Source: Rhodospirillaceae bacterium
Lineage (GTDB): Bacteria; Pseudomonadota; Alphaproteobacteria; CACIAM-22H2
Direction: 5' to 3'
NCBI GenBank assembly: GCA_022843945.1
Contig: JALHMR010000001.1
Coordinates: 186,001-250,000, forward strand
DNA length: 64,000 nucleotides
Both the position numbers and the translations under genes were made by a program. Shown in pieces: positions 1 to 64,000 of this stretch (position 1 is the first letter of the stretch; each line of letters opens with the position of its first letter). The notes below the pieces were generated by a model. The model was given only the letters and a program-made list of their open reading frames with translations, did not search any database and was not told the DNA's origin.

Positions 1-2841
1 AATCAGCGCCCGCAAGCCGGCGATCGCCTCCTCGGCGAGCTGGGCCACGGGTGGCATCGGCTTGCCGCGACTGTACTCACCATCGTCCAACGCGATCTCG
101 CTGCCCGGCGGATTGCTGCCTGTGACATGCCAGTAGCGCAACTGGGAGACCGGGGCCGCCGGCACGCCCGTGAAGCCGCCGGCCTGCACCATGGCCGCCT
201 CCAGCGGAAGCTGGGGCGCAAAGCCCAGCACGACACGAGAAAGCTCCGGCTTACCCCCGGTTTTGTAGTCGATGATGGCCAGCGTCCCGTCGGCTACCCG
301 ATCGATACGGTCGGCCCGACCACGGAGCTTGAATTCGCCCCTGGCCATCGCGAGAGAAATCTCGCCTCTCGCCTCGGTTGCCAGCGGCGACGCCTCACGC
401 CGCCGTACCGCATCGTTGGTGACGAACCAGCGGGCAATCGCTTCGAAACGCGGCCACCAGAACGCCCATACGCTGGGGCGCGTCAGCGCCGGGCTGAAAT
501 GCCGCCGGCCGATGGCTAGCAGCCGCTCGACGGCATCGTCGGGTAACGCCTTGGGATAGGTGCGTACGAACTCCTCGAGCGCCGCATGGATGAAGATGCC
601 GCGCTCGGCCGCCCCGGGGTCCGTGTCCAGCGCATCGAGCTTTCGTAGACCCAGCACGTGCCTGGCATAGATGGCGTAGGGATCGCTGAGCCAGGTCTCG
701 ATCTCGGTGACCGAGAGACGGTCCGGGCGGGCGGCGACGGGCGGCCGTGGCGCCGGCGGACCGGGAGGCGTCACAGGGTCGGCATGATCGAGCTTCTGCT
801 GCCAGAGCTGCAGATCATCACGGTGCTGCAGCCGCATCTCCAGATGGGCCGCGCGCAGCACGGCATCCAGGCGCTGCAGCCAGCGCGAGGGAACGGTGGG
901 GGCGCCTTCGACGCGCCCGGCCCGGCTGAGGATCACCGCCGGCGCCATACAAGCCTGGACGAAATCATGCGCCGCCAGACCGATGCGGCGTTCGGGGGCA
1001 GGTAAGCCGAAGGCCTTGCGCATCGGCCGCGACATCCAAGGATCGGCGGTTGCCTCCGCCGGCCACGTGCCTTCGTTCAAGCCACCCAGCACAATGACAT
1101 CGAATGACAGCAGCCGCGCTTCCAGCGGCCCCAGGATGTGCAGCCGTGGATGACCGCCCCAGGCCGGCCGGATCACGCGCCCAGCGAGACAGCCGTCAAA
1201 GAAGGCCGGGTAAGCGGCACCGTGGATCGGAGGGAAATCGCGCGAGGCCTCCGCCAGCTCGGCGACGAATTCGGCGGCGGCCTCGCCAGAGTCGCCCGCC
1301 CAGAGCCTCGCCGCCCCGGTTTCGCTGTCGGAAGCGGCCCAGGCTTCGGCCATCGCCACATGCGCCCGCAGCAACTCGACAGGGGACGTTGTCCCGGCAG
1401 CTTTGTCGGCGAAGGGTCCCGCCGATATCGCCAGGCCCTCCAGCCACGCGACCAGGGTTTCTTCGCCCTCCTCGCGCGCATTGGCAATCAGGGCCTCGAG
1501 CCCAGGTGCGGGTCGCGGCCCGCGTAGCACCGACCGTTCCAGCAGCCTGGCGCGTCGTCTGAACTCGGCCGTCAATAGACCGCCCGCTGCCAGGGGGTGT
1601 TTGAGCACGGCCAGAAGTGGCGCCGGCGGTGTACCCGTCGTCATCGCTTCGGCGAGGAGCCTGAGGAAAACCAGAGTCGGTGTCGCCGCTAGCGGCCGGC
1701 CACCGGAATCGTCAACGGCAATGTCGAAACGTGCCAGTTCGGCGGCCACGCGCCGGGCAAGATCGCGATCGGGCGTCACCAGGGCGGCCGTTCGGCCTTG
1801 TTCCTCGATCGCCTCGCGCAGCGCCAGGGCGATGAGCTGGGCTTCCTCCTGGATATGCGCACCATCCATGCGGACCAGGCCCTCGACCGTGTCGGCGGCA
1901 ATCGAGCCGATGGTCTGCCAGGCACCCGTAGTTTCAGCCGGTCGCAGCGCCGCGGAGATCAGCCGGCGACGCCCGACGATCGGGGACGAGGTGCGACGAT
2001 GCTCCCAGTCCTTCACGGCATCGCGTGAAACTTCCAGCCGCTCAAGCAGCGTCTTGAGGCCGTATTGCGGGTGCGTCTCGTCGAGCGCTGCCCAGCTCTC
2101 GTCATCGAGATCGGGGTCCAGGCCAGGAAGCACGACCGCGCCTTTCGGCAGCCGGCTCACCACCTTCAGCAGAGCCGCCGTCGCGGGAATACTGCCGGTC
2201 GAACCAGCGGCGATCACGGGGTGCGCCGGCGGTCGCTCGCTCCAATGCCGGGCCAGCGCGGCGAGTGCCTGGTTGCGTCGCTCGACCGGATCGATGGCAC
2301 CCTCGGCAGCCAGGATGGCGGGCCAATGCTCCCCGAGGATCTTGAGGAACTCCACGGTGCGACGCCAATGCTGGGCGAGTTCCTCGGGGGCAAGCCGCTC
2401 GATGCCCTCGAAGCCCAATCCCTCTGTCTGCATCTGATCCAGCAGATGCGCGAGTTCCGTGGCCAGCTCGACCGCCTGCGGCGGCGTGATATCGCCTTCG
2501 ACCGCCCGGATCTTGAGGACGCTCCGGGCCAGGACCAGTCGCCGCCGAAGCGTGGAAATCGCCGGCGCCAGCTCCAGGCTCGACTCGTCGATGAGCGTCA
2601 GCTCGTCGTCATCGACGTCGCCGATCGGCCGCAGCTGCGGCAGCAGCGTGGGCTTCCCGGCCATCTGGCGCAGCAGCGCCTCGCGCAGGGCCCGGCACGC
2701 ACGCCGGGTCGGCAGCAGGACCGTGAAGGTCGTCAGGCGCAGCGGGTCATCCGCCGCCTGGGCGACCAGCCCTTCCGCCAGCGCGTCGAGAAACGGGACG
2801 CCCGCGGGAATGGAATAGACACGCGGGGTCGTTGCGGTCAC
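1..2841 (-). CDS. addB: AddB, double-strand break repair helicase-nuclease subunit (partial, 3' end outside window)
   Basis: AddB is the non-motor partner of AddA in the AddAB helicase-nuclease that processes double-strand ends for RecA-dependent repair. All 947 visible codons are open. The N-terminal part (start VTATTPRVYSIPAGVPFLDA) has the alphaproteobacterial AddB look. The C-terminal part carries a RecB-family PD-(D/E)XK nuclease domain, seen as GRADRIDRV about ten residues before IIDYKTGGKP. A GTG start is chosen because it overlaps the murU stop by four bases (GTGA), giving translational coupling. It is the last visible gene of tsaE-amgK-murU-addB. The C-terminus lies beyond position 1; addA would be expected next, which is inference. 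Lack of an obvious Walker A motif is normal for this subfamily. Confidence 0.93.
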   Translation of the reverse strand, partial: MTATTPRVYSIPAGVPFLDALAEGLVAQAADDPLRLTTFTVLLPTRRACRALREALLRQMAGKPTLLPQLRPIGDVDDDELTLIDESSLELAPAISTLRRRLVLARSVLKIRAVEGDITPPQAVELATELAHLLDQMQTEGLGFEGIERLAPEELAQHWRRTVEFLKILGEHWPAILAAEGAIDPVERRNQALAALARHWSERPPAHPVIAAGSTGSIPATAALLKVVSRLPKGAVVLPGLDPDLDDESWAALDETHPQYGLKTLLERLEVSRDAVKDWEHRRTSSPIVGRRRLISAALRPAETTGAWQTIGSIAADTVEGLVRMDGAHIQEEAQLIALALREAIEEQGRTAALVTPDRDLARRVAAELARFDIAVDDSGGRPLAATPTLVFLRLLAEAMTTGTPPAPLLAVLKHPLAAGGLLTAEFRRRARLLERSVLRGPRPAPGLEALIANAREEGEETLVAWLEGLAISAGPFADKAAGTTSPVELLRAHVAMAEAWAASDSETGAARLWAGDSGEAAAEFVAELAEASRDFPPIHGAAYPAFFDGCLAGRVIRPAWGGHPRLHILGPLEARLLSFDVIVLGGLNEGTWPAEATADPWMSRPMRKAFGLPAPERRIGLAAHDFVQACMAPAVILSRAGRVEGAPTVPSRWLQRLDAVLRAAHLEMRLQHRDDLQLWQQKLDHADPVTPPGPPAPRPPVAARPDRLSVTEIETWLSDPYAIYARHVLGLRKLDALDTDPGAAERGIFIHAALEEFVRTYPKALPDDAVERLLAIGRRHFSPALTRPSVWAFWWPRFEAIARWFVTNDAVRRREASPLATEARGEISLAMARGEFKLRGRADRIDRVADGTLAIIDYKTGGKPELSRVVLGFAPQLPLEAAMVQAGGFTGVPAAPVSQLRYWHVTGSNPPGSEIALDDGEYSRGKPMPPVAQLAEEAIAGLRALI

Positions 2842-3584
2842 CGGCGGGCCGCTGCGGCGCGCGGACGCGGAACGCCGAGTTCTTCTTCCGTCTCGGCCAG
2901 ACCCTCGGGCGTGCCGACATGGAACCAGCGGCCGTCATGGATGATGCCCCACAACCGCCCCTCCTCCTGCGCCTTGTCGTACAGCCGGTTCAGCGAGAAG
3001 GCGCCGGACGGCGTACCGCTGAACAGCCGCGGATGCAGAATCTGGATTCCGGCGAAGAGGTAGGGGGCGATCTCGTTGCCGCGCCGGCGCCGCAGGCGGC
3101 CCAGCGGATCGCAGAAATAGTCGCCCCGTCCTTCGTAGCCGAAGGCGGTTGGCGTGGCCTGCAGCAGAAGCAGGCCATCCATCGCGCCGTCGTTCCAGGC
3201 GGCCGCCAGCCGCCGCAGAGCCGGGCGCTTGCCGTCGAGCCACAGGACATCGGCGTTGGCGACATAGAAAGGATCGGGGCCGAGCTTGCCGAGGGCGTGG
3301 CGCACGCCGCCGCCCGTCTCCAGCAGATCGGTTTCCGGCGAGAACTCGATGCGCGGCGTGGCCCGCGCCGCCAGGTGCGCTTCGAGCGCGGCGCGGAAAT
3401 AGTGCAGGTTGACGACAACGCGGGAGATCCCGGCATCCTCGAAGCGGTCGAGAACGCGGTCGATCAGCGTACGGCCGGCGACCGGCACGAGGGGTTTGGG
3501 CAGGGTGTCGGTCAGCGGCCGCATGCGCTTGCCGAGGCCGGCGGCCAGGACCATGGCGACCGCGGGCGTCTTTGTTGCGCTCAT
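2838..3584 (-). CDS. murU: MurU-like N-acetylmuramate-1-phosphate uridylyltransferase
   Basis: Sugar nucleotidyltransferase of 248 aa. In cell-wall recycling MurU makes UDP-MurNAc from MurNAc-1-phosphate supplied by AmgK, bypassing de novo synthesis. The nucleotide-binding signature LAAGLGKRMRPLTDTLPKPL sits at about residues 13-32, with ETGGG near 90 and the metal-site NADVLW near 110. The start at MSATKTPAV is preferred over longer in-frame forms because its ATG overlaps the amgK stop (ATGA). Neighbouring amgK makes the MurU assignment much stronger than a generic mannose-1-phosphate guanylyltransferase call, which the fold alone would also allow. Cytoplasmic. Confidence 0.88.
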   Translation of the reverse strand: MSATKTPAVAMVLAAGLGKRMRPLTDTLPKPLVPVAGRTLIDRVLDRFEDAGISRVVVNLHYFRAALEAHLAARATPRIEFSPETDLLETGGGVRHALGKLGPDPFYVANADVLWLDGKRPALRRLAAAWNDGAMDGLLLLQATPTAFGYEGRGDYFCDPLGRLRRRRGNEIAPYLFAGIQILHPRLFSGTPSGAFSLNRLYDKAQEEGRLWGIIHDGRWFHVGTPEGLAETEEELGVPRPRAAAARR

Positions 3585-4585
3585 GCCGAAACCGCCGCGA
3601 CCGGCACGCTGCGCTGCTCGGCGGGAATATGGGCGTCGAACCAACGCCTCACCTCGGACAGGGCCGGGTGACGCAGGTCGCCGTCCAGCAGCCGCCAGAC
3701 CCGCGGGATATGCCCGAGGTAATGCGGCTTGCCGTCGCGGGCCATCAGCCGGGTAAAGATGCCGACGATCTTGGCATTGCGCTGGGCGCCGAGCACGGCG
3801 TAGCCGGCGAGGAAGCGTTCGCGATCGATCGAAGGGAAAGCGTCGAGATAGTGCTTCGTCATGTGAGTGATGATGGTGGGGCTGACATCGCGGCGGGCAT
3901 CTTCAAGCAGTGAAACCAGGTCGTACGCCGCGGGCCCGATCACGGCATCTTGGAAATCCAGCAGTCCGCAAGCCGCCAGCCCGGACCGGCCGGGCAGCCG
4001 CATCAGGTTGTCGACATGGTAGTCGCGCAGCACCAGGGTGGCGGGCTGATCGCGAAACACGCCGAAGGCCTGGCGCCAGGTCGACAGATACGCCTCGCGC
4101 GCCGCCGGCGAGACCGGCCTGTCGATCGCCGGCAGATACCAGTCGGTGAGCAACGCCGCTTCGGCCAGCAGCCGCTCCTCATCGTAGGGTGGCGCGTCGA
4201 TCGCCGCCGCTTGCGGCTGACGGTGCAGATCGACCAGGAGATCGACTGCGAGACGGTAGAGCTCCTCTTCGCTCGCCCCACCCGCCAGCAGGCGGGTGAA
4301 CGTGTCGTCGCCAAAATCCTCCAGCAGCAGCAGGCCGGCATCGAGATCGCGGGCGAGGATGGCTGGCGCGCTGTAGCCAAGCGTCCGCAGATGCTCGGCG
4401 ATCTTGACGAAGGGGCGGACGTCCTCGCGCGGCGGCGGGGCGTCCATCAGCATGGCGCGGCCACGCGGCCCTTGCAGCCGCTCGTAGCGACGGAACGAGG
4501 CGTCGCCGGCCAGGCGCCGGCGCTGGGCATCGCTCCAGCCGGCGTTTGCCAGGAAGGCTGCGATGGTGGTTTCGCGCTCAGTCAA
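3581..4585 (-). CDS. amgK: AmgK-like N-acetylmuramate/N-acetylglucosamine anomeric kinase
   Basis: Aminoglycoside-phosphotransferase-fold kinase of 334 aa. AmgK phosphorylates the anomeric carbon of MurNAc or GlcNAc released during peptidoglycan turnover. The catalytic-loop motif DYHVDNLM and the metal-binding LLDFQDAVIGPAAYDL, both in the middle of the protein, mark the APH/choline kinase fold. It overlaps tsaE by eight bases upstream and murU by four downstream, so the three are almost certainly co-translated. An antibiotic-resistance role is possible for the fold in general but unlikely here given the murU partner. Cytoplasmic. Confidence 0.88.
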   Translation of the reverse strand: MTERETTIAAFLANAGWSDAQRRRLAGDASFRRYERLQGPRGRAMLMDAPPPREDVRPFVKIAEHLRTLGYSAPAILARDLDAGLLLLEDFGDDTFTRLLAGGASEEELYRLAVDLLVDLHRQPQAAAIDAPPYDEERLLAEAALLTDWYLPAIDRPVSPAAREAYLSTWRQAFGVFRDQPATLVLRDYHVDNLMRLPGRSGLAACGLLDFQDAVIGPAAYDLVSLLEDARRDVSPTIITHMTKHYLDAFPSIDRERFLAGYAVLGAQRNAKIVGIFTRLMARDGKPHYLGHIPRVWRLLDGDLRHPALSEVRRWFDAHIPAEQRSVPVAAVSA

Positions 4586-5075
4586 AGGTCACGTCCTCGA
4601 GACGCCGCGCCCAGGCCCCGTGGCCGGTCAGCGTGGCGCGGCGCGACTCGGCGGTCGGGCCGGGGGCCAGGGCAACGTCGAGCCGCTCCTCCGGCAGGAG
4701 GCTGCCCAGGCGCTCCGGCCATTCGATCAGCGAGATCGCCTCGGCGAAGGCCTCCTCGATGCCCAGCTCCCAAGCATCCTCGGACCGGGCCAGCCGATAG
4801 AGGTCGAAGTGCCAGACCGGCGCTTCCTGCAGGTCATAGACCTGGACCAGGGTGAAGGTCGGGCTGGGCACCTCCCCGATCGCCTCCCCGCCGGGCCGGG
4901 CTCGCAGGAAGCCGCGGGCAAAGGCCGTCTTGCCGGCGCCCAGGCCGCCGAACAGGGCCACCACGTCGCGGACATGGGCCTGCGCTGCCACGGCCCCGGC
5001 AAGAGCCTCGGTTGCGGCCAGATTTTGAAGATCGACAGACTTCACGGCGGTTGGTAAGGCAGGCGAATCGGCCAT
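4578..5075 (-). CDS. tsaE: TsaE, tRNA t6A biosynthesis ATPase
   Basis: Small P-loop ATPase of 165 aa. TsaE works with TsaB and TsaD to form N6-threonylcarbamoyladenosine at position 37 of ANN-decoding tRNAs. The Walker A motif GGLGAGKTAFARGF is near residue 45, followed by PSPTFTLVQVY and the typical HFDLYRL and WPERLG segments. The length is slightly long for the family because of about 20 extra N-terminal residues; no better internal start is seen. It is the first gene of the leftward operon leading to addB and is divergent from the ferredoxin reductase gene. Confidence 0.93.
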   Translation of the reverse strand: MADSPALPTAVKSVDLQNLAATEALAGAVAAQAHVRDVVALFGGLGAGKTAFARGFLRARPGGEAIGEVPSPTFTLVQVYDLQEAPVWHFDLYRLARSEDAWELGIEEAFAEAISLIEWPERLGSLLPEERLDVALAPGPTAESRRATLTGHGAWARRLEDVTFD

Positions 5076-5148
5076 AAGGGCGGGATTATCCGCCGCCTTC
5101 CGGCATGGGTGGAAGGTTGATAACGGCGCCTCGTTCCGTCATTCTAGG

Positions 5149-5164
5149 ATGCATTATAGTGCAT
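5149..5164. promoter_or_regulatory. Inverted repeat over a -10-like element upstream of the ferredoxin-NADP reductase gene
   Basis: ATGCA-N6-TGCAT forms a perfect 5-bp inverted repeat whose spacer contains TATAGT-like bases, 13 bases before the downstream ATG. The placement suits an operator overlapping the promoter. No factor can be named, and no good -35 is seen at standard spacing. Confidence 0.35.
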
Positions 5165-5177
5165 ATTGCGGTTTGTC

Positions 5178-6203
5178 ATGGCTGATGCCTCTTCCCCCGT
5201 CACGCGCAGCGACGTCGCCATCATCGGCGCCGGCCCGGTGGGCCTCTTTGCCGTTTTCGAATGCGGCATGCTCAAGCTGACCTGCCAGGTCGTCGACGCG
5301 CTCGACGCGCCGGGCGGCCAATGCGTGGCGCTCTATCCCGAGAAGCCCATCTACGACATTCCCGGATACCCCAGGATCGGCGCGACCGAACTCATTGATC
5401 GCCTGACCGAACAGGCCGCCCCGTTCCACCCGGTCTACCATCTCGGCCGCCAGGTCGAATCGCTGACCCGCGTCGGCGAGGACTGGCAGCTCGGCCTGTC
5501 GGATGGCAGCCGTATTGCCGCCCGCGCCGTGATCATCGCGGCGGGCGTCGGCGCTTTCGGCCCGAACCGGCCGCCACTCGCCGGGCTCGAAGCCTACGAG
5601 GGCAAGAGCGTCCACTACCTGGTGAAGCGCCGCGAGGATTTCCGCGGCAAACGCGTGGTCATCGCCGGCGGCGGCGATTCGGCGGTCGACTGGGCGCTGT
5701 CGCTGGCCGATGTCGCGGCCCGGGTGATGGTCGTGCACCGTCGCGACAAGTTCCGCGCCGCCCCGGAAAGTGCCCGCCAGATGAAAGAGCTGGCGGATGC
5801 CGGCAAGATCGACATCGTCGTGCCCTACCAGCTCGAGGCGCTCGAAGGCGCCAACGGGCAGATTTCAAACGTCGTGCTCAAGACCCTCGACGGACAGGTG
5901 AAGAAGCTCGCGGCCGACTCGCTGCTGGCCTTCTTCGGCCTGGCGATGAACCTGGGGCCGATCGCCAGCTGGGGCCTCAACCTCGACCGCAACCACATCA
6001 CGATCGACCAGGCGACCGGCGCCACCTCCGCGCCCGGCATCTTCGCCGTCGGCGATATCGCGACCTACAAGCACAAGCTGAAGCTGATCCTGACCGGCTT
6101 CGCCGAGGCGGCATCGGCGGCGCACGCCATCTACCCGCTGGTCCATCCGGGCGAGGCGCTGCACTTCGAGTACTCCACGACCAAGGGCCTCCCGGGCTCC
6201 TGA
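5178..6203 (+). CDS. Ferredoxin/flavodoxin-NADP+ reductase, thioredoxin-reductase-like type
   Basis: FAD- and NADPH-dependent reductase of about 341 aa that exchanges electrons between NADPH and ferredoxin or flavodoxin. The FAD-binding motif IIGAGPVGLFAVFECGM is at the N-terminus, PGGQC near residue 50, and the NADPH-binding GGGDSAVDWAL in the middle. The C-terminal GIFAVGDIATYKHKLKL closes the FAD site. The CxxC redox pair of true thioredoxin reductases is absent, which defines this reductase type. ATG at 5178 is chosen; an in-frame TTG at 5166 would add four residues. Monocistronic, convergent with the aspartate dehydrogenase gene. Confidence 0.9.
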   Translation: MADASSPVTRSDVAIIGAGPVGLFAVFECGMLKLTCQVVDALDAPGGQCVALYPEKPIYDIPGYPRIGATELIDRLTEQAAPFHPVYHLGRQVESLTRVGEDWQLGLSDGSRIAARAVIIAAGVGAFGPNRPPLAGLEAYEGKSVHYLVKRREDFRGKRVVIAGGGDSAVDWALSLADVAARVMVVHRRDKFRAAPESARQMKELADAGKIDIVVPYQLEALEGANGQISNVVLKTLDGQVKKLAADSLLAFFGLAMNLGPIASWGLNLDRNHITIDQATGATSAPGIFAVGDIATYKHKLKLILTGFAEAASAAHAIYPLVHPGEALHFEYSTTKGLPGS

Positions 6204-6218
6204 TCCAGGCAACGACGA

Positions 6219-7022
6219 TCAGATCACCGTGACGGCGGCGTCGCGGTTGAGAATCGCGCGCACCAGGCTCAGGGCCGCCAGCATCGAGGTCTTGGGATTG
6301 TCCGGCAGCGGCCGCCCGGCGATGCTGATCTCGGTGCGCCCGAAGGCGCCTTCGGCCTCGATGCGATGGATGTTGCCGGGCGCGTCAGGGTCGGCGACCA
6401 TTTTCACTTCGGTCTTCTCAAAGCCGACACCAGCCAGCGCGACCGCCGCCGCGACATTGGCGTTCTGCGGATAGTCCCGCGCCGCGGCGCGTGCGTCGCC
6501 GGTGTAAAATGTCGTCGCCTCGGTAAGCGCAGCGAGGTTCACCAATTTTTCGGCTGGTGTGCCCATCCAGGACTTCGGTGGCTTGCGCGAAGTGTAGATC
6601 ACCTTGTCGAGGCCGGCGACGCGGGCGGCGGTCAGAAGATCGAGGCCGCCGACAGCGCCGGCTGGAATCAGCAGCCGGGCGCCATTCGCCAGTGCTGCAT
6701 CCTTCAGGCGCGCGAACCGCGCCTCGTCGGCCAGCGCCCCGACGGACGCCACCAGGAGATCGACCCCGGCCGACAGCACCAGTGTGCCATAGGCGCTCAC
6801 GGCTTCGTGCCCCGCGCATTCGACGACCAGATCCGGGTTGAGCTCGAGCAGATCGTCCACGGTGGGAACGACGGTGACGCCCGCCTCGGGATCCGCCGCC
6901 CGCGCGCGCCCGGGCCGCAGCAGCACGGCGGCGATGGGCCGCGTCGCGGCCGCCAGATGACGAGCGACGGTGCGGCCGATCGCGCCGTAGCCGATCAGGG
7001 CGATCCGCGAAGGCGGCCTCAT
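6219..7022 (-). CDS. nadX: L-aspartate dehydrogenase (NadX-like)
   Basis: NAD(P)-dependent enzyme of 267 aa converting L-aspartate to iminoaspartate or oxaloacetate plus ammonia, which can feed NAD synthesis. The Rossmann motif ALIGYGAIGRTVARHL is at the N-terminus. The C-terminal domain has YTSRKPPKSWMGTPAE and NANVAAAVALAGVG, characteristic of the DUF108/aspartate dehydrogenase family. The ATG at 7022 overlaps the divL stop (ATGA), so it is coupled to divL. No nadA or nadC is nearby, so a biosynthetic versus catabolic role cannot be told. Confidence 0.85.
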   Translation of the reverse strand: MRPPSRIALIGYGAIGRTVARHLAAATRPIAAVLLRPGRARAADPEAGVTVVPTVDDLLELNPDLVVECAGHEAVSAYGTLVLSAGVDLLVASVGALADEARFARLKDAALANGARLLIPAGAVGGLDLLTAARVAGLDKVIYTSRKPPKSWMGTPAEKLVNLAALTEATTFYTGDARAAARDYPQNANVAAAVALAGVGFEKTEVKMVADPDAPGNIHRIEAEGAFGRTEISIAGRPLPDNPKTSMLAALSLVRAILNRDAAVTVI

Positions 7023-9133
7023 TCGCCGGCGGCGTCGGCCGGGCTGGCGATCAGTTGCGGAGGCGTCGCCACGCGGGCCGGCAGCGTGCAGACGACCGTC
7101 GTGCCGCGGCCGGGAGCCGATTCGAGCCAGACCCGGCCGCCATGCAGCTCGAAGATATGCTTGACCAGCGAGAGGCCGAGGCCGGGACCCGTGCGCCGCA
7201 TGCGCCCCACCCCGAACGGCCGGGCCCGGGCAAAGGCCTCGAAGACCCGCGCCTGGTCCTCGGCGGGGATACCGACGCCGGTGTCGGTCACCGTGAGGAT
7301 CGTCATTTCGCCATCGGCGCGCGCCGCCAGCTTGATCGAGCCGCCGGCCGGCGTGAACTTGATGGCGTTGGAGACGAGGTTGCACATCGCCTGCTTGAGG
7401 CGCCGCGCGTCGCCTTCCAGGGTCGCCATCTCGGTCGGGTATTCGACGCTGAGCCGCAGGTCCTGCGAGCGCGCCATGTCCTGCATGACGGCCGCGACCT
7501 CATCCACCAGTGTGCGCGGATCGACCGCGCCGAGCTCGAGCGACATCTTGCCGGCCTCGATCGAGGCAAGGTCGAGCATGTCGTCGATGATCGAGAGCAG
7601 CCGCTCGGAAGAGACGAGGATGCCGCGGCAGTATTCGAGCTGGCGCGGGTTGAGCGAGCCGAAGTAGAGGTTGGCCAGGATCTCGGCGAAACCGATGATC
7701 GTATTGAGCGGCGTGCGCAGCTCGTAGGACACCGAGGAGATGAACTCCGACTTGAGGCGGTCGGCGGCCTCGAGCGCCTCGGCGCGCTCGCGCAAGGCGG
7801 TCTCGACCCGCGACGTATCGGTGACATCGAGATAGGAAAGCAGCACGCCGCCATCGGGCAGCGGCACCGTCGCATAGTCCAGCACCGATCCGTCGGTGCG
7901 CTCGAGCCGGCCGGCGCGCGGCTCGCGCGCGGTCAGCCGCGTGAGCAGCCGCTCCTTGTAGGCCGGCCAGTCGCCGCCGTGATCGAAGAAGCCCTTGGTA
8001 TGCTCGGTGATGCTGGACAGGTGCGGCTCGTCGTTGAGGTCTTCCGGCGTCAGCCGCCACATGCGGGCATAGGCCGGGTTGGTCAGCTTCAGCCTTCCGT
8101 CGCTGCCGATCACCGCGACACCTTCATAGAGGTGGTCCAGCGTTTCACGCTGGACGGCGATCAGGGTGTTGTAGGAGCGCTCCAGCGACAGCCTGTCCGT
8201 GACGTCGTCGTAGGTGAAGAGCAGGCCGCCCATCGGGTGCGGCGCCACGCGGCTGTGCAGCGTCGTGCCGTCGGGGATGTAGACCAGTTCCTCCAGGGGA
8301 TCGAGAAGGGAGGTGAACAGGCGCAGGCGCTGGCGCTTGAAGGCCGGGAAGTCGGCGTATTCCGGCAGGCGCCGCTTTTCCCGTAGCATTTCGAGCAGTT
8401 CGGCGAAGCCCGGCTCGGTGCGCAGCCAGTCCTCATCCAGCTTCCACAGCTGGGTGAAGGCCGTGTTGAAGAACTTGAGACGCTGGTCCTGGCCGTAGAT
8501 GGCGATGGCGGTGGCCAGGTTCTCCAGCACCTCGCCATGCGCGGCGACGTGGCGGGCGAACTCCTTCTGGATCTCCTCGCGCTCGGTGACATCGAGGGCG
8601 ATGCCAACCGAGCCGCCGCTGGGCAGCGGCACCTCGGTGAATTCCAGGCGTCGGCGCGAGCCGGCGATGACGGCGTGCCCCTCCTCGCTTTGCGGGGTCT
8701 GGGCGGCGCGGGCGAGCTCGGCCAGCGCCCGGGCCCGGCTGACCATCGAATGCCCGCCGAGGGTGAGGCCTTCGCGCCGCACCCGCTCGCGGTCGGCCTC
8801 GACCGCCTTGGCGTAGGCGGCGTTGCAGTCGATGATCTCGAGGTTCTCATCGCGCCGCCAGACCGGCAGCGGCAGACGGTCGAGGGCGTGGCCGATGCGG
8901 TCGCGCACCACCGCCAGCCGGGTCAGCTCGGCATCGGCTTCCGCCTGGCGGGCCAGGGCCGAGGCGCGGCTGGCGTGGAACTGCTGCTCGGCCTTGGCCC
9001 CCGCCGCCTGGGCCGTCGCCAGTTCGCTCGCCAGCCGGGCGGCGCGGCCGCGCTCGCGGATCGCCCAGCCCGCCGAGAGCCCGGCCAGGGCCGCCAGACC
9101 CAGCGTTATCGCAACAGTTCCGTCAACGACCAC
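7019..9133 (-). CDS. divL: DivL-type PAS histidine pseudokinase (Tyr in place of the phospho-acceptor His)
   Basis: Sensor kinase-like protein of 704 aa. An N-terminal membrane helix (about 7-24) is followed by a coiled coil, three PAS-like modules (about 80-190, 200-320, 330-440), a dimerisation/H-box domain and a HATPase domain with MCNLVSNAIKF, VTDTGVGIP and GPGLGLSLVKHI. In the H-box the sequence is SSVSYELRTPLNTI: Tyr (TAC) replaces the normally phosphorylated His at about residue 470. That substitution is the hallmark of Caulobacter DivL, which binds DivK and controls the CckA-CtrA cell-cycle pathway. GTG start with GGAG five bases upstream. It sits between tsaE/addB and ahcY, as divL commonly does in this class. 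DivL-like binding partners here are inference. Confidence 0.88.
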   Translation of the reverse strand: MVVDGTVAITLGLAALAGLSAGWAIRERGRAARLASELATAQAAGAKAEQQFHASRASALARQAEADAELTRLAVVRDRIGHALDRLPLPVWRRDENLEIIDCNAAYAKAVEADRERVRREGLTLGGHSMVSRARALAELARAAQTPQSEEGHAVIAGSRRRLEFTEVPLPSGGSVGIALDVTEREEIQKEFARHVAAHGEVLENLATAIAIYGQDQRLKFFNTAFTQLWKLDEDWLRTEPGFAELLEMLREKRRLPEYADFPAFKRQRLRLFTSLLDPLEELVYIPDGTTLHSRVAPHPMGGLLFTYDDVTDRLSLERSYNTLIAVQRETLDHLYEGVAVIGSDGRLKLTNPAYARMWRLTPEDLNDEPHLSSITEHTKGFFDHGGDWPAYKERLLTRLTAREPRAGRLERTDGSVLDYATVPLPDGGVLLSYLDVTDTSRVETALRERAEALEAADRLKSEFISSVSYELRTPLNTIIGFAEILANLYFGSLNPRQLEYCRGILVSSERLLSIIDDMLDLASIEAGKMSLELGAVDPRTLVDEVAAVMQDMARSQDLRLSVEYPTEMATLEGDARRLKQAMCNLVSNAIKFTPAGGSIKLAARADGEMTILTVTDTGVGIPAEDQARVFEAFARARPFGVGRMRRTGPGLGLSLVKHIFELHGGRVWLESAPGRGTTVVCTLPARVATPPQLIASPADAAGE

Positions 9134-9186
9134 CTAAACTCCACCCCTTCAGACAGGGCCGAGTTTAGGCGCAAGCCCGCAAAGCA

Positions 9187-9215
9187 AACAAGCCGGCCAA
9201 ACGGGCCGGCTTGTT
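9187..9215 (-). terminator. Strong hairpin, probable leftward terminator ahead of divL
   Basis: A perfect 12-bp stem (AACAAGCCGGCC / GGCCGGCTTGTT) with a 5-base loop. On the minus strand it is followed by TGCTTTG. It would insulate divL from transcripts arriving from the island or ahcY. The plus-strand tail GTTTCT is also T-rich, so it could act in both directions. Confidence 0.6.
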
Positions 9216-9375
9216 GTTTCTCAAGGGTTTGCCGGCGTTCGCCCTCTCGAAGAGCCCCTCAATCCACAGAACGTCGTCGAGCGTAACCGGCCGCCACTCA
9301 GCGCTCGGGCGGGAAGCGGTCAAAGCTCTACGAGTTTGAAATGGGCGAGCGTTAACGAATTTCAGCGCTTCCCGA

Positions 9376-9413
9376 CGACTCTTGAGCGTCTCAAGCCCGA
9401 GTCGCGATATAAT
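9376..9413 (+). promoter_or_regulatory. Promoter with overlapping inverted repeat for the first island genes
   Basis: A perfect -10 TATAAT lies at 9408-9413. Immediately upstream, CGACTCTTGAG-CGT-CTCAA-GCCC-GAGTCG (9376-9404) forms an 11-bp stem with one bulge, covering the -35 zone. This is a classic operator position. The first ATG with a consensus ribosome site is about 80 bases downstream. Confidence 0.5.
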
Positions 9414-9495
9414 TTGCGGAGGGCGACTCGAAATTCGTCCCACCCTGGAGAGGCAACAGAATTTGGCCACAAGGCCAGCAACACAGGAGGTCAAC

Positions 9496-9579
9496 ATGCA
9501 GTGGAACGTCGTGCCGAAACGGCCCAATGGAGAATCCCATGACCGCAGGAACCGCGCTGCTGAAATGGTTTGCGGATAA
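9496..9579 (+). CDS. Leader-like micro-ORF, 27 aa (MQWNVVPKRP...)
   Basis: An ATG with an ideal AGGAGGT six bases upstream opens a 27-codon frame (MQWNVVPKRPNGESHDRR and on to MVCG). It is the best ribosome site in this part of the window, which argues for translation. The next gene, in the +1 frame, begins inside it at 9527/9539, so the two could be translationally coupled. Not recognised as a known peptide. The same layout, a well-initiated micro-ORF overlapped in +1 by a small gene, recurs at 10960/10997. Confidence 0.45.
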   Translation: MQWNVVPKRPNGESHDRRNRAAEMVCG

Positions 9580-9811
9580 GATCGAGTCCTTGATCGAGCA
9601 GCTGCGCTCTCTGCTCCGGATCGAGGTCAGGCACACTTCAGAGATCACAGACGAGCGCAAGGGCACGCACAAGCGGACGGAGTTCGCGCTGCGCATCGGC
9701 GACTCCCCGCCCCCGCCGAAGCCCCCGAAAAGGTCGCTCCTGAGAGCGACCCCCAAACTGCTTCCCAAACCGAGGCCGCCCGTCCAGCTCGCTCCGCCCG
9801 AGAACAGCTGA
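9539..9811 (+). CDS. Island small protein A: amphipathic helix plus basic hairpin, unknown function
   Basis: About 90 aa from ATG 9539, which has GGAGA seven bases upstream; an in-frame ATG at 9527 adds four residues. An amphipathic helix (ALLKWFADKIESLIEQLRSL) is followed by a two-strand-like segment RIEVRHTSEITDER then KGTHKRTEFALRI, and a proline-rich basic tail (SPPPPKPPKRSLL). The D-x-R-x-G-x-H spacing and flanking residues match proteins B and C of this island, so I infer one family. No signal peptide or long hydrophobic segment. Function unknown; DNA, RNA or membrane-surface binding would suit its basic, amphipathic character. Confidence 0.55.
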   Translation: MTAGTALLKWFADKIESLIEQLRSLLRIEVRHTSEITDERKGTHKRTEFALRIGDSPPPPKPPKRSLLRATPKLLPKPRPPVQLAPPENS

Positions 9812-10105
9812 CGCATCGCGGCTCTGACAACTCATTGAGCCGAACTGCGCATCTGCCGATGACGGTCGAATGACGATTCCAGCGCCCATTCGCGAAAAAA
9901 AGCGCCGCCAGAATCATGGGGTTAGGGAGACCCCTACCTTGCGACAGCGGTGCTCATAACCAAAAAACCGCGACCGTCCAGTGACCTAACCACCTAACCA
10001 TCACGTTCTGTGCATTGACTGCCCGTTTGACACGATGCGCGACGCAGCCACAATGACTTCGGGGTTCCCGTCGAGTCGTCATCACGACCTAAGCGGGAGT
10101 CCGTC

Positions 10106-10327
10106 TTGTCTACCCTCCTCGAAATCCTCTACGCGATCGGACGCGGCGGCATGGCCGTGATCGACTACGTGGGCGGACTCCTGAGCATCCGGTTCGCCCG
10201 CGACCGGCTGCACTGCCGCATCGACCTCCGGGAGGGCACCATCCACCTCACGTCCACCCGCACCATCTTCGGGTTCGGGGGACCGGGTCCGGACAGGCTC
10301 AAGGGGCCGCCGGATTCCAGCGTCTAG
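10106..10327 (+). CDS. Island small protein B: paralog of A and C, unknown function
   Basis: 73 aa starting at TTG 10106, with GGGAG six bases upstream. The leader GGGAGTCCGTCTTGTC is nearly identical to that of protein C (AGGAGTCTGTCATGTC), which both supports the TTG start and suggests duplication. A mostly hydrophobic N-terminal helix (LLEILYAIGRGGMAVIDYVG) precedes IRFARDRLHCRIDLREGTIH. Read without gaps against protein C this gives 9 matches in 25, including F-x-R, I-D-x-R, G-x-I-H and a later R. The 294 bases between A and B hold a tandem ACCTAACC repeat (near 9985) and small hairpins but no gene. Confidence 0.6.
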   Translation: MSTLLEILYAIGRGGMAVIDYVGGLLSIRFARDRLHCRIDLREGTIHLTSTRTIFGFGGPGPDRLKGPPDSSV

Positions 10328-10342
10328 TTTTTCTTTGAAAGA

Positions 10343-10443
10343 TAGGCAGTGCCTACGATCCCCCATTGACACGACTCTGGGGGGCCTCAGATATTGATTC
10401 CCACGCGTGGTCCAAACACGCGTAAGTCTCCCGACAGAGACTT
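10343..10443 (+). promoter_or_regulatory. Promoter and palindromes controlling island protein C
   Basis: TTGACA (10366-10371), an 18-base spacer and GATATT (10390-10395) make a good housekeeping promoter. It is flanked by three perfect palindromes: TAGGCA-G-TGCCTA (10343-10355) upstream of -35, CCACGCGTGG (10401-10410) around the expected start point, and AAGTCTC-CCGACA-GAGACTT (10424-10443) in the 5' leader. The density of dyads suggests repression or an RNA switch. Confidence 0.55.
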
Positions 10444-10526
10444 CCCGACAAAGAGAACTTCGAAAACCTGTCGAATCAGCGCTTCTGCGCGACAGCGTCG
10501 TTGTTTCTTGATGCCAGGAGTCTGTC

Positions 10527-10841
10527 ATGTCGGAGCCGCGCTCAGGCGCCTCACCCAACCCCATCACAGTCTTCCTAGACTGGCTCTCGCCCGTCATCGA
10601 CAAAGTGCTGTCGCTGGCGCGCTTCCAGTTCGAGCGGCAGAGCTCGCGGGAGACGATCGACCCGCGGACAGGCCTGATCCACCGCCAGGAGGTCAGGCTG
10701 AAGTGGAGCGCCGGTCAGCCTAGTGCAGTTAGGCTCCCCCGCGCTCCTTCCGGAGAAGCTCCTTCGTCGCGGCGATTATCCGCTGGTAGGCCTTCACGCC
10801 GTCGAAGGCTCCCCGGGCCAAAAACTCGTCCGCCCTCATAG
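10527..10841 (+). CDS. Island small protein C: paralog of A and B, with run-on C-terminus
   Basis: ATG at 10527 with AGGAG six bases upstream. Residues 12-35 form an amphipathic helix (PITVFLDWLSPVIDKVLSLA) followed by RFQFERQSSRETIDPRTG and LIHRQEVRLKW. The match to protein B is ungapped and to protein A needs two one-residue gaps. After about residue 60 the frame turns into arginine/proline-rich sequence that is antisense to the minus-strand ORF at 10729-10878, so the natural stop was probably lost and only the first 60 or so residues look ancestral. Function unknown. Confidence 0.55.
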   Translation: MSEPRSGASPNPITVFLDWLSPVIDKVLSLARFQFERQSSRETIDPRTGLIHRQEVRLKWSAGQPSAVRLPRAPSGEAPSSRRLSAGRPSRRRRLPGPKTRPPS

Positions 10842-10878
10842 CGGCCATGAACGGCGCGTCCTGGGTTAACAAACGCAC
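10729..10878 (-). CDS. Small antisense-oriented ORF, 49 aa helical protein, unknown
   Basis: GTG at 10878 opens 49 codons that read like a genuine helical protein: MRADEFLARGAFDGVKAYQR then IIAATKELLRKERGGA. Short amphipathic proteins of this pattern are common in prophages and mobile elements, but I cannot name the family. An internal ATG at 10848 is an alternative start. It overlaps the doubtful C-terminal third of protein C on the opposite strand. No clear ribosome site is seen upstream of the GTG. Confidence 0.45.
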   Translation of the reverse strand: MRLLTQDAPFMAAMRADEFLARGAFDGVKAYQRIIAATKELLRKERGGA

Positions 10879-10959
10879 CCGCGCGCTCGCCCCCAAGTTG
10901 TGCTATTCTGCTCGTCCCACTGGGCCCAGTGGTCGTTAACCGTCAGAACGGAGGCGACC

Positions 10960-11016
10960 ATGAAGTACATGACCATGTGGGACTGGTCGCCCGCCAATGT
11001 CGGGCGGGCAAGTTAG
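10960..11016 (+). CDS. Leader-like micro-ORF, 18 aa (MKYMTMWDWS...)
   Basis: ATG with GGAGG seven bases upstream opens MKYMTMWDWSPANVGRAS and ends at TAG 11014-11016. Its 3' half spans a GC-rich hairpin (GCCCGCC / GGCGGGC, about 10988-11008). The next ORF starts inside that hairpin in the +1 frame. A ribosome on this leader would open the hairpin, so coupling or attenuation is plausible. Equally, one deleted base could have split an ancestral longer gene in two. Confidence 0.45.
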   Translation: MKYMTMWDWSPANVGRAS

Positions 11017-11140
11017 GCGCAACAACAACAGGAGGAAGAAAAAGAAAAAGCCGACCTACGAGTCCTCGACGCAGGAGTTCTGGAACAGGACCATCGATAT
11101 CCTGACCCGGATCGTCCTGGCGATCGTGGAACGCCTGTAA
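10997..11140 (+). CDS. Polybasic/amphipathic micro-protein, 47 aa; probable decayed fourth copy of the island family
   Basis: ATG at 10997 lies in the loop of a GC-rich hairpin and has no ribosome site of its own. The peptide has a strongly basic head (RRNNNRRKKKKK) and a hydrophobic-amphipathic tail (FWNRTIDILTRIVLAIVERL), like the N-terminal helices of proteins A-C. Beyond its TAA (11138) and a TAG twelve bases on, the same frame continues with LRLGTRRKTRGRDGRIDLKE, resembling protein B around RIDLRE. I therefore read it as a broken paralog, although the basic/hydrophobic layout also recalls small membrane-active peptides. Confidence 0.45.
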   Translation: MSGGQVRRNNNRRKKKKKPTYESSTQEFWNRTIDILTRIVLAIVERL

Positions 11141-11145
11141 GGCGA

Positions 11146-11250
11146 ATGGTAGGCGGACAAACCAAACCTGCGGCGGGACCTTCGCCTCGGTACCAGGAGG
11201 AAGACCCGCGGTCGAGACGGCCGGATCGACCTGAAGGAAAGGCCAACTGA
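11146..11250 (+). CDS. Possible micro-ORF, 34 aa
   Basis: ATG five bases after the preceding stop, with AAGGCG just upstream, opens 34 codons (MVGGQTKPAAGPSPRYQEED, then basic residues to KAN). The tight spacing suggests a polycistronic arrangement. Composition is proline/arginine-rich and could be a shadow of the decayed family copy in another frame, so it is uncertain. Confidence 0.25.
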   Translation: MVGGQTKPAAGPSPRYQEEDPRSRRPDRPEGKAN

Positions 11251-11263
11251 GCGCCGCAGACGG

Positions 11264-11470
11264 ATGGCGCCGCGCCCACGCGAGGCGCGCAACAAGAAAT
11301 ATCGCAACATGACGCCCTTCGAGTTCTGCAAGTCGGACTCGGGGCGGTTTTTGGCGGCCGGCAACGGGAACACTCCGCCCGGCAACTACGGTTCGAAAAG
11401 TCCATCTCGCGCTATGTACGAAGACTGGGGCGCGGAGCGAAAAGACCAGTCTGGAAGGCCCCTCGCTTAG
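11264..11470 (+). CDS. Island small protein H, 68 aa, unknown function
   Basis: Last rightward ORF of the island: MAPRPREARNKKYRNMTPFE, then FCKSDSGRFLAAGNGN and a Gly/Asn/Ser-rich stretch ending SGRPLA. Basic N-terminus, no hydrophobic segment. It is in the same frame as the decayed family copy upstream. Its TAG overlaps the TAA of the convergent replication-initiator remnant by two bases (TTAG), and both stops fall inside the loop of the shared hairpin at 11454-11487. No clear ribosome site; ATG 11309 is an alternative start. Not recognised. Confidence 0.4.
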   Translation: MAPRPREARNKKYRNMTPFEFCKSDSGRFLAAGNGNTPPGNYGSKSPSRAMYEDWGAERKDQSGRPLA

Positions 11471-11487
11471 ATGGCAGAGGGGCCTTC
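11454..11487 (+). terminator. Hairpin terminator shared by convergent island genes
   Basis: An 11-bp perfect stem (GAAGGCCCCTC / GAGGGGCCTTC) with a 12-base loop, followed by TCGTTTCT on the plus strand. The stops of the rightward and leftward ORFs both sit in the loop. Confidence 0.65.
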
Positions 11488-12088
11488 TCGTTTCTGGGCC
11501 GAAGCCCGGGCCGCGACATCGAACCGCGAGAACCTCGTCGACGCCGTCGACATGAACCCGTGCAGCTCCCGCAGCCGGTCGACGGACATCCCGTCGACGA
11601 AGGACTTCATCGAGTAGCGGACCAGCCGGGACACCGCCTCGGCGCGTGCCTGCTCGTCCCGAAGCGCCTCACCACCGACTGGTAGGGCAGCGTGTGCCGG
11701 GCCGCCATCACATCCCTGACTTCCTGGACCGAGAGCCACCGGCCCTTCTTGTCCCTCAGGGCCACCACCGCGTGCAGGTGCAGGGTGAAGGGGTCCGGGC
11801 TCGGGAGGTCGATGCGGTGCCCGTGCCTCTCCCGCCACGCCAGAGTGAAGAGGTCCGACCGGGTGCCGTCCTTGACGGCCAGCTCGTAGGAACCCGACGC
11901 CAGGGCACGCAGGCCCAGCCTCCGCAGGTGCTGGGTCAGGCCCTTGGTGAAGGACCTCGCCACTTCGTGAAGGTCTCCGTCCAGCAGGTGACCGGCCTCA
12001 CCAGCAGCGTGACCCGGGCGATGTTCTCCTTCGGAACAGCCGAGAACTTGGAGACAGCGGCCCTGGATCGTTCCAGGCAGGCCGATGT
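11467..12088 (-). pseudogene. Decayed HUH-family rolling-circle replication initiator, 5'-truncated at ahcY
   Basis: Three segments in different frames together read like a Rep protein. The first (from just after the ahcY stop) has SKFSAVPKENIARVTLLVRP, a motif-I-like strand. The second (about 11990-11670) has TKGLTQHLRRLG and the hydrophobic-His-x-His motif TLHLHAVVAL. The third (about 11670-11467) has SRLVRYSMKSFVDGMSVDRL with a YxxK motif. HxH plus YxxK is the HUH endonuclease signature. Frameshifts near 11995 and 11670 break it, and no start codon remains between the first segment and the ahcY stop, so the 5' end seems lost at the junction. Assignment is by eye; plasmid- or phage-type Rep are both possible. 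Confidence 0.5.
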
Positions 12089-13519
12089 TCAGTAGCGGTA
12101 GGTGTCCGCCTTGTAGGGCCCGACCGGTGCCAGGCCGAGATACTCGGCCTGCTTGGGCGAAAGCTTGGTCAGCTTGGCGCCGACCTTGGCGAGATGCAGC
12201 GCCGCCACCTTCTCATCGAGGCGCTTGGGCAGGGTGTAGACCTTCTTCTGGTACTTGCCCTGGTTGGTCCACAGCTCGATCTGGGCCAGCGTCTGGTTGG
12301 TGAACGAGGCGCTCATCACGAAGCTCGGATGGCCCGTGCCGCAGCCCAGGTTCACCAGACGGCCCTCGGCGAGCAGCAGGATGCGCTTGCCGTCCGGGAA
12401 CTCGATCTCGTCGACCTGCGGCTTGACGTTGTGCCACTTGTAGTTCCGCAGTGCCGAGACTTGGATCTCGTTGTCGAAGTGGCCGATGTTGCAGACGATC
12501 GCCCGGTCCTTCATCTTGCGCATGTGGTCCTGGGTGATGACGTCGAGGTTGCCCGTCGCGGTGACGAAGATGTCGGCCTGCGGCGCCGCGTCCTCCATGG
12601 TCACCACCTGGTAGCCTTCCATCGCCGCCTGCAGGGCGCAGATCGGGTCGATCTCGGTGACCATGACGCGCGCCCCGGCGTTGCGCAGGCTCGCCGCCGA
12701 GCCCTTGCCGACATCGCCGAAGCCGGCGACGACCGCGACCTTGCCCGACATCATGACGTCGGTGGCGCGGCGGATGCCGTCGACCAGGCTCTCGCGGCAG
12801 CCGTAGAGGTTGTCGAACTTCGACTTGGTGACCGAGTCGTTGACGTTGTTCGCCGGGAAGAGCAGGCGCCCTTCCTTCTCCATCTGGTAGAGACGGTGGA
12901 CACCGGTGGTGGTCTCTTCCGTCACGCCCTTGATGTTCTTGCCGAGCTGCGAGTACCAGCCCGGCTTCGCCTTCAGCGTCTTCTTGATCGAGGCGAAGAG
13001 GAATTCCTCTTCCTCGCTGCCCGGCTTGGCGATGACCTTGACGTCCTTCTCGGCCTTCATGCCGAGATGAACGAGCAGGGTCGCGTCGCCGCCATCGTCG
13101 AGGATCATGTTCGGCGTGCCGCCATCGGCCCATTCGAAGATGCGGTGCGTGTAGTCCCAGTATTCCTGCAGCGTCTCGCCCTTGTAGGCGAAGACCGGGA
13201 TGCCGGCAGCGGCGATAGCCGCGGCGGCGTGATCCTGCGTCGAGTAGATGTTGCACGAGGCCCAGCGGATGTCGGCGCCGAGATGCTTCAGCGTCTCGAT
13301 CAGCACCGCGGTCTGGATGGTCATGTGCAGCGAGCCGGCGATGCGCGCGCCCTTGAGCGGCTGCTTCTTGCCGTACTCGGCGCGGGTGGCCATCAGGCCG
13401 GGCATCTCGGTCTCGGCGATGTTGAGCTCGCGCCGGCCCCAATCGGCCAGCTTGATGTCGGCCACCTTGTAATCGGTCGTGGGCGATTTTGTGTTCTTTT
13501 TCAAGGTACTGGCGGGCAT
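12089..13519 (-). CDS. ahcY: S-adenosylhomocysteine hydrolase
   Basis: NAD-dependent enzyme of 476 aa that splits S-adenosylhomocysteine into adenosine and homocysteine, relieving product inhibition of methyltransferases. Typical segments are [20 protein letters not shown], the NAD-binding [20 protein letters not shown] and the C-terminal [19 protein letters not shown] at 13519 is chosen because AGGAG lies six bases upstream; the preceding in-frame TTG is less likely. The reductive-methylation load of the window (several methyltransferases) fits but proves nothing. No SAH riboswitch was recognised in the leader. The 3' end is directly abutted by the Rep remnant. Confidence 0.97.
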
Positions 13520-13572
13520 CAAGGGCTCCTGGGAAGCGAAGCGGAGGGATCGAGCGAAGGGGGAAGGTCGGC

Positions 13573-13601
13573 CGTATATCAGCCGCGCCCAACCCCTTCA
13601 A
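13573..13601 (-). promoter_or_regulatory. Candidate ahcY promoter
   Basis: On the minus strand TTGAAG, a 17-base spacer and TATACG lie about 55 bases upstream of the ahcY ATG. The spacing is optimal and the -10 moderately good. Confidence 0.4.
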
Positions 13602-13750
13602 CGGATTTCTGGCCCATCTTCATCCCATCGCCGGAAGCTTTCGCCACGGCCCCGTTTAGGCCGAACGGCTTAGGCGGCCGCTAGGGCGTCTGGCGGAATA
13701 TCCGCCCGCCCCGGCGCGCGTAGGGTCAGCCCAGCTTCATTGGAGACTCC

Positions 13751-13918
13751 ATGTTCAACATCGGTTTGATGATCCTGGCCCTCGCCGCCCTGACCGCCCT
13801 CCAGCACAGCTCGCTGCCGGCCCAGACCTTCGCCAGACTGGCGAGCGGACTGACTTGCGTCCTGGCCGCTGAATCCTGCCACGCCCGCCCGGCGGTCGAA
13901 TTCATCCGCCGGACCTGA
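13751..13918 (+). CDS. Small hydrophobic protein, 55 aa, unknown
   Basis: ATG with GGAG seven bases upstream opens 55 codons: MFNIGLMILALAALTALQ is a single hydrophobic helix or uncleaved signal, followed by a short soluble tail with two cysteines (TCVLAAESC). No family recognised. It is divergent from ahcY and followed 36 bases later by another small ORF in the same direction, so the two may be co-transcribed. Confidence 0.5.
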   Translation: MFNIGLMILALAALTALQHSSLPAQTFARLASGLTCVLAAESCHARPAVEFIRRT

Positions 13919-13954
13919 CGCCCCCGCCTCTCCGTTCCCGCCCCGGAGGCCATC

Positions 13955-14143
13955 ATGCGCAAACCGACATTCCAATCCGCAATCACGACCCGGCGTTCGG
14001 ATACGGCGGCCGGCCGGGAAGACAGCATCGACCAGGCGCTGGCGCGCCTGCTCACCAGCGAAGACCCGGCGCAGCGCGCCATTGCCGCCAGGCTCATCGT
14101 CGGCGACATGTATCCGTCGCGCCGCGAGGGGCGGCTGCACTGA
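13955..14143 (+). CDS. Small soluble protein, 62 aa, unknown
   Basis: ATG with GGAGG six bases upstream opens 62 codons. The N-terminus is basic (MRKPTFQSAITTRRSD) and the middle forms a likely helix (IDQALARLLTSEDPAQRAIA). The good ribosome site and balanced composition support a real gene. Same strand as the 55-aa ORF before it and convergent with the first of the three large paralogs. Not recognised. Confidence 0.5.
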   Translation: MRKPTFQSAITTRRSDTAAGREDSIDQALARLLTSEDPAQRAIAARLIVGDMYPSRREGRLH

Positions 14144-14231
14144 GCTTCTAGAATAAGGGGCTTCCCGGCTGAGCGGGGGTACGCCGCGTCGGTGCGCCGC
14201 TTGGGGTTGGCAGCGCCGGCGCGGCGGTTCC

Positions 14232-15284
14232 TCAGTAATTCTGCAGCGCCCACTCGCTGTCGAGCGGGAAATGATGCGCCAGAAAGCGGTACGAGATTCG
14301 GACCAGGCGATCGACCTTGAGGCAGCGCTCCAGCGGCACGTCGTGCCATTCGGCGATCAGCCCGTCCCAGGTCATGAACTTCTGATGCAATGAGTCGCGC
14401 GTGTCGCGGATATAGCGGATCTGCGACGGGAACTTCTTCATCGTATTGATGATCTCGCCCGTGTTCCCCTCGAGCTGGTCGAACATGCCGGTGATCTCAT
14501 CAACCGGCCTCTTCATCAGGGTGCGGATCCGGAGGATGTCCTCATGAATCGCCTTCTCGCGTCTGTAGATCGGACGCAATATCGCGAAACCGGCATAGAG
14601 CTTCTGGATCTTGCCGAAGCGCTCGCGCAGCGCCTCGATATAGGTCCATTCGCGCGCCAGCTCGTCGCCGCGACCGGCGATCTCGGCGGCGTTTTCCTTT
14701 CCGAAGCCGAGCTTCTCGGCCACCGTGACATAGGAGACTTGCAGCTTCTTCTTGGTCTCCGGCAGCGTAGCCTGCACCTCGTATTCCGCCGGGTCGACGC
14801 TGTCGAGCGCCCGGTTCTCGGCCGACCAGGCGAATTGCAGCGTCACGCGGGCGCGCGCCAGCTCGCGGTGCCGTGGCTCGACCGTCCACGAGGCCGACCC
14901 GTCGAGCAGTTCCGAGGGGATCGAATCGCCCGGACGGATCTCCTTGACGTATTTCAGGCTGCGCTTGACGATCTTGAGCAGCTCGGCGTCCTGCGATGCC
15001 TTGTCGATGCCGAACGAGCCGGCGACGAGATCGATGGGCAGTGCGGCGCGCACCTCGCCCAGCGGCACGCTGTAGATCGGCTCCTGGTTGCTGGCCGACA
15101 GGATAAAGGCCGCTTCCTTCACGTTGAACACGGCATGCTCGAAGGTGAAATGCGTCGGGCCGCTGGCCTTGCGCGGCTCCGGGATGCTGCCCTCGGCTTC
15201 CGGCGCATTGGCAGCCTGTCCTTCGGGCGCCACAGCCTCGGAAACGGCATCCTTTGCCGACTCGACATTTGCGGTTTCTGCCAC
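14232..15284 (-). CDS. Unknown cytoplasmic protein, member 1 of a three-paralog cassette
   Basis: 350 aa with GTG start and AGAGGA seven bases upstream. About 40 low-complexity acidic/Ala-Pro residues lead into a conserved body: FTFEHAVFNVKEAAFIL, YSVPLGEV, IRPGDSIPSELLDGSASW, AEKLGFGKE, YIEALRERFGKIQKLY, FPSQIRYIRDTRD, FMTWDGLIAEW and YRFLAHHF. Two of these blocks look like long helices. No signal peptide or membrane segment, so cytoplasmic. All blocks recur in the next two genes. I do not recognise the family. It lies last in the run ptsP - member 3 - member 2 - member 1, 22 bases after member 2. Confidence 0.8.
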   Translation of the reverse strand: MAETANVESAKDAVSEAVAPEGQAANAPEAEGSIPEPRKASGPTHFTFEHAVFNVKEAAFILSASNQEPIYSVPLGEVRAALPIDLVAGSFGIDKASQDAELLKIVKRSLKYVKEIRPGDSIPSELLDGSASWTVEPRHRELARARVTLQFAWSAENRALDSVDPAEYEVQATLPETKKKLQVSYVTVAEKLGFGKENAAEIAGRGDELAREWTYIEALRERFGKIQKLYAGFAILRPIYRREKAIHEDILRIRTLMKRPVDEITGMFDQLEGNTGEIINTMKKFPSQIRYIRDTRDSLHQKFMTWDGLIAEWHDVPLERCLKVDRLVRISYRFLAHHFPLDSEWALQNY

Positions 15285-15306
15285 GTCTTGTCCTCTGACC
15301 TGCAGC

Positions 15307-16335
15307 CTATCGACTCTGCAGGCCCCAATCGGTGTTGAGCGGGAAGTGCCGCGCCGCGAACTGGTAGGTGACGCGGGTGAGCCGGTCGAGGCGCACGCTG
15401 CGTTCCAGGCTCACATCTGACCATTCATCAATGAGGCTATCCCAACGCATGAAGCGGTGATGGATGTCATCCCGCATGTCGCGGATGTATTTTATCTGCG
15501 AGGGAAACTTCCTCATCGTCGTGAAGATCTCGCCGGTATTGCCGTCGATCTGCTCGAAGACCGCGGCCAGGTCCGCCACCGGTTTCTTCATCAGGATACG
15601 CACCCGCTTGACGTCCTCGAGGATGCTGCGCTCGCGCTTGTAGACGCCGGTCAGCATATTGAAGCCGTTGTACAGCTTTTGAATCTTGCCGAAGCGCTCG
15701 CGCAGCGCCTCGATGTAGGACATCTCGCGCGCCAGGTCCTCGATCTTGTTGACCACTTCCTGCTTATTGTCGCGGCCGAGGCCGAGCTTCTCGGCCAAGG
15801 CCTCGAAGGCTTCCTGCACCTTCTTCTTGGTCTCGGGCATGCTGGCGATGGATTCGAGCTCGGCGGCATCGACCGAGTCGATCTGCTTGCCGCTCATCCA
15901 GGAGACGAGCTGGACCGTGAGGCGGGCGCGGGCCATCTCCCGGTGATGGGGCTCGACCTTCCACGAGGCGGTGCCATCGAGGATCTCGGTGGGTACCGAA
16001 TCGCCCGGCCGGATCTCCTTGACGAATCGCAGGCTCTTTTTCACGACCTCGAGGAGCCTGGCATCGGCACTGTCCGTCTGGACACCGAACGAGCCGGCGA
16101 GCGTATCGAGGGGAAGCGACGCCTGAACGTCACCCAGCGGCACGTTGTAGACGGGCTCGCCCGTCGTTCCCGAGAGGCTGAAATAGGCTTCCTTGACGCT
16201 GAACACAGCGTGCTCGAAAGCAAAGCTGGTCGGCTTCGCCGCCTTCTTGGGCTCCGGCAGCACAGCGGGTACGTCAGCCGCGGCGCCGGGCGCTACGTCA
16301 GTAGGATTCTCCGCAAGTTCAGCCGTATTCGACAT
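15307..16335 (-). CDS. Unknown cytoplasmic protein, member 2 of the three-paralog cassette
   Basis: 342 aa from ATG 16335 (MSNTAELAENPTDV); upstream in-frame codons look non-coding. An Ala/Pro/Glu-rich N-terminal linker of about 30 residues precedes FAFEHAVFSVKEAYFSL, YNVPLGDV, IRPGDSVPTEILDGTASW, AEKLGLGRD, YIEALRERFGKIQKLY, MKKPVADL, GNTGEI, FPSQIKYIRDMRD and FMRWDSLIDEW. It is the closest relative of member 1. No transmembrane or secretion signal. The conserved central portion, rich in heptad-like charged residues, may form a coiled coil. Function unknown. Confidence 0.82.
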   Translation of the reverse strand: MSNTAELAENPTDVAPGAAADVPAVLPEPKKAAKPTSFAFEHAVFSVKEAYFSLSGTTGEPVYNVPLGDVQASLPLDTLAGSFGVQTDSADARLLEVVKKSLRFVKEIRPGDSVPTEILDGTASWKVEPHHREMARARLTVQLVSWMSGKQIDSVDAAELESIASMPETKKKVQEAFEALAEKLGLGRDNKQEVVNKIEDLAREMSYIEALRERFGKIQKLYNGFNMLTGVYKRERSILEDVKRVRILMKKPVADLAAVFEQIDGNTGEIFTTMRKFPSQIKYIRDMRDDIHHRFMRWDSLIDEWSDVSLERSVRLDRLTRVTYQFAARHFPLNTDWGLQSR

Positions 16336-16453
16336 TAATTCCCAGGCTCCGCCGGGGCTGCGAGCGGCCCGCCCGAAGCCCGAGTCGCAGGCAGCGCCCT
16401 CGGCACCGCCACGCACACGCTAGTGGTAAACAATCTTCCTTAAGGAAGCGTTT

Positions 16454-17482
16454 TCACTTCTGCGGCAGGCCAGGCTTGACCGCCTTGCCGAGCTGCTTGA
16501 ATTGCAGGTTCCAGGTTTCGTCCTGCGAAAAATGACGGGCCATGAAGCGGTACGTCACCCGCAGCAGACCTTCGGTGTCCATGCCCATTTCCACCGGCAA
16601 TTCCTGCCAGCGCGCGATCAGCTCGTCCCACGGCATGAAACGGCCATGCAGCCCGTCGCGGACCTCGCGGATGAACTGAATCTGTGATTCGAAGTTCGCC
16701 AGCACGCTGACGATCTCGCTGGTCTGGCCGTCGACCTCGGCGAACATCCTGTCGAATTCGGCGATTGGCTTGCGCATCAGCACCAGCACGCGCTTGACCT
16801 CGTCGGCGAAGCCGCGCTCAGGCCCATAGATCCCCTGCAGCTGGCCCAGCTTCATGACGATCATCTTGACCGCCGCGAACCGGTCGCGGAGCGCTTCGAT
16901 GTAGCTCAGCTCGCGCGCCAGCTTGTCGACCCGGTCAAGTACCTCGACGCGCCGGTCGCGCCCCAGACCGAGCTTCTCGGCGATCGCGGTGACGGCCTCC
17001 TGCATCTTGTCCCGGATCTCGGGATCGTTGGCCATCTTGAGAAGCTCGCTGACATCGCGGGAGGCCGCCTCCTTGCCGGCGATCCAGGTGCCCAGCATCA
17101 CGCGCAGCCGGCTCTCGGCGATCATCCGGTGGCGGTCGTCGACGCTCCACGAAGCCGAGCCGTCGAGAATTTCGCTGGGAATCGAGTCGCCCGGGTGAAT
17201 GCGCTTCACGTACTGCAATCCCTGCTCCACGAACTTCAGCAGGTCGGCATCCTTGGTGCCCGCGAGATTGAAACCGTTGATCAGCTGGGGAAGGCTCAGC
17301 ACGCCATTGATATCGCCGAGAGGAACGTAATAGGTCGCCTTGCCGGAATTCGCGTCCACCGCGAAAAACGAGCTCTGCACGCTGAACACCTTGTGCTCGA
17401 ACTCGAAATGCGTGCTCTTGAACGCCTGGCGGGGTTCTTTCAGGTCGGCGACAGGGGGCGGTGGTGGAGGCGCTGCCGCCAT
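16454..17482 (-). CDS. Unknown cytoplasmic protein, member 3 of the three-paralog cassette
   Basis: 342 aa. A polyproline N-terminus (MAAAPPPPPPVADLKEPRQ) precedes the family blocks FEFEHKVFSVQSSFFAV, YYVPLGDI, IHPGDSIPSEILDGSASW, AEKLGLGRD, YIEALRDRF, MRKPIAEF, FESQIQFIREVRD, FMPWDELIARW and YRFMARHFS. It is the most divergent of the three and has a longer C-terminal tail. The ATG lies eight bases after the EI (ptsP) stop, so the cassette is almost certainly in the PTS operon. 118 bases separate it from member 2. Function unknown; a link to PTS signalling is inference from position only. Confidence 0.82.
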   Translation of the reverse strand: MAAAPPPPPPVADLKEPRQAFKSTHFEFEHKVFSVQSSFFAVDANSGKATYYVPLGDINGVLSLPQLINGFNLAGTKDADLLKFVEQGLQYVKRIHPGDSIPSEILDGSASWSVDDRHRMIAESRLRVMLGTWIAGKEAASRDVSELLKMANDPEIRDKMQEAVTAIAEKLGLGRDRRVEVLDRVDKLARELSYIEALRDRFAAVKMIVMKLGQLQGIYGPERGFADEVKRVLVLMRKPIAEFDRMFAEVDGQTSEIVSVLANFESQIQFIREVRDGLHGRFMPWDELIARWQELPVEMGMDTEGLLRVTYRFMARHFSQDETWNLQFKQLGKAVKPGLPQK

Positions 17483-17490
17483 GCTCTGCC

Positions 17491-19293
17491 TCAGCGCTCG
17501 GCGTTGAAGTCGTCGAGCAGGGCAGAAATCCTGGCCTGATCCGACTGGTCCATGATCGCGTGGGCGCGGGTGGTCGCGGCCGCCAGCTCGATCGAGCGTA
17601 CGCGCTGTTTCACCCGCGGCAGCTTGATCGGAGACATCGAAAGCTCACGGATGCCCAGCCCGAGCAGCAGGCCCGTGAAGCGGGGGTCGCCGGCAATTTC
17701 GCCGCACAGGCTGACCGAAATCCGATTGCGCAAGGCGGCCTCGGTGGTGAACTGGATCAACCGCAGCACCGCGGGATGCAGTGGATTGTAGAGATGCGCC
17801 ACCTGCTCATCGCCGCGATCGATGGCCAAAGTGTACATCGTCAGGTCGTTGGTGCCGATGGCGAAAAAATCGCACACTTGCGCCAGGGCATCGGCGGCAA
17901 GAGCAGCACCGGGAACCTCGATCATCGCGCCCAGCGGCGGCAGGGGATCGGGAAGCCTGGTGCCGCGGCGCACCAGGCGACGCGCCACCTTGGCGAGGAT
18001 GAGCCGGACCTCCCGGACCTCGGCCACGGTGGCGATCATCGGCAGCAGGATGCGCACCGGCCCGTGCGCCGCCGCCCGCAACATCGCCGCCAGCTGGGTT
18101 TCCAGAAGTTCGGGCCGCGACAGACTCAGGCGTATGGCGCGCAAGCCCAGCGCCGGGTTGGCTCCGGGGTCGGCTTCGCTGCCCAGTGCCGAGGCCAGCT
18201 TCTCGCCCCCCACGTCGAGCGTCCGTATGGTGACCGGCCGGCCTTCCATGCCCTGGACGATCTCGGTCAGCATCTTGGCCTGCTCGTCCTCGTCGGGAAT
18301 ATCGTCGCGGTTCATGAACATGAACTCGGTGCGCAGCAAGCCTATGCCGGCGGCCTCCACCGCTCGGGCCGATTCGAGCTCGCGCGGCAGCTCGATATTG
18401 ACCTCGAGCGTCACCTCGACGCCGTCGCGCGTCACCGCCGGCAGCTTGGCCAGCCGGGCCAGTTGGCGCTGCTCGCGCACGAATTCGAGCCGGCGCGCCT
18501 CGTAGCTCTCCAGCGTGCTGGCCGTCGGCCGGATGATCACCCGGCCCGCCGTGCCATCGACGATGACGGTATCGTGCGAGCGCACGGTGCCGACGAGGCC
18601 GGCAACGCCGAGCACCGCGGGCAGGCCCATGGCGCGCGCCATGATGGCGGTATGGCCCTCGGCGCCGCCCAGCGCCGTGCAGAAGCCCGCCAGCGTCTCG
18701 GGATCCATGAGCGCGGTGTCGGCCGGCGTGATCTCTTCGGAGACGACGATGCTGCCTTCCGGGAGATTCTTGAACGCCTGATAGGGCGTCTGCGTCAGAT
18801 TGCGGATCAACCTCGCGCCGACATCGCGCACATCCTGCACGCGCGCCGACAGATATGCGTCCTCCATCGCGGCAAAGCCCTCGGCGATGGCGGCGATCTC
18901 CGCCTGGACAGCCGTCTCGGCGTTCAGCCGGTTCTCGACGATGCGACGCTCCACGCCGCGCACCAAGCGCGACTGCGAGAGCATCTGCACATGGGCATCG
19001 AGCAGGAAGCCGATCTCCTCCGCCACGTTGGGCGGCAGGGTCGAGCTTTTCGAGTTCAGTTTCGCCAGCTGGCGCAGCGACTTCTGGACCGCCGCCTCGA
19101 AGCGGCCGCGCTCGGCCTCGACGTCGCCGGCCTCGACGGTTCGCTCGGGCACCGCCACGTTGCCGGCTTCGTGCAGATGGGCCGACCCGATCGCGATCCC
19201 GGGAGAAACGGCCAGCCCCTCGAAGGTGCGCTCTCCTTCGCCGGGTGGCCGTCGGACGCCGCGGCGCTTGGCTCGGCGCGCCTCACTTTTCAT
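17491..19293 (-). CDS. ptsP: PTS enzyme I (phosphoenolpyruvate-protein phosphotransferase)
   Basis: 600 aa. EI transfers phosphate from phosphoenolpyruvate to HPr. The phospho-His domain has GGAEGHTAIMARAMGLPAVLG-type sequence (visible core GGAEGHTAIMARAMG) with the active-site His. The PEP-binding barrel shows GIGLLRTEFMFMNRD, GLRAIRLSLSRPELLETQLA, and CDFFAIGTNDLTMYTLAIDR with SLCGEIAGD near the end. There is no N-terminal GAF domain as in classical PtsP/EI-Ntr, so the length is closer to PtsI; the symbol is therefore tentative. ATG 19293 overlaps the ptsH stop by 11 bases. No sugar EIIB/EIIC genes are near, pointing to a regulatory PTS. Confidence 0.92.
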   Translation of the reverse strand: MKSEARRAKRRGVRRPPGEGERTFEGLAVSPGIAIGSAHLHEAGNVAVPERTVEAGDVEAERGRFEAAVQKSLRQLAKLNSKSSTLPPNVAEEIGFLLDAHVQMLSQSRLVRGVERRIVENRLNAETAVQAEIAAIAEGFAAMEDAYLSARVQDVRDVGARLIRNLTQTPYQAFKNLPEGSIVVSEEITPADTALMDPETLAGFCTALGGAEGHTAIMARAMGLPAVLGVAGLVGTVRSHDTVIVDGTAGRVIIRPTASTLESYEARRLEFVREQRQLARLAKLPAVTRDGVEVTLEVNIELPRELESARAVEAAGIGLLRTEFMFMNRDDIPDEDEQAKMLTEIVQGMEGRPVTIRTLDVGGEKLASALGSEADPGANPALGLRAIRLSLSRPELLETQLAAMLRAAAHGPVRILLPMIATVAEVREVRLILAKVARRLVRRGTRLPDPLPPLGAMIEVPGAALAADALAQVCDFFAIGTNDLTMYTLAIDRGDEQVAHLYNPLHPAVLRLIQFTTEAALRNRISVSLCGEIAGDPRFTGLLLGLGIRELSMSPIKLPRVKQRVRSIELAAATTRAHAIMDQSDQARISALLDDFNAER

Positions 19294-19609
19294 CGAAGCC
19301 GCCCGCCACCAGTGCACCCAGAGCCTCGATGGCCTGGAGGGCATCCCGGCCCTGGGCCCGGATGTCGATCTGACAGCCGGGAGAGGCGGCGAGCATCATC
19401 AGGCCCATGATGGAGATGCCGGATACCGTGCTGTCTTTCTTCGAGACGGTGATCGCGGCTTCGAACTGTCCGGCCAGCTTGACGAACTTCGCCGCGGCGC
19501 GGGCGTGCAGGCCTTTTTGATTGACGATGGTAACGGTGCGCTCGGCCGCGGTTACACCGGTCGACGGTGCTGGCGGGGAGGAAATGTCGTCCGGACTGCC
19601 GGCCGTCAT
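19283..19609 (-). CDS. ptsH: HPr phosphocarrier protein
   Basis: 108 aa, with about 20 extra N-terminal residues before the HPr fold. The phosphoryl-carrying His is in QKGLHARAAAKFVKLA. The SGISIMGLMMLAA segment carries the serine expected to be modified by HprK. ATG 19609 with AGGA five bases upstream is chosen over longer in-frame starts. It sits ten bases after the EIIA stop and overlaps the EI gene start, in the order EIIA-HPr-EI. In alphaproteobacteria this phosphorelay is regulatory (PTS-Ntr or ChvGI-linked) rather than sugar-importing. Confidence 0.95.
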   Translation of the reverse strand: MTAGSPDDISSPPAPSTGVTAAERTVTIVNQKGLHARAAAKFVKLAGQFEAAITVSKKDSTVSGISIMGLMMLAASPGCQIDIRAQGRDALQAIEALGALVAGGFDEK

Positions 19610-19619
19610 GCGTCCTGGA

Positions 19620-20027
19620 TCACTTGACCTCGCCGGCAAGCAACTGCGAGGCGACGTTGATGTACTTGCGTCCAGCCTCGCGAGCCGACGCCACGGCATC
19701 ACCGAGCTTCTCGGTGTTGCGCACGCTGGCCAGCTTGATCAACATCGGCAGGTTCATCCCGGCAATCACTTCGATCTTGGCGCGGTCCATGATGGAGATC
19801 GCGAGATTCGACGGCGTGCCACCGAACATGTCGGTGAGCACCACCACGCCGGACCCGTCGTCGACCCGCGATACCTGCTCGATGATCTCACGCCGGCGCT
19901 GCTCCATATCGTCTTCCGGACCGATGCAGACGGCCGCAACGTTGCGCTGCGGGCCAACCACGTGCTCCAGCGCCGCGATGAACTCGTCGGCGAGTCGTCC
20001 GTGCGTCACCAACACCATGCCGATCAT
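19620..20027 (-). CDS. PTS EIIA component, mannose family
   Basis: 135 aa EIIA-Man domain. The N-terminal VTHGRLADEFIAALEHVVG carries the phosphorylated His (about residue 9), and VVVLTDMFGGTPSNLAISI is the family's second signature. No IIB, IIC or IID partners are present, so it probably acts as a regulatory phosphate acceptor from HPr. It follows rapZ by 33 bases and precedes ptsH by 10 bases on the same strand. Often annotated manX or ptsM in related genomes. Confidence 0.93.
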   Translation of the reverse strand: MIGMVLVTHGRLADEFIAALEHVVGPQRNVAAVCIGPEDDMEQRRREIIEQVSRVDDGSGVVVLTDMFGGTPSNLAISIMDRAKIEVIAGMNLPMLIKLASVRNTEKLGDAVASAREAGRKYINVASQLLAGEVK

Positions 20028-20060
20028 AGAGAGTCCCTTTGCTCAGAAAAGCCGAAATTT

Positions 20061-21038
20061 CTATGCCGCCGCCGGCCCGGAGGCTTCGGGTGCGGCAGAG
20101 GCCGCCGGGCCCAGATCGTCGCGCCGACGGTCCGGGATCATATCGCGGTGCAGCAAAGCGCAGCGCCGCCCGTTATCGCGAAGCCAGCCCGTCAACCGCT
20201 CGGCGACGTAGACCGAGCGGTGCTGACCGCCGGTGCAGCCGATGGCGATGGTCAGATAGCTTTTGCCCTCGCGCTCGTAGCGCGGCAGAAGCGCGCCCAG
20301 CATGGCGGTGAGGCCCTCCAGGAAGCTGGCGCAGCCGGCGTCGCGCTCGATGTAGGACGCGACGGCGGCTTCCCGCCCGGTCAGCGCACGCAGCTCCGGC
20401 ACGTAGTGCGGATTGGCGAGAAAGCGGACGTCAAACACCAGGTCCGCGTCGCGCGGCAGACCGTTACGGTAGGCAAACGAGATGACCTGGACCGCCAATT
20501 CAGGACGCGCGTCTATGGCGAGGCTGTCCTGGACGCGCCGCTTGAGGTCGGCCTGCGACAGGGTCGAGGTATCGATGATGAGGTCGGCGCGATCGCGCAA
20601 GTCGCGAAGCAGCGACCGCTCGAGCCGGATGCCGTCGGTGACCGCGCGATCCATCGCCAGGGGATGGCGCCGGCGGGTCTCGGTGAATCGGCGGCGCAGC
20701 ACTTCATCGTCGCAATCGACGAACACCAGGCGAAGGTCGAGCTCGGGCTGGCCGCGGACGCGGTCGAGCGTGGCCAGCAGCGGCTCGATGGCAAAGCCGC
20801 GGGTGCGCGTATCGATGCCGATAGCCAGCGGACGGCCCGGCATATCGTCGGGACGGATCAGCGACGACAACAGTGACAGTGGCAGATTGTCGACGGCCTC
20901 GTAACCGGCGTCCTCCAACGCACGGAGGGCCGTGGTGCGGCCGGCCCCCGACATCCCGGTCACCAGTGCGATGCGGCGACGCGCATCGGCAGCGGCGGAC
21001 ATGGATGAAGCGGCGGTCTGGGGCGAGCTGTCGTTCAT
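20061..21038 (-). CDS. rapZ: RapZ-like nucleotide-binding regulator
   Basis: 325 aa from ATG 21038; ATG 21002 (MSAAADARRR) is an alternative giving 313 aa and neither has a clear ribosome site. RapZ proteins bind nucleotides and RNA or metabolites and in enterobacteria control GlmS. The family body is present: RIALVTGMSGAGRTTALRAL, YEAVDNLPL, DTRTRGFA, FVDCDDEVLRRRFTETRRRH, and in the C-terminal domain IAIGCTGGQHRSVYVAERL. The P-loop lysine is replaced by arginine (GAGRTT, codon CGC). It lies between hprK and the EIIA gene, the usual alphaproteobacterial context. Confidence 0.9.
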   Translation of the reverse strand: MNDSSPQTAASSMSAAADARRRIALVTGMSGAGRTTALRALEDAGYEAVDNLPLSLLSSLIRPDDMPGRPLAIGIDTRTRGFAIEPLLATLDRVRGQPELDLRLVFVDCDDEVLRRRFTETRRRHPLAMDRAVTDGIRLERSLLRDLRDRADLIIDTSTLSQADLKRRVQDSLAIDARPELAVQVISFAYRNGLPRDADLVFDVRFLANPHYVPELRALTGREAAVASYIERDAGCASFLEGLTAMLGALLPRYEREGKSYLTIAIGCTGGQHRSVYVAERLTGWLRDNGRRCALLHRDMIPDRRRDDLGPAASAAPEASGPAAA

Positions 21039-21055
21039 GGGGATGGGCGCGGCCG

Positions 21056-21520
21056 TCAAGCCGACGCCTGGCCGTCCGGATATCGACCGCGCGCCAGGGC
21101 CGTCGCAGCGGCGCGCAGCTTCGCGGGGGCCGAGCTTTCGAACGGAGCCACGGCGAGCAGCGGCAATTCGATGCCGAGATAGGAGCAATGCCGCGGCTCC
21201 GGCAGGCGCTCGATGGCCGACCGCTCCACCAGGTCGACGGCCATCCGGAGCCGAGTCCGGCCGACGGATGGCAGCGACAGGATGCCGATGCCCCGGACCT
21301 CGATCTTGCCGGCAATGGTTGGCGGGGAGCGGGCGATAAGCGCTCCGTCTTCGCTCTCCAGGTCTATGCGATCGTCGCCCACAAGCCGCGCCCCATGATC
21401 GATCAGGCGAAGCGCAAGATCCGATTTCCCGCTGCCCGATGGACCGCGCAGGATAATCCCCGCCCCGGCGATTTCGACACAGCTGGCGTGCACTTGGATG
21501 GTGGTGGCGGGTTGAGGCAT
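21056..21520 (-). CDS. hprK: HprK, HPr kinase/phosphorylase, short alphaproteobacterial form
   Basis: 154 aa, representing only the catalytic C-terminal domain of the 300-aa Firmicutes enzyme, as is normal in alphaproteobacteria. Walker A GPSGSGKSDLALRLI is intact, followed by ARLVGDDRIDLE and EVRGIGILSLP. It is expected to phosphorylate the regulatory serine of HPr and to be coupled to ChvG/ChvI signalling. It lies between chvG (148 bases upstream) and rapZ on the same strand. Confidence 0.92.
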   Translation of the reverse strand: MPQPATTIQVHASCVEIAGAGIILRGPSGSGKSDLALRLIDHGARLVGDDRIDLESEDGALIARSPPTIAGKIEVRGIGILSLPSVGRTRLRMAVDLVERSAIERLPEPRHCSYLGIELPLLAVAPFESSAPAKLRAAATALARGRYPDGQASA

Positions 21521-21668
21521 ACCGGGCGCTACCGGTCGAGAGGGTGCGCCGCCGCGCTCGTTAATGTCAACGATCTATGTTGCGGTGCACGCGGCCCTAT
21601 TGGTGCCCCTGCACACCCTCCTACCAGCCTTAGCCGTATTAACCTTTTGGCCCGGGGGCTATAATTGG

Positions 21669-23408
21669 CTATCCCTCGATCGGTAGCCGGACGACAAAAC
21701 GGGCGCCGCTGACCCGGTCGCCCGCGTCGCGGCGGTTCTCCGCCCGAATCGTGCCGCCATGGGCCGTGACGATCTGCCGGGAGATCGACAGGCCCAATCC
21801 GGAGTGGGTACCGAATTTCTCGCCCGAGGGCCGCTCGCTGTAGAAGCGCTCGAATATCTTCTCGCGGTTATCCTCGGGGATCCCGGGCCCTTCGTCATCG
21901 ACGGTAATCTCGACGACGGACTCGCGGCGGCTGGCGCCGATCCGGATCATCCCGCCCGGCGGGCTGAACGAGATGGCGTTGGCGATCAGGTTGCGGAAAA
22001 CCTGGCCCAAGGCATCCTCGAGGCCTGGCACGACCAAGCGACCGTCGCCGGCGATCTCAAGCTTCAGGCGCGGGGCCTCGGGTGCGTCGGCGGCGTTGTA
22101 GACCTCGGTGAGCGTTCGCAGGAGTGCGGCGATATCCACCGGATGGGTCTCCTCGCGCGACAGTTCGGCGTCGAGCCGGGACGCGTCCGATATATCGCCG
22201 ATCAAGCGGTTGAGCCGGCTGACATCGTCGAGAATGACTGCCATCAGCTTGCGCTGGCGTTCCGGATCCTGCACCCGCGCCGCCGTCTCGACCGCGCTCT
22301 TGAGCGAGGTCAGCGGATTCTTGATCTCGTGCGCGACGTCGGCCGCGAAGCTTTCGATGGCGTCGAGCCGGCGCCACAGGGCCTCGGTCATATCGGCCAG
22401 GGCCGTGGACAGATCGCCGATCTCGTCACCGCGACTGCTCATGTTGGGAATGGCCGGGCGGCCGGTGCGCGCCTGCTGGGCGCGTACGCCGACCCGCACG
22501 ATCTGGCCGCCGCGCCGCACCCGCTCCGCCGCCAGGGCGAGATGACGGATCGGCCGGGCGATGGTGCGGGCGAGGTAGAGCGAGATCAGCACGGTGAGCG
22601 CCAGCGCGCCGATGAAGACCTGGAGGATGTTGAGCCGCACGACGCGCAGGTTCGTCTCGATGTCGCGGCTGTCGGTGCTCAGGATCAGCACGCCGAGCAC
22701 CTGCTTGAAGCGCTGCACCGGCACGGCGACGGAGAGGGTCATCTGCGGCTGGTCGGCGCGCCCCAAGGCGGCGGTGCGCGCCCGTGCGGCTGTCCCGGCC
22801 TCGCCACGTAGCGCCGCCTCGGCCTCGGAGAAATCGGCGAGCGAGGCGTTTGGCCCCTCGCGATCCGGCGGCAGATCGACGCGGCTCGGCAGCCAGTTGA
22901 GGATGACGTTGTAGACGGCGTTGTAGGCGCGGGTCAGCGGATCGGGTGGCTCGCGCGGCGGCGGCAGGGGCGCGATTTCGACAGCGACGCCCGCCGCACC
23001 CAGCACACGGCTGTCGGCCAGCAGCTCGCCCTCGGCCGTATAGAGCCGGGCGCGCACGCGCGTCGGCTCGACCAGGCGTCGCAGGATCTGCTGGGCCAGC
23101 TCGCGCGACAGACGCTCGTCGTCGTCCGGGGCGGGGGGTGCCGCATCATTCTCCGCGCTGCCACCGGCGATGGCCGCGGTGCCGATCGCCGCGGCGAAGA
23201 TGCGGCCCTGCTGAGTCAGCCCGTCGAGATCGCCCTCGATCAGGCTCTGGCGGTAGTCGTCGAGATAGAGCAGGCCGGCGACCAGCACCACTGGGGCGGC
23301 CATGTTCATGAAGAGGATGCGCCGGGTGAGCGGCGAGAAGCGCCGGCGGCGGACCAGCCGTACTGGTTCGCCGGTCACGCTCGGCCCCTTCCCCTCCGAC
23401 TGGGCCAT
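21669..23408 (-). CDS. chvG: ChvG-type membrane sensor histidine kinase
   Basis: 579 aa. Two membrane helices (about 35-50 and 255-275) bracket a periplasmic domain of some 200 residues; HAMP follows (ARTIARPIRHLALAAERVRR). The H-box VAHEIKNPLTSLKSAVETAA has the phospho-acceptor His; the ATPase domain shows NLIANAISFSPPGG, VDDEGPGIPEDN and SGLGLSISRQIV. With chvI upstream and hprK downstream this is the ChvG/ExoS kinase, which senses envelope or acid stress and controls surface polysaccharide, virulence and central metabolism in related bacteria. The ligand here is unknown. Confidence 0.9.
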   Translation of the reverse strand: MAQSEGKGPSVTGEPVRLVRRRRFSPLTRRILFMNMAAPVVLVAGLLYLDDYRQSLIEGDLDGLTQQGRIFAAAIGTAAIAGGSAENDAAPPAPDDDERLSRELAQQILRRLVEPTRVRARLYTAEGELLADSRVLGAAGVAVEIAPLPPPREPPDPLTRAYNAVYNVILNWLPSRVDLPPDREGPNASLADFSEAEAALRGEAGTAARARTAALGRADQPQMTLSVAVPVQRFKQVLGVLILSTDSRDIETNLRVVRLNILQVFIGALALTVLISLYLARTIARPIRHLALAAERVRRGGQIVRVGVRAQQARTGRPAIPNMSSRGDEIGDLSTALADMTEALWRRLDAIESFAADVAHEIKNPLTSLKSAVETAARVQDPERQRKLMAVILDDVSRLNRLIGDISDASRLDAELSREETHPVDIAALLRTLTEVYNAADAPEAPRLKLEIAGDGRLVVPGLEDALGQVFRNLIANAISFSPPGGMIRIGASRRESVVEITVDDEGPGIPEDNREKIFERFYSERPSGEKFGTHSGLGLSISRQIVTAHGGTIRAENRRDAGDRVSGARFVVRLPIEG

Positions 23409-23429
23409 GCCCCTAAGCCCGCGCCTGCG

Positions 23430-24140
23430 CTACTTGTCGCGATACCGGTAACCGAGACCGTAGAGCGTCTCGATATGGGCGAATTCGTCGTCGATCGCCT
23501 TGAACTTCTTGCGCAGCCGCTTGACGTGGCTGTCGATGGTGCGGTCGTCGACATAGACATGCTCGCCGTAGGCGGCGTCCATCAGATTGTCGCGACTCTT
23601 CACCATGCCCGGCCGCTGCGCCAGCGACTTCAGCAACAGGAACTCGGTGACCGTCAGGCTGACTTCCTTGCCCTTCCAGGAGCAGACGTGCCGCGCCGGA
23701 TCGAGCACGAGGTGACCGCGGGTGATCGGCGCCTCGGCCGCCGTGGCCTGGGCCGCCGGCGACTGGCCGAGCTCCTTGCGCCGCAGCAGGGCACGGATGC
23801 GCTCGATCAGCAGGCGCTGGGAGAACGGCTTGGTGATGTAGTCGTCGGCGCCCATGCGCAGGCCGAGGACCTCGTCGATCTCGTCGTCCTTCGAGGTGAG
23901 GAAGATGACCGGCATCTGGCTCTGCTTGCGCAGCCGGCCGAGCAGCTCCATGCCGTCCATGCGCGGCATCTTGATATCCAGGATGGCGACGTCGACCGGC
24001 TGGCTGGTCAGCTCGCGCAAGGCCTCGACGCCGTCGTTGTAGGTGCGCACGGCGAAGCCCTCGGCCTCGAGGGCCATGGTCACCGAGGTGAGAATGTTGC
24101 GGTCGTCATCGACGAGGGCGATGGTCTGGGCGGGAGGCAC
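23430..24140 (-). CDS. chvI: ChvI-type OmpR-family response regulator
   Basis: 236 aa from GTG 24140; longer in-frame starts reach 24269 but add a non-conserved head. The receiver has [14 protein letters not shown], the phospho-acceptor Asp in [21 protein letters not shown] and DDYITKPFS. The winged-helix DNA-binding domain ends with [20 protein letters not shown] and [13 protein letters not shown]. It precedes chvG by 21 bases and is divergent from the cobalt-uptake genes. Partner of ChvG in a pathway that is essential or near-essential in many alphaproteobacteria. Confidence 0.92.
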
Positions 24141-24225
24141 GGGGTTGGGGCTCCGTTTTAGCTTGGCCGTGGGGCTAGCGCTTATTGGCGCAAACTGTGG
24201 CCGTAGTGCGGCGCCGGGGTGGCGA

Positions 24226-24254
24226 TTGCTTGGCGCGCCACGGGGTATTATAGA
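24226..24254 (+). promoter_or_regulatory. Candidate cbtB promoter
   Basis: TTGCTT, a 17-base spacer and TATAGA, with the cbtB ATG 33 bases downstream. I looked for a cobalamin riboswitch in this leader and did not find a convincing one. Confidence 0.45.
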
Positions 24255-24286
24255 GGACATCCGGTACAAAGCCCTTGGAGAAGCGC

Positions 24287-24466
24287 ATGTTAACGACGCC
24301 CACGTCCCGCCCGGCTCCGCTCGCCCAGTCGGCGGCTCTCGGCCCCGCGGTTGTCATGATCCTCTTGGGCCTCTTCGTGCTGTTCGGCGTGGCACTGGCC
24401 GGGCCCGAGATCCTCCATAACGCCGCCCACGACACGCGCCACGCCTTCGCCTTCCCTTGCCACTGA
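24287..24466 (+). CDS. cbtB: CbtB, cobalt transporter small subunit
   Basis: 59 aa with one membrane helix ([19 protein letters not shown]) and a His-rich C-terminus, [16 protein letters not shown], that is diagnostic for CbtB and likely binds Co2+. ATG 24287 is preferred (GGAG eight bases upstream). It is followed ten bases later by cbtA. The pair is predicted from comparative genomics to import cobalt, often under cobalamin control. Confidence 0.9.
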
Positions 24467-24476
24467 GGCGGGCCCC

Positions 24477-25178
24477 ATGCTGCGCCGCCTGCTGACCATT
24501 GCCCTCGTTGCCGGCCTGGCCGCCGGTCTGGTGGCCACCGCCATCCAGATGGCGCGGGTCTGGCCGCTGATCCTCGCCGCCGAGACCTTCGAGGAAGCCG
24601 CCCCGACGCAAGGCCACCACCACGGCTCGGGCGACGCCGCCGCCGCGCACGCGGCGCTGATCGAGGCCTGGGCGCCGGAAGACGGCGTCGAGCGCATGGC
24701 CTACACGCTGCTGTTCAATCTCCTCGCCGGCTTCGGTTTCGCCCTGCTGATCAATGCCGGTCTGGCGCTGGCGCGGGCGAGCGGACGCCAGGTCGACCCG
24801 ATGAGCGGCCTGTTCTGGGGCCTGGCCGGCTTTGCCGCCTTCGCCCTCGCCCCCGCCCTTGGCCTGCCGCCCGAGCTCCCCGGCATGCCGGCGGCCGATC
24901 TCCTGGCGCGCCAGGTCTGGTGGCTGGCCACGGTGGTCGCGACACTCGGCGGCATCGCGCTGATCGCGCTCCCGCGCAAGGCGGGGCTCGCCCTGGCCGG
25001 CCTGGTGCTGCTGATCCTGCCGCACGCCGTCGGCGCGCCGCATCCCGACCTGACCGAGGCCTCGAAAGTGCCGCCGGCCCTGGCGGCGCAGTTTGTCGCG
25101 GCCTCGCTGGTCAGCGCCGCCGCCTTCTGGGCGGCGCTCGGCACGCTCAGCGGCTGGCTGCAGCGCCGCTATCCCTGA
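24477..25178 (+). CDS. cbtA: CbtA, cobalt transporter membrane subunit
   Basis: 233 aa with about five membrane helices. The first helix (LLTIALVAGLAAGLVATAIQ) is followed by a His-rich loop (QGHHHGSGD) that probably binds the metal, and the remaining helices include WGLAGFAAFALAPALGLPPE, a CbtA hallmark. PHAVGAPHPDL lies between the last helices. Its stop is one base before the start of the next gene, so the three genes form one transcript. Confidence 0.9.
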   Translation: MLRRLLTIALVAGLAAGLVATAIQMARVWPLILAAETFEEAAPTQGHHHGSGDAAAAHAALIEAWAPEDGVERMAYTLLFNLLAGFGFALLINAGLALARASGRQVDPMSGLFWGLAGFAAFALAPALGLPPELPGMPAADLLARQVWWLATVVATLGGIALIALPRKAGLALAGLVLLILPHAVGAPHPDLTEASKVPPALAAQFVAASLVSAAAFWAALGTLSGWLQRRYP

Positions 25179-25179
25179 G

Positions 25180-25905
25180 ATGAGCGAGCCTGGCCCGGGA
25201 CTCGCGGCGCGCGCCCTGCTGCGCTCGCTTGACCGCGCCAGCCTGGGCACACTGATGCGGCCCGGCACGCCCGAGGCCGGCGCGCCCTATGCCTCGCTGG
25301 TCATGGTCGCCCTCGACCACGATGTCAGCCCCCTCCTGCTGATCTCGCAGCTCGCCGATCACACGAAGAATCTCGACGCCAACCCTGCGGTTTCGCTGCT
25401 CTTCGACGGCACGCAGGGACTCGACGAGCCGCTCACCGGCCCACGCGTCACCGTCCAGGGAACCGCGCACAAGACCGACGATCCGCGCCTCAAAGCGCGT
25501 TACGTCGCGCGCCATCCCGGAGCGGCGATGTATGCCGGGTTCAAGGACTTCGCCTTCTGGCGCGTGGCCATCAGCCGCGCCCATCTGGTCGCCGGCTTCG
25601 GCAGGATCCACTGGATCGCCGCCGAAGAGATCTGCAGGCCCGGGCCCGCCGAGGAACTCGCCGAAGCGGAAGCTGCCATCCTGGCGCACATGAATGCCGA
25701 ACACGCCGACGCGGTGCAGCTGTATGCGACCAAGCTGCTCGGCGGCAGCGGCGATGGCTGGGTGCTGACCGGCGTCGACCCCGAGGGGGCCGATCTGCGG
25801 CGCGGCGGCCAGACCCTGCGCCTGCCTTTTGCCAAGGCAGTGGGCACAGCCGAGCAGGCCCGGGTCGAGCTGGTGCGGCTGGTCAAGCAGGCCCGCTCTG
25901 CCTGA
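25180..25905 (+). CDS. HugZ-like protein: split-barrel FMN/heme-binding fold plus DUF2470
   Basis: 241 aa. The N-terminal pyridoxamine-phosphate-oxidase-like barrel shows LMVALDHDVSPLLL-type strands and ISQLADHTKNLDANPAVSLL. The C-terminal DUF2470 domain has ILAHMNAEHADAVQLYA and GVDPEGADLR, as in heme-degrading HugZ and related proteins. Heme use or flavin binding is known for the family, but specificity cannot be read here. ATG 25180 lies one base after the cbtA stop, an unusual pairing that may reflect tetrapyrrole/cobalamin metabolism (inference). Confidence 0.82.
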   Translation: MSEPGPGLAARALLRSLDRASLGTLMRPGTPEAGAPYASLVMVALDHDVSPLLLISQLADHTKNLDANPAVSLLFDGTQGLDEPLTGPRVTVQGTAHKTDDPRLKARYVARHPGAAMYAGFKDFAFWRVAISRAHLVAGFGRIHWIAAEEICRPGPAEELAEAEAAILAHMNAEHADAVQLYATKLLGGSGDGWVLTGVDPEGADLRRGGQTLRLPFAKAVGTAEQARVELVRLVKQARSA

Positions 25906-25996
25906 AAACCGTGTGAATTGCACCCTTAATAGCCAGATTTTGCCTATTTATTAGGCTTCACAGGGAGCGATACACCGCAAATACAGCCTAAATTTA

Positions 25997-26012
25997 CGGC
26001 ACGATTCCTGCA
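25997..26012 (+). promoter_or_regulatory. Sigma-54 promoter of the ammonium transporter gene
   Basis: CGGCACGATTCCTGCA matches the -24/-12 consensus TGGCAC-N5-TTGCW, with the invariant GG and GC separated by ten bases. It lies 63 bases upstream of the amt ATG. An NtrC-like half-site TGCACC is at 25919-25924. The AT-rich region fits nitrogen-limited activation by NtrC. Confidence 0.72.
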
Positions 26013-26074
26013 CAAATTACGGGCTTTTCCACCCCGGGCGCGTGTCAGCCCGGCCGATTTTTCTGGGGAGGATC

Positions 26075-27394
26075 ATGACCATCACTCGCGTCTTTCGCGT
26101 CGCCAGCGCCGCGCTTCTTCTGGCCTTCGCCCTGATCCATCCCGCGCTGGCGCAAGCGCCCGCCGCGGCGGCCGCCGCCACTCTCGATTCGGGCAACACC
26201 GCCTGGATGCTGACCGCGACCGCGCTGGTGCTCTTTATGACCTTGCCCGGCCTCGCGCTGTTCTACGGCGGGCTGGTGCAGTCGAAGAACGTGCTCTCGG
26301 TTCTGATGCACTGCTTCGCCATCACCTGCGTCGTCTCGATCCTCTGGGTGGTCTTCGCCTACAGCCTGGCCTTCTCGGGCGAAGGCGGCTGGATCGGCAA
26401 CCTCGACAAGGCGTTCCTGGCCGGACTCGACAAGGTGAAGACGCCGGGCAACTTCCCCGAGACGCTGTTCGTCACCTACCAGATGACCTTCGCGATCATC
26501 ACGCCGGCGCTGATCATCGGCGCCTTTCCCGAGCGCGTGACCTTCCGCTTCGTGCTGCTCTTCGCCGCCCTCTGGCTGGTGCTGGTCTATGTGCCGGTGG
26601 CGCATTGGGTGTGGGGCGGCGGCTGGCTGGCCGAGAAGAACACCATCGACTTCGCCGGCGGTATCGTCGTCCACACCACGGCCGGCATCTCGGCCCTGGT
26701 CGCGGCCATGGTCATCGGCCCGCGCCAGGGCTTCCCGACGCATGTCCTGCCGCCGCACAATCCCGGCATGACCATGGCCGGCGGCGCCATGCTCTGGATC
26801 GGCTGGTTCGGCTTCAACGGCGGCTCGGCGCTGGCCGCCGACGGCGCCGCCGCCTCGGCCATGCTGGCCACGCATCTCGCCGCCGCCGCGGGCGCCATCA
26901 CCTGGTCGGTGGTCGAGTGGGCGAAGTTCGGCAAGCCGAGCTCGGTGGGTACCGTCACCGGCATGGTCGCCGGCCTGGCCACCATCACGCCCGCCGCCGG
27001 CCACACCGGGCCGATGGCGGCGATCGTCATCGGCCTGGTTGCCGGTGTCGTGTGCTTCGCCGCCGTGCGCTACGTCAAGACCACGCTCAAGACCGACGAC
27101 TCGCTCGACGTCTTCGGCGTGCACGGCGTGGGCGGCATGCTCGGCTCGCTGGCCGTCGCCATCACCGCGGCGCCAAGCCTGGGCGGAGCCGGCCTCGCCG
27201 AAGGCATGACCACGGCCTCGCAGCTCGGCGCCCAGGCGCTGGCCATCGTGGTGACACTGGTCTGGTCGGCGGTCGCCACCTGGGTGATCCTCAAGGTGAT
27301 CGACGCGCTCTGCGGCTGCCGCGAGGTCCATGACGCCGAACGCGAAGGGCTCGACCTCACGGCGCATGGCGAGCGCGCCTACGATTTGAGGTAG
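26075..27394 (+). CDS. amt: Ammonium transporter, Amt family
   Basis: 439 aa with a cleavable signal peptide (ALLLAFALIHPALAQ), as is usual for bacterial Amt, then eleven membrane helices. The pore's twin histidines are in VAHWVWGGGWL and VFGVHGVGGMLGSL. GLALFYGGLVQSKNVLSVL marks the first mature helix. The C-terminal tail DREV-like segment (CREVHDAEREGLDLTAHGER) is the region that binds GlnK. No glnK is next to it, unlike the common glnK-amtB pair. GGGGAGGA precedes ATG 26075. Sigma-54 control and a strong terminator frame it as a single-gene unit. Confidence 0.95.
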   Translation: MTITRVFRVASAALLLAFALIHPALAQAPAAAAAATLDSGNTAWMLTATALVLFMTLPGLALFYGGLVQSKNVLSVLMHCFAITCVVSILWVVFAYSLAFSGEGGWIGNLDKAFLAGLDKVKTPGNFPETLFVTYQMTFAIITPALIIGAFPERVTFRFVLLFAALWLVLVYVPVAHWVWGGGWLAEKNTIDFAGGIVVHTTAGISALVAAMVIGPRQGFPTHVLPPHNPGMTMAGGAMLWIGWFGFNGGSALAADGAAASAMLATHLAAAAGAITWSVVEWAKFGKPSSVGTVTGMVAGLATITPAAGHTGPMAAIVIGLVAGVVCFAAVRYVKTTLKTDDSLDVFGVHGVGGMLGSLAVAITAAPSLGGAGLAEGMTTASQLGAQALAIVVTLVWSAVATWVILKVIDALCGCREVHDAEREGLDLTAHGERAYDLR

Positions 27395-27436
27395 GCGACC
27401 TGAAGACACGAGCCGCTCTCCTCCCCGGGAGAGCAG

Positions 27437-27466
27437 GGGCGCCAGCACGGCTGGCGCCCTTTTCGT
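27437..27466 (+). terminator. Rho-independent terminator after amt
   Basis: A perfect 10-bp stem GGGCGCCAGC / GCTGGCGCCC with ACG loop, followed by TTTTCGTTT. Confidence 0.9.
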
Positions 27467-27539
27467 TTGGCTCGAGCCAGCCGGAACTCCCGCCGCCGGC
27501 CCGCGTTGGGCGGCTATCGCAGAAAATCGGGAGTTATCC

Positions 27540-28112
27540 ATGGCAAAGCTCGACGGCCAGCGCATCGCCATCCTCGCCACCGATGGTTTCGAACAGTCCG
27601 AGCTGACGGTGCCGCAGCAGCGCCTGAAGGCCGAAGGCGCCACGGTCGAGATCGTCTCGCTGAACGCCGGCACGATCCGTGGCTGGCAGGCGAAGGACTG
27701 GGGCGACACCGTCAAGGTCGACCGGGTCATCGACGATGCGTCGATCGACGACTACGACGCCCTCGTCCTGCCGGGCGGCCAGATGAACCCTGACATCCTG
27801 CGGATGGACCGGCGGGCCGTGGATTTCGTCCGGCAGTTCTATGAAAGCGGCAAGCCGCTCGCGGCGATCTGCCATGCCCCGTGGCTGCTGATCGAAGCGG
27901 ATCTGGTCGACGGCAAGCGCATCGCCGCTTGGCCCTCGCTGAAGACCGACCTGCGTAACGCCGGAGCGGAATGGGTCGACGAGGCGGTGGTCGTGGAAGA
28001 CGGCCTGATCACCAGCCGCAAGCCCGACGACCTCGACGCCTTCGTGGCCAAGATCATCGAGGAGCTCCGCGAAGGCGTGCACGAGGCGCGCCAGGCCGAG
28101 ACCACGCACTAG
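27540..28112 (+). CDS. DJ-1/PfpI-family protein (glyoxalase/deglycase type)
   Basis: 190 aa. The family nucleophile is in LAAICHAPWLLIEADLV (Cys in the nucleophile elbow), and DALVLPGGQMNPD precedes it. GLITSRKPDDLDAF near the end is typical of YhbO/PfpI proteins, which handle glycated or aldehyde-damaged molecules or hydrolyse methylglyoxal. GGGAG seven bases before the ATG. Stand-alone gene behind the amt terminator. A protease function, suggested by the historical PfpI name, is unlikely. Confidence 0.88.
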   Translation: MAKLDGQRIAILATDGFEQSELTVPQQRLKAEGATVEIVSLNAGTIRGWQAKDWGDTVKVDRVIDDASIDDYDALVLPGGQMNPDILRMDRRAVDFVRQFYESGKPLAAICHAPWLLIEADLVDGKRIAAWPSLKTDLRNAGAEWVDEAVVVEDGLITSRKPDDLDAFVAKIIEELREGVHEARQAETTH

Positions 28113-28192
28113 GCTCCCGGTCCGGCCGTCCGCCGGGGGCCTCTTGTCCGTGCTACAATGCCCGTGGGTTGTGTTGCCCGCGGGCATTTCGC

Positions 28193-28549
28193 ATGCGTCG
28201 GCTGTCGCTGATTGTCCTCCTTGCCTTGATTGCCGCCCCCGCTGCCGCCCAGCGGCTGGGCCCCGGCAACCCGTCCTGTTACGAAATCCAGAACACCGCC
28301 GCGGTCACCGTGCTGACGCACGTGATCATGGAGTCGGGCGAACGCAGCGTGGCACGCGTGGCCGCCGGCAGCCGCGAACGCCACTGCATGGCGGGCCAGC
28401 CCCAGGCCGACCGCCGCGTCACCTTCCGGGTGATGAGCACCTTCGGCCTGGTGCTGTTCTCATGCCAGACCCTGATCGACCGGCCCATCGTCGTGCTCGG
28501 CGCCAAGAAGGCCGACGACTCATGGGAGTACGACGCCAAATGCCGATAA
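28193..28549 (+). CDS. Small secreted protein with four conserved-looking cysteines, unknown
   Basis: 118 aa with a clear signal peptide (MRRLSLIVLLALIAAPAAAQ). The mature part has four cysteines (PSCYEIQN, RHCMAG, FSCQTL and the near-terminal AKC), which could make two disulfides in the periplasm. No domain recognised. It precedes the alpha/beta hydrolase gene by 21 bases on the same strand and may be co-expressed with it. A TACAAT element at about 28154 could be its -10. Confidence 0.65.
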   Translation: MRRLSLIVLLALIAAPAAAQRLGPGNPSCYEIQNTAAVTVLTHVIMESGERSVARVAAGSRERHCMAGQPQADRRVTFRVMSTFGLVLFSCQTLIDRPIVVLGAKKADDSWEYDAKCR

Positions 28550-28570
28550 ACGGAACCTGAGGGAGGAAAC

Positions 28571-29563
28571 ATGGCTTCGCTCGCATCGTTCACCCGCCGT
28601 ACCGTTCTGGGCGGCGCTGCCGCTTTCGCCGCGGCACCGGCCTTCGCGCAGGCTCCCGCAGCGCCCGCCGCGGCGCCGCGCGTCAAAGGCCCCCGTGTCT
28701 TCCTGGATTACGACCAGGCCGAGCTCGACGCCGCCTACGACCAGAGCGTCTACGCGCCGAACCTGCAGCAGATCGTCAAACGCTACGGCACCAACAGTGA
28801 GGTGACTCGCCAGCGGATCGGCCAGCCGGAGCGGCTGTCCTACGGCCCGAGCGAGCACGAGAAGCTCGATCTCTACAAGGCGAAGCGGCCCAACGCGCCG
28901 ATCCACCTGTTCATCCACGGCGGCGCCTGGCGCAGCGGCCTGGCCAGGGACTATGCCTTCCCGGCCGAGACCTTCATCAACGCCGGCGCCCATTACATCG
29001 CCATCGACTTCATCAATGTCGGCCAGGCCGGGGGCAGCCTGATGCCGATGGCCGAGCAATGCCGCAAGGCCGTGGCCTGGGTCTACAAGAACGCCGCCAG
29101 CTTCGGCGGCGATGCCAGCCGCCTCTATATCTCCGGCCACTCCTCCGGCGGTCATCTTGCCGGCGTCGTGCTGGTCACCGACTGGCAGAAGGAGTTCGGC
29201 CTGCCGACCGACACGATCAAAGGCGCCGTGAGTATCAGCGGCATGTACGACCTCAAGCCCGCCCGCCTCTCGGCCCGCAGCTCCTACGTCAAGTTCGACG
29301 ACGCGATGGAGCACGCGCTGTCGGCCCAACGTCACCTGGCGCTGCTCAACACACCGGCGGTCCTGGTCTACGGCACGCTCGAGACGCCGGAGTTCCAGCG
29401 CCAGTCACGCGACTTCGCGGCCGCGGTGAAGGCCGCCGGCAAGCCGGTGCAGATCCTGGCCGGCGACGGCTACAACCACTTCGAGATCATGGAGACGCTG
29501 GCCAGCCCCTACGGCATCGCCGGCCGCGCCGCGCTGGAGCAGATGAAGCTGAGCGGCGCCTAG
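28571..29563 (+). CDS. Exported alpha/beta hydrolase, arylformamidase/carboxylesterase-like
   Basis: 330 aa with a twin-arginine-type signal (FTRRTVLGGAAAFAAAPAFA) and an Ala/Pro linker. The oxyanion motif HLFIHGGAWRSGLARDY and nucleophile elbow ISGHSSGGHLAGV place it with kynurenine-formamidase-like and BD-FAE-type hydrolases. The late Asp/His region includes GDGYNHFEIMETL. Substrate cannot be deduced; an ester or amide in the periplasm is likely. GAGGGAGG precedes the ATG. It follows the secreted Cys protein closely. Confidence 0.8.
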   Translation: MASLASFTRRTVLGGAAAFAAAPAFAQAPAAPAAAPRVKGPRVFLDYDQAELDAAYDQSVYAPNLQQIVKRYGTNSEVTRQRIGQPERLSYGPSEHEKLDLYKAKRPNAPIHLFIHGGAWRSGLARDYAFPAETFINAGAHYIAIDFINVGQAGGSLMPMAEQCRKAVAWVYKNAASFGGDASRLYISGHSSGGHLAGVVLVTDWQKEFGLPTDTIKGAVSISGMYDLKPARLSARSSYVKFDDAMEHALSAQRHLALLNTPAVLVYGTLETPEFQRQSRDFAAAVKAAGKPVQILAGDGYNHFEIMETLASPYGIAGRAALEQMKLSGA

Positions 29564-29576
29564 TCTCAAAACAAAA

Positions 29577-29602
29577 CGGCCGGGGCCTGGAAGCCCCGGC
29601 CG
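29577..29602 (-). terminator. Hairpin terminator between the hydrolase and the Met-rich protein genes
   Basis: A perfect 10-bp stem CGGCCGGGGC / GCCCCGGCCG with 6-base loop. On the minus strand it is followed by GTTTTGTTTTG, so it ends the leftward Met-rich gene; it may also stop rightward transcripts. Confidence 0.75.
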
Positions 29603-29618
29603 CGCGCGCGTGGGCGCG

Positions 29619-29876
29619 TTACTTCTTCATCATCGCCGCGTCGTTGGCCATCTTCGCCGACTTGACGCAGTCGGCTTCCTTCTTGTCCATCATGGCCTTC
29701 TTGGCCATCGCGAGTTCCTTCATGGCCATTTCCTTGGCCTTCATGTCCGTCACCTTCATGACGTTGGCCTCGGCCATCTTCACTTCGCTGGCGCAGTCGG
29801 CAAAGGCCGGGCCTGTGAACCCGAAGGTGGCAAAGCCTGTTGCCGCGACGAGAGCGAGGGCATAGAGCGTTTTCAT
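29619..29876 (-). CDS. Small periplasmic Met/Lys-rich protein, unknown
   Basis: 85 aa with a signal peptide (MKTLYALALVAATGFATFGF to AFA). The mature protein is an almost continuous charged helix rich in Met, Lys and Ala (KVTDMKAKEMAMKELAMAKK), with one Cys near each end (FADCAS and ADCVKS). Met-rich periplasmic helices can bind Cu(I), but there is no copper gene context, so that is only a possibility. AGGGAG upstream of the ATG. Not recognised. Confidence 0.7.
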   Translation of the reverse strand: MKTLYALALVAATGFATFGFTGPAFADCASEVKMAEANVMKVTDMKAKEMAMKELAMAKKAMMDKKEADCVKSAKMANDAAMMKK

Positions 29877-30012
29877 GGGAGTCTCCCTGTTGACTGTTCT
29901 GCGCGTCGACGCGCGAGCGCACGATCAGGGAAACCGGCACAGCCGTCGCCTCACGAGCCGGTGAGACCGCTTCACGCTTGCGTGTATCACGGGCCCGTGA
30001 GCGGGCGGGCTA

Positions 30013-30247
30013 CTAGAGTCTGATCCAGAGAAATAGAATCGCCGCCATACATCAGACGTCCCTCTCCGCCGCTTGCGGGGGAGAGGGAGGGGCCCAACGC
30101 GAAGCGTTGGGAGGGTGAGGTGGTGCTTGCCACGAACGCTGCGCCTACCCACCTCACCCGCTCGCTGCGCTCGCACCCTCTCCCCCCGCAAGCGGGCGGA
30201 GAGGGTCAGTTGAGCCGTCGCTTCAATCTGACCGGATCAGACTCTAG
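30013..30247. repeat. MITE-like palindromic element with 14-bp terminal inverted repeats
   Basis: Perfect terminal repeats CTAGAGTCTGATCC (30013-30026) and GGATCAGACTCTAG (30234-30247) bound a 235-bp element. Inside, CCCTCTCCGCCGCTTGCGGG near 30060 pairs with a complementary arm near 30180, so the element can fold into a long hairpin. It carries no ORF. The right repeat supplies the stop codon of the LysE-type gene. The rest of the gap 29877-30012 holds no gene. Confidence 0.75.
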
Positions 30248-30876
30248 GGCCGCACGGCTTCGCTGAGCAGCCGCAGGCCGAGCGCGCCCATCACCGCCGC
30301 GGCGAGGCGGTCGATCCACAGCTTGGAGCGCAGGTAGGCGGCGCGCGGCCGTGGGGCGGAGAAGGCCAGCGCCACGATCGCGTACCAGCCGGCCTCGATG
30401 ACGAACAGGCCGAGCGGCAAGGCCACAAGCACCCAGACCGGCACCTGCGGCGGCAGCAGGGCGGCGAAGATGCTGCCGTAGACGGCGATGGCCTTGGGAT
30501 TGCTGACCTGGGTGGCCAGCGCCAAAGCAAACGATCGGCCCAACCCGGCAGTTCTCGGCTCGGCGGTCGGCACGACGGTGATCGGCTCGGTGGCGCCCCG
30601 CCAGATCATCACACCGAGATAGAGCAAGTAGAGACCGCCGAGGATCTTGAGCCCGGCGTAGAGCCAGCCGGCCTGGGCGAGCAGCGCCTGCAGGCCGGCG
30701 AGCGCCAGGCCGCCGAGCACCACCCCGCCCAGCCCCATGCCGATCGCCGCCGCCAGACCGTCGGTCCGCGAGCGCGCCACCGAAATCCGCGCCACCAGCA
30801 CGAAGCTCGGGCCCGGACTGATCGCGCCGATGGTGATGGCGCCCAGGATGCTGACGACGGCGAGAAGAGGTTCCAT
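30244..30876 (-). CDS. LysE/RhtB-family amino-acid exporter
   Basis: 210 aa with about six membrane helices. The N-terminal GAITIGAISPGPSFVLVARI is the family signature, and LATQVSNPKAIAVYGSIFAA marks the middle helices. Family members export amino acids such as threonine, homoserine or lysine; the substrate is not evident. Its TAG stop lies inside the terminal repeat of the MITE-like element, so the element's insertion probably set the present C-terminus. Confidence 0.88.
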   Translation of the reverse strand: MEPLLAVVSILGAITIGAISPGPSFVLVARISVARSRTDGLAAAIGMGLGGVVLGGLALAGLQALLAQAGWLYAGLKILGGLYLLYLGVMIWRGATEPITVVPTAEPRTAGLGRSFALALATQVSNPKAIAVYGSIFAALLPPQVPVWVLVALPLGLFVIEAGWYAIVALAFSAPRPRAAYLRSKLWIDRLAAAVMGALGLRLLSEAVRP

Positions 30877-30951
30877 GCCTACTCCGCTTCCCTCGCCCTC
30901 AAGAGGGAGGGAGCAATTCGCTCACGCGACCTCACCGGCCTATCCGCGCCG

Positions 30952-31218
30952 CTAGTTGGAGAAGCGCCGCTCCAGGCGATCGGCAAAGGTCCGGGCGAAA
31001 ATGGCGTTGGATTCTTCGCCGGTCTTGGCCCCGGCGGCGGCCTGGCGCAAGGCGGCGATGAAATCGCGCAGGTCGCCGTCACTCAGCACCTTCTTCTGGA
31101 CGAGCGTGACGATCAGCGTCTCGACGATCAGCAGGTTGGCGGCCGAGGATTTCTCGATGACGCCGGCCAGGGTATCGCCCAGCCGCCCGACAATGGCTTC
31201 AAAGGGATCATCGCTCAT
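30952..31218 (-). CDS. Small helical protein, 88 aa, unknown
   Basis: MSDDPFEAIVGRLGDTLAGV is followed by helical stretches (LIVETLIVTLVQKKVLSDGD, DFIAALRQAAAGAK) and ends DRLERRFSN. No membrane segment long enough to be certain, probably cytoplasmic. Coding bias and an ordinary start support a real gene. It is divergent from the two receiver genes and lies behind the LysE gene on the same strand. No family recognised. Confidence 0.65.
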   Translation of the reverse strand: MSDDPFEAIVGRLGDTLAGVIEKSSAANLLIVETLIVTLVQKKVLSDGDLRDFIAALRQAAAGAKTGEESNAIFARTFADRLERRFSN

Positions 31219-31345
31219 GCACGTCGCTCCACCGGCGGTTCTGGGCGCCGTCGACAGACGGGTCCCGATGCTTGGTTCTAGCGTGGGTAGCGGCGAAGTC
31301 CAGCGACACCAGCAGTAGCGATAGCCAAGCCCATGCTGGCACTTC

Positions 31346-31370
31346 CGGGAACCGCCATGCTAGGTTCCCG
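31346..31370. promoter_or_regulatory. Perfect inverted repeat upstream of the tandem receiver genes
   Basis: CGGGAACC-N9-GGTTCCCG, an 8-bp perfect dyad 17 bases before the ATG at 31388. No T tract follows on either strand, so an operator or 5'-leader hairpin is likelier than a terminator. Confidence 0.45.
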
Positions 31371-31387
31371 TTAAGGTTGTTAAGACA

Positions 31388-31774
31388 ATGGCCGTAATCC
31401 TTCTGGTTGAAGACGACGAACCGGTGCGCCGCGCTACCAGGCTCGTGCTCGAAAGCGCCGGCCATTCGGTGATCGAGGCGCGCAACGGCCTGCGCATCGA
31501 GGCGACCGTCGCCGAGCACAAGCCCGATCTCGTCCTCACCGACATGCTGATGCCGGAGCGCGACGGCGTCGAGACCGTGCTGGCGCTGCGCCGCCGTCAC
31601 CCCGATCTGCCTATCGTCGCCATGTCCGGCGGCGGCAAGCGCGGGAATCTGGATCTCGGGGTGGTCAAGAGGCTCGGCGCCACGGCGACGCTGGACAAGC
31701 CCTTCGACGGCGAGCAGCTCAATCGGCTGATCAAGGACGTGCTCGACAATCCACCGCCGAAGGCGTCGCCCTAG
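31388..31774 (+). CDS. Single-domain CheY-like response regulator 1
   Basis: 128 aa receiver with no output domain. Acidic pocket ILLVEDDEPVRRAT, phospho-acceptor Asp in LVLTDMLMPERDG, the switch serine in AMSGGGKRGNLDLG and LDKPFDGEQ with the conserved Lys. It is followed by a close paralog 20 bases later. No histidine kinase is adjacent, so input and target are unknown. The MSGGG-x-RGNLDLG stretch is shared by both and is unusual compared with CheY. Confidence 0.88.
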   Translation: MAVILLVEDDEPVRRATRLVLESAGHSVIEARNGLRIEATVAEHKPDLVLTDMLMPERDGVETVLALRRRHPDLPIVAMSGGGKRGNLDLGVVKRLGATATLDKPFDGEQLNRLIKDVLDNPPPKASP

Positions 31775-31794
31775 CGGCGCGGCCGGAGCAGACC

Positions 31795-32181
31795 GTGGCA
31801 CGCATTGTCCTCGTCGACGATACCGACATTTTTCGCGAGACGCTCGAGGTCACGCTGCAACGGGCCGGCCACGAGACCATCGGCGCTGCCAGCGGCCTGG
31901 GCATCGAGCGCATCGTCGCCCAGCACAAGGCCGAGCTCGTCATCATCGACATGCTGATGCCGGACCGCGACGGCGTGGAGACGGTGATGGCGCTACGCCG
32001 GCGTTACCCGGAGCTGCGCCTGATCGCCATGTCGGGCGGTGGCAGCCGGGGCAATCTCGATCTCGGCGTCGCCAGGAGGCTCGGCGTTTCGGCGACCATC
32101 GCCAAGCCGTTCGAGCCCGCCGAGCTGGTGGAGCTGGTCAGCGGAGTCCTGGCCGGGCCCGCGCCCGAGCGATTGCCTTGA
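31795..32181 (+). CDS. Single-domain CheY-like response regulator 2
   Basis: 128 aa, GTG start. IVLVDDTDIFRETLEVTL, phospho-acceptor Asp in VIIDMLMPDRDGVETVMALR, AMSGGGSRGNLDLG and IAKPFEPAEL. It shares the residues around the phospho-site and the switch region with regulator 1, so it arose by tandem duplication. The first acidic pair is DD-T rather than EDD-E, and the two may be tuned to different partners. Convergent with polA, 16 bases apart. Confidence 0.87.
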   Translation: MARIVLVDDTDIFRETLEVTLQRAGHETIGAASGLGIERIVAQHKAELVIIDMLMPDRDGVETVMALRRRYPELRLIAMSGGGSRGNLDLGVARRLGVSATIAKPFEPAELVELVSGVLAGPAPERLP

Positions 32182-32197
32182 ACGCCGCGCCCCTGCT

Positions 32198-35191
32198 CTA
32201 GTGCGCTTCGGCCCAGGACCGGCCCTGGCCGACCTCAACCACCAGCGGCACGGATAGCGTCACGACCGGGCGGTCGGCGCTCTCCATCACCTGCTTCACC
32301 ACTTCGATGGTCTTCGCCACTTCGCTGGGCGGGGCTTCGAAGAGCAGCTCGTCATGGACCTGCAGCAGCATCGTGGCCGCGAGGTCCGCCTTGGCCAGGG
32401 CCGCCGGGATGCGCACCATGGCGCGCTTGATGATGTCCGCCGCCCCGCCCTGGATCGGCGCGTTGATCGCCGCGCGCTCGGCGAAGCTGCGGATGGCCGG
32501 GTTCTTCTCGTTGATCGACGGCACGTGGCAGCGCCGGCCGAAGGCCGTGGTCACGTAACCCTGGGCCCGCGCCTCTTTCTTGGTGCGCTCCATGTAGTCG
32601 CGGATGCCGGGGTACTTCTCGAAATAGGCGGTGATGTAGGCCCGCGCCTCGCCCTGCGGAATGCCGAGCTGGTTGGCGAGGCCGAAGGCCGAGATGCCGT
32701 AGATGATGCCGAAATTGATCGCCTTGGCCTTGCGCCGGACCATCGGATCCATGCCCTCGACCGGCACGCCGAAGACCTGGGAAGCGGTCAGCGCATGGAT
32801 GTCGATGCCGGTGCGGAAGGCCTCCTTGAGAGGGCCGATATCGGCGACGTGGGCCAGCAGGCGCAGCTCGATCTGCGAATAGTCGAAGGAGAGCAAGGTC
32901 TGGCCCTTGCCGGCGACGAAGGCCTTGCGGATCTTGCGGCCTTCCTCGGTGCGGATCGGGATGTTCTGCAGGTTGGGATCGTTCGATGACAGGCGGCCGG
33001 TCGAGGCCACCGCCATGGAATATGACGTGTGCACGCGGCCGGTCTCGGGGTTGATCGCCTCGATCAGCGCGTCCGTGTAGGTCGATTTGAGCTTGGAGAG
33101 CTGGCGCCATTCGAGCACCAGCTGCGGTACCTTGTGGCCGGTGGCGGCGAGGGCCTCCAGCACGTCCGCACCCGTGGCGTAGGCGCCGGTCTTGGTCTTC
33201 TTCGGGGTCTCGCCTTCGGGCAGTTGCAGGCCGAGCTCGTCGAACAGCACCACGCCTAATTGGGCGGGAGAGCCGATGTTGAACGGGCGCTTGGCTTCCT
33301 TATGGATCTGCTTCTCGAGCTCGACCAGGCGCATGGCGAAATCATTGGACAGGCGCTTGAGCTCGACCGGGTCGACGCTGATCCCGGTCTCCTCCATGTG
33401 CTGCAGCACGGGAATCAGCGGACGCTCGATGCCCTCGTAGACGCTGACCAGGCGCTCCGTCACCAGCTGCGGCTTGAGCACGGCGTGCAGGCAGAGCGTG
33501 ACATCGGCATCCTCGGCGGCGTAGTCGCGCGCTTTCTCCAGCGGTACCTCGGCGAAGTTGATGCGCGCCTTTCCGGTGCCGGTGACCTCGTCGTAGGTCG
33601 TCGTCTTGTGGCCGAGATGCAACGCGCAGAGCTCGTCCATGCCGTGGCCGTGCTTGCCGCCGTTCAGCACGTAGGAGATCAGCATCGTGTCGTCGATCGG
33701 CTCGACCGTGACGCCGCTGCGCCGCAGCACCTCGGCATCGAACTTGATGTTGTGACCGACCTTGAGCACCGAGGGATCGGCCAGCAGCGGCTTGAGCGCG
33801 TCGAGCACCTGCTGGCGCGGCAGCTGGCCGGGCAACAGGCCGCCATTCTTCCTTTGCTCTACGGATTGGGGCGCTTCCAGGGCCAGGCCGTCCTGCTTCT
33901 GCTCCTTGTCCTTGGCTGATTTGGCTTCGCCGGGCGCCACGTGGCCGAGCGGGATGTAGCAGCCCTCGCCCACCGACGTGGCCAGCGAGATGCCGACCAG
34001 ATCGCAGCCCAGCGCGTCGAGGCCGGTGGTCTCGGTGTCGACAGCGATCAGGCCGGCGTTGCGGGCCCGCGCGATGCAGGCCTCGAGATCCTTCATCGTC
34101 TGCACGAGGCCGTAGGCGCCGCCCGCACCCGGTCGTGCGGCTGGCGGCGTGATCGGCGGCGGCGGCGTGGCGCTGCCGATGCTCTGCCCGTCATGGCTCG
34201 CCTGGCCTAAAGGCAGGGCGCCGTTGGTCATCTTGGGCACCGATTCGACATCGAAGTCGCCGTCGACCAGGCCTTCGCTCTTCATCCGCGTGATCACCGA
34301 GCGGAAGCCCTGCGTCGCCAGGAACTGGACCAGGATCGCGGGGTCGGGCTTGCGGATGCCCAGCTCATTGATCGGTGTCGGCATGCCGCACTCGGCGTCG
34401 AGCTTGACCAGCTTGTAGGAGACGCGCGCCATGTCGATATTGGCGAGCAGGCTCTCGCGGCGCTTGGGCTGCTTGATCTCGCCGGCGCGGGCCAGCAGCG
34501 TCTCGAGGTCGCCGTAGGTGTTGATCAGCTCGGCCGCCGTCTTGACGCCGATCCCGGGCACGCCCGGCACGTTGTCGGTGGAATCGCCGGCCAGCGCCTG
34601 GACGAAGACCACCTTGTCCGGCGTCACGCCGAAGCGCTCCAGCACCTCGGGCTCGCGGATCGGCTTGTTCTTGATCGGGTCGAGCATCTCGATGCCCTCG
34701 CCGACCAACTGCATCAGGTCCTTGTCGGAGGAGACGATGGTGACCTTGAGCCCCTGCTTGCGGGCGCCATGGGCGTAGCAGGCGATCAGGTCGTCGGCCT
34801 CGAAGCCCGGCTTCTCGATGGCCGGCACGCCGAAGGCGCGGGTCGCCTCGCGCACCAGGCCGAATTGCGGGATCAGGTCGTCGGGCGGCTCGTCGCGGTT
34901 GGCCTTGTACTCGGCGTAGATCTCGTTGCGGAAGGTGTCGCGGCCGGCATCGAAGATCACGGCGAGGTGGTCGCCCTGGTGGCCGGCCATCAGGCGCAGC
35001 AGCATGTTGGTGAAGCCGAGCACCGCCCCCACCGGCGTACCGTCGGAACGGGTGAGCGGCGGCAGGGCGTGGAAGGCCCGGAAGATGTAGCCCGAGCCGT
35101 CGACGAGGTAGAGGTGACCGCCGCCTCCCTTCTTCGTGCTTGGCGCCTTCTCACTGGGGGCTTTATTGGACTCGGCAGCTTTCTTTGGCAT
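32198..35191 (-). CDS. polA: DNA polymerase I
   Basis: 997 aa, cytoplasmic repair and Okazaki-fragment polymerase. Residues 1-25 are a Lys/Ser-rich head. The 5'-3' exonuclease follows (LYLVDGSGYIFRAFHALPP, VSSDKDLMQLV). The 3'-5' proofreading domain looks active (IAVDTETTGLDALGCDLVG). The polymerase domain has LLSFDYSQIELRLLAHVAD, KAINFGIIYGISAFGLA and LLQVHDELLFEAP. ATG 35191 with GAGGA upstream is preferred over ATG 35215. Somewhat longer than the 930-residue E. coli enzyme. Divergent from tcuA across a palindromic repeat. Confidence 0.97.
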   Translation of the reverse strand: MPKKAAESNKAPSEKAPSTKKGGGGHLYLVDGSGYIFRAFHALPPLTRSDGTPVGAVLGFTNMLLRLMAGHQGDHLAVIFDAGRDTFRNEIYAEYKANRDEPPDDLIPQFGLVREATRAFGVPAIEKPGFEADDLIACYAHGARKQGLKVTIVSSDKDLMQLVGEGIEMLDPIKNKPIREPEVLERFGVTPDKVVFVQALAGDSTDNVPGVPGIGVKTAAELINTYGDLETLLARAGEIKQPKRRESLLANIDMARVSYKLVKLDAECGMPTPINELGIRKPDPAILVQFLATQGFRSVITRMKSEGLVDGDFDVESVPKMTNGALPLGQASHDGQSIGSATPPPPITPPAARPGAGGAYGLVQTMKDLEACIARARNAGLIAVDTETTGLDALGCDLVGISLATSVGEGCYIPLGHVAPGEAKSAKDKEQKQDGLALEAPQSVEQRKNGGLLPGQLPRQQVLDALKPLLADPSVLKVGHNIKFDAEVLRRSGVTVEPIDDTMLISYVLNGGKHGHGMDELCALHLGHKTTTYDEVTGTGKARINFAEVPLEKARDYAAEDADVTLCLHAVLKPQLVTERLVSVYEGIERPLIPVLQHMEETGISVDPVELKRLSNDFAMRLVELEKQIHKEAKRPFNIGSPAQLGVVLFDELGLQLPEGETPKKTKTGAYATGADVLEALAATGHKVPQLVLEWRQLSKLKSTYTDALIEAINPETGRVHTSYSMAVASTGRLSSNDPNLQNIPIRTEEGRKIRKAFVAGKGQTLLSFDYSQIELRLLAHVADIGPLKEAFRTGIDIHALTASQVFGVPVEGMDPMVRRKAKAINFGIIYGISAFGLANQLGIPQGEARAYITAYFEKYPGIRDYMERTKKEARAQGYVTTAFGRRCHVPSINEKNPAIRSFAERAAINAPIQGGAADIIKRAMVRIPAALAKADLAATMLLQVHDELLFEAPPSEVAKTIEVVKQVMESADRPVVTLSVPLVVEVGQGRSWAEAH

Positions 35192-35223
35192 GACCAGTCC
35201 TCTACCAGCTTCCATCCCCGACT

Positions 35224-35321
35224 GTCACCCCGGGCAAGCGGTGTCCGCACCGCGCGACCCGGGGTCCATCTCACCGGTTGCGCCATGGACCCCGGCTCGC
35301 GCTTCGCTTGGCCGGGGTGAC
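35224..35321. repeat. Palindromic intergenic repeat between polA and tcuA
   Basis: GTCACCCCGG at 35224 pairs with CCGGGGTGAC ending at 35321, and GACCCGGGGTCCAT pairs with ATGGACCCCGGCTC inside it. The whole folds into a long hairpin with no ORF. Its style is that of dispersed alphaproteobacterial intergenic palindromes. Confidence 0.65.
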
Positions 35322-35421
35322 GATTGAGAAAGTGGCGGGCGTGGTTGACGAATGCCCGACGGACAGGCATCAACCGTCCGTCCATGCGTGCGCCGTTGCC
35401 CCAGCTTCCTGCCCTTCCCCG

Positions 35422-36819
35422 ATGATCGACACCGAACGCCGGTTCGATGTCCTGGTGATCGGCGGCGGCAACGCGGCCCTCTGCGCCGCGATCAGCGCGC
35501 GGCGCCTGGGGGCTTCGGTTCTCGTCCTCGAAGCGGCGCCAAAGTTCTACCGCGGCGGCAACACGCGCCATACCCGCAACATGCGCTGCGCCCATGACAG
35601 CGCCACGGAAACCCTCACCGGTCCCTATACCGAGGAGGAGTTCTGGAAGGACCTGCTGCAGGTCACCGGCGGCCAGACCGACGAGGCGCTGGCCCGGCAC
35701 ATGATCCACCAGTCCAAGGAGATGCTGACCTGGATCACCGAGCAGGGCGTGCGCTTCCAGCCCTCGCTGGGCGGCACGCTCAGCCTCGGGCGCACCAACT
35801 CCTTCTTCCTCGGCGGCGGCCGGGCGATGCTCAACGCCCTCTACCGCACGGCGGAGCGGCTCGGCGTCGAGGTCGCCTACGACGCCGAGGTCGTGGCGCT
35901 GGATATCCGCGACGGCGTGTTTCTCTCGGCCAGCGTGAAGCACGCCGGCACGACGATGACCGTGCGCGCCACCACCCTGGTCGCCGCCTCGGGCGGCTTC
36001 GAGGCCAATATCGAATGGCTCAAGCAGTCCTGGGGTCCGCCGGCCGACAACTTCCTGATCCGCGGCACACCCTACAACAAGGGCACGGTGCTCAAGCTGC
36101 TGCTCGATGCTGGCGTGCAGGCGGTCGGCGACCCGACCCAGTGCCACGCCGTGGCCATCGACGCCCGCGCGCCGAAGTTCGACGGCGGCATCATCACCCG
36201 GCTCGACTGCGTGGTCTTCGGCATCGTGGTCAACAAGCACGCGGCGCGCTTCTACGACGAGGGCGAGGATTTCTGGCCCAAACGTTACGCCGTCTGGGGC
36301 CGGCTGGTCGCCGGCCAGCCCGACCAGATCGCCTACATCCTCTACGACCACAGCTCGTCGACCCTGTTCATGCCCTCGCTCTTCCCGCCGATCCAGGCGC
36401 CCACCTTGCGCGAGCTGGCGGCCAAGCTGACCCTCGACCCCGAGGCGCTGGAAAAGACGGTCGCCGGGTTCAACGCGGCGGTGCGGCCCGGCACCTTCGA
36501 TTCGACGGTGCTCGACGATTGCCGCACCGAGAGCCTGACGCCGCCCAAGAGCCACTGGGCGCGGAAGATCGAGCGGGCGCCCTTCTACGCCTATCCCGTG
36601 CGGCCGGGCATCACCTTCACCTATCTCGGCACGCGCGTGGATCGCCAGGCCCGCATCGTGATGGCCGACGGCAAGCTTTCGTCCAACATGTTCGCCGCCG
36701 GCGAGATCATGGCCGGCAACGTGCTCGGCAAGGGCTACGCCGCCGGCATCGGCATGACCATCGGCGCCGTGTTCGGGCGCATCGCCGGCCAGGAGGCCGC
36801 CACCCGTGCACGCAACTGA
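35422..36819 (+). CDS. tcuA: FAD-dependent tricarballylate dehydrogenase
   Basis: 465 aa from ATG 35422. TcuA oxidises tricarballylate to cis-aconitate, passing electrons to TcuB. The N-terminal FAD motif is DVLVIGGGNAALCAAISARR, with the flavin-contact region YRGGNTRHTRN; the C-terminal flavin site reads FAAGEIMAGNVLGKGYAAGI, as in the fumarate reductase/succinate dehydrogenase flavoprotein family. The next gene overlaps it by 14 bases and is the cognate iron-sulfur/membrane partner, which makes the assignment firm. No TcuC transporter or TcuR regulator is adjacent. Confidence 0.9.
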   Translation: MIDTERRFDVLVIGGGNAALCAAISARRLGASVLVLEAAPKFYRGGNTRHTRNMRCAHDSATETLTGPYTEEEFWKDLLQVTGGQTDEALARHMIHQSKEMLTWITEQGVRFQPSLGGTLSLGRTNSFFLGGGRAMLNALYRTAERLGVEVAYDAEVVALDIRDGVFLSASVKHAGTTMTVRATTLVAASGGFEANIEWLKQSWGPPADNFLIRGTPYNKGTVLKLLLDAGVQAVGDPTQCHAVAIDARAPKFDGGIITRLDCVVFGIVVNKHAARFYDEGEDFWPKRYAVWGRLVAGQPDQIAYILYDHSSSTLFMPSLFPPIQAPTLRELAAKLTLDPEALEKTVAGFNAAVRPGTFDSTVLDDCRTESLTPPKSHWARKIERAPFYAYPVRPGITFTYLGTRVDRQARIVMADGKLSSNMFAAGEIMAGNVLGKGYAAGIGMTIGAVFGRIAGQEAATRARN

Positions 36820-37894
36820 GACGCTGAACGAAGCCGACCGGCTGATGGTGGTGTGCAACTCCTGCCGCTACTGCGAGGGGCTGTGCGCGGTGTTCCCGGC
36901 GATGGAGATGCGCCGCGCCTTCACCTCGGGCGACCTGCGCTACTTCGCCAATCTCTGCCACGGCTGCGGGGCCTGTTACGACGACTGCCAGTTCTCGCCG
37001 CCGCACGAATTCAACGTGAATGTGCCGAAGGTGATGGCCCAGCTGCGCCTGGAATCCTACGCGCACTACGCCTGGCCGGGCGCCTGCGCCGGGTTGTTCC
37101 AACGCAACGGCCTGGTCATTGCCCTGATCGCGGCGCTGAGTGTGGCCGTCTTCATCGCCGGCTTCGTGGCCTGGAGCGATCCCGGCGCGCTGTTCGCCGT
37201 CCATACCGGCCCGGGCGCCTTCTACCGGCTGATGCCGCACAACACGATGGTGGCGATCTTCGGCGCGGCGTTCCTCTACGCCTGTATCGCCATCGTCATG
37301 GGCCTGCGCGCTTTCTGGCGCGACGGCGGCGAGGCGGCCGGCCGGGACTTCGCGCAGGCCGGCCACGAGACCGCGACGCTCAAGTATCTCGACGGCGGCG
37401 GAGCCGGCTGCCGCGACAGCGACACCAAGGCGCCGGACAATCGCCGCCTCTATCACCACCTGACCTTCTACGGCTTCCTGCTGTGCTTCGCCTCGACCAG
37501 CGTGGCGACGCTCTACCACTACCTGCTCGGGATGCAGGCGCCGTACGCCTGGACCGACCTGCCGGTCGTGCTGGGCACGCTGGGCGGTATCGGCCTGCTG
37601 ATCGGCCCGGTCGGCCTGCTGGCCGAGAAGGGCAAGCGCGACCCGCTCACCCAGGACAGCAGCCTGTGGGGCATGGACGTGGCCTTCCTCGCCATGCTCT
37701 TCCTCACCAGCCTGACGGGACTGGCGCTGCTGGGCTTGCGCTCAACCCCGGCGATGGGACTGCTCCTGGCCATCCATCTGGGCGTGGTCTTCGGCCTGTT
37801 CGTCACCATGCCCTACGGCAAGTTCGTGCACGGCCTCTACCGCTACGCCGCCCTTGCCCGATACAGCAGAGAGCGCCGCACGCAAACCGACTAG
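36806..37894 (+). CDS. tcuB: TcuB, iron-sulfur membrane electron carrier for tricarballylate oxidation
   Basis: 362 aa, GTG start overlapping tcuA. The N-terminus has two ferredoxin-type clusters (CNSCRYCEGLCAVFP and CHGCGACYDDCQF). Six or so membrane helices follow, with likely heme-ligand histidines in YHHLTFYGFLLCFAS and LYHYLLG. TcuB reoxidises the TcuA flavin and sends electrons to the respiratory chain. Also called CitB in older annotations. Ends nine bases before the convergent zinc-finger gene. Confidence 0.9.
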   Translation: MHATETLNEADRLMVVCNSCRYCEGLCAVFPAMEMRRAFTSGDLRYFANLCHGCGACYDDCQFSPPHEFNVNVPKVMAQLRLESYAHYAWPGACAGLFQRNGLVIALIAALSVAVFIAGFVAWSDPGALFAVHTGPGAFYRLMPHNTMVAIFGAAFLYACIAIVMGLRAFWRDGGEAAGRDFAQAGHETATLKYLDGGGAGCRDSDTKAPDNRRLYHHLTFYGFLLCFASTSVATLYHYLLGMQAPYAWTDLPVVLGTLGGIGLLIGPVGLLAEKGKRDPLTQDSSLWGMDVAFLAMLFLTSLTGLALLGLRSTPAMGLLLAIHLGVVFGLFVTMPYGKFVHGLYRYAALARYSRERRTQTD

Positions 37895-37903
37895 AGAAAA
37901 GCT

Positions 37904-38089
37904 TTAGTGGGCGGCGCGCGCCCCGGCCTTCAGCACGAAGACCCGGTCGCAGTAGCCGCACTCGCCGCGCCCGTCGGGGCTCAGCGGGATGTAGATCGTC
38001 GGGTGGCCCAGGGCCCCGCCACCGTCGCAACGCGCCGGATTGGTCTCGGTCTCGATCGTCTCGGGCGGTGGCGGCAGGTTGCTGGCCAT
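37904..38089 (-). CDS. Zinc-finger domain protein, NDUFS6/zf-CHCC-like
   Basis: 61 aa from ATG 38089. RCDGGGALGHPTIYIPLSPD followed by GECGYCDRVFVL gives the C-x8-H-x14-C-x2-C zinc ligand pattern of the family, whose eukaryotic relative is the complex I accessory subunit NDUFS6. Bacterial members are widespread single-domain proteins in alphaproteobacteria. A role in complex I assembly is an inference from homology. Divergent from the ABC ATPase gene. Confidence 0.85.
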   Translation of the reverse strand: MASNLPPPPETIETETNPARCDGGGALGHPTIYIPLSPDGRGECGYCDRVFVLKAGARAAH

Positions 38090-38183
38090 GGGGCGAATCC
38101 GGTGTTTGACCGTGAGGACGCGGCGATGATACCGATTGCGCCCGGCGTTGCAAACGGCCCCGCCCGATCCATCTAAGTTATTC

Positions 38184-39152
38184 ATGAATCTTCACAATCC
38201 CGCGGCTTCAGGCCTTTCCGCCGTGACCCTCGACGGCCTGACCAAGGTCTATGCCCGCCAGGGCAAAGCGGGCAGCAAGAAAGCCCTCGATAACGTCAGC
38301 CTGACCATCCGGCGCGGCGAGATCTTCGGCCTGCTCGGCCCCAACGGGGCGGGCAAGTCGACGCTGATCAACATCCTCGCCGGCCTGGTCAACAAGACCG
38401 CCGGCCGGGCCGAGATCTGGGGCCTCGACATCGACAAGGACCAGCGCGCCAGCCGGGCGGCCATCGGCGTCGTGCCGCAGGAGCTCAACATCGACCCGTT
38501 CTTCACGCCGCGCGAGCTGCTGGAGGTGCAGGCCGGGCTCTACGGCGTGCCCAGCGCCGAGCGCATCACCGACGAGCTGCTGCGCGCCGTCGGCCTGTAC
38601 GACAAGGCCGACGCCTATGCCCGCACGCTCTCGGGCGGCATGCGCCGGCGCCTGCTGGTCGCCAAGGCGATGGTCCACCGCCCGCCGGTGCTGGTGCTCG
38701 ACGAGCCGACGGCCGGCGTGGATGTCGAGCTGCGCCAGGGCCTGTGGCAGTACGTCCGCCAGCTCAACACCGCCGGCACCACCATCCTGCTGACCACGCA
38801 TTACCTGCCCGAGGCCGAGCAGCTCTGCGACCGCATCGCCATCATCAACCACGGCCGCATGATCGCCTGCGACACCACCGTGGCGCTGACCTCGCGCCTC
38901 GACCGCAAGGAGCTGCGCCTGATCCTCGACCGCGACCTCGGCACCATTCCGCCCTCGCTCGGCCGCTACGACGCCGTGCACAAAGGCCCGCGCGAGCTGG
39001 TCTTCCGCTACCGGCCGAGCCAGACCAGCGCCGGTGAGCTGCTCGACGCGGCGCGCGCCGCCGGTCTCGTCATCCTCGACCTCTCGACCGAGGAGAGCGA
39101 CCTCGAGGACATTTTCATCGAGCTGACCCGCGGCGGGGCCGAAGCTGCGTGA
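38184..39152 (+). CDS. ABC-2-type transporter ATP-binding protein, without adjacent permease
   Basis: 322 aa. Walker A is FGLLGPNGAGKSTLINILAG, the signature motif TLSGGMRRRLLVAKAMV and Walker B VLVLDEPTAGVD. LTTHYLPEAEQLCDRIAIIN and a C-terminal accessory domain of about 90 residues mark the CcmA/multidrug (ABC-2) group. These ATPases normally pair with a membrane permease encoded next door, but the next gene is a lipoprotein hydrolase. The partner may be elsewhere. ATG 38184; its promoter region is shared with the divergent zinc-finger gene. Confidence 0.88.
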   Translation: MNLHNPAASGLSAVTLDGLTKVYARQGKAGSKKALDNVSLTIRRGEIFGLLGPNGAGKSTLINILAGLVNKTAGRAEIWGLDIDKDQRASRAAIGVVPQELNIDPFFTPRELLEVQAGLYGVPSAERITDELLRAVGLYDKADAYARTLSGGMRRRLLVAKAMVHRPPVLVLDEPTAGVDVELRQGLWQYVRQLNTAGTTILLTTHYLPEAEQLCDRIAIINHGRMIACDTTVALTSRLDRKELRLILDRDLGTIPPSLGRYDAVHKGPRELVFRYRPSQTSAGELLDAARAAGLVILDLSTEESDLEDIFIELTRGGAEAA

Positions 39153-39165
39153 AGAGGATGGCTGC

Positions 39166-40191
39166 ATGAAGCGGCTACCCGTCCGGGCTTTAGGACTCGC
39201 TGCGCTGCTGCTGCTGGGCGCCTGCACGCCGACCATCGTACCGATGGGGCCGCCGGTCGCCACGCCGCAGCTGGAAGCCGATCGCCTGGTGATGGCCGAC
39301 GGCGCGGTGCTGCCGCTCACCACCTGGCGGCCGGACGGCCAGCCCAAGGCCGTGATCGTCGCGCTTCATGGCTTCAACGACTACGCCATCGGCTTCGCCG
39401 ATCCGGCAGTGGAATGGGTGCGCGACGGCATCGCTACCTATGCCTACGACCAGCGCGGCTTTGGCCGCCAAGCACAGCGGGGAATCTGGCCAGGCACCGA
39501 GACCCTGATCGCAGATCTCGAGACGGTCACCGCCCTGGTGCAGGCGCGCCATCCGGGCGTGCCGGTCTATGTGCTCGGTGAAAGCATGGGTGGCAGCGTA
39601 GTGCTCGTGGCCGCCGCACGCGGCAAGCTCGACAATGCGGCCGGCACGATCCTGCTCGCCCCGGCAGTGCGCGGCCGCGAGACGCTCAACATCTTCGCCC
39701 GCACCGGTTTGTGGTTCTTCTCGCGTACGGTGCCCTGGCTCGCCGGCGCTCCCGGTGGCCCGCTGCCGTTCAAGGTCTCGGACAATATCGCGGCGCTGCG
39801 CAAGCTGGGCCGCGACCCGCTGGTCATCAAATGGACCCGCGTGGATGCCTTCTGGGGTCTGGTCAACCTGATGGACGACGCGCTGGCGGCCGCGCCGCAG
39901 TTCAGTTCGCGGACCCTGATCCTGCTGGGGCGGCACGACGACCTGATTCCCGACGATCCGATGCAGCTCATGCTCTCCCGCATGCCCCCCGCGGCAGCGG
40001 GCCGGCGGCGGGTCGCGGTCTACCCCGAGGGCTACCACCTGCTGCTGCGCGACCTGCGCGCGGACATCCCTATCCGCGATATCGTGCGCTACACGCAAGA
40101 CCCCGCGGCGCCGCTGCCTTCGAGCCAGGAACACGCCCCCGATGATTTGCGTAAACCCCTGCTTTCCGTTAGTGTCCCGGCCGCCAACTAA
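39166..40191 (+). CDS. Lipoprotein alpha/beta hydrolase, monoacylglycerol-lipase-like
   Basis: 341 aa. A lipoprotein signal (LGLAALLLLGACTP, lipobox LGAC) predicts membrane anchoring. VIVALHGFNDYAIGFADPAV is the oxyanion region, VYVLGESMGGSVVLVAAARG the nucleophile elbow, GRHDDLIPDD and EGYHLLLRDL the acid and histidine. This is the Hydrolase_4/monoacylglycerol lipase pattern. It starts 13 bases after the ABC ATPase stop and may be co-transcribed. Its stop codon directly touches tRNA-Arg. Confidence 0.85.
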   Translation: MKRLPVRALGLAALLLLGACTPTIVPMGPPVATPQLEADRLVMADGAVLPLTTWRPDGQPKAVIVALHGFNDYAIGFADPAVEWVRDGIATYAYDQRGFGRQAQRGIWPGTETLIADLETVTALVQARHPGVPVYVLGESMGGSVVLVAAARGKLDNAAGTILLAPAVRGRETLNIFARTGLWFFSRTVPWLAGAPGGPLPFKVSDNIAALRKLGRDPLVIKWTRVDAFWGLVNLMDDALAAAPQFSSRTLILLGRHDDLIPDDPMQLMLSRMPPAAAGRRRVAVYPEGYHLLLRDLRADIPIRDIVRYTQDPAAPLPSSQEHAPDDLRKPLLSVSVPAAN

Positions 40192-40268
40192 GCGCCCGTA
40201 GCTCAGTTGGATAGAGCGCTAGCCTCCGGAGCTAGAGGTCGTGAGTTCGAGTCTCGCCGGGCGCGCCA
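40192..40268 (+). tRNA. tRNA-Arg (anticodon CCG)
   Basis: 77 bases with encoded CCA. Acceptor arm GCGCCCG pairs with CGGGCGC; the D-loop is AGCTCAGTTGGATAGAGC; the anticodon loop CTCCGGA gives CCG, reading CGG; the T-arm carries GAGTTCGAGTCTC. It begins on the base after the upstream stop codon. Confidence 0.97.
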
Positions 40269-40327
40269 TTCTTTCTGACCAACGCACCGTCCCCCACCGC
40301 TTTTTGCGGTGGCTCTGGCGCGCGCGC

Positions 40328-40377
40328 AAAAAAAAGAGCCGCCCAGGCCTGAGGGGAGGAATTGGCCGGGGCGGCTC
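40328..40377 (-). terminator. Leftward rho-independent terminator of the secreted protein gene at 40441
   Basis: GAGCCGCCC (40336-40344) pairs with GGGCGGCTC (40369-40377); on the minus strand the stem is followed by TTTTTTTTGCGCG. Just to the left, CCACCGC-TTTTT-GCGGTGG (40294-40312) is a second 7-bp hairpin that could mark the end of the tRNA transcript. Confidence 0.75.
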
Positions 40378-40440
40378 GGTTGAGCGGCGAGGGGAAGTGC
40401 GCCGCTCACTAGTCTGGAGAGGGTACTGGGTCGGGGTCTG

Positions 40441-40821
40441 TTACTCGCTCAGCGCGGCGACCTTCTGGCCATCGAGCGACGCGGTCTGGGTCGGCTCGGT
40501 CACGTAGCCGACGGCCAGGGTGTCTTCCTTGGTTGGGCGGCCGAGCTCGGGATTGGTCGCCCACAGCAGACGCATGGCTTGGCGATGAGTGTCCATCGGC
40601 ACGTCGGCCTTGACGAACTTGGAGTAGTCCGAGTCCCGGGTGAGGAACATCGCCGAGGGCAGGGCCTGCTCGACGGCCGAGGCCTGCACGCTGCGCGTCT
40701 CGGACGGCGCGGCCAGCGCGACGGGGTTACCGTTACCGCGATAGTCGAAGGCATGCATGTCGCCAGCGGCGGCGACGGTGGGCACGAGGGCGAGAGCGAC
40801 GGCGCAGATGATGGCTTTCAT
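40441..40821 (-). CDS. Small secreted protein, unknown
   Basis: 126 aa from ATG 40821, with GGAGGA upstream. Signal peptide MKAIICAVALALVPTVAAAG. The mature part is neutral, without cysteines, and contains PMDTHRQAMRLLWATNPELG and TLAVGYVTEP. No domain recognised. It ends with a strong terminator and has its own AT-rich upstream region, so it is probably a single-gene unit expressed at a useful level. Confidence 0.7.
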   Translation of the reverse strand: MKAIICAVALALVPTVAAAGDMHAFDYRGNGNPVALAAPSETRSVQASAVEQALPSAMFLTRDSDYSKFVKADVPMDTHRQAMRLLWATNPELGRPTKEDTLAVGYVTEPTQTASLDGQKVAALSE

Positions 40822-41127
40822 GGATGGGTCCTCCTTGTCCGGGTTCAACGCTTGTTTGGTGAGCCTCAAGGTAGGCCGAGACCCTGAATAAGACGTTAAA
40901 TATCAAAAGGTTACAGGATCAGTCCCTTAACAGAGACGGTAAATATCCCCTTCACCAAATATCCCTCGGCATTCGAAGCAAGTTCAGGCGATCGAGCGAA
41001 TCGCCGTGTTTTCGGGCCTTGCGTGACGGACGCGCGGGGCTTGCGCGATTCATTTCAAATGCATCGCGATTCCGCGCTGGTCATAAAAAAGTTTTTAAGC
41101 GGCGAAAAAAGCGGCGGATTTAATCAC
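40822..41127. other. AT-richer intergenic region, no gene seen
   Basis: Upstream region of the leftward secreted-protein gene. It holds two direct copies of AAATATCCC (near 40943 and 40960) and runs of A/T unusual for this genome, as in CATAAAAAAGTTTTTAAGCG. Probably promoter and regulatory sequence; no convincing ORF or RNA. Confidence 0.5.
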
Positions 41128-41484
41128 TCAAGAAAGCCTCACCCTGAGGTGCGAGCCCGCAGGGCGAGCCTCGAAGGGTGAGTCGAATCGACTACTGCCG
41201 ACGTGTTGGCGGCTCGAGAGTGCAGGCAACGCCGAGAGATCGCCTCGGATCAGCGCTTCTTTTTTGGCGCAACTCCAGCCTTTCAGTTGCCGCTCGGCGG
41301 CTATGGCGTCGGTGATGTTCGCGAACTCCTGCGCGTAGACCAGTACAACCGCTCGCCGGCTGCTCGTGTATCCGCCAAAGGTACCTGCGTTATGCACCGA
41401 GACGCGTCGCTCCAAGCTGTCGCGCGTCGTCCCGACATAGTAGCTGCCGTCTCGGCACCGAAGGATGTAAGCAAATGCACCCAT
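41128..41484 (-). CDS. GIY-YIG nuclease-domain protein bracketed by inverted repeats
   Basis: 118 aa. The GIY-YIG core is YILRCRDGSYYVGTT, followed by LERRVSVHNAGTFGGYTSSR and AIAAERQLKGWSCAKKEALI, as in single-domain UvrC-like proteins of the YhbQ type. The natural domain ends by about residue 95; the remaining C-terminus (SPFEARPAGSHLRVRLS) is translated from the palindromic repeat at 41137-41182. A second, inverted copy of that repeat lies just upstream at 41504-41545. Such tiny nucleases are often found with dispersed repeats and may mobilise or maintain them, but that is inference. Confidence 0.85.
   Translation of the reverse strand: MGAFAYILRCRDGSYYVGTTRDSLERRVSVHNAGTFGGYTSSRRAVVLVYAQEFANITDAIAAERQLKGWSCAKKEALIRGDLSALPALSSRQHVGSSRFDSPFEARPAGSHLRVRLS
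41137..41182 (+). repeat. Dispersed palindromic repeat, copy 1 (inside the GIY-YIG 3' end)
   Basis: CCTCACCCTGAGGTGCGAGC at the left and GCGAGCCTCGAAGGGTGAG at the right. Matches, in inverse orientation, 41504-41545 and, in direct orientation, 45057-45147. Confidence 0.8.
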
Positions 41485-41503
41485 GGCTGCATTCTAGCCG
41501 TCG

Positions 41504-41545
41504 TCACCCTTCGAGGCTCGCTGACGCTCGCACCTCAGGGTGAGG
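41504..41545 (-). repeat. Dispersed palindromic repeat, copy 2 (inverted)
   Basis: TCACCCTTCGAGGCTCGC then GCTCGCACCTCAGGGTGAGG, the reverse complement layout of copy 1. Together the copies enclose the GIY-YIG gene. Confidence 0.8.
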
Positions 41546-41599
41546 TCAGGCATCAAGCCTAGGGTGACGGAGTAAGCCATATCCGCTATGTAAAGCCGC

Positions 41600-42835
41600 A
41601 TGACTGCTTCATTCGGCGATCTCAACCCGCCTCCGCGCCTGATCATGGGTCCCGGCCCCGTCGATGCCGATCCGCGCGTGCTGCGCGCCATGTCGATGCC
41701 GCTGCTCGGGCAGTTCGATCCCGCCTTCACCGCCTACATGAACGAGGTGATGGCGCTCTACCGGCAGGTCTACCAGACGAAGAACAAGTGGACCTTCCTG
41801 GTCGACGGCACGGCGCGCGCCGGCATCGAGGCGATCCTCACCTCGCTGATCGCCCCGGGCGACCGCGTGCTGGTGCCCATCTTCGGGCGCTTCGGCCATC
41901 TGCTGGCCGAGATCGCGCGGCGCTGCCGCGCCGAGGTGCAGACCATCGAGGCCGAGTGGGGCACGGTCTTCGATCCGGGCCAGGTCGAAGACGCGGTGAA
42001 GACGTTCAAGCCGCGGCTCATCGCCTGCGTGCACGGCGACACCTCGACCACCATGGCGCAGCCGCTGGAGGAGATCGCCAGGATCGGCCATCGGCACGAC
42101 GCGCTGGTCTACACCGACGCCACCGCCACCCTGGGCGGCATGGACGTGGCCGTGGACCGCTGGGGTGTCGATGCCATCTCCGCCGGCCTGCAGAAATGCC
42201 TGTCCGGCCCGCCGGGCAGCGCACCGATCAGCTTCAACGAGCGCGTCGCCGAGCGCATCAACGCCCGCAAGCATGTCGAGCAGGGCATCAGGGCCGACGG
42301 CACCGTCGAGGGCAACGGCCCGATCATCCAGTCCAACTACTTCGATCTGGCCATGCTGATGGATTACTGGGGCGAGAGCCGCCTCAACCACCACACCGAG
42401 GCGACCTCGATGCTCTACGCGGCGCGCGAGTGTGCCCGCATCGTCATCGAGGAGGGCCTCGCCGCCCGCGTGGCGCGGCATGAGACCGGCAGCCGGGCGC
42501 TGGTGGCCGGGCTCCAGGCCATGGGCCTGACGATCTTCGGAGACAGCAAGCACAAGATGCCCAACGTCACCGGCATCGTCATCCCGCCGAAGATCGACGG
42601 CGAGCGCGTGCGCGGCGAGCTGCTCAACGATTTCGGCATCGAGATCGGCACCTCGTTCGGGCCGCTCAAGGGCAGGATCTGGCGCATCGGCACGATGGGC
42701 TACGGCTGCCAGAAGCGGAACGTGCTGCTCTGCCTCGCGGCGCTCGAGGCGGTGCTGCGCCAGCAGGGCTATGCCGCCAAACCGGGCGCCGGCGTCGACG
42801 CGGCGCTGGCGGAGTATCGCCAGGCGGAAAAGTAA
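41600..42835 (+). CDS. PucG-like aminotransferase ((S)-ureidoglycine/alanine-glyoxylate type)
   Basis: 411 aa class V PLP aminotransferase. The N-terminus reads MGPGPVDADPRVLRAM and LLGQFDPAF; the PLP lysine is in ISAGLQKCLSGPPGSAPISF; VEGNGPIIQSNYFDLAMLMD lies near the substrate site. Gln in GQFDP and Asn in QSNYF agree with ureidoglycine-glyoxylate aminotransferases rather than alanine- or serine-specific enzymes, from what I recall of the family. A role in purine/allantoin nitrogen recovery is likely, but no other purine-degradation gene is in the window. Alanine-glyoxylate transaminase is the alternative. Confidence 0.75.
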   Translation: MTASFGDLNPPPRLIMGPGPVDADPRVLRAMSMPLLGQFDPAFTAYMNEVMALYRQVYQTKNKWTFLVDGTARAGIEAILTSLIAPGDRVLVPIFGRFGHLLAEIARRCRAEVQTIEAEWGTVFDPGQVEDAVKTFKPRLIACVHGDTSTTMAQPLEEIARIGHRHDALVYTDATATLGGMDVAVDRWGVDAISAGLQKCLSGPPGSAPISFNERVAERINARKHVEQGIRADGTVEGNGPIIQSNYFDLAMLMDYWGESRLNHHTEATSMLYAARECARIVIEEGLAARVARHETGSRALVAGLQAMGLTIFGDSKHKMPNVTGIVIPPKIDGERVRGELLNDFGIEIGTSFGPLKGRIWRIGTMGYGCQKRNVLLCLAALEAVLRQQGYAAKPGAGVDAALAEYRQAEK

Positions 42836-42852
42836 GCTGAGGCCCGGCGGCC

Positions 42853-43548
42853 TTAGCCGCTGCTGCCCTTCGCTTCCCTGAGCGGCATCTCGATGCGCCA
42901 ATGCACGCCGTCGCGGCCAAAGTCGCATAGGGCGGCGCCGTGAAGGTCGCTCCGCGTGCTCCGCTCGATCAGCTCCATGCCGAAGCCCCAGGGCGGCGCG
43001 CCGCCGGTGACGGGTGGCCCGCCCCGCTCGCTCCAGTCGAGCACGAACTTCTGCCCGGCACTGGCGCTCCAGCGCACCTCCAGCCAGCCGGTGCTGTTGC
43101 TCAGCGCCCCGTGCTTTTCCGCATTCGCCACGAGCTCCTGCACGATCATGGCAAAAGCCATCGCTTGATCGGCGCTGAGCGTGAATCCCGTCCCGCTCAA
43201 GCGGATGCGGCTTCCGATCTCTCCATAGGGAGCGAGCCCCGCTCGGAGCAGATCGGTCACATCGACGCCCTGCCAGGTATTGGCCGCGATCAGGTCATGC
43301 GCCCGGGCCAGGGCATAGATCCGCCCCTCGAAAGCCAGGCCGAAAGCCTCCAGCGAGGGGCTGGTTCGCAGGGTGCGGGAGGCGATCGAGACCGCCGACG
43401 CCAGCATGTTCTTGACGCGATGCTTGACCTCGGAGAGCAGGGCCTGCTGGGCCTTCACCGCCCGAGAACGCCGTGCCGGCTTTGTCGGCGATCGGCGGCG
43501 GCGCTGTCCTTGCCGGGTGCCTGATTTGCTCCGCCGCTTCCTCGGCAT
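42853..43548 (-). CDS. Sensor-less HWE/HisKA_2-type histidine kinase
   Basis: 231 aa from ATG 43548. A very basic head (MPRKRRSKSGTRQGQRRRRS) leads directly into the H-box LLSEVKHRVKNMLASAVSIA, then the ATPase region with IVQELVANAEKHGALS and PWGFGMELIERS. No PAS, GAF or membrane segment exists, so it must receive input from partners or be constitutive. It lies eight bases after the hldE stop, at the end of the heptose/glycan operon, and is convergent with the aminotransferase gene. Target regulator unknown. Confidence 0.83.
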   Translation of the reverse strand: MPRKRRSKSGTRQGQRRRRSPTKPARRSRAVKAQQALLSEVKHRVKNMLASAVSIASRTLRTSPSLEAFGLAFEGRIYALARAHDLIAANTWQGVDVTDLLRAGLAPYGEIGSRIRLSGTGFTLSADQAMAFAMIVQELVANAEKHGALSNSTGWLEVRWSASAGQKFVLDWSERGGPPVTGGAPPWGFGMELIERSTRSDLHGAALCDFGRDGVHWRIEMPLREAKGSSG

Positions 43549-43556
43549 GCGGGCCG

Positions 43557-45020
43557 CTAGCGCGCCATGCGGCGGATCGTGGCGGTGGTGCTCTGGCCCG
43601 GCGTCAGCTCGGCGAGCAGCACCCGCCCTCCCCAGCCGCGCACCAGCTCGTGGCCGACGACCTTGTCGACCGTGTAATCGGCTCCCTTGACCAGCACGTC
43701 GGGCTTGAGCGCCTCGATCAGGGCGAGCGGTGTGTCCTCGGGGAAGATCACCACCTGGTCGACGCTGGCCAGCGAGGAGAGCACGGCGGCGCGCGCCGCC
43801 TCGCTCTGCACCGGGCGGGTTTCGCCCTGGAGACGGCGCACCGAGGCATCGGAGTTGAGGCCGACGACCAGCCGGTCGCAGGCCGCGCGGGCCTGGCTCA
43901 TCAGCGAGACATGGCCGGGATGGATGATGTCGAAGCAGCCATTGGTGAAGCCGATGGTCAGGCCCTGGCGGCGCCATTTCTCGACCGCGTCGAGCGCCTG
44001 GGCCAAGGTGACCACCTTGCGCTCGCCGGTGGCGATGTCCTCGTGGTGCAGCTCGCGCACCAGGTCGTCGGCATAGGCGACCGCCGTGCCGACCTTGGCC
44101 ACCACGATGCCGGCAGCCACCGTGGCCAGGCGCGCCGCCTCGTGCATCGACAGCCCGCCGGCGATCCCGGCCGCGAGTGTCGCGACCACCGTGTCGCCGG
44201 CGCCCGAGACGTCGAAGACCTCGTGCGCCACGGCCGGCAGGAAATGGCTTTCACCGGAGCGCAGCACCAGGCTCATGCCGTCCGCGCCCAGCGTGCAGAG
44301 CACGGCGTCGAGCTGGCAGAGCTTGATCAGCTTGAGCGAGGCGGCGGTCACTTCCTCCGGCGTGCCGGTCGGCAGCTGCGCCGCCTCGCCGAGCTCGCGC
44401 CGGTTGGGGGTGAGCAAGGTGGCGCCGCGATAGCGCGTGTAGTCGAAGCCCTTGGGATCGACGAGCACCGGCTTGCCGGCCCGGTGCGCCGCCGCGATCA
44501 TCGCGGTGATCGAGGCCGGCGTCAGGACGCCCTTGGCGTAGTCGGAGAGCACCAGCACGCCGCACTCGGCGATCGCCGCGGTGACCACGCGCACGATGTC
44601 GTCGGCGATGGCCGGGCTGACCTCGCTGACCGTCTCGCGGTCGGCGCGCAGCAGCTGCTGGCTGCCGGCCACGTAGCGCGTCTTGATCGTGGTCTCGCGC
44701 TTGGCGTCGGTCAGCAGGTGCGGCTCGACATTCTCGAGCTGGCCAACAAGCGTGGCGACCTCGCGCCCGGCATGGTCGCGGCCGACCACCGAGACGAATT
44801 CGGGATGGGCGCCGAGGCCGACGAGGTTGCGCACCACGTTGCCGGCGCCGCCGAGCATGGCGATCTCGCGCTCGACGCTGAGCACCGGAATGGGGGCTTC
44901 GGGCGAGATGCGGTCGACATGGCCGTAGACGAAGCGGTCGAGCATCACGTCGCCGACACACAGCACGCGCGCCGCGGCGAGGCGCGGCACCAGTTCGACG
45001 AGATCGGCGTTGGCGGTCAT
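43557..45020 (-). CDS. hldE: Bifunctional heptose-7-phosphate kinase / heptose-1-phosphate adenylyltransferase
   Basis: 487 aa with two domains. The ribokinase-like part (1-320) has VLCVGDVMLDRFVYG, LGGAGNVVRNLVGLG and FDVSGAGDTVVATLAAGIAG. The nucleotidyltransferase part (about 345-487) has IGFTNGCFDIIHPGHVSLMS with the HxGH-type site. HldE makes ADP-D-glycero-manno-heptose precursors for LPS core. gmhA, the first pathway enzyme, lies upstream beyond a repeat. gmhB and hldD are not in the window. ATG 45020 is preferred over longer in-frame starts. Confidence 0.95.
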   Translation of the reverse strand: MTANADLVELVPRLAAARVLCVGDVMLDRFVYGHVDRISPEAPIPVLSVEREIAMLGGAGNVVRNLVGLGAHPEFVSVVGRDHAGREVATLVGQLENVEPHLLTDAKRETTIKTRYVAGSQQLLRADRETVSEVSPAIADDIVRVVTAAIAECGVLVLSDYAKGVLTPASITAMIAAAHRAGKPVLVDPKGFDYTRYRGATLLTPNRRELGEAAQLPTGTPEEVTAASLKLIKLCQLDAVLCTLGADGMSLVLRSGESHFLPAVAHEVFDVSGAGDTVVATLAAGIAGGLSMHEAARLATVAAGIVVAKVGTAVAYADDLVRELHHEDIATGERKVVTLAQALDAVEKWRRQGLTIGFTNGCFDIIHPGHVSLMSQARAACDRLVVGLNSDASVRRLQGETRPVQSEAARAAVLSSLASVDQVVIFPEDTPLALIEALKPDVLVKGADYTVDKVVGHELVRGWGGRVLLAELTPGQSTTATIRRMAR

Positions 45021-45056
45021 GAAGTCACCCGGGTGCCAATATCCCCGCCTCCCATC

Positions 45057-45147
45057 CTCACCCTGAGGTGCGAGCCTTGCGCTGCGTTGCGGGCCTTCAA
45101 GGCCCGCGACGGGCGCGAAGAAAGATTGGGCGAGCCTCGAAGGGTGG
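45057..45147 (+). repeat. Dispersed palindromic repeat, copy 3 (expanded)
   Basis: CCTCACCCTGAGGTGCGAGC at the left and GCGAGCCTCGAAGGGTG at the right, as in copy 1, but with a longer centre holding GCGGGCCTTCAAGGCCCGC. It fills the 180-base gap between hldE and gmhA and has no nuclease gene. A partly related CATCCTTCGAGAGCCTCAGG follows. Confidence 0.7.
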
Positions 45148-45200
45148 GCCAATGCGTGGTGTCGCCATCCTTCGAGAGCCTCAGGACGAGATTTGAAGGA

Positions 45201-45794
45201 TTATTCAGCATAGCCGAGCGCCTTTTCGAGCGCGCCGCACATCATCTGGCCCAGGGTGATGTGCATCTCCTGGATGCGCGCCGTGGTGTTCGAGGGCACG
45301 ACCAGCGCGATGTCGGCGAGCTTGCGCTTCATCAGCTCGCCCCCGCCCTTGCCGGTCAGCGTGGCGGTGACGAGCTTCATCTCGCGCGCCATCTCCAGCG
45401 CCTTGAGCATGTTGGGGGACTGGCCGGAGGTGGTGATGGCGATGGCGAGGTCGCCTGGCTTGCCGAGGGCCTCGATCTGGCGCGAGAAGAGCCGGTCGAA
45501 GCCGATGTCGTTGCCGATCGCGGTGAGCGCCGAGGTATCGGTGGTCAGGGCGATGGCGGCGATGGCCGTGCGGTTCTTGATGTAGCGGACGGTGAGCTCG
45601 GTCGCCAGGTGCTGGGCGTCCGAGGCGCTGCCGCCATTGCCGAAGAACAGGATCTTGTTGCCGCCCTTGATGCAGGTGACGGCGGCCTGGACCAGCCGCT
45701 TGAAGTCGGCGCCCAGCGCCTCGCGCGTCGCCTTCTGGACGGCGTCGTGCTCGGTGAACTCGCTGGCGTAGAACCGGTCGATATCGAGAGCCAT
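45201..45794 (-). CDS. gmhA: Phosphoheptose isomerase
   Basis: 197 aa SIS-domain enzyme converting sedoheptulose-7-phosphate to heptose-7-phosphate, the first step toward ADP-heptose. ILFFGNGGSASDAQHLATEL, ALTAIGNDIGFD, AITTSGQSPNMLKAL and near the end IQEMHITLGQMMCGALEKAL (zinc-site His/Glu region) fit GmhA. Nine bases after the upstream glycosyltransferase stop, in the operon 49923 to 42853. Confidence 0.95.
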   Translation of the reverse strand: MALDIDRFYASEFTEHDAVQKATREALGADFKRLVQAAVTCIKGGNKILFFGNGGSASDAQHLATELTVRYIKNRTAIAAIALTTDTSALTAIGNDIGFDRLFSRQIEALGKPGDLAIAITTSGQSPNMLKALEMAREMKLVTATLTGKGGGELMKRKLADIALVVPSNTTARIQEMHITLGQMMCGALEKALGYAE

Positions 45795-45803
45795 GACAAC
45801 CCG

Positions 45804-46997
45804 CTAGGCGTGGCGTGCGGCGGCGAGAATCGCCTCGAAACGGTCGCCAATGGCGCGAATATCGAAGGTCTTGTGGGCGTAGTCCAGCGCGTTGTTTCCC
45901 AAGATCTTACGCTCGTCCACGGTGGCGTTGGCCAGGCGCTTGGCGGCCGCGAGGAACCCGGCCTCGTCGTCAGGCGCTACCGTGAACCCCGCCCCCGCCC
46001 GGGCGATCACCCGTACGGCCAGGTTCTCGGGCGGCATGGCGGCCAGGATCGGCCGGCCGGCGCAGAGATAGGTCAGGACCTTGGAGGGCACCGAGAAGGC
46101 GCCAGCATCGGGCTCGAGGATGGCCAACAGCACGTCGCCGGTGGCCACCACTTCGGGCAGCCGCTCGAAGGGCTGATAGGGCAGCAGGATCAGGTTGGGG
46201 ACCCGGTTGCTCCGTTCGTGCAGCCAGTCAGCGCCCAGGCCCTCGGACACCACGACCACCCGTACCTCCGGCCGGTCGGCGAAACGGTGCGCCAGCTGCA
46301 GCAGCAGGTCGGGGTTGTGCTTGAGGCCGAGCGTGCCGGAGTAAAGAAACACCAGCTTGTCGGCGAGACCGTGCTGCCAGGCCCAGATATTGTCGCGCGA
46401 CTGCGCCGGAAGCTCGTCGAGCGGCGCCCAGTTCTCGATCACGTGCAGGCGCCGGCGCTCCACACCCCAGGATTCGAGCATCGGCACGAAGTCGTCGGAG
46501 ATCACCACCACCGCGTCGCTCTGGCGCATCAGCCGCGCCTCGAGGCCGAGGTAGTAGCGCCCGGCCAGGGCGCCGATGACAGGCAGGCGGCGGCGCAGCA
46601 GCCGGTCAATGGCCACTGCATTGAGGTCCTGCGCCCAGAAGACGAAGCCGATGCCCAGCCGCCGGCAAGCCGCCACCGCCGCCGCCTGAACGTCGGTCGC
46701 CGAGGTACCGCCGAGCACGACGTCCGGCCGTACAGCCTCGATCTCGCGCGCCAGCAGTCGCCCATAGGCGCGCTCATCCAGCACGCGGCGAAAATAGCTG
46801 TACTTCTCGATCGGCCGACCGAGCGACAAGCCGCGCACCGAGAAGGTCGCCGGGTCGTCCGGACGCGGCGCCACCGGCCCGCGCGGCATGGCCATCGAGG
46901 CGGCGTAGAGATGCACCACCTCGTGCCCGCGCCCCGCCAAGTGGCGCGACAACTGGATCGGAAAGGCGTGGCCCGAATCGTGGACGAGGATCTTCAT
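45804..46997 (-). CDS. GT4-family glycosyltransferase
   Basis: 397 aa GT-B protein. N-terminal KILVHDSGHAFPIQLSRHLA and VVVISDDFVP; C-terminal nucleotide-sugar domain with VFLYSGTLGLKHNPDLLLQL, LPYQPFERLPEV and the ExxxxxxPSK-like ILEPDAGAFSVPSKVLTYLC. The closest named group by feel is WbuB-like aminosugar transferases. Sugar and acceptor cannot be read. It sits between a methyltransferase and gmhA in a tightly packed glycan operon. Confidence 0.87.
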   Translation of the reverse strand: MKILVHDSGHAFPIQLSRHLAGRGHEVVHLYAASMAMPRGPVAPRPDDPATFSVRGLSLGRPIEKYSYFRRVLDERAYGRLLAREIEAVRPDVVLGGTSATDVQAAAVAACRRLGIGFVFWAQDLNAVAIDRLLRRRLPVIGALAGRYYLGLEARLMRQSDAVVVISDDFVPMLESWGVERRRLHVIENWAPLDELPAQSRDNIWAWQHGLADKLVFLYSGTLGLKHNPDLLLQLAHRFADRPEVRVVVVSEGLGADWLHERSNRVPNLILLPYQPFERLPEVVATGDVLLAILEPDAGAFSVPSKVLTYLCAGRPILAAMPPENLAVRVIARAGAGFTVAPDDEAGFLAAAKRLANATVDERKILGNNALDYAHKTFDIRAIGDRFEAILAAARHA

Positions 46998-47918
46998 CTA
47001 GCTACGGCGCGCCTTGACGACCAGGCAGTCGCCGGTACCGGCGCGGTTCATCGCCCAGAGGGCGGGGAAAAGCAGCAAGCGGGCGAGACCCATCAGCATC
47101 AGAACCAGCAACGGCTGGCGCTGCATCCTTGGCTTGCCGGGGAAAATTGCGGCGATGACCGACAGCGCCACCCAGAGCGCCGGCGTCACCTGGCGCTCCT
47201 CGACCACCTCGAAGCCCGATTCAACGAGAGTGCGGCCCAGCGTGTCGCGGTCGAAATGCACGATGTGGAAAGGCACATGCCAGTTGATCCAGCCGCGCCC
47301 AAACAACGTGCGCAGCGTACTGCGCGCATTGGGCAGGCTGATCCACACCTCGCCGCCCGGCACCAGGAGGCGGCGGATTGCGCCCAGCATCTTCCTGGGA
47401 TCGAGCGCGTGCTCGAGCACGTTCGACAGCACCACGCGCTCGAAGGGCAGCGAGGGCTGCAGCGCCTCGATGTCGCTTTCGTAGACCATGAAGCCGCGGC
47501 GGCGCGCCACCTCGGCGGCGCGGCTGTTGAGCTCGAGGCCTTCGGGCTTGAAGCCGTTGGCACGATAGAGGACGAGGCCGCGCCCTTCGTTGCAACCGAC
47601 ATCGAGCAGCCGGCCGCTGCCGCGCTCGGTATGGAAAGAAACGTCCCCGTCGATCCGCAGGAACCAGCGGTAGAGCGGCGACATCAACAGCTTCTCGCGC
47701 CAGCCGGTATAGGCGGTGCCGCTTTCGCCGCCGTAATTGTAGTAGGTCTCGTAGAGCTGTTTGAGTTCGAGCCCCGTGGGGCGCGGCGTGGTCTGCTCGA
47801 GGCCGCAAGACTCGCAGCGCAGGATCGTCCACTCGCCCGGCGAGGCGAAGCGCGTGTCGCGAACGCGCGCCAGCGACGGCCGCGTCGCGCCGCCGCAGAG
47901 CAGGCAGGGCTCGGCCAT
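46998..47918 (-). CDS. SAM-dependent methyltransferase with zinc-ribbon N-terminus
   Basis: 306 aa. The N-terminus has two CxxC knuckles (EPCLLCGG and RCESCGLEQ). The class I SAM-binding motif is GRLLDVGCNEGRGLVLYRAN, followed by VVLSNVLEHALDPRKMLGAI and LLVPGGEVWISLPNARS. The C-terminal 60 residues hold hydrophobic stretches (LWVALSVIAAIFPGK, LMGLARLLLFPALWAM), suggesting membrane association. Its ATG shares a base with the upstream GT2 stop (TGATG). Likely modifies a glycan or lipid-linked sugar; target inferred from context. Confidence 0.86.
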   Translation of the reverse strand: MAEPCLLCGGATRPSLARVRDTRFASPGEWTILRCESCGLEQTTPRPTGLELKQLYETYYNYGGESGTAYTGWREKLLMSPLYRWFLRIDGDVSFHTERGSGRLLDVGCNEGRGLVLYRANGFKPEGLELNSRAAEVARRRGFMVYESDIEALQPSLPFERVVLSNVLEHALDPRKMLGAIRRLLVPGGEVWISLPNARSTLRTLFGRGWINWHVPFHIVHFDRDTLGRTLVESGFEVVEERQVTPALWVALSVIAAIFPGKPRMQRQPLLVLMLMGLARLLLFPALWAMNRAGTGDCLVVKARRS

Positions 47919-48745
47919 CAGGCGATGCGCCCCTTGCGGCGCTCGTAGAGCTTGGCGTCGACCAGGAAGCGGAACCAGAAGGTCTGCAGCACGTAGAAGA
48001 TCAGCCCTTCCTTGCCGTCGAGGAAGCCGAGCTTCCAGATGTAGCGATAGAGGAAGAGCAGGAAAGCGCGCAGGAACAGCGGCTGGCGATAGTAGAAGGC
48101 GCGCTGCGAGCGCTTCTCGGCCACCGGATTGCCGGTGCCGCCGCGGATCGCCGAGTGGTCGGGATTGAGGATCTCCTCGACCTCGGCGTCGGCCCAGCGG
48201 TTGTGCCGCGCGGTCCACTCGCTGAGCGGCAGGCGGATGTCGTCGATCATCGGCCACCGCAGCCGGTCGGTCGGGCCCGTGGCGTGGAAGTGCTGGTCGT
48301 ATTTGCGGGTCTCGCAGCGCCCGCGGCCATTGCGGAACAGGCGGAGGTGATAGATCGGATACATGCCGCCATGGCGCAGCGGCCGGCCGTGGAAATGGAC
48401 AAGGCGCGGGATGTAGTAGCCCACCGTGTTCTCGGATTGCCCGCCCAACGCCAGCTTCGGCAGACTGCTCGCCAATTCCTCCGACAACCGCTCGTCGGCA
48501 TCGAGATGGAGCTGCCAATCGTGCTTGAGTGGCAGGTTCTCGATCGCCCAGTTGCGCTGGTTGCCGTAGTCGGAGAACGGATGCTGCACGATCTGCGCAC
48601 CGGCGGCGCGGGCGATGTCCAGGGTGCGATCGGTGGAAAAGGAATCGACGACATGGATGTCGTCGCTGACCCGGCGCGCGCTGTCGAGCGTTGCGCCGAT
48701 GGTCGCTTCCGAGTTGAAGGTGAGAACGATGACCGAGATCGGCAT
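47918..48745 (-). CDS. GT2-family glycosyltransferase
   Basis: 275 aa, GT-A fold. ISVIVLTFNSEATIGATLDS and VVDSFSTDRTLDIARAAGA bind the nucleotide; HLDADERLSEELASSL carries the D-x-D. The C-terminus ends with an aromatic membrane-adjacent stretch (FLLFLYRYIWKLGFLDG) seen in WaaE/KdtX-like glucosyltransferases acting on LPS core. One-base overlaps (TGATG) join it to the genes on both sides. Confidence 0.88.
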   Translation of the reverse strand: MPISVIVLTFNSEATIGATLDSARRVSDDIHVVDSFSTDRTLDIARAAGAQIVQHPFSDYGNQRNWAIENLPLKHDWQLHLDADERLSEELASSLPKLALGGQSENTVGYYIPRLVHFHGRPLRHGGMYPIYHLRLFRNGRGRCETRKYDQHFHATGPTDRLRWPMIDDIRLPLSEWTARHNRWADAEVEEILNPDHSAIRGGTGNPVAEKRSQRAFYYRQPLFLRAFLLFLYRYIWKLGFLDGKEGLIFYVLQTFWFRFLVDAKLYERRKGRIA

Positions 48746-49923
48746 CAGGGGGTCCGCGGCACGGCTTTGTCGCGCGCGAGGGAGCGATACACGGTCTCGA
48801 GTTCGCTGGCAATGCGCGGCCAGGAGAATCTTTCGCTCACCAGGGCCTGCCCCTTGCGGCCCATGGCGGCGGCGGCGGCCGGGTCGCCGGCCAGGGTCTC
48901 GATCTGCCGCGCCACGGCCTCGATCTCCGGCGGCGCCACCAGCCCGGCGCCTGCGGCCTCGATCTCGCGCCAGATATTGACCCGGTCGGAGATGGCGACC
49001 GGTACGCCGCAGGCCATGGCCTCGACGATGGCGATGCCGAAATTCTCCGAGTAGGACGGCAGCACGAACATGGCGGCATCGCGCAGCGCCGCCAGCTTCG
49101 CCGGATGATCGAGCATGCCGGCGAAGGTCGTGCGCTCGGCAATGCCCTCGGCCGCGACCCAGGCCTCGGCTGCCGTCTTCATCCCGTCATCGGGCCCGGC
49201 CAGCACTAGGTGCAGATCGCCGGCGCGGCGCAGCGCACGGGCGAAGGCCGGGATGAGGATGTCCAGGCCCTTCTTGAAATTGAGGCGGCTGAGATAGAGG
49301 ACGATGCGCCGGTTGCCGATCGCCTTGTGGCGGGTGCGGAAGCTGCCGGGCGGCGGCAAGGTCGCGTACTGCTCGAGATCGAGGCCGTTGGGAATGACGA
49401 CCGCGGGTGCGCCTTGCGCGTACGGGGCGGCCAGCGCCGCCTCCTCGGCGGCGGTGTAGTGGATGGCGGCCGCCTGGCGCAGCACGCGGTTCTGGAATAG
49501 CGCCTCGATCACCGCCTTGCGGCGCCGGTGGCGCTGCCAGAGGAAGGGATCGAGCGTGCCGTGCGGGCGCAGCAGGTAAGGCACGCCGAAGCGCCGGCAG
49601 AGCCGGGCCGCCGCCCAGGTGTGAAACAGGTAGAGCGAGTGCAGGTGAACCACGTCGGCCCCCGGAATGGCCCGGCGCAAGGCGCGCGCCAGGGGCAGCG
49701 AGGTGGCGAAGGGGGCCGGGAAGTGCTGCGGGAGGATATGCAGCTCGACACTCCCCGCGGCGGCGCGCAGCCGTTCGCCTTCGCCCGGCTCCAGCTCGCG
49801 ATCGGTCGTGTAGATCGACACCGCGTGGCCGCGCGCGGCCACGGCGCGGGCCATGTCGAGCGCCGCCTTGGCCGGACCCCCGGTGCGCGCGGCAAGCGAG
49901 GCAATGACGTGGACGATGCGGAT
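48745..49923 (-). CDS. GT4-family glycosyltransferase with an apparent ATC start
   Basis: About 392 aa if translation begins at the ATC at 49923-49921. There the peptide would read MRIVHVIASLAARTGGPAKA, a textbook GT-B N-terminus with the Gly-Gly loop, and GGAG stands six bases upstream. The first ordinary start in frame, ATG 49854, would remove that loop. The C-terminal domain is complete: RIVLYLSRLNFKKGLDILIP, SYSENFGIAIVEAMACGVPV. It is the first gene of the leftward glycan/heptose operon, divergent from the methyltransferase at 50039. ATC initiation is rare, so a point mutation or assembly error must be considered. Confidence 0.82.
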   Translation of the reverse strand: MRIVHVIASLAARTGGPAKAALDMARAVAARGHAVSIYTTDRELEPGEGERLRAAAGSVELHILPQHFPAPFATSLPLARALRRAIPGADVVHLHSLYLFHTWAAARLCRRFGVPYLLRPHGTLDPFLWQRHRRRKAVIEALFQNRVLRQAAAIHYTAAEEAALAAPYAQGAPAVVIPNGLDLEQYATLPPPGSFRTRHKAIGNRRIVLYLSRLNFKKGLDILIPAFARALRRAGDLHLVLAGPDDGMKTAAEAWVAAEGIAERTTFAGMLDHPAKLAALRDAAMFVLPSYSENFGIAIVEAMACGVPVAISDRVNIWREIEAAGAGLVAPPEIEAVARQIETLAGDPAAAAAMGRKGQALVSERFSWPRIASELETVYRSLARDKAVPRTP

Positions 49924-50038
49924 GAGAAACTCCGAGGGACGACGCCCGCAAACCTATACCGAAGCGCCAGATAACGGTATGACCGGCCTTGCTATTCTGT
50001 CTATTCTCCGCCCTGAAATCTCACCCCTTTTTGCCCCC

Positions 50039-50782
50039 ATGGCCCAGCCCGAGACCCAGCCCGAATACCGCACCCGCCTGCTGGCCCAGTATGTCTCCAC
50101 CCACACCAGCGTCTCGGGCGCGGTGGCCGGGCTGGAGCGCCGGCGACCCTATCTCGACCGGCTGGTGCGCGATCATTTCCCGCGCAGCCGCGAGGCCGCG
50201 ATCCTTGACCTGGGCTGTGGGCATGGCGCCATCCTCTGGGCGGCCGCGCGGGCCGGCTACACCAACCTGACCGGCGTCGATGCCAGCCCCGAGCAGGTGG
50301 CTGCGGCCAAGGCGCTGGGCATCCAGGGTGTACGCCAGGGCGAGCTCGAGCCGGCGCTGGCTGCCACGCCGGACGCCTCCGTCGACGCCGTGATCCTGTT
50401 CGACCTGCTGCACTACTTCGCGCCCGCCGAGCAATTCCACATCACCGACGAGGTCTACCGCGTGCTCAAGCCCGGCGGCCGCTGGATCCTGCATGTGCCC
50501 AACGGCGAGGGCGTCTTCGGGGCCCGGATGCGCTATTGGGACTATCTCGCCACCGGCGCCTTCACCCGCGCCTCGCTGGGTCAGATGCTGCGCGCCTGCA
50601 AGTTCGCCGACGTGCGCTGCTTCGAGGACACGCCGGTGGTGCACGGCGCCGCCAGCGCGGCGCGCTGGCTCGCCTGGAAGCTGGTGCGAAACGTCGCCCG
50701 CTTCGCCCTTGCCGCCGAAACCGGTGAGACCGACGCGATCTTTTCGCAGCTGCTGCTCGCCGTGGCGGTCAAGGCGGACTGA
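50039..50782 (+). CDS. SAM-dependent methyltransferase, paralog of the one at 53516
   Basis: 247 aa. SAM motif AAILDLGCGHGAILWAAARA, acidic GVDASPEQVAAA, LFDLLHYFAPAEQF and YRVLKPGGRWILHVPNGEG. It shares most of its length with the methyltransferase at 53516-54244, including YVS/YVA-like N-terminus and the DHFPRSREA / DHFPPSREA block, so one arose from the other. Its last 14 bases overlap the convergent polymerase gene. Probably O- or C-methylates a glycan sugar. Confidence 0.87.
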   Translation: MAQPETQPEYRTRLLAQYVSTHTSVSGAVAGLERRRPYLDRLVRDHFPRSREAAILDLGCGHGAILWAAARAGYTNLTGVDASPEQVAAAKALGIQGVRQGELEPALAATPDASVDAVILFDLLHYFAPAEQFHITDEVYRVLKPGGRWILHVPNGEGVFGARMRYWDYLATGAFTRASLGQMLRACKFADVRCFEDTPVVHGAASAARWLAWKLVRNVARFALAAETGETDAIFSQLLLAVAVKAD

Positions 50783-52307
50783 CCCGCGTCCCGCTGGGGC
50801 GGCAGAACAGCCGGATCGCGATCCAGACGAAGCCGAGGAAGAAGACCGCCTGGGTAATGAAGCCGCCCAGCATCAGCGACAGATTCGACTCCTGGTAGAA
50901 CAGGCGGAAGATCAGCGCCCAGCCCGTGACGATTTCGAGCTCCGACATCTCCGGCTGCAGCAGCATGCGCTCCAGCAAGGCCAGCAAGACGCCCACCAGT
51001 CCCATCCCGACGGCCACGCCGAGAGGTCCGAAATTAATGTAGAACTCCACGATCCACGGCAGGTTAATCGAGGTCACGCGATCGCCGGGGTGGAGAATTC
51101 TGTAGGTATGGCCGAACCATTGTCCCATGACCTCCGTGGGCTTGTTGGGCCAGAACACGCGTGGCACGAGATTGGTCAGCAGGTTCTTGAACGTTTCGCC
51201 TTTCAGGTAGGCAACCCGCTCCGGGGTCTGATCGACACAAAACTGCAGGACAACGACGAGCGCGAGACGCCTCAACAGGGGTGGCGCGACGTTCTTTCCG
51301 GCAACCGCCGAGCCCTCTTCCTGGCCTTGGGCAGAGAACAGCAGCGCGGCAAGACCGATCGCGCCCATCTTGTCCGAGACCCGCGAAGCAACCGTTGGCG
51401 AGTCCTGGACAATGAAGACGTTCGAAAGCTTCAGTATCGGAAAGATGTAGAGCGCCGCGAAGAGCACGAGGGTGAGGATCACGCCGATCTTCCGGCTCAA
51501 GTACCAATAGAGCGTGATCAGGAACAAGAAGAGCAGGATGATCGGGGTAATCAACCCTTCGTAGACATGGATCAAGAACTCAAACGGGATAAGAACCGCC
51601 CAGTAGATGATTTTCTCGACGTCGCGGAGTTGTCCTCTGTACCAGGCAACGAACAGCAGACCGATGGCGAACAGACCAATGGGGGCCATCGCCTGCCCCA
51701 CGGGACTCATCGCCCGCGCAGCCGGCAGGTAGAGGTAAGTCAGATGCATGGCCGCGCAGAGCCAGAGCAGAATTCGCAGGCGAGGCCATGACACCGCCAC
51801 CGGCAGACGGTATCGCGGGGCGCGCCGCACCAGGGGCCGGCCCGCGTAGTAGCCGGCGGCGAGCATGAGCAGGCCGATCAGAACCAGAAGGGCTGTCTTG
51901 CTGGTTATCGTCTCGAAGAATATCCCCGACGGCTCTTCGATCGTGCCGCCGTTGGACCACCACTCGCGCGAGATCACGAAGGGAGGTAAGGCAAAGAAGA
52001 TGATGTAAAAAAAGCCGGTCAGGGGCAGGAACGGCAGGGGCGGCCGCAGCGGATCGCGAAGATAAAGATACGCTATGACAAGGCCGGCCCACACAGACGC
52101 GACAAACAGCCACGCTGCAACCGGCTCAACGAAATCCGGCCGAACAAGCAGCAGCGCCGGGGCCGCCAGTCCGGCGGCAAAGACGAGTGCGGCAGGGCCA
52201 CGAAACACCGCCCCCGACGATCCCGCCCCTGCCCCGGTTGCGCCCTGCGCAACGGGTTGCTGTCCGCTTTGTACCACCCCGACCCGCCATCCCGCGTGTG
52301 GGACCAC
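50769..52307 (-). CDS. Wzy-like oligosaccharide repeat-unit polymerase
   Basis: 512 aa with about 12 membrane helices, for example LVFAAGLAAPALLLV, FFYIIFFALPPFVIS and TPIILLFLFLITLYWYLSRK. A large extracytoplasmic loop contains the motif LVPRVFWPNKP, which I know from O-antigen/exopolysaccharide polymerase-type proteins. Location between glycosyltransferases, with a Wzx-like flippase 5 kb on, supports a Wzy-dependent pathway. Sequence of this class is poorly conserved, so an O-antigen ligase is a possible alternative. Confidence 0.75.
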   Translation of the reverse strand: MVPHAGWRVGVVQSGQQPVAQGATGAGAGSSGAVFRGPAALVFAAGLAAPALLLVRPDFVEPVAAWLFVASVWAGLVIAYLYLRDPLRPPLPFLPLTGFFYIIFFALPPFVISREWWSNGGTIEEPSGIFFETITSKTALLVLIGLLMLAAGYYAGRPLVRRAPRYRLPVAVSWPRLRILLWLCAAMHLTYLYLPAARAMSPVGQAMAPIGLFAIGLLFVAWYRGQLRDVEKIIYWAVLIPFEFLIHVYEGLITPIILLFLFLITLYWYLSRKIGVILTLVLFAALYIFPILKLSNVFIVQDSPTVASRVSDKMGAIGLAALLFSAQGQEEGSAVAGKNVAPPLLRRLALVVVLQFCVDQTPERVAYLKGETFKNLLTNLVPRVFWPNKPTEVMGQWFGHTYRILHPGDRVTSINLPWIVEFYINFGPLGVAVGMGLVGVLLALLERMLLQPEMSELEIVTGWALIFRLFYQESNLSLMLGGFITQAVFFLGFVWIAIRLFCRPSGTRVSPP

Positions 52308-52391
52308 TATTGCTCAGCGTGGGCGCTTTATCCTATGAAATAAAGTCTCCCGCCCGGCGTTATCCACGGGCCGCCGCAGACCATCCCACCC

Positions 52392-53519
52392 ATGCATATT
52401 CTCTATATCGGCTTCGACGTCGAGGGAGTCGGCGGCATCGCCACCTACACCCGGCACCAGCTGCGCGCCCTGCGTGACCTGGGGCATAAGCTCGACGTCA
52501 TTTCCGTCGACAAGCAGGACCGGATCTTCGCGCCCGGCCACGCCAACCGTCATATCCCTTTTACCAGCCGCAGCGGGGTGGTTGCGACCCTGCTAAAGGC
52601 GGTCCTGGCGCCGGCGCAACCCTTCGACCTGGTCATGTTCAACCATGTCTACCTGGCCATGTTCGGCCTGATCGCCCGCTGGCGCCGCGGCACGCCCTAT
52701 GTGCTCAATGTCTACAATATCGATATCCTGACGCCGCTACCGGCGTTACGCGAATATGCCTTTAGCCGTGCCGACCTGGTTATCGCCGACTGCCAATACA
52801 CGATCGACAATCTGCCTCATTTTCATTCCCGCGTGCCGGCGACCGGCCTGCTGTATGACCCGGTCGATACCGCCTTCTTCCGTCCGATTGCCAAGCCCGA
52901 GGCCCGACGCGAGATCGGGCGGCGCTTCGGCCTGGCCGATCTTGACCGGCGAACCATCGCCGTCACGGTCGCGCACATGGCCGGGCCGCCGAACAACAAC
53001 AAGGGCCATCGCCAGACCATCGAGGCGCTGCGCCAGCTCAATGACTCGCGCTTTCTCTATCTCATCGTCGGTGCCGGGCCGGACCGGCCGGCGATCGAGG
53101 CGCATGTGCGTGAATACGGCGTCGGCGACCAGGTGAAATTCCTGGGACTGGTCGATCAGGACGCGCTGCCTTTCCTCTATGCTGGCGCTGACGCGGCGAT
53201 TCTCGTGGCCAAAGGCGGCCCGGGGCTCGGCGAGGCGGTGCCGCTCGGGCTGATCGAAGCTTCGTCCTGCGGCACGGCCTTTATCTGCGGCAACGAGGAC
53301 GGGTCGGTCGAGGCCATCGACAACGCCAGTCCCAATGGTTTTGCCATCGATCCGTCGCGCCCCGAGGCGCTGGCGGCCTGCCTGCGCCGTTTCGCCGACG
53401 AGCCGGAGCTTGCCTTGACCATGGGCCGTAACGGCATCGCCATGGTAGACCGGACCTTCAAGTACGAACGCTTCATGGCGCAACAGGGGGCGCTGCTTCA
53501 GCGCGTCGCAGTCCGATGA
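52392..53519 (+). CDS. GT4-family glycosyltransferase
   Basis: 375 aa. MHILYIGFDVEGVGGIATYT is the acceptor-domain start with the Gly-rich loop; GHRQTIEALRQL, FLGLVDQDALPFLYAGADAA and GGPGLGEAVPLGLIEASSCG form the donor-sugar site with its E-x7-E. It is the first gene of a six-gene rightward operon in which every junction overlaps, abuts or is at most 22 bases. The ATG overlaps nothing upstream; the 84-base gap to the polymerase gene must hold divergent promoters. Confidence 0.88.
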   Translation: MHILYIGFDVEGVGGIATYTRHQLRALRDLGHKLDVISVDKQDRIFAPGHANRHIPFTSRSGVVATLLKAVLAPAQPFDLVMFNHVYLAMFGLIARWRRGTPYVLNVYNIDILTPLPALREYAFSRADLVIADCQYTIDNLPHFHSRVPATGLLYDPVDTAFFRPIAKPEARREIGRRFGLADLDRRTIAVTVAHMAGPPNNNKGHRQTIEALRQLNDSRFLYLIVGAGPDRPAIEAHVREYGVGDQVKFLGLVDQDALPFLYAGADAAILVAKGGPGLGEAVPLGLIEASSCGTAFICGNEDGSVEAIDNASPNGFAIDPSRPEALAACLRRFADEPELALTMGRNGIAMVDRTFKYERFMAQQGALLQRVAVR

Positions 53520-54244
53520 GCCGCTACCGCGAGCGCATCTATGGCCAGTACGTCGCGGCGGCCTCCGCCCCGCTGGCGCCCGAGACGCTGGCCGGGCTCG
53601 AGCCGCGCCGCGGCGTGCTGGCGCGCCTGATCGCCGATCACTTCCCGCCCAGCCGCGAGGCCCGCATCCTCGAAGTGGGCTGCGGTCACGGCGCGCTGCT
53701 GCATTTCGCGCGTCAGGCCGGCTACACGAACATCGCCGGCGTCGATGGCAGCACCGCCCAGGTCGAGGCGGCCGGGCGTCTCGGCATCCCCGGCGTGCGG
53801 CACGGCGATTTGCTTGCGGCCCTCAAGGCCGAGCCCGATTCGAGCCTCGACGCCGTCGTCGCCTACGACGTGATCGAGCACCTGACCAAGGACGAGCTTC
53901 TCGATCTGACGGATGCGGTCCACCGTGTGCTCAGGCCGGGCGGCCGGTGGATCATCCATGCACCCAACGGCCTGTCGCCATTCGTCGGGGTGATGCGCTA
54001 CGGCGACCTCACCCACGAGCAGGCCTTCACCCCTGAATCCCTGACCCAGCTCTTCCTGGCCTGCGGCTTCCGCGAGGCCAGCTTCCACGAGGATCCACCG
54101 GCCGCGCGTGGCCTGAAAAGCCTGGTGCGGGCGCTGCTCTGGCGCGTGGTGCGCGCGGTCATGCGTTTGGCGCTGGTGGTCGAGACGGGAATACCGGATT
54201 ATCGCGTCTTCACCATCAATCTCATCGCCGTGGCGGTTAAATAG
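53516..54244 (+). CDS. SAM-dependent methyltransferase, paralog of the one at 50039
   Basis: 242 aa. ARILEVGCGHGALLHFARQA, GVDGSTAQVEAAG, AYDVIEHLTKDELLDLTDAV and HRVLRPGGRWIIHAPNG. Starts with ATGA overlap of the glycosyltransferase and its TAG is followed immediately by the asnB ATG. Two homologous methyltransferases in one locus suggest two methylated positions or sugars in the product. Confidence 0.87.
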   Translation: MSRYRERIYGQYVAAASAPLAPETLAGLEPRRGVLARLIADHFPPSREARILEVGCGHGALLHFARQAGYTNIAGVDGSTAQVEAAGRLGIPGVRHGDLLAALKAEPDSSLDAVVAYDVIEHLTKDELLDLTDAVHRVLRPGGRWIIHAPNGLSPFVGVMRYGDLTHEQAFTPESLTQLFLACGFREASFHEDPPAARGLKSLVRALLWRVVRAVMRLALVVETGIPDYRVFTINLIAVAVK

Positions 54245-56050
54245 ATGTGCGGAATCGCGGCCCTTTTTGCCTATGGCGCCAGCGCGGCGCCGATTGCCGC
54301 GGCCGAGCTGCGCGCGGTGCGCGACCGCATGGCCAAGCGCGGGCCCGACGGCACGGGCGAATGGTTCTCGGCCGACGGCCGCGTGGCGCTGGGTCATCGC
54401 CGCCTGTCGATCATCGACCTGCGCGCCGTTGCCGACCAGCCAATGCTGCATGACGGCGGCCGGCTGCGCATCGTGTTCAACGGCGAGATCTACAATTACA
54501 AAGCCCTGCGCGACGAGCTGATCGCCCAGGGTCGCGTCTTCCAGACCAATTCCGACACCGAGGTCATCCTCCAGCTCTACGACCGTGACGGGCCGGATTG
54601 CGTCAGGCGCCTACGTGGCATGTTCACCATTGTGCTGTGGGATGAAAAGCGCGGCGGGATGTTCCTGGCCCGCGATCCGCTGGGCATCAAGCCGCTCTAT
54701 ATCGCCGACAACGGCAAGACCATTCGCGTGGCCTCGCAGGTCAAGGCGCTGCTCGCCGCCGCCGAGGTCGACACGCGGCCCGATCCGGCCGGCCATGTCG
54801 GATTCTTCCTCTGGGGCAGCGTGCCCGATCCCTATACCCTGCATCGCGGCATCCGGGCATTGCCGGCCGGGCATACGCAATGGATCGATGCGCGCGGCGC
54901 ACAAAGCCCGCGGCCTTACTGGTCGCTGATCGATACGCTGAGCGCCGTTTCTCCCGCGCCGGCTTCGCCCGAGGCACGGCGCGAGCTGTTGCGCGAAACC
55001 CTGATCGACAGTCTGCGCCATCATTTCGTCGCCGATGTGCCGGTCGGCGTCTTCCTCTCGGCGGGCCTCGATTCGACGACCATCGCCGCCCTCGCCACCG
55101 AGGATGGCGCCACCAACCTGCGCACGCTCACCCTGGGCTTCCGGGAATTCGAGGGTCGCGAGAACGACGAGACGGCGCTCGCGGAACTGGTCGCCGCCCA
55201 GCGTCAGACCCGCCACACCACGCGCTGGGTGCTGGGGCGGGAATTCGCCGAAGAGCGCGCGGCCCTGATGGAGGCGATGGACCAGCCGTCGATCGACGGC
55301 ACCAATACCTATTTCGTTGCCAAGGCGGCGCACGAGGCGGGCTTGAAAGTGGCGCTCTCCGGCCTGGGCGGCGACGAGATCTTCGCCGGCTATCCCAGCT
55401 TCCGTCAGGTGCCGCAACTCGTCCGGCTGGTCGGGCCTTTCGCCGGCCTCGAATCCTTCGGCCGCGCCCTTCGCCGGGCGACGGCGCCGTGGCTCAAGAA
55501 CCTGGTGCCGCCCAAGTACCCCGGCCTGCTCGAATACGGCACCGGCTTCGGCGGCGCCTACATGCTGCGCCGCTGCTTGTTCATGCCCTGGGAGATGGAA
55601 GACCTGCTGCCCCGCGAGATGGCGCGCGAGGGACTCGAAGAGCTGCGGACTCTCGATCGGCTGGAGCACGATCTCGATCGCCTGCCCAGCCCGCGCCTCA
55701 AGGTGACGGCGCTGGAGATCGCCTGGTACATGCGCAACCAGCTGCTGCGCGATTCCGACTGGGCCGGCATGGCGCATTCGCTGGAAATCCGAGTGCCGTT
55801 CGTCGATGTTGAGCTGCTCGCCCGCCTCGCTCCCCTGCTGGCCAGCGAGACTCCGCCGTCCAAGGGCGACATGGCGGATACCTGCCGCGTGCCCCTGCCG
55901 CCGCCGATCCGCCACCGCGCCAAGACCGGCTTCGTCGTCCCGGTACGCGACTGGGTGCAGGGCGAGACCGCCGGCCAGGAAGCCGGTGCGGCGCGCGGCT
56001 TCCGCGGCTGGGCGCGCCTCGTCTACGCGCAGCACGCCAAGGCCGCCTGA
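54245..56050 (+). CDS. asnB: AsnB-type glutamine-dependent amidotransferase
   Basis: 601 aa. Met-Cys at the N-terminus (MCGIAALF) provides the glutaminase nucleophile, with RGPDGTGEW and FNGEIYNYKALRDEL. The synthetase domain has FLSAGLDSTTIAAL (ATP-binding SxGxDS) and ALSGLGGDEIFAGYPSF. The protein can make asparagine from aspartate, but copies embedded in glycan loci commonly amidate uronic-acid sugars. Given methyltransferase and glycosyltransferase neighbours with 0-base spacing, sugar amidation is the better inference. Confidence 0.88.
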   Translation: MCGIAALFAYGASAAPIAAAELRAVRDRMAKRGPDGTGEWFSADGRVALGHRRLSIIDLRAVADQPMLHDGGRLRIVFNGEIYNYKALRDELIAQGRVFQTNSDTEVILQLYDRDGPDCVRRLRGMFTIVLWDEKRGGMFLARDPLGIKPLYIADNGKTIRVASQVKALLAAAEVDTRPDPAGHVGFFLWGSVPDPYTLHRGIRALPAGHTQWIDARGAQSPRPYWSLIDTLSAVSPAPASPEARRELLRETLIDSLRHHFVADVPVGVFLSAGLDSTTIAALATEDGATNLRTLTLGFREFEGRENDETALAELVAAQRQTRHTTRWVLGREFAEERAALMEAMDQPSIDGTNTYFVAKAAHEAGLKVALSGLGGDEIFAGYPSFRQVPQLVRLVGPFAGLESFGRALRRATAPWLKNLVPPKYPGLLEYGTGFGGAYMLRRCLFMPWEMEDLLPREMAREGLEELRTLDRLEHDLDRLPSPRLKVTALEIAWYMRNQLLRDSDWAGMAHSLEIRVPFVDVELLARLAPLLASETPPSKGDMADTCRVPLPPPIRHRAKTGFVVPVRDWVQGETAGQEAGAARGFRGWARLVYAQHAKAA

Positions 56051-56072
56051 GGCCGCGGGCCCCGGTCCTCCC

Positions 56073-57296
56073 ATGCGGCGCCTGCGGCTCGCCTATCTCG
56101 TCACGCACCCGATCCAGTACCAAGCGCCGCTGCTGCGGCTGGTGGCGGCCCAGCCGGATATCGACTTCACCGCCTTCTTCGGCACCGATTTCTCCGCCCG
56201 TGCCTTCACCGCCGGCGAGTTCGGCCAGAAGATCACCTGGGACGTGCCGCTGCTCGACGGCTATCGCCACGAGGTCCTGCCACAGCTTTTTGCTCCCCCT
56301 GAAGGACAACAGCCGCCGCTCGATCTCTGGCGGCCGATCAACTATGACCTCGCGCGGCGGCTGAAGGGCTTCGATGCGCTGTGGATCCACGGCTATGCCC
56401 GCGTCTTCCACTGGGCGGCGATCGCCGCCGCCCGGCGGCGCAAGATCAAGGTCCTGCTGCGCGACGAGGCGACTGCGATCTCCGCCGAGCGCAGCCCGCT
56501 CAAAAGCGCCGCGAAGCGCCTGTTCTTTTCCGCCCTGGGGCGCGGCGTCGATGCCTTCCTGCCCATCGGCACGCTCAACCGCCGCTACTACGAGCAGAAC
56601 GGCATCGCCGCCTCGCGGCTGTTTGATGTTCCCTACGCCGTGGACAACGCGCATTTCCGCTCCGGCGCCGAGAAGGCGGCGCAGGAACGCGACGCGACCC
56701 GCACCTCACTCGGCCTCGAGCCGGGGCGACCGGTCCTGCTGTTCGCGGCGAAGCTGATCGAGCGCAAGCGGCCGGCCGTGCTGCTCGAGGCGTTCGCGCG
56801 CATCCACCAGGACCCGGCCTTGCGCCGGCCCTATCTGGTATTCGTCGGCGACGGACCGCTGCGCCCTCAGCTCGAGGCCGAGGCCCAGGCCCGCGCGCCG
56901 GGCTCGGTGCGTTTCCTCGGCTTCCAGCCGCAGCGCGACCTGCCGCGCTGGTATGATCTCTGCGATGCTTTCGTGCTGCCTTCGGCGCAGGAGGCCTGGG
57001 GGCTGGTGGTGAACGAAGTGATGTGCGCCGGCAAGGCGGTGATCGCCAGCAACATGATCGGCGCCGCCCCCGACCTGGTGAAGCCGGGCGAGAACGGCGC
57101 CATTTTCCGCGTCGACGAGGCCGATGACTTGGTCCGCGCCATGCGCGACGTGCTGGCCGACCCTGACCGCCTGGCCGCCATGGGCCGGCGCAGCCTTTCA
57201 CTCATCGAGCGCTGGAGCTTCACCGAGGACATTGCGGGCCTGCGTGCGGCCCTCGCCGCCACCTGCCCCGGTTTTGCCACGGAGCCCGGGCGTTGA
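56073..57296 (+). CDS. GT4-family glycosyltransferase
   Basis: 407 aa from ATG 56073. LRLAYLVTHPIQYQAPLLRL is the N-terminal domain start seen in a well-known glycan-locus group (often with WGLVVNEVM). ALWIHGYARVFHWAAIAAAR, LLFAAKLIERKRPAVLLEAF, FLGFQPQRDLPRWYDLCDAF and LPSAQEAWGLVVNEVMCAGK complete the donor site. It follows asnB by 22 bases and shares four bases with the flippase start. Confidence 0.88.
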   Translation: MRRLRLAYLVTHPIQYQAPLLRLVAAQPDIDFTAFFGTDFSARAFTAGEFGQKITWDVPLLDGYRHEVLPQLFAPPEGQQPPLDLWRPINYDLARRLKGFDALWIHGYARVFHWAAIAAARRRKIKVLLRDEATAISAERSPLKSAAKRLFFSALGRGVDAFLPIGTLNRRYYEQNGIAASRLFDVPYAVDNAHFRSGAEKAAQERDATRTSLGLEPGRPVLLFAAKLIERKRPAVLLEAFARIHQDPALRRPYLVFVGDGPLRPQLEAEAQARAPGSVRFLGFQPQRDLPRWYDLCDAFVLPSAQEAWGLVVNEVMCAGKAVIASNMIGAAPDLVKPGENGAIFRVDEADDLVRAMRDVLADPDRLAAMGRRSLSLIERWSFTEDIAGLRAALAATCPGFATEPGR

Positions 57297-58579
57297 GGGA
57301 TATCTCGGTTTCCTTCGTCGCCACCGGGGTCATCCAGGCGACCAACATCGCCACCGGCCTGCTGGCGGCCCGTATCCTGCTGCCCGAAGGCCGCGGCGAG
57401 CTCGCCGAGATCATGCTGTGGGCCGGCCTGATCGTGGAATTGGGCATCCTCGGCCTGTCGGACGCCCTGCTCTACCGGGCGGCGACCAACGCGGCCTCGC
57501 CGCAAAAGCTCTTTGCGGCCGCCACCATACTCACCCTCATCCTGTCGGTGATCCTGGTCGTCGTCGGCTTCGTCGTCGAGCCACTGGTCATCCATGACAG
57601 CCCGACCACGCTCGACCTGGCGCTGATCTATCTCGTGGCTTTCGTGCCGATCTACCTGTCGTCGCTCTTCGTTACGACGATCTTCCAGGGCCAGCTCGAC
57701 ATCGTCACCTGGAACCTGCTGCGCGGCGCCGTGGCGCTCGGCTACCTGCTGTTCATCGGCGTGGTCTACGTCACCGGCCATGCCACGGTGGCCGGCTTCG
57801 CCGCCGCCAACCTGATGGGCATGCTGCTGTCCGGTATACTCGGCGTGTTCCTGCTGGCGCGTCGCGGCTGGACCGGCTGGCGGGTCGACACGCCGACCCT
57901 GCGCGGCCTGGTGGTCTACGGCGCCAAGGTGCATGTCGGCGAGATGATGAATTCGGCGCGCCAGAAGATCGACCAGGCGCTGGTGGCGCTCTGGCTGCCG
58001 CATGCCGAGCTCGGCCTCTACGTCGTGGCGCTGACCGTGGCCAACGGGCCGCTGATCCTGGCCCAGACCCTGGGCAACCTGGCCTTCCCCAAGATCAGCA
58101 ACCAGGCCGAGATCGGCGGCAAGACGGTGGTCTTCGGCCGCTACCTGCGCTTCACCCTCGCCGTCACGATTGCCTGCACGGCGATCCTGCTGCCGCTCAA
58201 TCCCTTCCTGGTGCCGCTGCTGTTCGGCGAGCCTTTCTCGCCCGCCGCCACGGTGGCCAACATCATGCTGCTCGGCCTGCCCTTCGCCGGGGCCAAGATC
58301 CTGTTCATGAATGCGCTCAAGGCCTGGGACAAGGCGCTGGATATCGGCCATGCCGAAGCCGTGGGCCTCGCCGCCGCCGCCGCCTCGCTGGTCGTGCTGC
58401 TGCCCACGCTGGGCATCGTCGGCGCCGCCTGGAGCCTGGTCGTCGCCAACCTCGTGGCGGCCGGCGTCATGGCCGTGTCGCTGCAGCGCAGTCTCGGCCT
58501 GCCGGTGCTGCAGCTCTTCCGTCCGACGGCCGACGACTGGACCCTGGTGCGGGACCTGCTGCGGAGAGAGCGCGCGTGA
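57293..58579 (+). CDS. Wzx-like polysaccharide flippase (MOP superfamily)
   Basis: 428 aa, TTG start overlapping the preceding stop (TTGA). About 12 membrane helices; the N-terminus VSFVATGVIQATNIATGLLA and RILLPEGRGELAEIMLW is typical of the PST/MOP family that flips undecaprenyl-linked oligosaccharides across the inner membrane. RQKIDQALVALWLPHAELGL is another family block. Pairs functionally with the Wzy-like polymerase at 50769-52307. Confidence 0.88.
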   Translation: MRDISVSFVATGVIQATNIATGLLAARILLPEGRGELAEIMLWAGLIVELGILGLSDALLYRAATNAASPQKLFAAATILTLILSVILVVVGFVVEPLVIHDSPTTLDLALIYLVAFVPIYLSSLFVTTIFQGQLDIVTWNLLRGAVALGYLLFIGVVYVTGHATVAGFAAANLMGMLLSGILGVFLLARRGWTGWRVDTPTLRGLVVYGAKVHVGEMMNSARQKIDQALVALWLPHAELGLYVVALTVANGPLILAQTLGNLAFPKISNQAEIGGKTVVFGRYLRFTLAVTIACTAILLPLNPFLVPLLFGEPFSPAATVANIMLLGLPFAGAKILFMNALKAWDKALDIGHAEAVGLAAAAASLVVLLPTLGIVGAAWSLVVANLVAAGVMAVSLQRSLGLPVLQLFRPTADDWTLVRDLLRRERA

Positions 58580-59690
58580 GCCGCTCTCGCGTGCTGGTCC
58601 ACCACCCCGGCTCCAACCACCTGGCCTACGAGCTGGTGGCGGCCCTGCAGGCCAAGGGCTTCGAGACCGACTTCGACACCGGGTTCTTCTATACCGAGGA
58701 TGGGCTGGCGGCCCGGGCGGCCCGCGCCCTGCCCGCGCGCTGGCGCGGCAAGGTCGAGCGCGAGCTCAAGCGGCGTTCGCACCCGGGCGTCGATCCGCGG
58801 CGTGTGCGTTTCCTGGCCAGCCCGGAGATCGCCTACGTCGCCGCCAACCGGCTCGGCCTGCCGCCGGGACCGCTGGCGCGCGTGGTCGGCTGGCGCAACG
58901 AGATCTTCGACCGCTGGGTGGCGGCGCGGGTGCGTCGGGAAAGGCCGGCAATCGTCGTCGGCCATGATTCCTCGGCCCTGCTGGCCCAGCGCGCGGCGCG
59001 CGAGGTCGGCAGCCTCTCGGTCCTCAACCAGGTCATCGGCCATATCGAAGCCGGCCTCGAGGTCTTCCGGGAAGAGTCCGAGCGCGCGCCCGAGTTCGCC
59101 GAGACCCTGGTGGTGCCCCCCGCCTGGATCATCGAGCGTTGCCGCGTCGAGGCGCTGGAGGCGGACCATGTGCTCGTGCCCTCGGCCTACGTGCGCGATA
59201 CGCTGATCGCGCGCGGCACGGACCCTGCGCGCATCGCCGTCATTCCCTACGGCGTCGACATCGAACGCTTCCGGCCGCTGCCCAAGCCGGCGAGTGCGCC
59301 ATTCCGTATCCTGTTCGTCGGGGCGTTGAGCCAGCGCAAGGGCATCAAGTACCTGCTCGAGGCGATGAAGCGGCTGCGCCTGCCGAAGGCCGAGTTGGTC
59401 CTGGTCGGAAGGCGGATCGGCAGCGCCGAGGCCTTCTCGGCCTACGACGGCGTCTTCCGCCACGTGCCGCATGTCCCCTATCACGAGGTCCACCGCCTGT
59501 TCGGCGAGGCGGATATCTTCGTCTATCCCTCGCTGCACGAAGGCTCGGCCTTCGCCACCTACGAGGCGCTGGCCAGCGGCCTGCCGGTGGTCACCACGCC
59601 CAATACGGGCTCGGTGGTGCGCGACGGCGTCGACGGCTTCATCGTGGCGCCGCGCGACGTCGAGGCTTTGATGGAGCGGATCGAGCGGCT

Positions 59691-60758
<1,068 letters not shown>

Positions 60759-60798
60759 CGCGTTTGTTCCGCTTGCTGAGAGGAGTGGGGAGGGCGTT

Positions 60799-61635
60799 TT
60801 AAGAGACCGTGGCGATCAGCTGGCGTTCTGTGCCTTCGAGAGCCAGGCTGGTCAGGCGCCCGGTGTACCACGCCCCGGTATCGATGCCGATACGGTTCGA
60901 CAGGACCTCCGGTTCGGGGACGATGGTGTGGCCGTGGACGACGACCTTGCCGTGGTCACGGGTCGAGCGCAGGAACAGCCCGCGCACCCAGAGAAGGTCG
61001 TTCTCCTCCTGCGCCTCGAACGGCACGCCCGGCCGGATGCCGGCATGGGCGAAGGCGTAGTCGCCCTCGATATGGAGCAGTTGCAGACCCTGCAGGAACT
61101 CGAGGTGGCGCTGCGGCAGGCGATAGCGCAGGACGCCCTGCAGGCCGCGCAGCCGCTGGAGGTCCGGGGTCTCGCTGGACTCGTAGTCGATGCCGTACGA
61201 GGCCAGCGTCTGCTCACCGCCATTGCGCAGCCACAAGGGGCCGCAGGTCACGTCGTCGAGGAAGTCGAGCATCATGCGCTCGTGGTTGCCGATCAGATAG
61301 ACCGGCTCGAAGCCCTCCGGCACCCGGTCGAGCAGGGTATCGATGACGCCGGCCACGTCCGGCCCGCGATCGACATAGTCGCCGAGATAGACGATGACCC
61401 GGCGCATCACGGCGCGCTTGGCCGCATTGGCCGCGATTCCGGCATGCAGCTCGGCCAGCAGGTCGGCACGACCGTGGATATCGCCTATTGCATAGACGGC
61501 CGTGCCGGCAGGCGTGGTGGGCCCTACCCCCATTGCGCGGCCCGGCGCCTCGGCAAATGAGTCGACGATCATGTTGAAATATTTATCATGCCGGGCCGTT
61601 GCCTTCGAGGTGAGTAGGATATTGGCATCGGCCAT
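60799..61635 (-). CDS. Serine/threonine-type metallophosphatase (PP-like, diadenosine tetraphosphatase fold)
   Basis: 278 aa. Metal-binding motifs of the calcineurin-like PPP group are complete: [43 protein letters not shown] and, late, [13 protein letters not shown]. Such proteins dephosphorylate proteins or bis-nucleoside polyphosphates. The start is uncertain: ATG 61635, or an internal ATG 61572 beginning [11 protein letters not shown]. It follows uxs upstream on the same strand (40 bases apart), so it precedes uxs in the transcript. A role in regulating glycan synthesis is inference. Confidence 0.87.
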
Positions 61636-61668
61636 CGCGCAGACAACGTGCCGGCCCGGAGAGTTATT

Positions 61669-62400
61669 TTGAGCCTTATTTCGCCCGATCGATGGACCGT
61701 CGCCCAGGCGGCCGAGCTGCGCTACTGGCAGTCGCTCGACCTGCGTGAAATCCTGCGTATCTGCGCGGAAAAGCCCGACTTTCTGGCCCTGCTCGACGAC
61801 CGCGTGCAGTTCGAGCTGTTCACCCGCAAGGAAGTTCTGGAGATCGGCTGTGGCCCCCTGGGGCTGAGCCTAGCCTCCTTCAGCCGCCACAAGACCGGCC
61901 TCAAGCGCCTGGTCAAGGCTGAGCCCCTGCCCCCGCTTCCGGCCCAGGCCACCAAGGCCGCCGGCGAGACCTGGGCGGCCCCGTTCATCGCCTGGGTCGA
62001 GCAGCTCGCCGCCGAGGGCGAATACCTGCAATGCCCGGGCGAGGAGCTGATCTTCGACGGCGATTTCGACACCGTGGTCACCTACAACGTGCTCGACCAC
62101 GTGCGCGAACCCGAGGGCATCCTGCGCAATGCCTACAAGGCGCTGCGGCCGGGCGGCACACTGCTGGTCGGCGTCGACTGCCTGTCCACGGTCGGGCGCT
62201 GGCGCTTCGAATATCTCACCCGGCACACGCATAAGGGCTCGATCCTGGTCGAGGCCCATCCCCACACCTTTCTGCCGCGCGATGTCGCGGCGATGATCGA
62301 AGCCGCCGGATTCCGCATGCTCGCCATGCATGGCCTGCCGAGCCGCCTGCGCGGCTTCGCCGGCCATCACACCCGCCCCGCTTTTCTCGCCCGCAAATGA
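61669..62400 (+). CDS. SAM-dependent methyltransferase
   Basis: 243 aa from TTG 61669, which has CGGAG about seven bases upstream; GTG 61648 in frame would add seven residues. VLEIGCGPLGLSLASFSRHK is the SAM-binding motif, TVVTYNVLDHVREPEGILRN and KALRPGGTLLVGVDCLSTVG follow. No close relation to the other three methyltransferases. Four-base overlap with the SDR gene. Target unknown; glycan modification is likely from context. Confidence 0.83.
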   Translation: MSLISPDRWTVAQAAELRYWQSLDLREILRICAEKPDFLALLDDRVQFELFTRKEVLEIGCGPLGLSLASFSRHKTGLKRLVKAEPLPPLPAQATKAAGETWAAPFIAWVEQLAAEGEYLQCPGEELIFDGDFDTVVTYNVLDHVREPEGILRNAYKALRPGGTLLVGVDCLSTVGRWRFEYLTRHTHKGSILVEAHPHTFLPRDVAAMIEAAGFRMLAMHGLPSRLRGFAGHHTRPAFLARK

Positions 62401-63119
62401 GCGCGGCACCGGTCGCCGTGGTGGTTGGGGTCGGCGCCGAATCCGGGCTCGGCGCCACGCTCGGCAGGAGGCTTGCCGCGACCGGGCGCCACGTATTCCT
62501 CGCCGGGCGGACGCGCGAGCGGATCGAGGCGATCGCCCGCAAGATCGGCCCCCAGGCGTCTGCGGTAGCGACCGACACCACGAAGGAAGAAGACGTGGCG
62601 CGCCTGTTCGAGGTCGCGAGCAAAGCCGGCACGATCGGCTGCGTCGTCTACAACGCCGGCAACAATGTCTCGGCCCCCATCCGCGAGCTCGAGGCCAAGA
62701 CCTTCGAGGACGCCTGGCGTGTGGCCTGCTTCGGTGGCTTCCTGGTGGGGCGCGAGGCGGCGCGGCACATGGTGCCGCACGGCCGGGGCACGATTCTGTT
62801 CACCGGCGCCTCGGCCTCGCTGCGCGGCCGGCCGACTTTCGCGGCCTTCGCCGCCGCCAAGGCCGGTCTGCGGGCCGTGGCGCAGTCGATGGCCCGCGAG
62901 CTGGGGCCGCAGGGCATTCATGTCGCGCATATCGTGATCGACGGCGGCATCGCCGGCGAGCGGCTGCGGACGCGCCGTCCCGACCGTGTCCAGCAAGCAG
63001 GTGAGGATGGCCTCCTGGACCTCGACGCCATCGCCGATGCGTTCCTGCATGTACTGGGGCAGCAGCGCTCGGCCTGGACGCACGAGCTCGACCTGCGGCC
63101 GTTCAAGGAGCCGTTCTAG
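62397..63119 (+). CDS. SDR-family protein lacking the catalytic tyrosine
   Basis: 240 aa Rossmann-fold protein. The N-terminus VVVGVGAESGLGATLGRRLA binds the nucleotide, CVVYNAGNN is the NAG motif and ILFTGASASLRGRP carries the active-site serine. At the YxxxK position the sequence is FAAFAAAKAG: the tyrosine is Phe (TTC) while the lysine remains. This suggests a non-classical or lost dehydrogenase activity. ATG overlaps the methyltransferase stop. Ends four bases into the convergent HD gene. Confidence 0.85.
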   Translation: MSAAPVAVVVGVGAESGLGATLGRRLAATGRHVFLAGRTRERIEAIARKIGPQASAVATDTTKEEDVARLFEVASKAGTIGCVVYNAGNNVSAPIRELEAKTFEDAWRVACFGGFLVGREAARHMVPHGRGTILFTGASASLRGRPTFAAFAAAKAGLRAVAQSMARELGPQGIHVAHIVIDGGIAGERLRTRRPDRVQQAGEDGLLDLDAIADAFLHVLGQQRSAWTHELDLRPFKEPF

Positions 63120-64000
63120 GCGGCTCCGACGCTGGGCCGCGCGTACTCGGCCCAGTCGGCGCGCCCACCGCGGCTGTCGAGCACGCTGATCAAGGAAGCG
63201 ACCACGCGGCGGTCGAAAGCAGCCCCGGTCTCCTTGAGCAGCGTGTCGATGGCCGCATCGAACCCCAGGCCCGGGCGGTGGGCGCGCGCCGAGACCAGCG
63301 CCACGAAGGCATTGGCCACGGCGACGATGCGTGCCGGCAGGATGATCGCCTCGCCCGCCAGGCCGCGCGGCCCGGAGCCGTCCCAGCGCTCCGGCGACTG
63401 CTGCAGCGTCTCCACCACCGGCCCGTCGAACTCGATGCCGCGCAACAGGTCGGCGCCGGCCTGGATGCTGTCGCGGATCTGGCGAATCTCGCCGGCCGAA
63501 AGGTCGCCGGTGCGCGTCAGCACCTGCTCCGGCACCAGGATCTTGCCGACATTCATCAGGTTGCCGGCGGTCTCGGCGGTCTCGACGATGACCCGGTCGA
63601 GGCCCATCTCGTCGGCGATGCGGCGCGCCACCGCGGCGGTGCGCTGCGAATGGTTGGCGGCATAAGGGTCGCGGCGATCGACGACCGTGACCAGGGCGCG
63701 GACCAGCTCGCGCAGGGTGCGCTCGCGGCGCTCGCGCTCGAGCACCAGCGCCGTGATGTCCTCTTCGACCACGAGGGTGCTGCCGGGCAGCTCGGTATCG
63801 GGGCCCAACGGAATATGGTCGGAGCGCCGCACGCGGGTCTCGCCGCCTTCGTCGCGCCGCTCGCTTTCGCTGTGGATGTGCTGACCGGTCAGCGCGGCAC
63901 GGCTGGCCTCGGTATAGCGGCGGGCGGCCGCCGGCCCGAACACGGCGCTCAGTGTCTTGCCGACGAGATCCGAGGCCGCCGTGCCTAGACGCTCGCCGAG
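63116..64000 (-). CDS. Degenerate HD-GYP-domain protein (partial, 5' end outside window)
   Basis: About 295 visible residues. A PAS-like part (GKTLSAVFGPAAARRYTEAS, STLVVEEDITALVLERERR) precedes an HD-GYP-like domain. HD-GYP enzymes degrade cyclic di-GMP, but here key residues are missing: HDIGK is NVGK preceded by LM, the H-H-E cluster reads SPERWDGSG, GYP is reduced to G-P (GSGPRGLAGE) and the late D-x-x-D is VANAFVAL. An active phosphodiesterase is unlikely; a binding or scaffold role is possible. The N-terminus lies beyond position 64000. Confidence 0.8.
   Translation of the reverse strand, partial: LGERLGTAASDLVGKTLSAVFGPAAARRYTEASRAALTGQHIHSESERRDEGGETRVRRSDHIPLGPDTELPGSTLVVEEDITALVLERERRERTLRELVRALVTVVDRRDPYAANHSQRTAAVARRIADEMGLDRVIVETAETAGNLMNVGKILVPEQVLTRTGDLSAGEIRQIRDSIQAGADLLRGIEFDGPVVETLQQSPERWDGSGPRGLAGEAIILPARIVAVANAFVALVSARAHRPGLGFDAAIDTLLKETGAAFDRRVVASLISVLDSRGGRADWAEYARPSVGAA

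What the first reader, a model, noticed from the sequence alone, without database searches (positions are those of the whole stretch)
9539..11250. Tandem family of small helix-plus-hairpin proteins in a micro-gene island
Proteins A (9539), B (10106) and C (10527) share a layout: an N-terminal amphipathic or hydrophobic helix, then a basic two-strand-like segment. B (IRFARDRLHCRIDLREGTIH) and C (FQFERQSSRETIDPRTGLIH) align ungapped with 9 identities in 25; A matches with two one-residue gaps around D-x-R-x-G-x-H. B and C also share their 5' leaders (GGAGTC-GTC-TGTC). A fourth copy seems decayed across 10997-11230. I know of no named family with this signature, so this is my best candidate for an undescribed system in the window.
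Basis: seen in the sequence. Interest (0 to 1): 0.8.

Follow-up and report, generated by a model that had tools for sequence, protein, structure and literature searches.

The report
Orphan small-protein family in insert
Three neighbouring tiny genes, plus a fourth elsewhere in the same bacterium, really are diverged copies of one small helix-plus-hairpin protein that matches nothing known, but they sit in a strain-specific DNA insert and nothing yet shows what they do.

Summary
The core observation holds. A (9539-9811), B (10106-10327) and C (10527-10841) are paralogues beyond chance (B-C 0/2000 shuffles, A-C p=0.0015, leave-one-out profiles). AlphaFold gives C and X the predicted layout: one amphipathic helix, then a two-strand hairpin. 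B and X also share about 85 nt of promoter and leader, ending in a hairpin that buries the ribosome-binding site. The region is a roughly 2.86-kb insertion between ahcY and its terminator; in 7 of 9 relatives examined ahcY is followed directly by the sensor-kinase gene. No homologue was found in Pfam, PHROGs, NCBIfam, PADLOC, PDB, phage, plasmid or viral-contig sets, or in a sample of several hundred Pseudomonadota genomes including all 22 other family genomes held. The best reading is a lineage-restricted orphan protein family carried as accessory cargo, each gene with its own promoter and at least two with a gated start site. A toxin-like, membrane-surface role is a guess. Membership in type I toxins fails on size and on the helix. 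It is new as a family but ordinary in kind.

The parts
9225..12085 (.). insertion of about 2.86 kb between ahcY (12089-13522, -) and the sensor-kinase gene (7019-9133, -); edges approximate
   Evidence: 7 of 9 family relatives examined have ahcY followed directly by the kinase gene; no DNA match to the insert in 22 family genomes or elsewhere in the own genome beyond chance-level pieces
9539..9811 (+). A: 90-aa protein, weakest family member; in-frame ATG also at 9527
   Evidence: A-C p=0.0015; leave-one-out 3.9 bits, 10/2000
10027..10054 (+). sigma-70-like promoter of B (TTGACA-16-CACAAT), conserved at X
   Evidence: (2 sites found, 0.2 expected)
10062..10102 (+). 5' leader hairpin of B; its 3' arm contains the Shine-Dalgarno GGGAG (10095-10099)
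   Evidence: 28 of 30 pair cells formed in B and X; 33-52% when the partner is slid
10106..10327 (+). B: 73-aa family member, TTG start
10366..10395 (+). sigma-70-like promoter of C (TTGACA-18-GATATT)
   Evidence: shares CCCNNTTGACACGA with the B promoter (D11)
10527..10841 (+). C: 104-aa family member; core 10569-10715, tail overlaps an antisense ORF

Best explanation
A, B, C and the off-window copy X are four old, strongly diverged paralogues of one lineage-restricted small-protein family carried in accessory DNA. B, C and X, and less clearly A, appear to be separate transcription units. B and X are transcribed from a TTGACA promoter whose mRNA begins with a hairpin that pairs the Shine-Dalgarno sequence, so translation should be low until the hairpin opens. 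The protein is an amphipathic helix, suited to lying on a membrane surface or to pairing with another helix, followed by a charged two-strand hairpin that would carry the specific contact. My best guess at function is a tightly controlled, conditionally expressed accessory protein of a mobile or recently mobile insert, acting at the membrane surface in a toxin-like or exclusion-like way. Shown: family membership, the predicted fold, the shared promoter and hairpin of B and X, and the insertion. Inferred: expression, gating, membrane contact and any activity. Confidence: family about 0.95, insertion about 0.9, start-site gating of B and X about 0.5, membrane-acting role about 0.25; the figure given is for the explanation as a whole, function included.
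For: Family. Fold. Amphipathic helices with moment 0.41-0.55 and mean hydrophobicity 0.03-0.42. Promoter and leader shared by B and X, promoters 2 found against 0.2 expected, pairing kept through 4 one-sided changes, Shine-Dalgarno of X less accessible than in all 18 comparison genes and of B less than in 16 of 18. Insertion.
Against: No relative in any other genome, so there is no test of selection between strains. Codon changes between copies are near saturation (C-X dN 0.68, dS 1.33; B-C dN exceeds dS). A and C do not have unusually buried start sites. The window insert also holds a truncated DUF6961-like ORF and a frame-broken minus-strand ORF, which suggests decay. No antisense RNA candidate was identified. 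The AlphaFold models rest on four sequences (pTM 0.26 and 0.32).
Confidence: 0.35

Rival explanations
1. Decaying accessory cargo: the family once had a role in a mobile element, but in this insert the copies are relics drifting without function.
For: A truncated DUF6961-like ORF antisense to the C tail and a minus-strand ORF that changes frame near 11680 lie in the same insert; B-C dN is not below dS; GC at third positions is lower in C and X than in ahcY and the kinase gene.
Against: All four frames are open over the conserved core, the ungapped C-X alignment runs 49 codons, and B and X keep promoter, hairpin and start spacing.
Confidence: 0.33
2. Membrane type I toxin genes with antisense RNA antitoxins, in a tandem array as seen for some known type I loci.
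For: Tandem single-gene units with own promoters, buried Shine-Dalgarno in B and X, and an overlapping upstream ORF at A (9497-9580) that recalls mok of hok/sok.
Against: Membrane type I toxins are generally under 60 aa with a transmembrane helix (PMC8309996). These proteins have 64-104 aa, helices too polar to span a membrane, and a beta hairpin. The promoter scan found no minus-strand site in the insert.
Confidence: 0.12
3. Small adaptor or nucleic-acid-binding proteins of an unrecognised phage satellite or plasmid-derived element, the basic hairpin being the binding part.
For: Basic hairpins; small orphan genes in a clean insertion; X lies about 80 nt upstream of a HEPN-like gene.
Against: No PHROGs, phage, plasmid or viral-contig relative; no integrase or recognisable replication gene in the insert; HEPN-like relatives elsewhere lack X.
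Confidence: 0.15

Closest known systems
Membrane-associated type I toxins (Hok, TisB, Ldr, Ibs, Fst)
   Same: Small proteins, single-gene units, sometimes in tandem, with start sites held shut by leader structure
   Different: Known ones are generally under 60 aa with a transmembrane helix and an antisense RNA (PMC8309996); here 64-104 aa, a surface-type helix, a beta hairpin and no antisense RNA identified
Lineage-restricted orphan small-protein families on genomic islands
   Same: No relatives, small, in a strain-specific insert, lower G+C than the flanks
   Different: Four diverged copies with a shared promoter and leader in two of them
DUF6961-like small alphaproteobacterial proteins (PF22284)
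   Same: Present as a truncated antisense ORF in the same insert
   Different: Unrelated to A, B, C and X

Membership tests
[quoted passage not shown]
   64 (X), 73 (B), 90 (A), 104 (C) aa; criterion from PMC8309996
Membrane-associated type I toxins | hydrophobic transmembrane alpha helix | tested here: not met
   amphipathic helices with mean Eisenberg hydrophobicity 0.03-0.42 and moment 0.41-0.55, charges spread through the helix; no dedicated transmembrane predictor was available
Membrane-associated type I toxins | cis or trans antisense RNA antitoxin | tested here: inconclusive
   no minus-strand sigma-70-like site in the insert; a consensus scan cannot exclude one
Membrane-associated type I toxins | translation of the toxin limited by mRNA structure or antitoxin at the ribosome-binding site | tested here: inconclusive
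   predicted burial of the Shine-Dalgarno in B and X, not in A and C
Membrane-associated type I toxins | toxicity on overexpression | not testable with these tools
   needs an expression test
Any family of Pfam, NCBIfam, PHROGs or PADLOC | score above the curated or usual cut-off | tested here: not met
   for A, B, C and X only chance-level scores far below the cut-offs (best E 0.066)
A-B-C-X family as one family | pairwise or profile similarity beyond composition | tested here: met
   A is the weakest at p about 0.002-0.005
A-B-C-X family as one family | membership of the D region 10997-11230 | tested here: not met

The most novel reading that the evidence does not exclude
An undescribed kind of single-gene module: small helix-plus-hairpin effector proteins, each with its own promoter and a start site locked by a 5'-terminal hairpin, multiplying as diverged paralogues in accessory DNA, with a conflict-related (toxin-like or exclusion) function.
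Probability: 0.12. Interest if true: 0.65.

Novelty: new member of a known kind. Interest (0 to 1): 0.36.

Why it matters
It is a clear, testable case of a small-protein family that no current library holds, found only through its own paralogues. B and X diverge strongly in protein yet keep promoter and start-site hairpin, which makes regulation the first thing to test. If the proteins are active, they would be a new small-effector family; if not, the case shows how orphan gene families decay in island DNA.

Tried and rejected
Fourth copy at 10997-11230: about 0 bits against the profile. Plasmid hits in Novosphingobium and Rhizobium: in frames overlapping long ORFs, no separate small gene. Viral hits to X: an in-frame piece of a phage portal-like protein. 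Viral hit to B: antisense to a glycine-rich phage protein. Weak profile hits in family, class and phylum genomes: partial, mostly inside or antisense to other genes, at E values expected by chance for the number of genomes searched. Leader pattern in genome contigs: one match inside a planctomycete gene. Fold searches in PDB and viral libraries: best E 0.46 and 0.33, not meaningful for so small a fold. Rfam: nothing above threshold. The minus-strand ORF at 11607-11963 was considered as an HUH replication protein because of TLHLHAVVAL; no family, plasmid, phage or genome relative supports this (the one genome hit is antisense to a fabG-like gene). An integron cassette array was considered from two GTTAGGC sites by eye; it was not tested with an attC model and no integrase was seen.

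Full report
What is there. Between a sensor-kinase gene (7019-9133, minus) and ahcY (12089-13522, minus) the window has about 2.9 kb with three plus-strand small ORFs: A 9539-9811, B 10106-10327 (TTG start) and C 10527-10841. G+C over most of it is about 0.60-0.63, lower than the 0.65-0.74 of the kinase gene.

Is the family real. Local alignment against 2000 shuffles gives B-C 61 (no shuffle as high) and A-C 60 (p=0.0015); A-B alone is not significant (p=0.12). Searching the whole genome with C finds a further copy, X, on contig 29 at E=6e-6. C-X scores 96 with no shuffle above 47, and X picks C out of 218 mechanical ORFs of the window at 96 against 42 for the next. Profiles built from three members find the fourth: C 48.2 bits, X 17.3, B 10.4, none matched by 2000 shuffles; A 3.9 bits, matched by 10. 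So B, C and X are secure and A is probable. The D region (10997-11230) is not a member.

Shape. AlphaFold2 on the four-row alignment gives C a helix 12-30 and strands 33-44 and 51-62, with the hairpin near pLDDT 90, and X a helix 2-24 and strands 30-40 and 45-55. pTM is low (0.26 and 0.32), as expected for a short chain with a low-confidence tail and a thin alignment. The helices are amphipathic and look too polar to span a membrane. The proline- and arginine-rich tails of A and C differ, and the C tail lies over an antisense ORF.

Control regions. B and X share about 85 nt upstream: TTGACA, a 16-nt gap, a -10-like hexamer, and a leader GAGTCG-CATCACGAC-TAA-GCGGGAGTC that runs to the start codon. 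The consensus scan finds two promoters in the insert, before B (10027) and C (10366), where 0.2 are expected; their sequences are alike (D11). The leader folds into a hairpin whose 3' arm holds the Shine-Dalgarno. In B and X 28 of 30 pair cells form; sliding the partner leaves 33-52%. All four changes that keep pairing are on one side, so this is consistent with a kept structure but not proof. In X the Shine-Dalgarno is less accessible than in all 18 comparison genes, in B than in 16 of 18; A and C are ordinary.

Setting. In 7 of 9 family relatives whose locus was read, ahcY is followed closely by the kinase gene; one (G017) has an unrelated 2.1-kb insert there and one has no kinase gene nearby. 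In the window a terminator-like hairpin remains beside the kinase gene (9187-9216), like those that follow ahcY in several relatives, so the insert probably lies between the ahcY stop and that terminator (inference). No other part of the insert has a DNA match in the family beyond chance-level pieces. X sits about 80 nt upstream of a HEPN-like gene with relatives in four other class genomes, none with a family member beside it, so no shared partner gene links the two loci.

Distribution. No match in Pfam, PHROGs, NCBIfam or PADLOC, PDB by sequence, phages or plasmids, viral contigs, genome contigs, the 22 other genomes of the family, a class search of 385 genomes or a phylum search of 398; these two overlap and include the own genome. 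Not every copy was run against every collection. The genome and viral-contig scans with single proteins see close relatives only; the profile searches reach further but rest on four sequences. Metagenomes could not be searched.

How it may work. The evidence supports old paralogues, separate promoters, and in two of them a predicted locked start site. The helix suggests surface membrane contact or pairing with another helix. A toxin-like or exclusion role follows only by analogy. Membership in membrane type I toxins was tested and not met on size and helix type (PMC8309996). Decay of former cargo is nearly as likely: the same insert holds a truncated DUF6961-like ORF and a frame-broken ORF, and codon changes are too saturated to show selection.

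Verdict. Observation largely right, one copy wrongly placed and a better one found elsewhere; a new orphan family of an ordinary kind; function open.

Noticed in passing
10729-10896 (-): Small ORF antisense to the C tail, a truncated relative of DUF6961-like alphaproteobacterial proteins.
   Followed up: partly
11467-11963 (-): Minus-strand ORF that seems to change frame near 11680 and ends at a hairpin (11457-11490) shared with ORF 11264-11470; HLH motif looks HUH-like by eye, no relatives found.
   Followed up: partly
L075:557-2659: Relative G017 carries a different insert of about 2.1 kb at the same ahcY-kinase junction, a 700-aa ORF with DctP-like and hydrolase-like parts by eye: the junction may be a repeated insertion site.
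   Followed up: no
L021:4106-4627 (-): HEPN-like ORF (RNFLIHGYWH) about 80 nt downstream of X; relatives in 4 other of 240 class genomes.
   Followed up: partly
9497-9580 and 10960-11016 (+): Two short ORFs with strong Shine-Dalgarno sites (MQWNVVPKRPNGESHDRRNRAAEMVCG, overlapping the start of A, and MKYMTMWDWSPANVGRAS).
   Followed up: no
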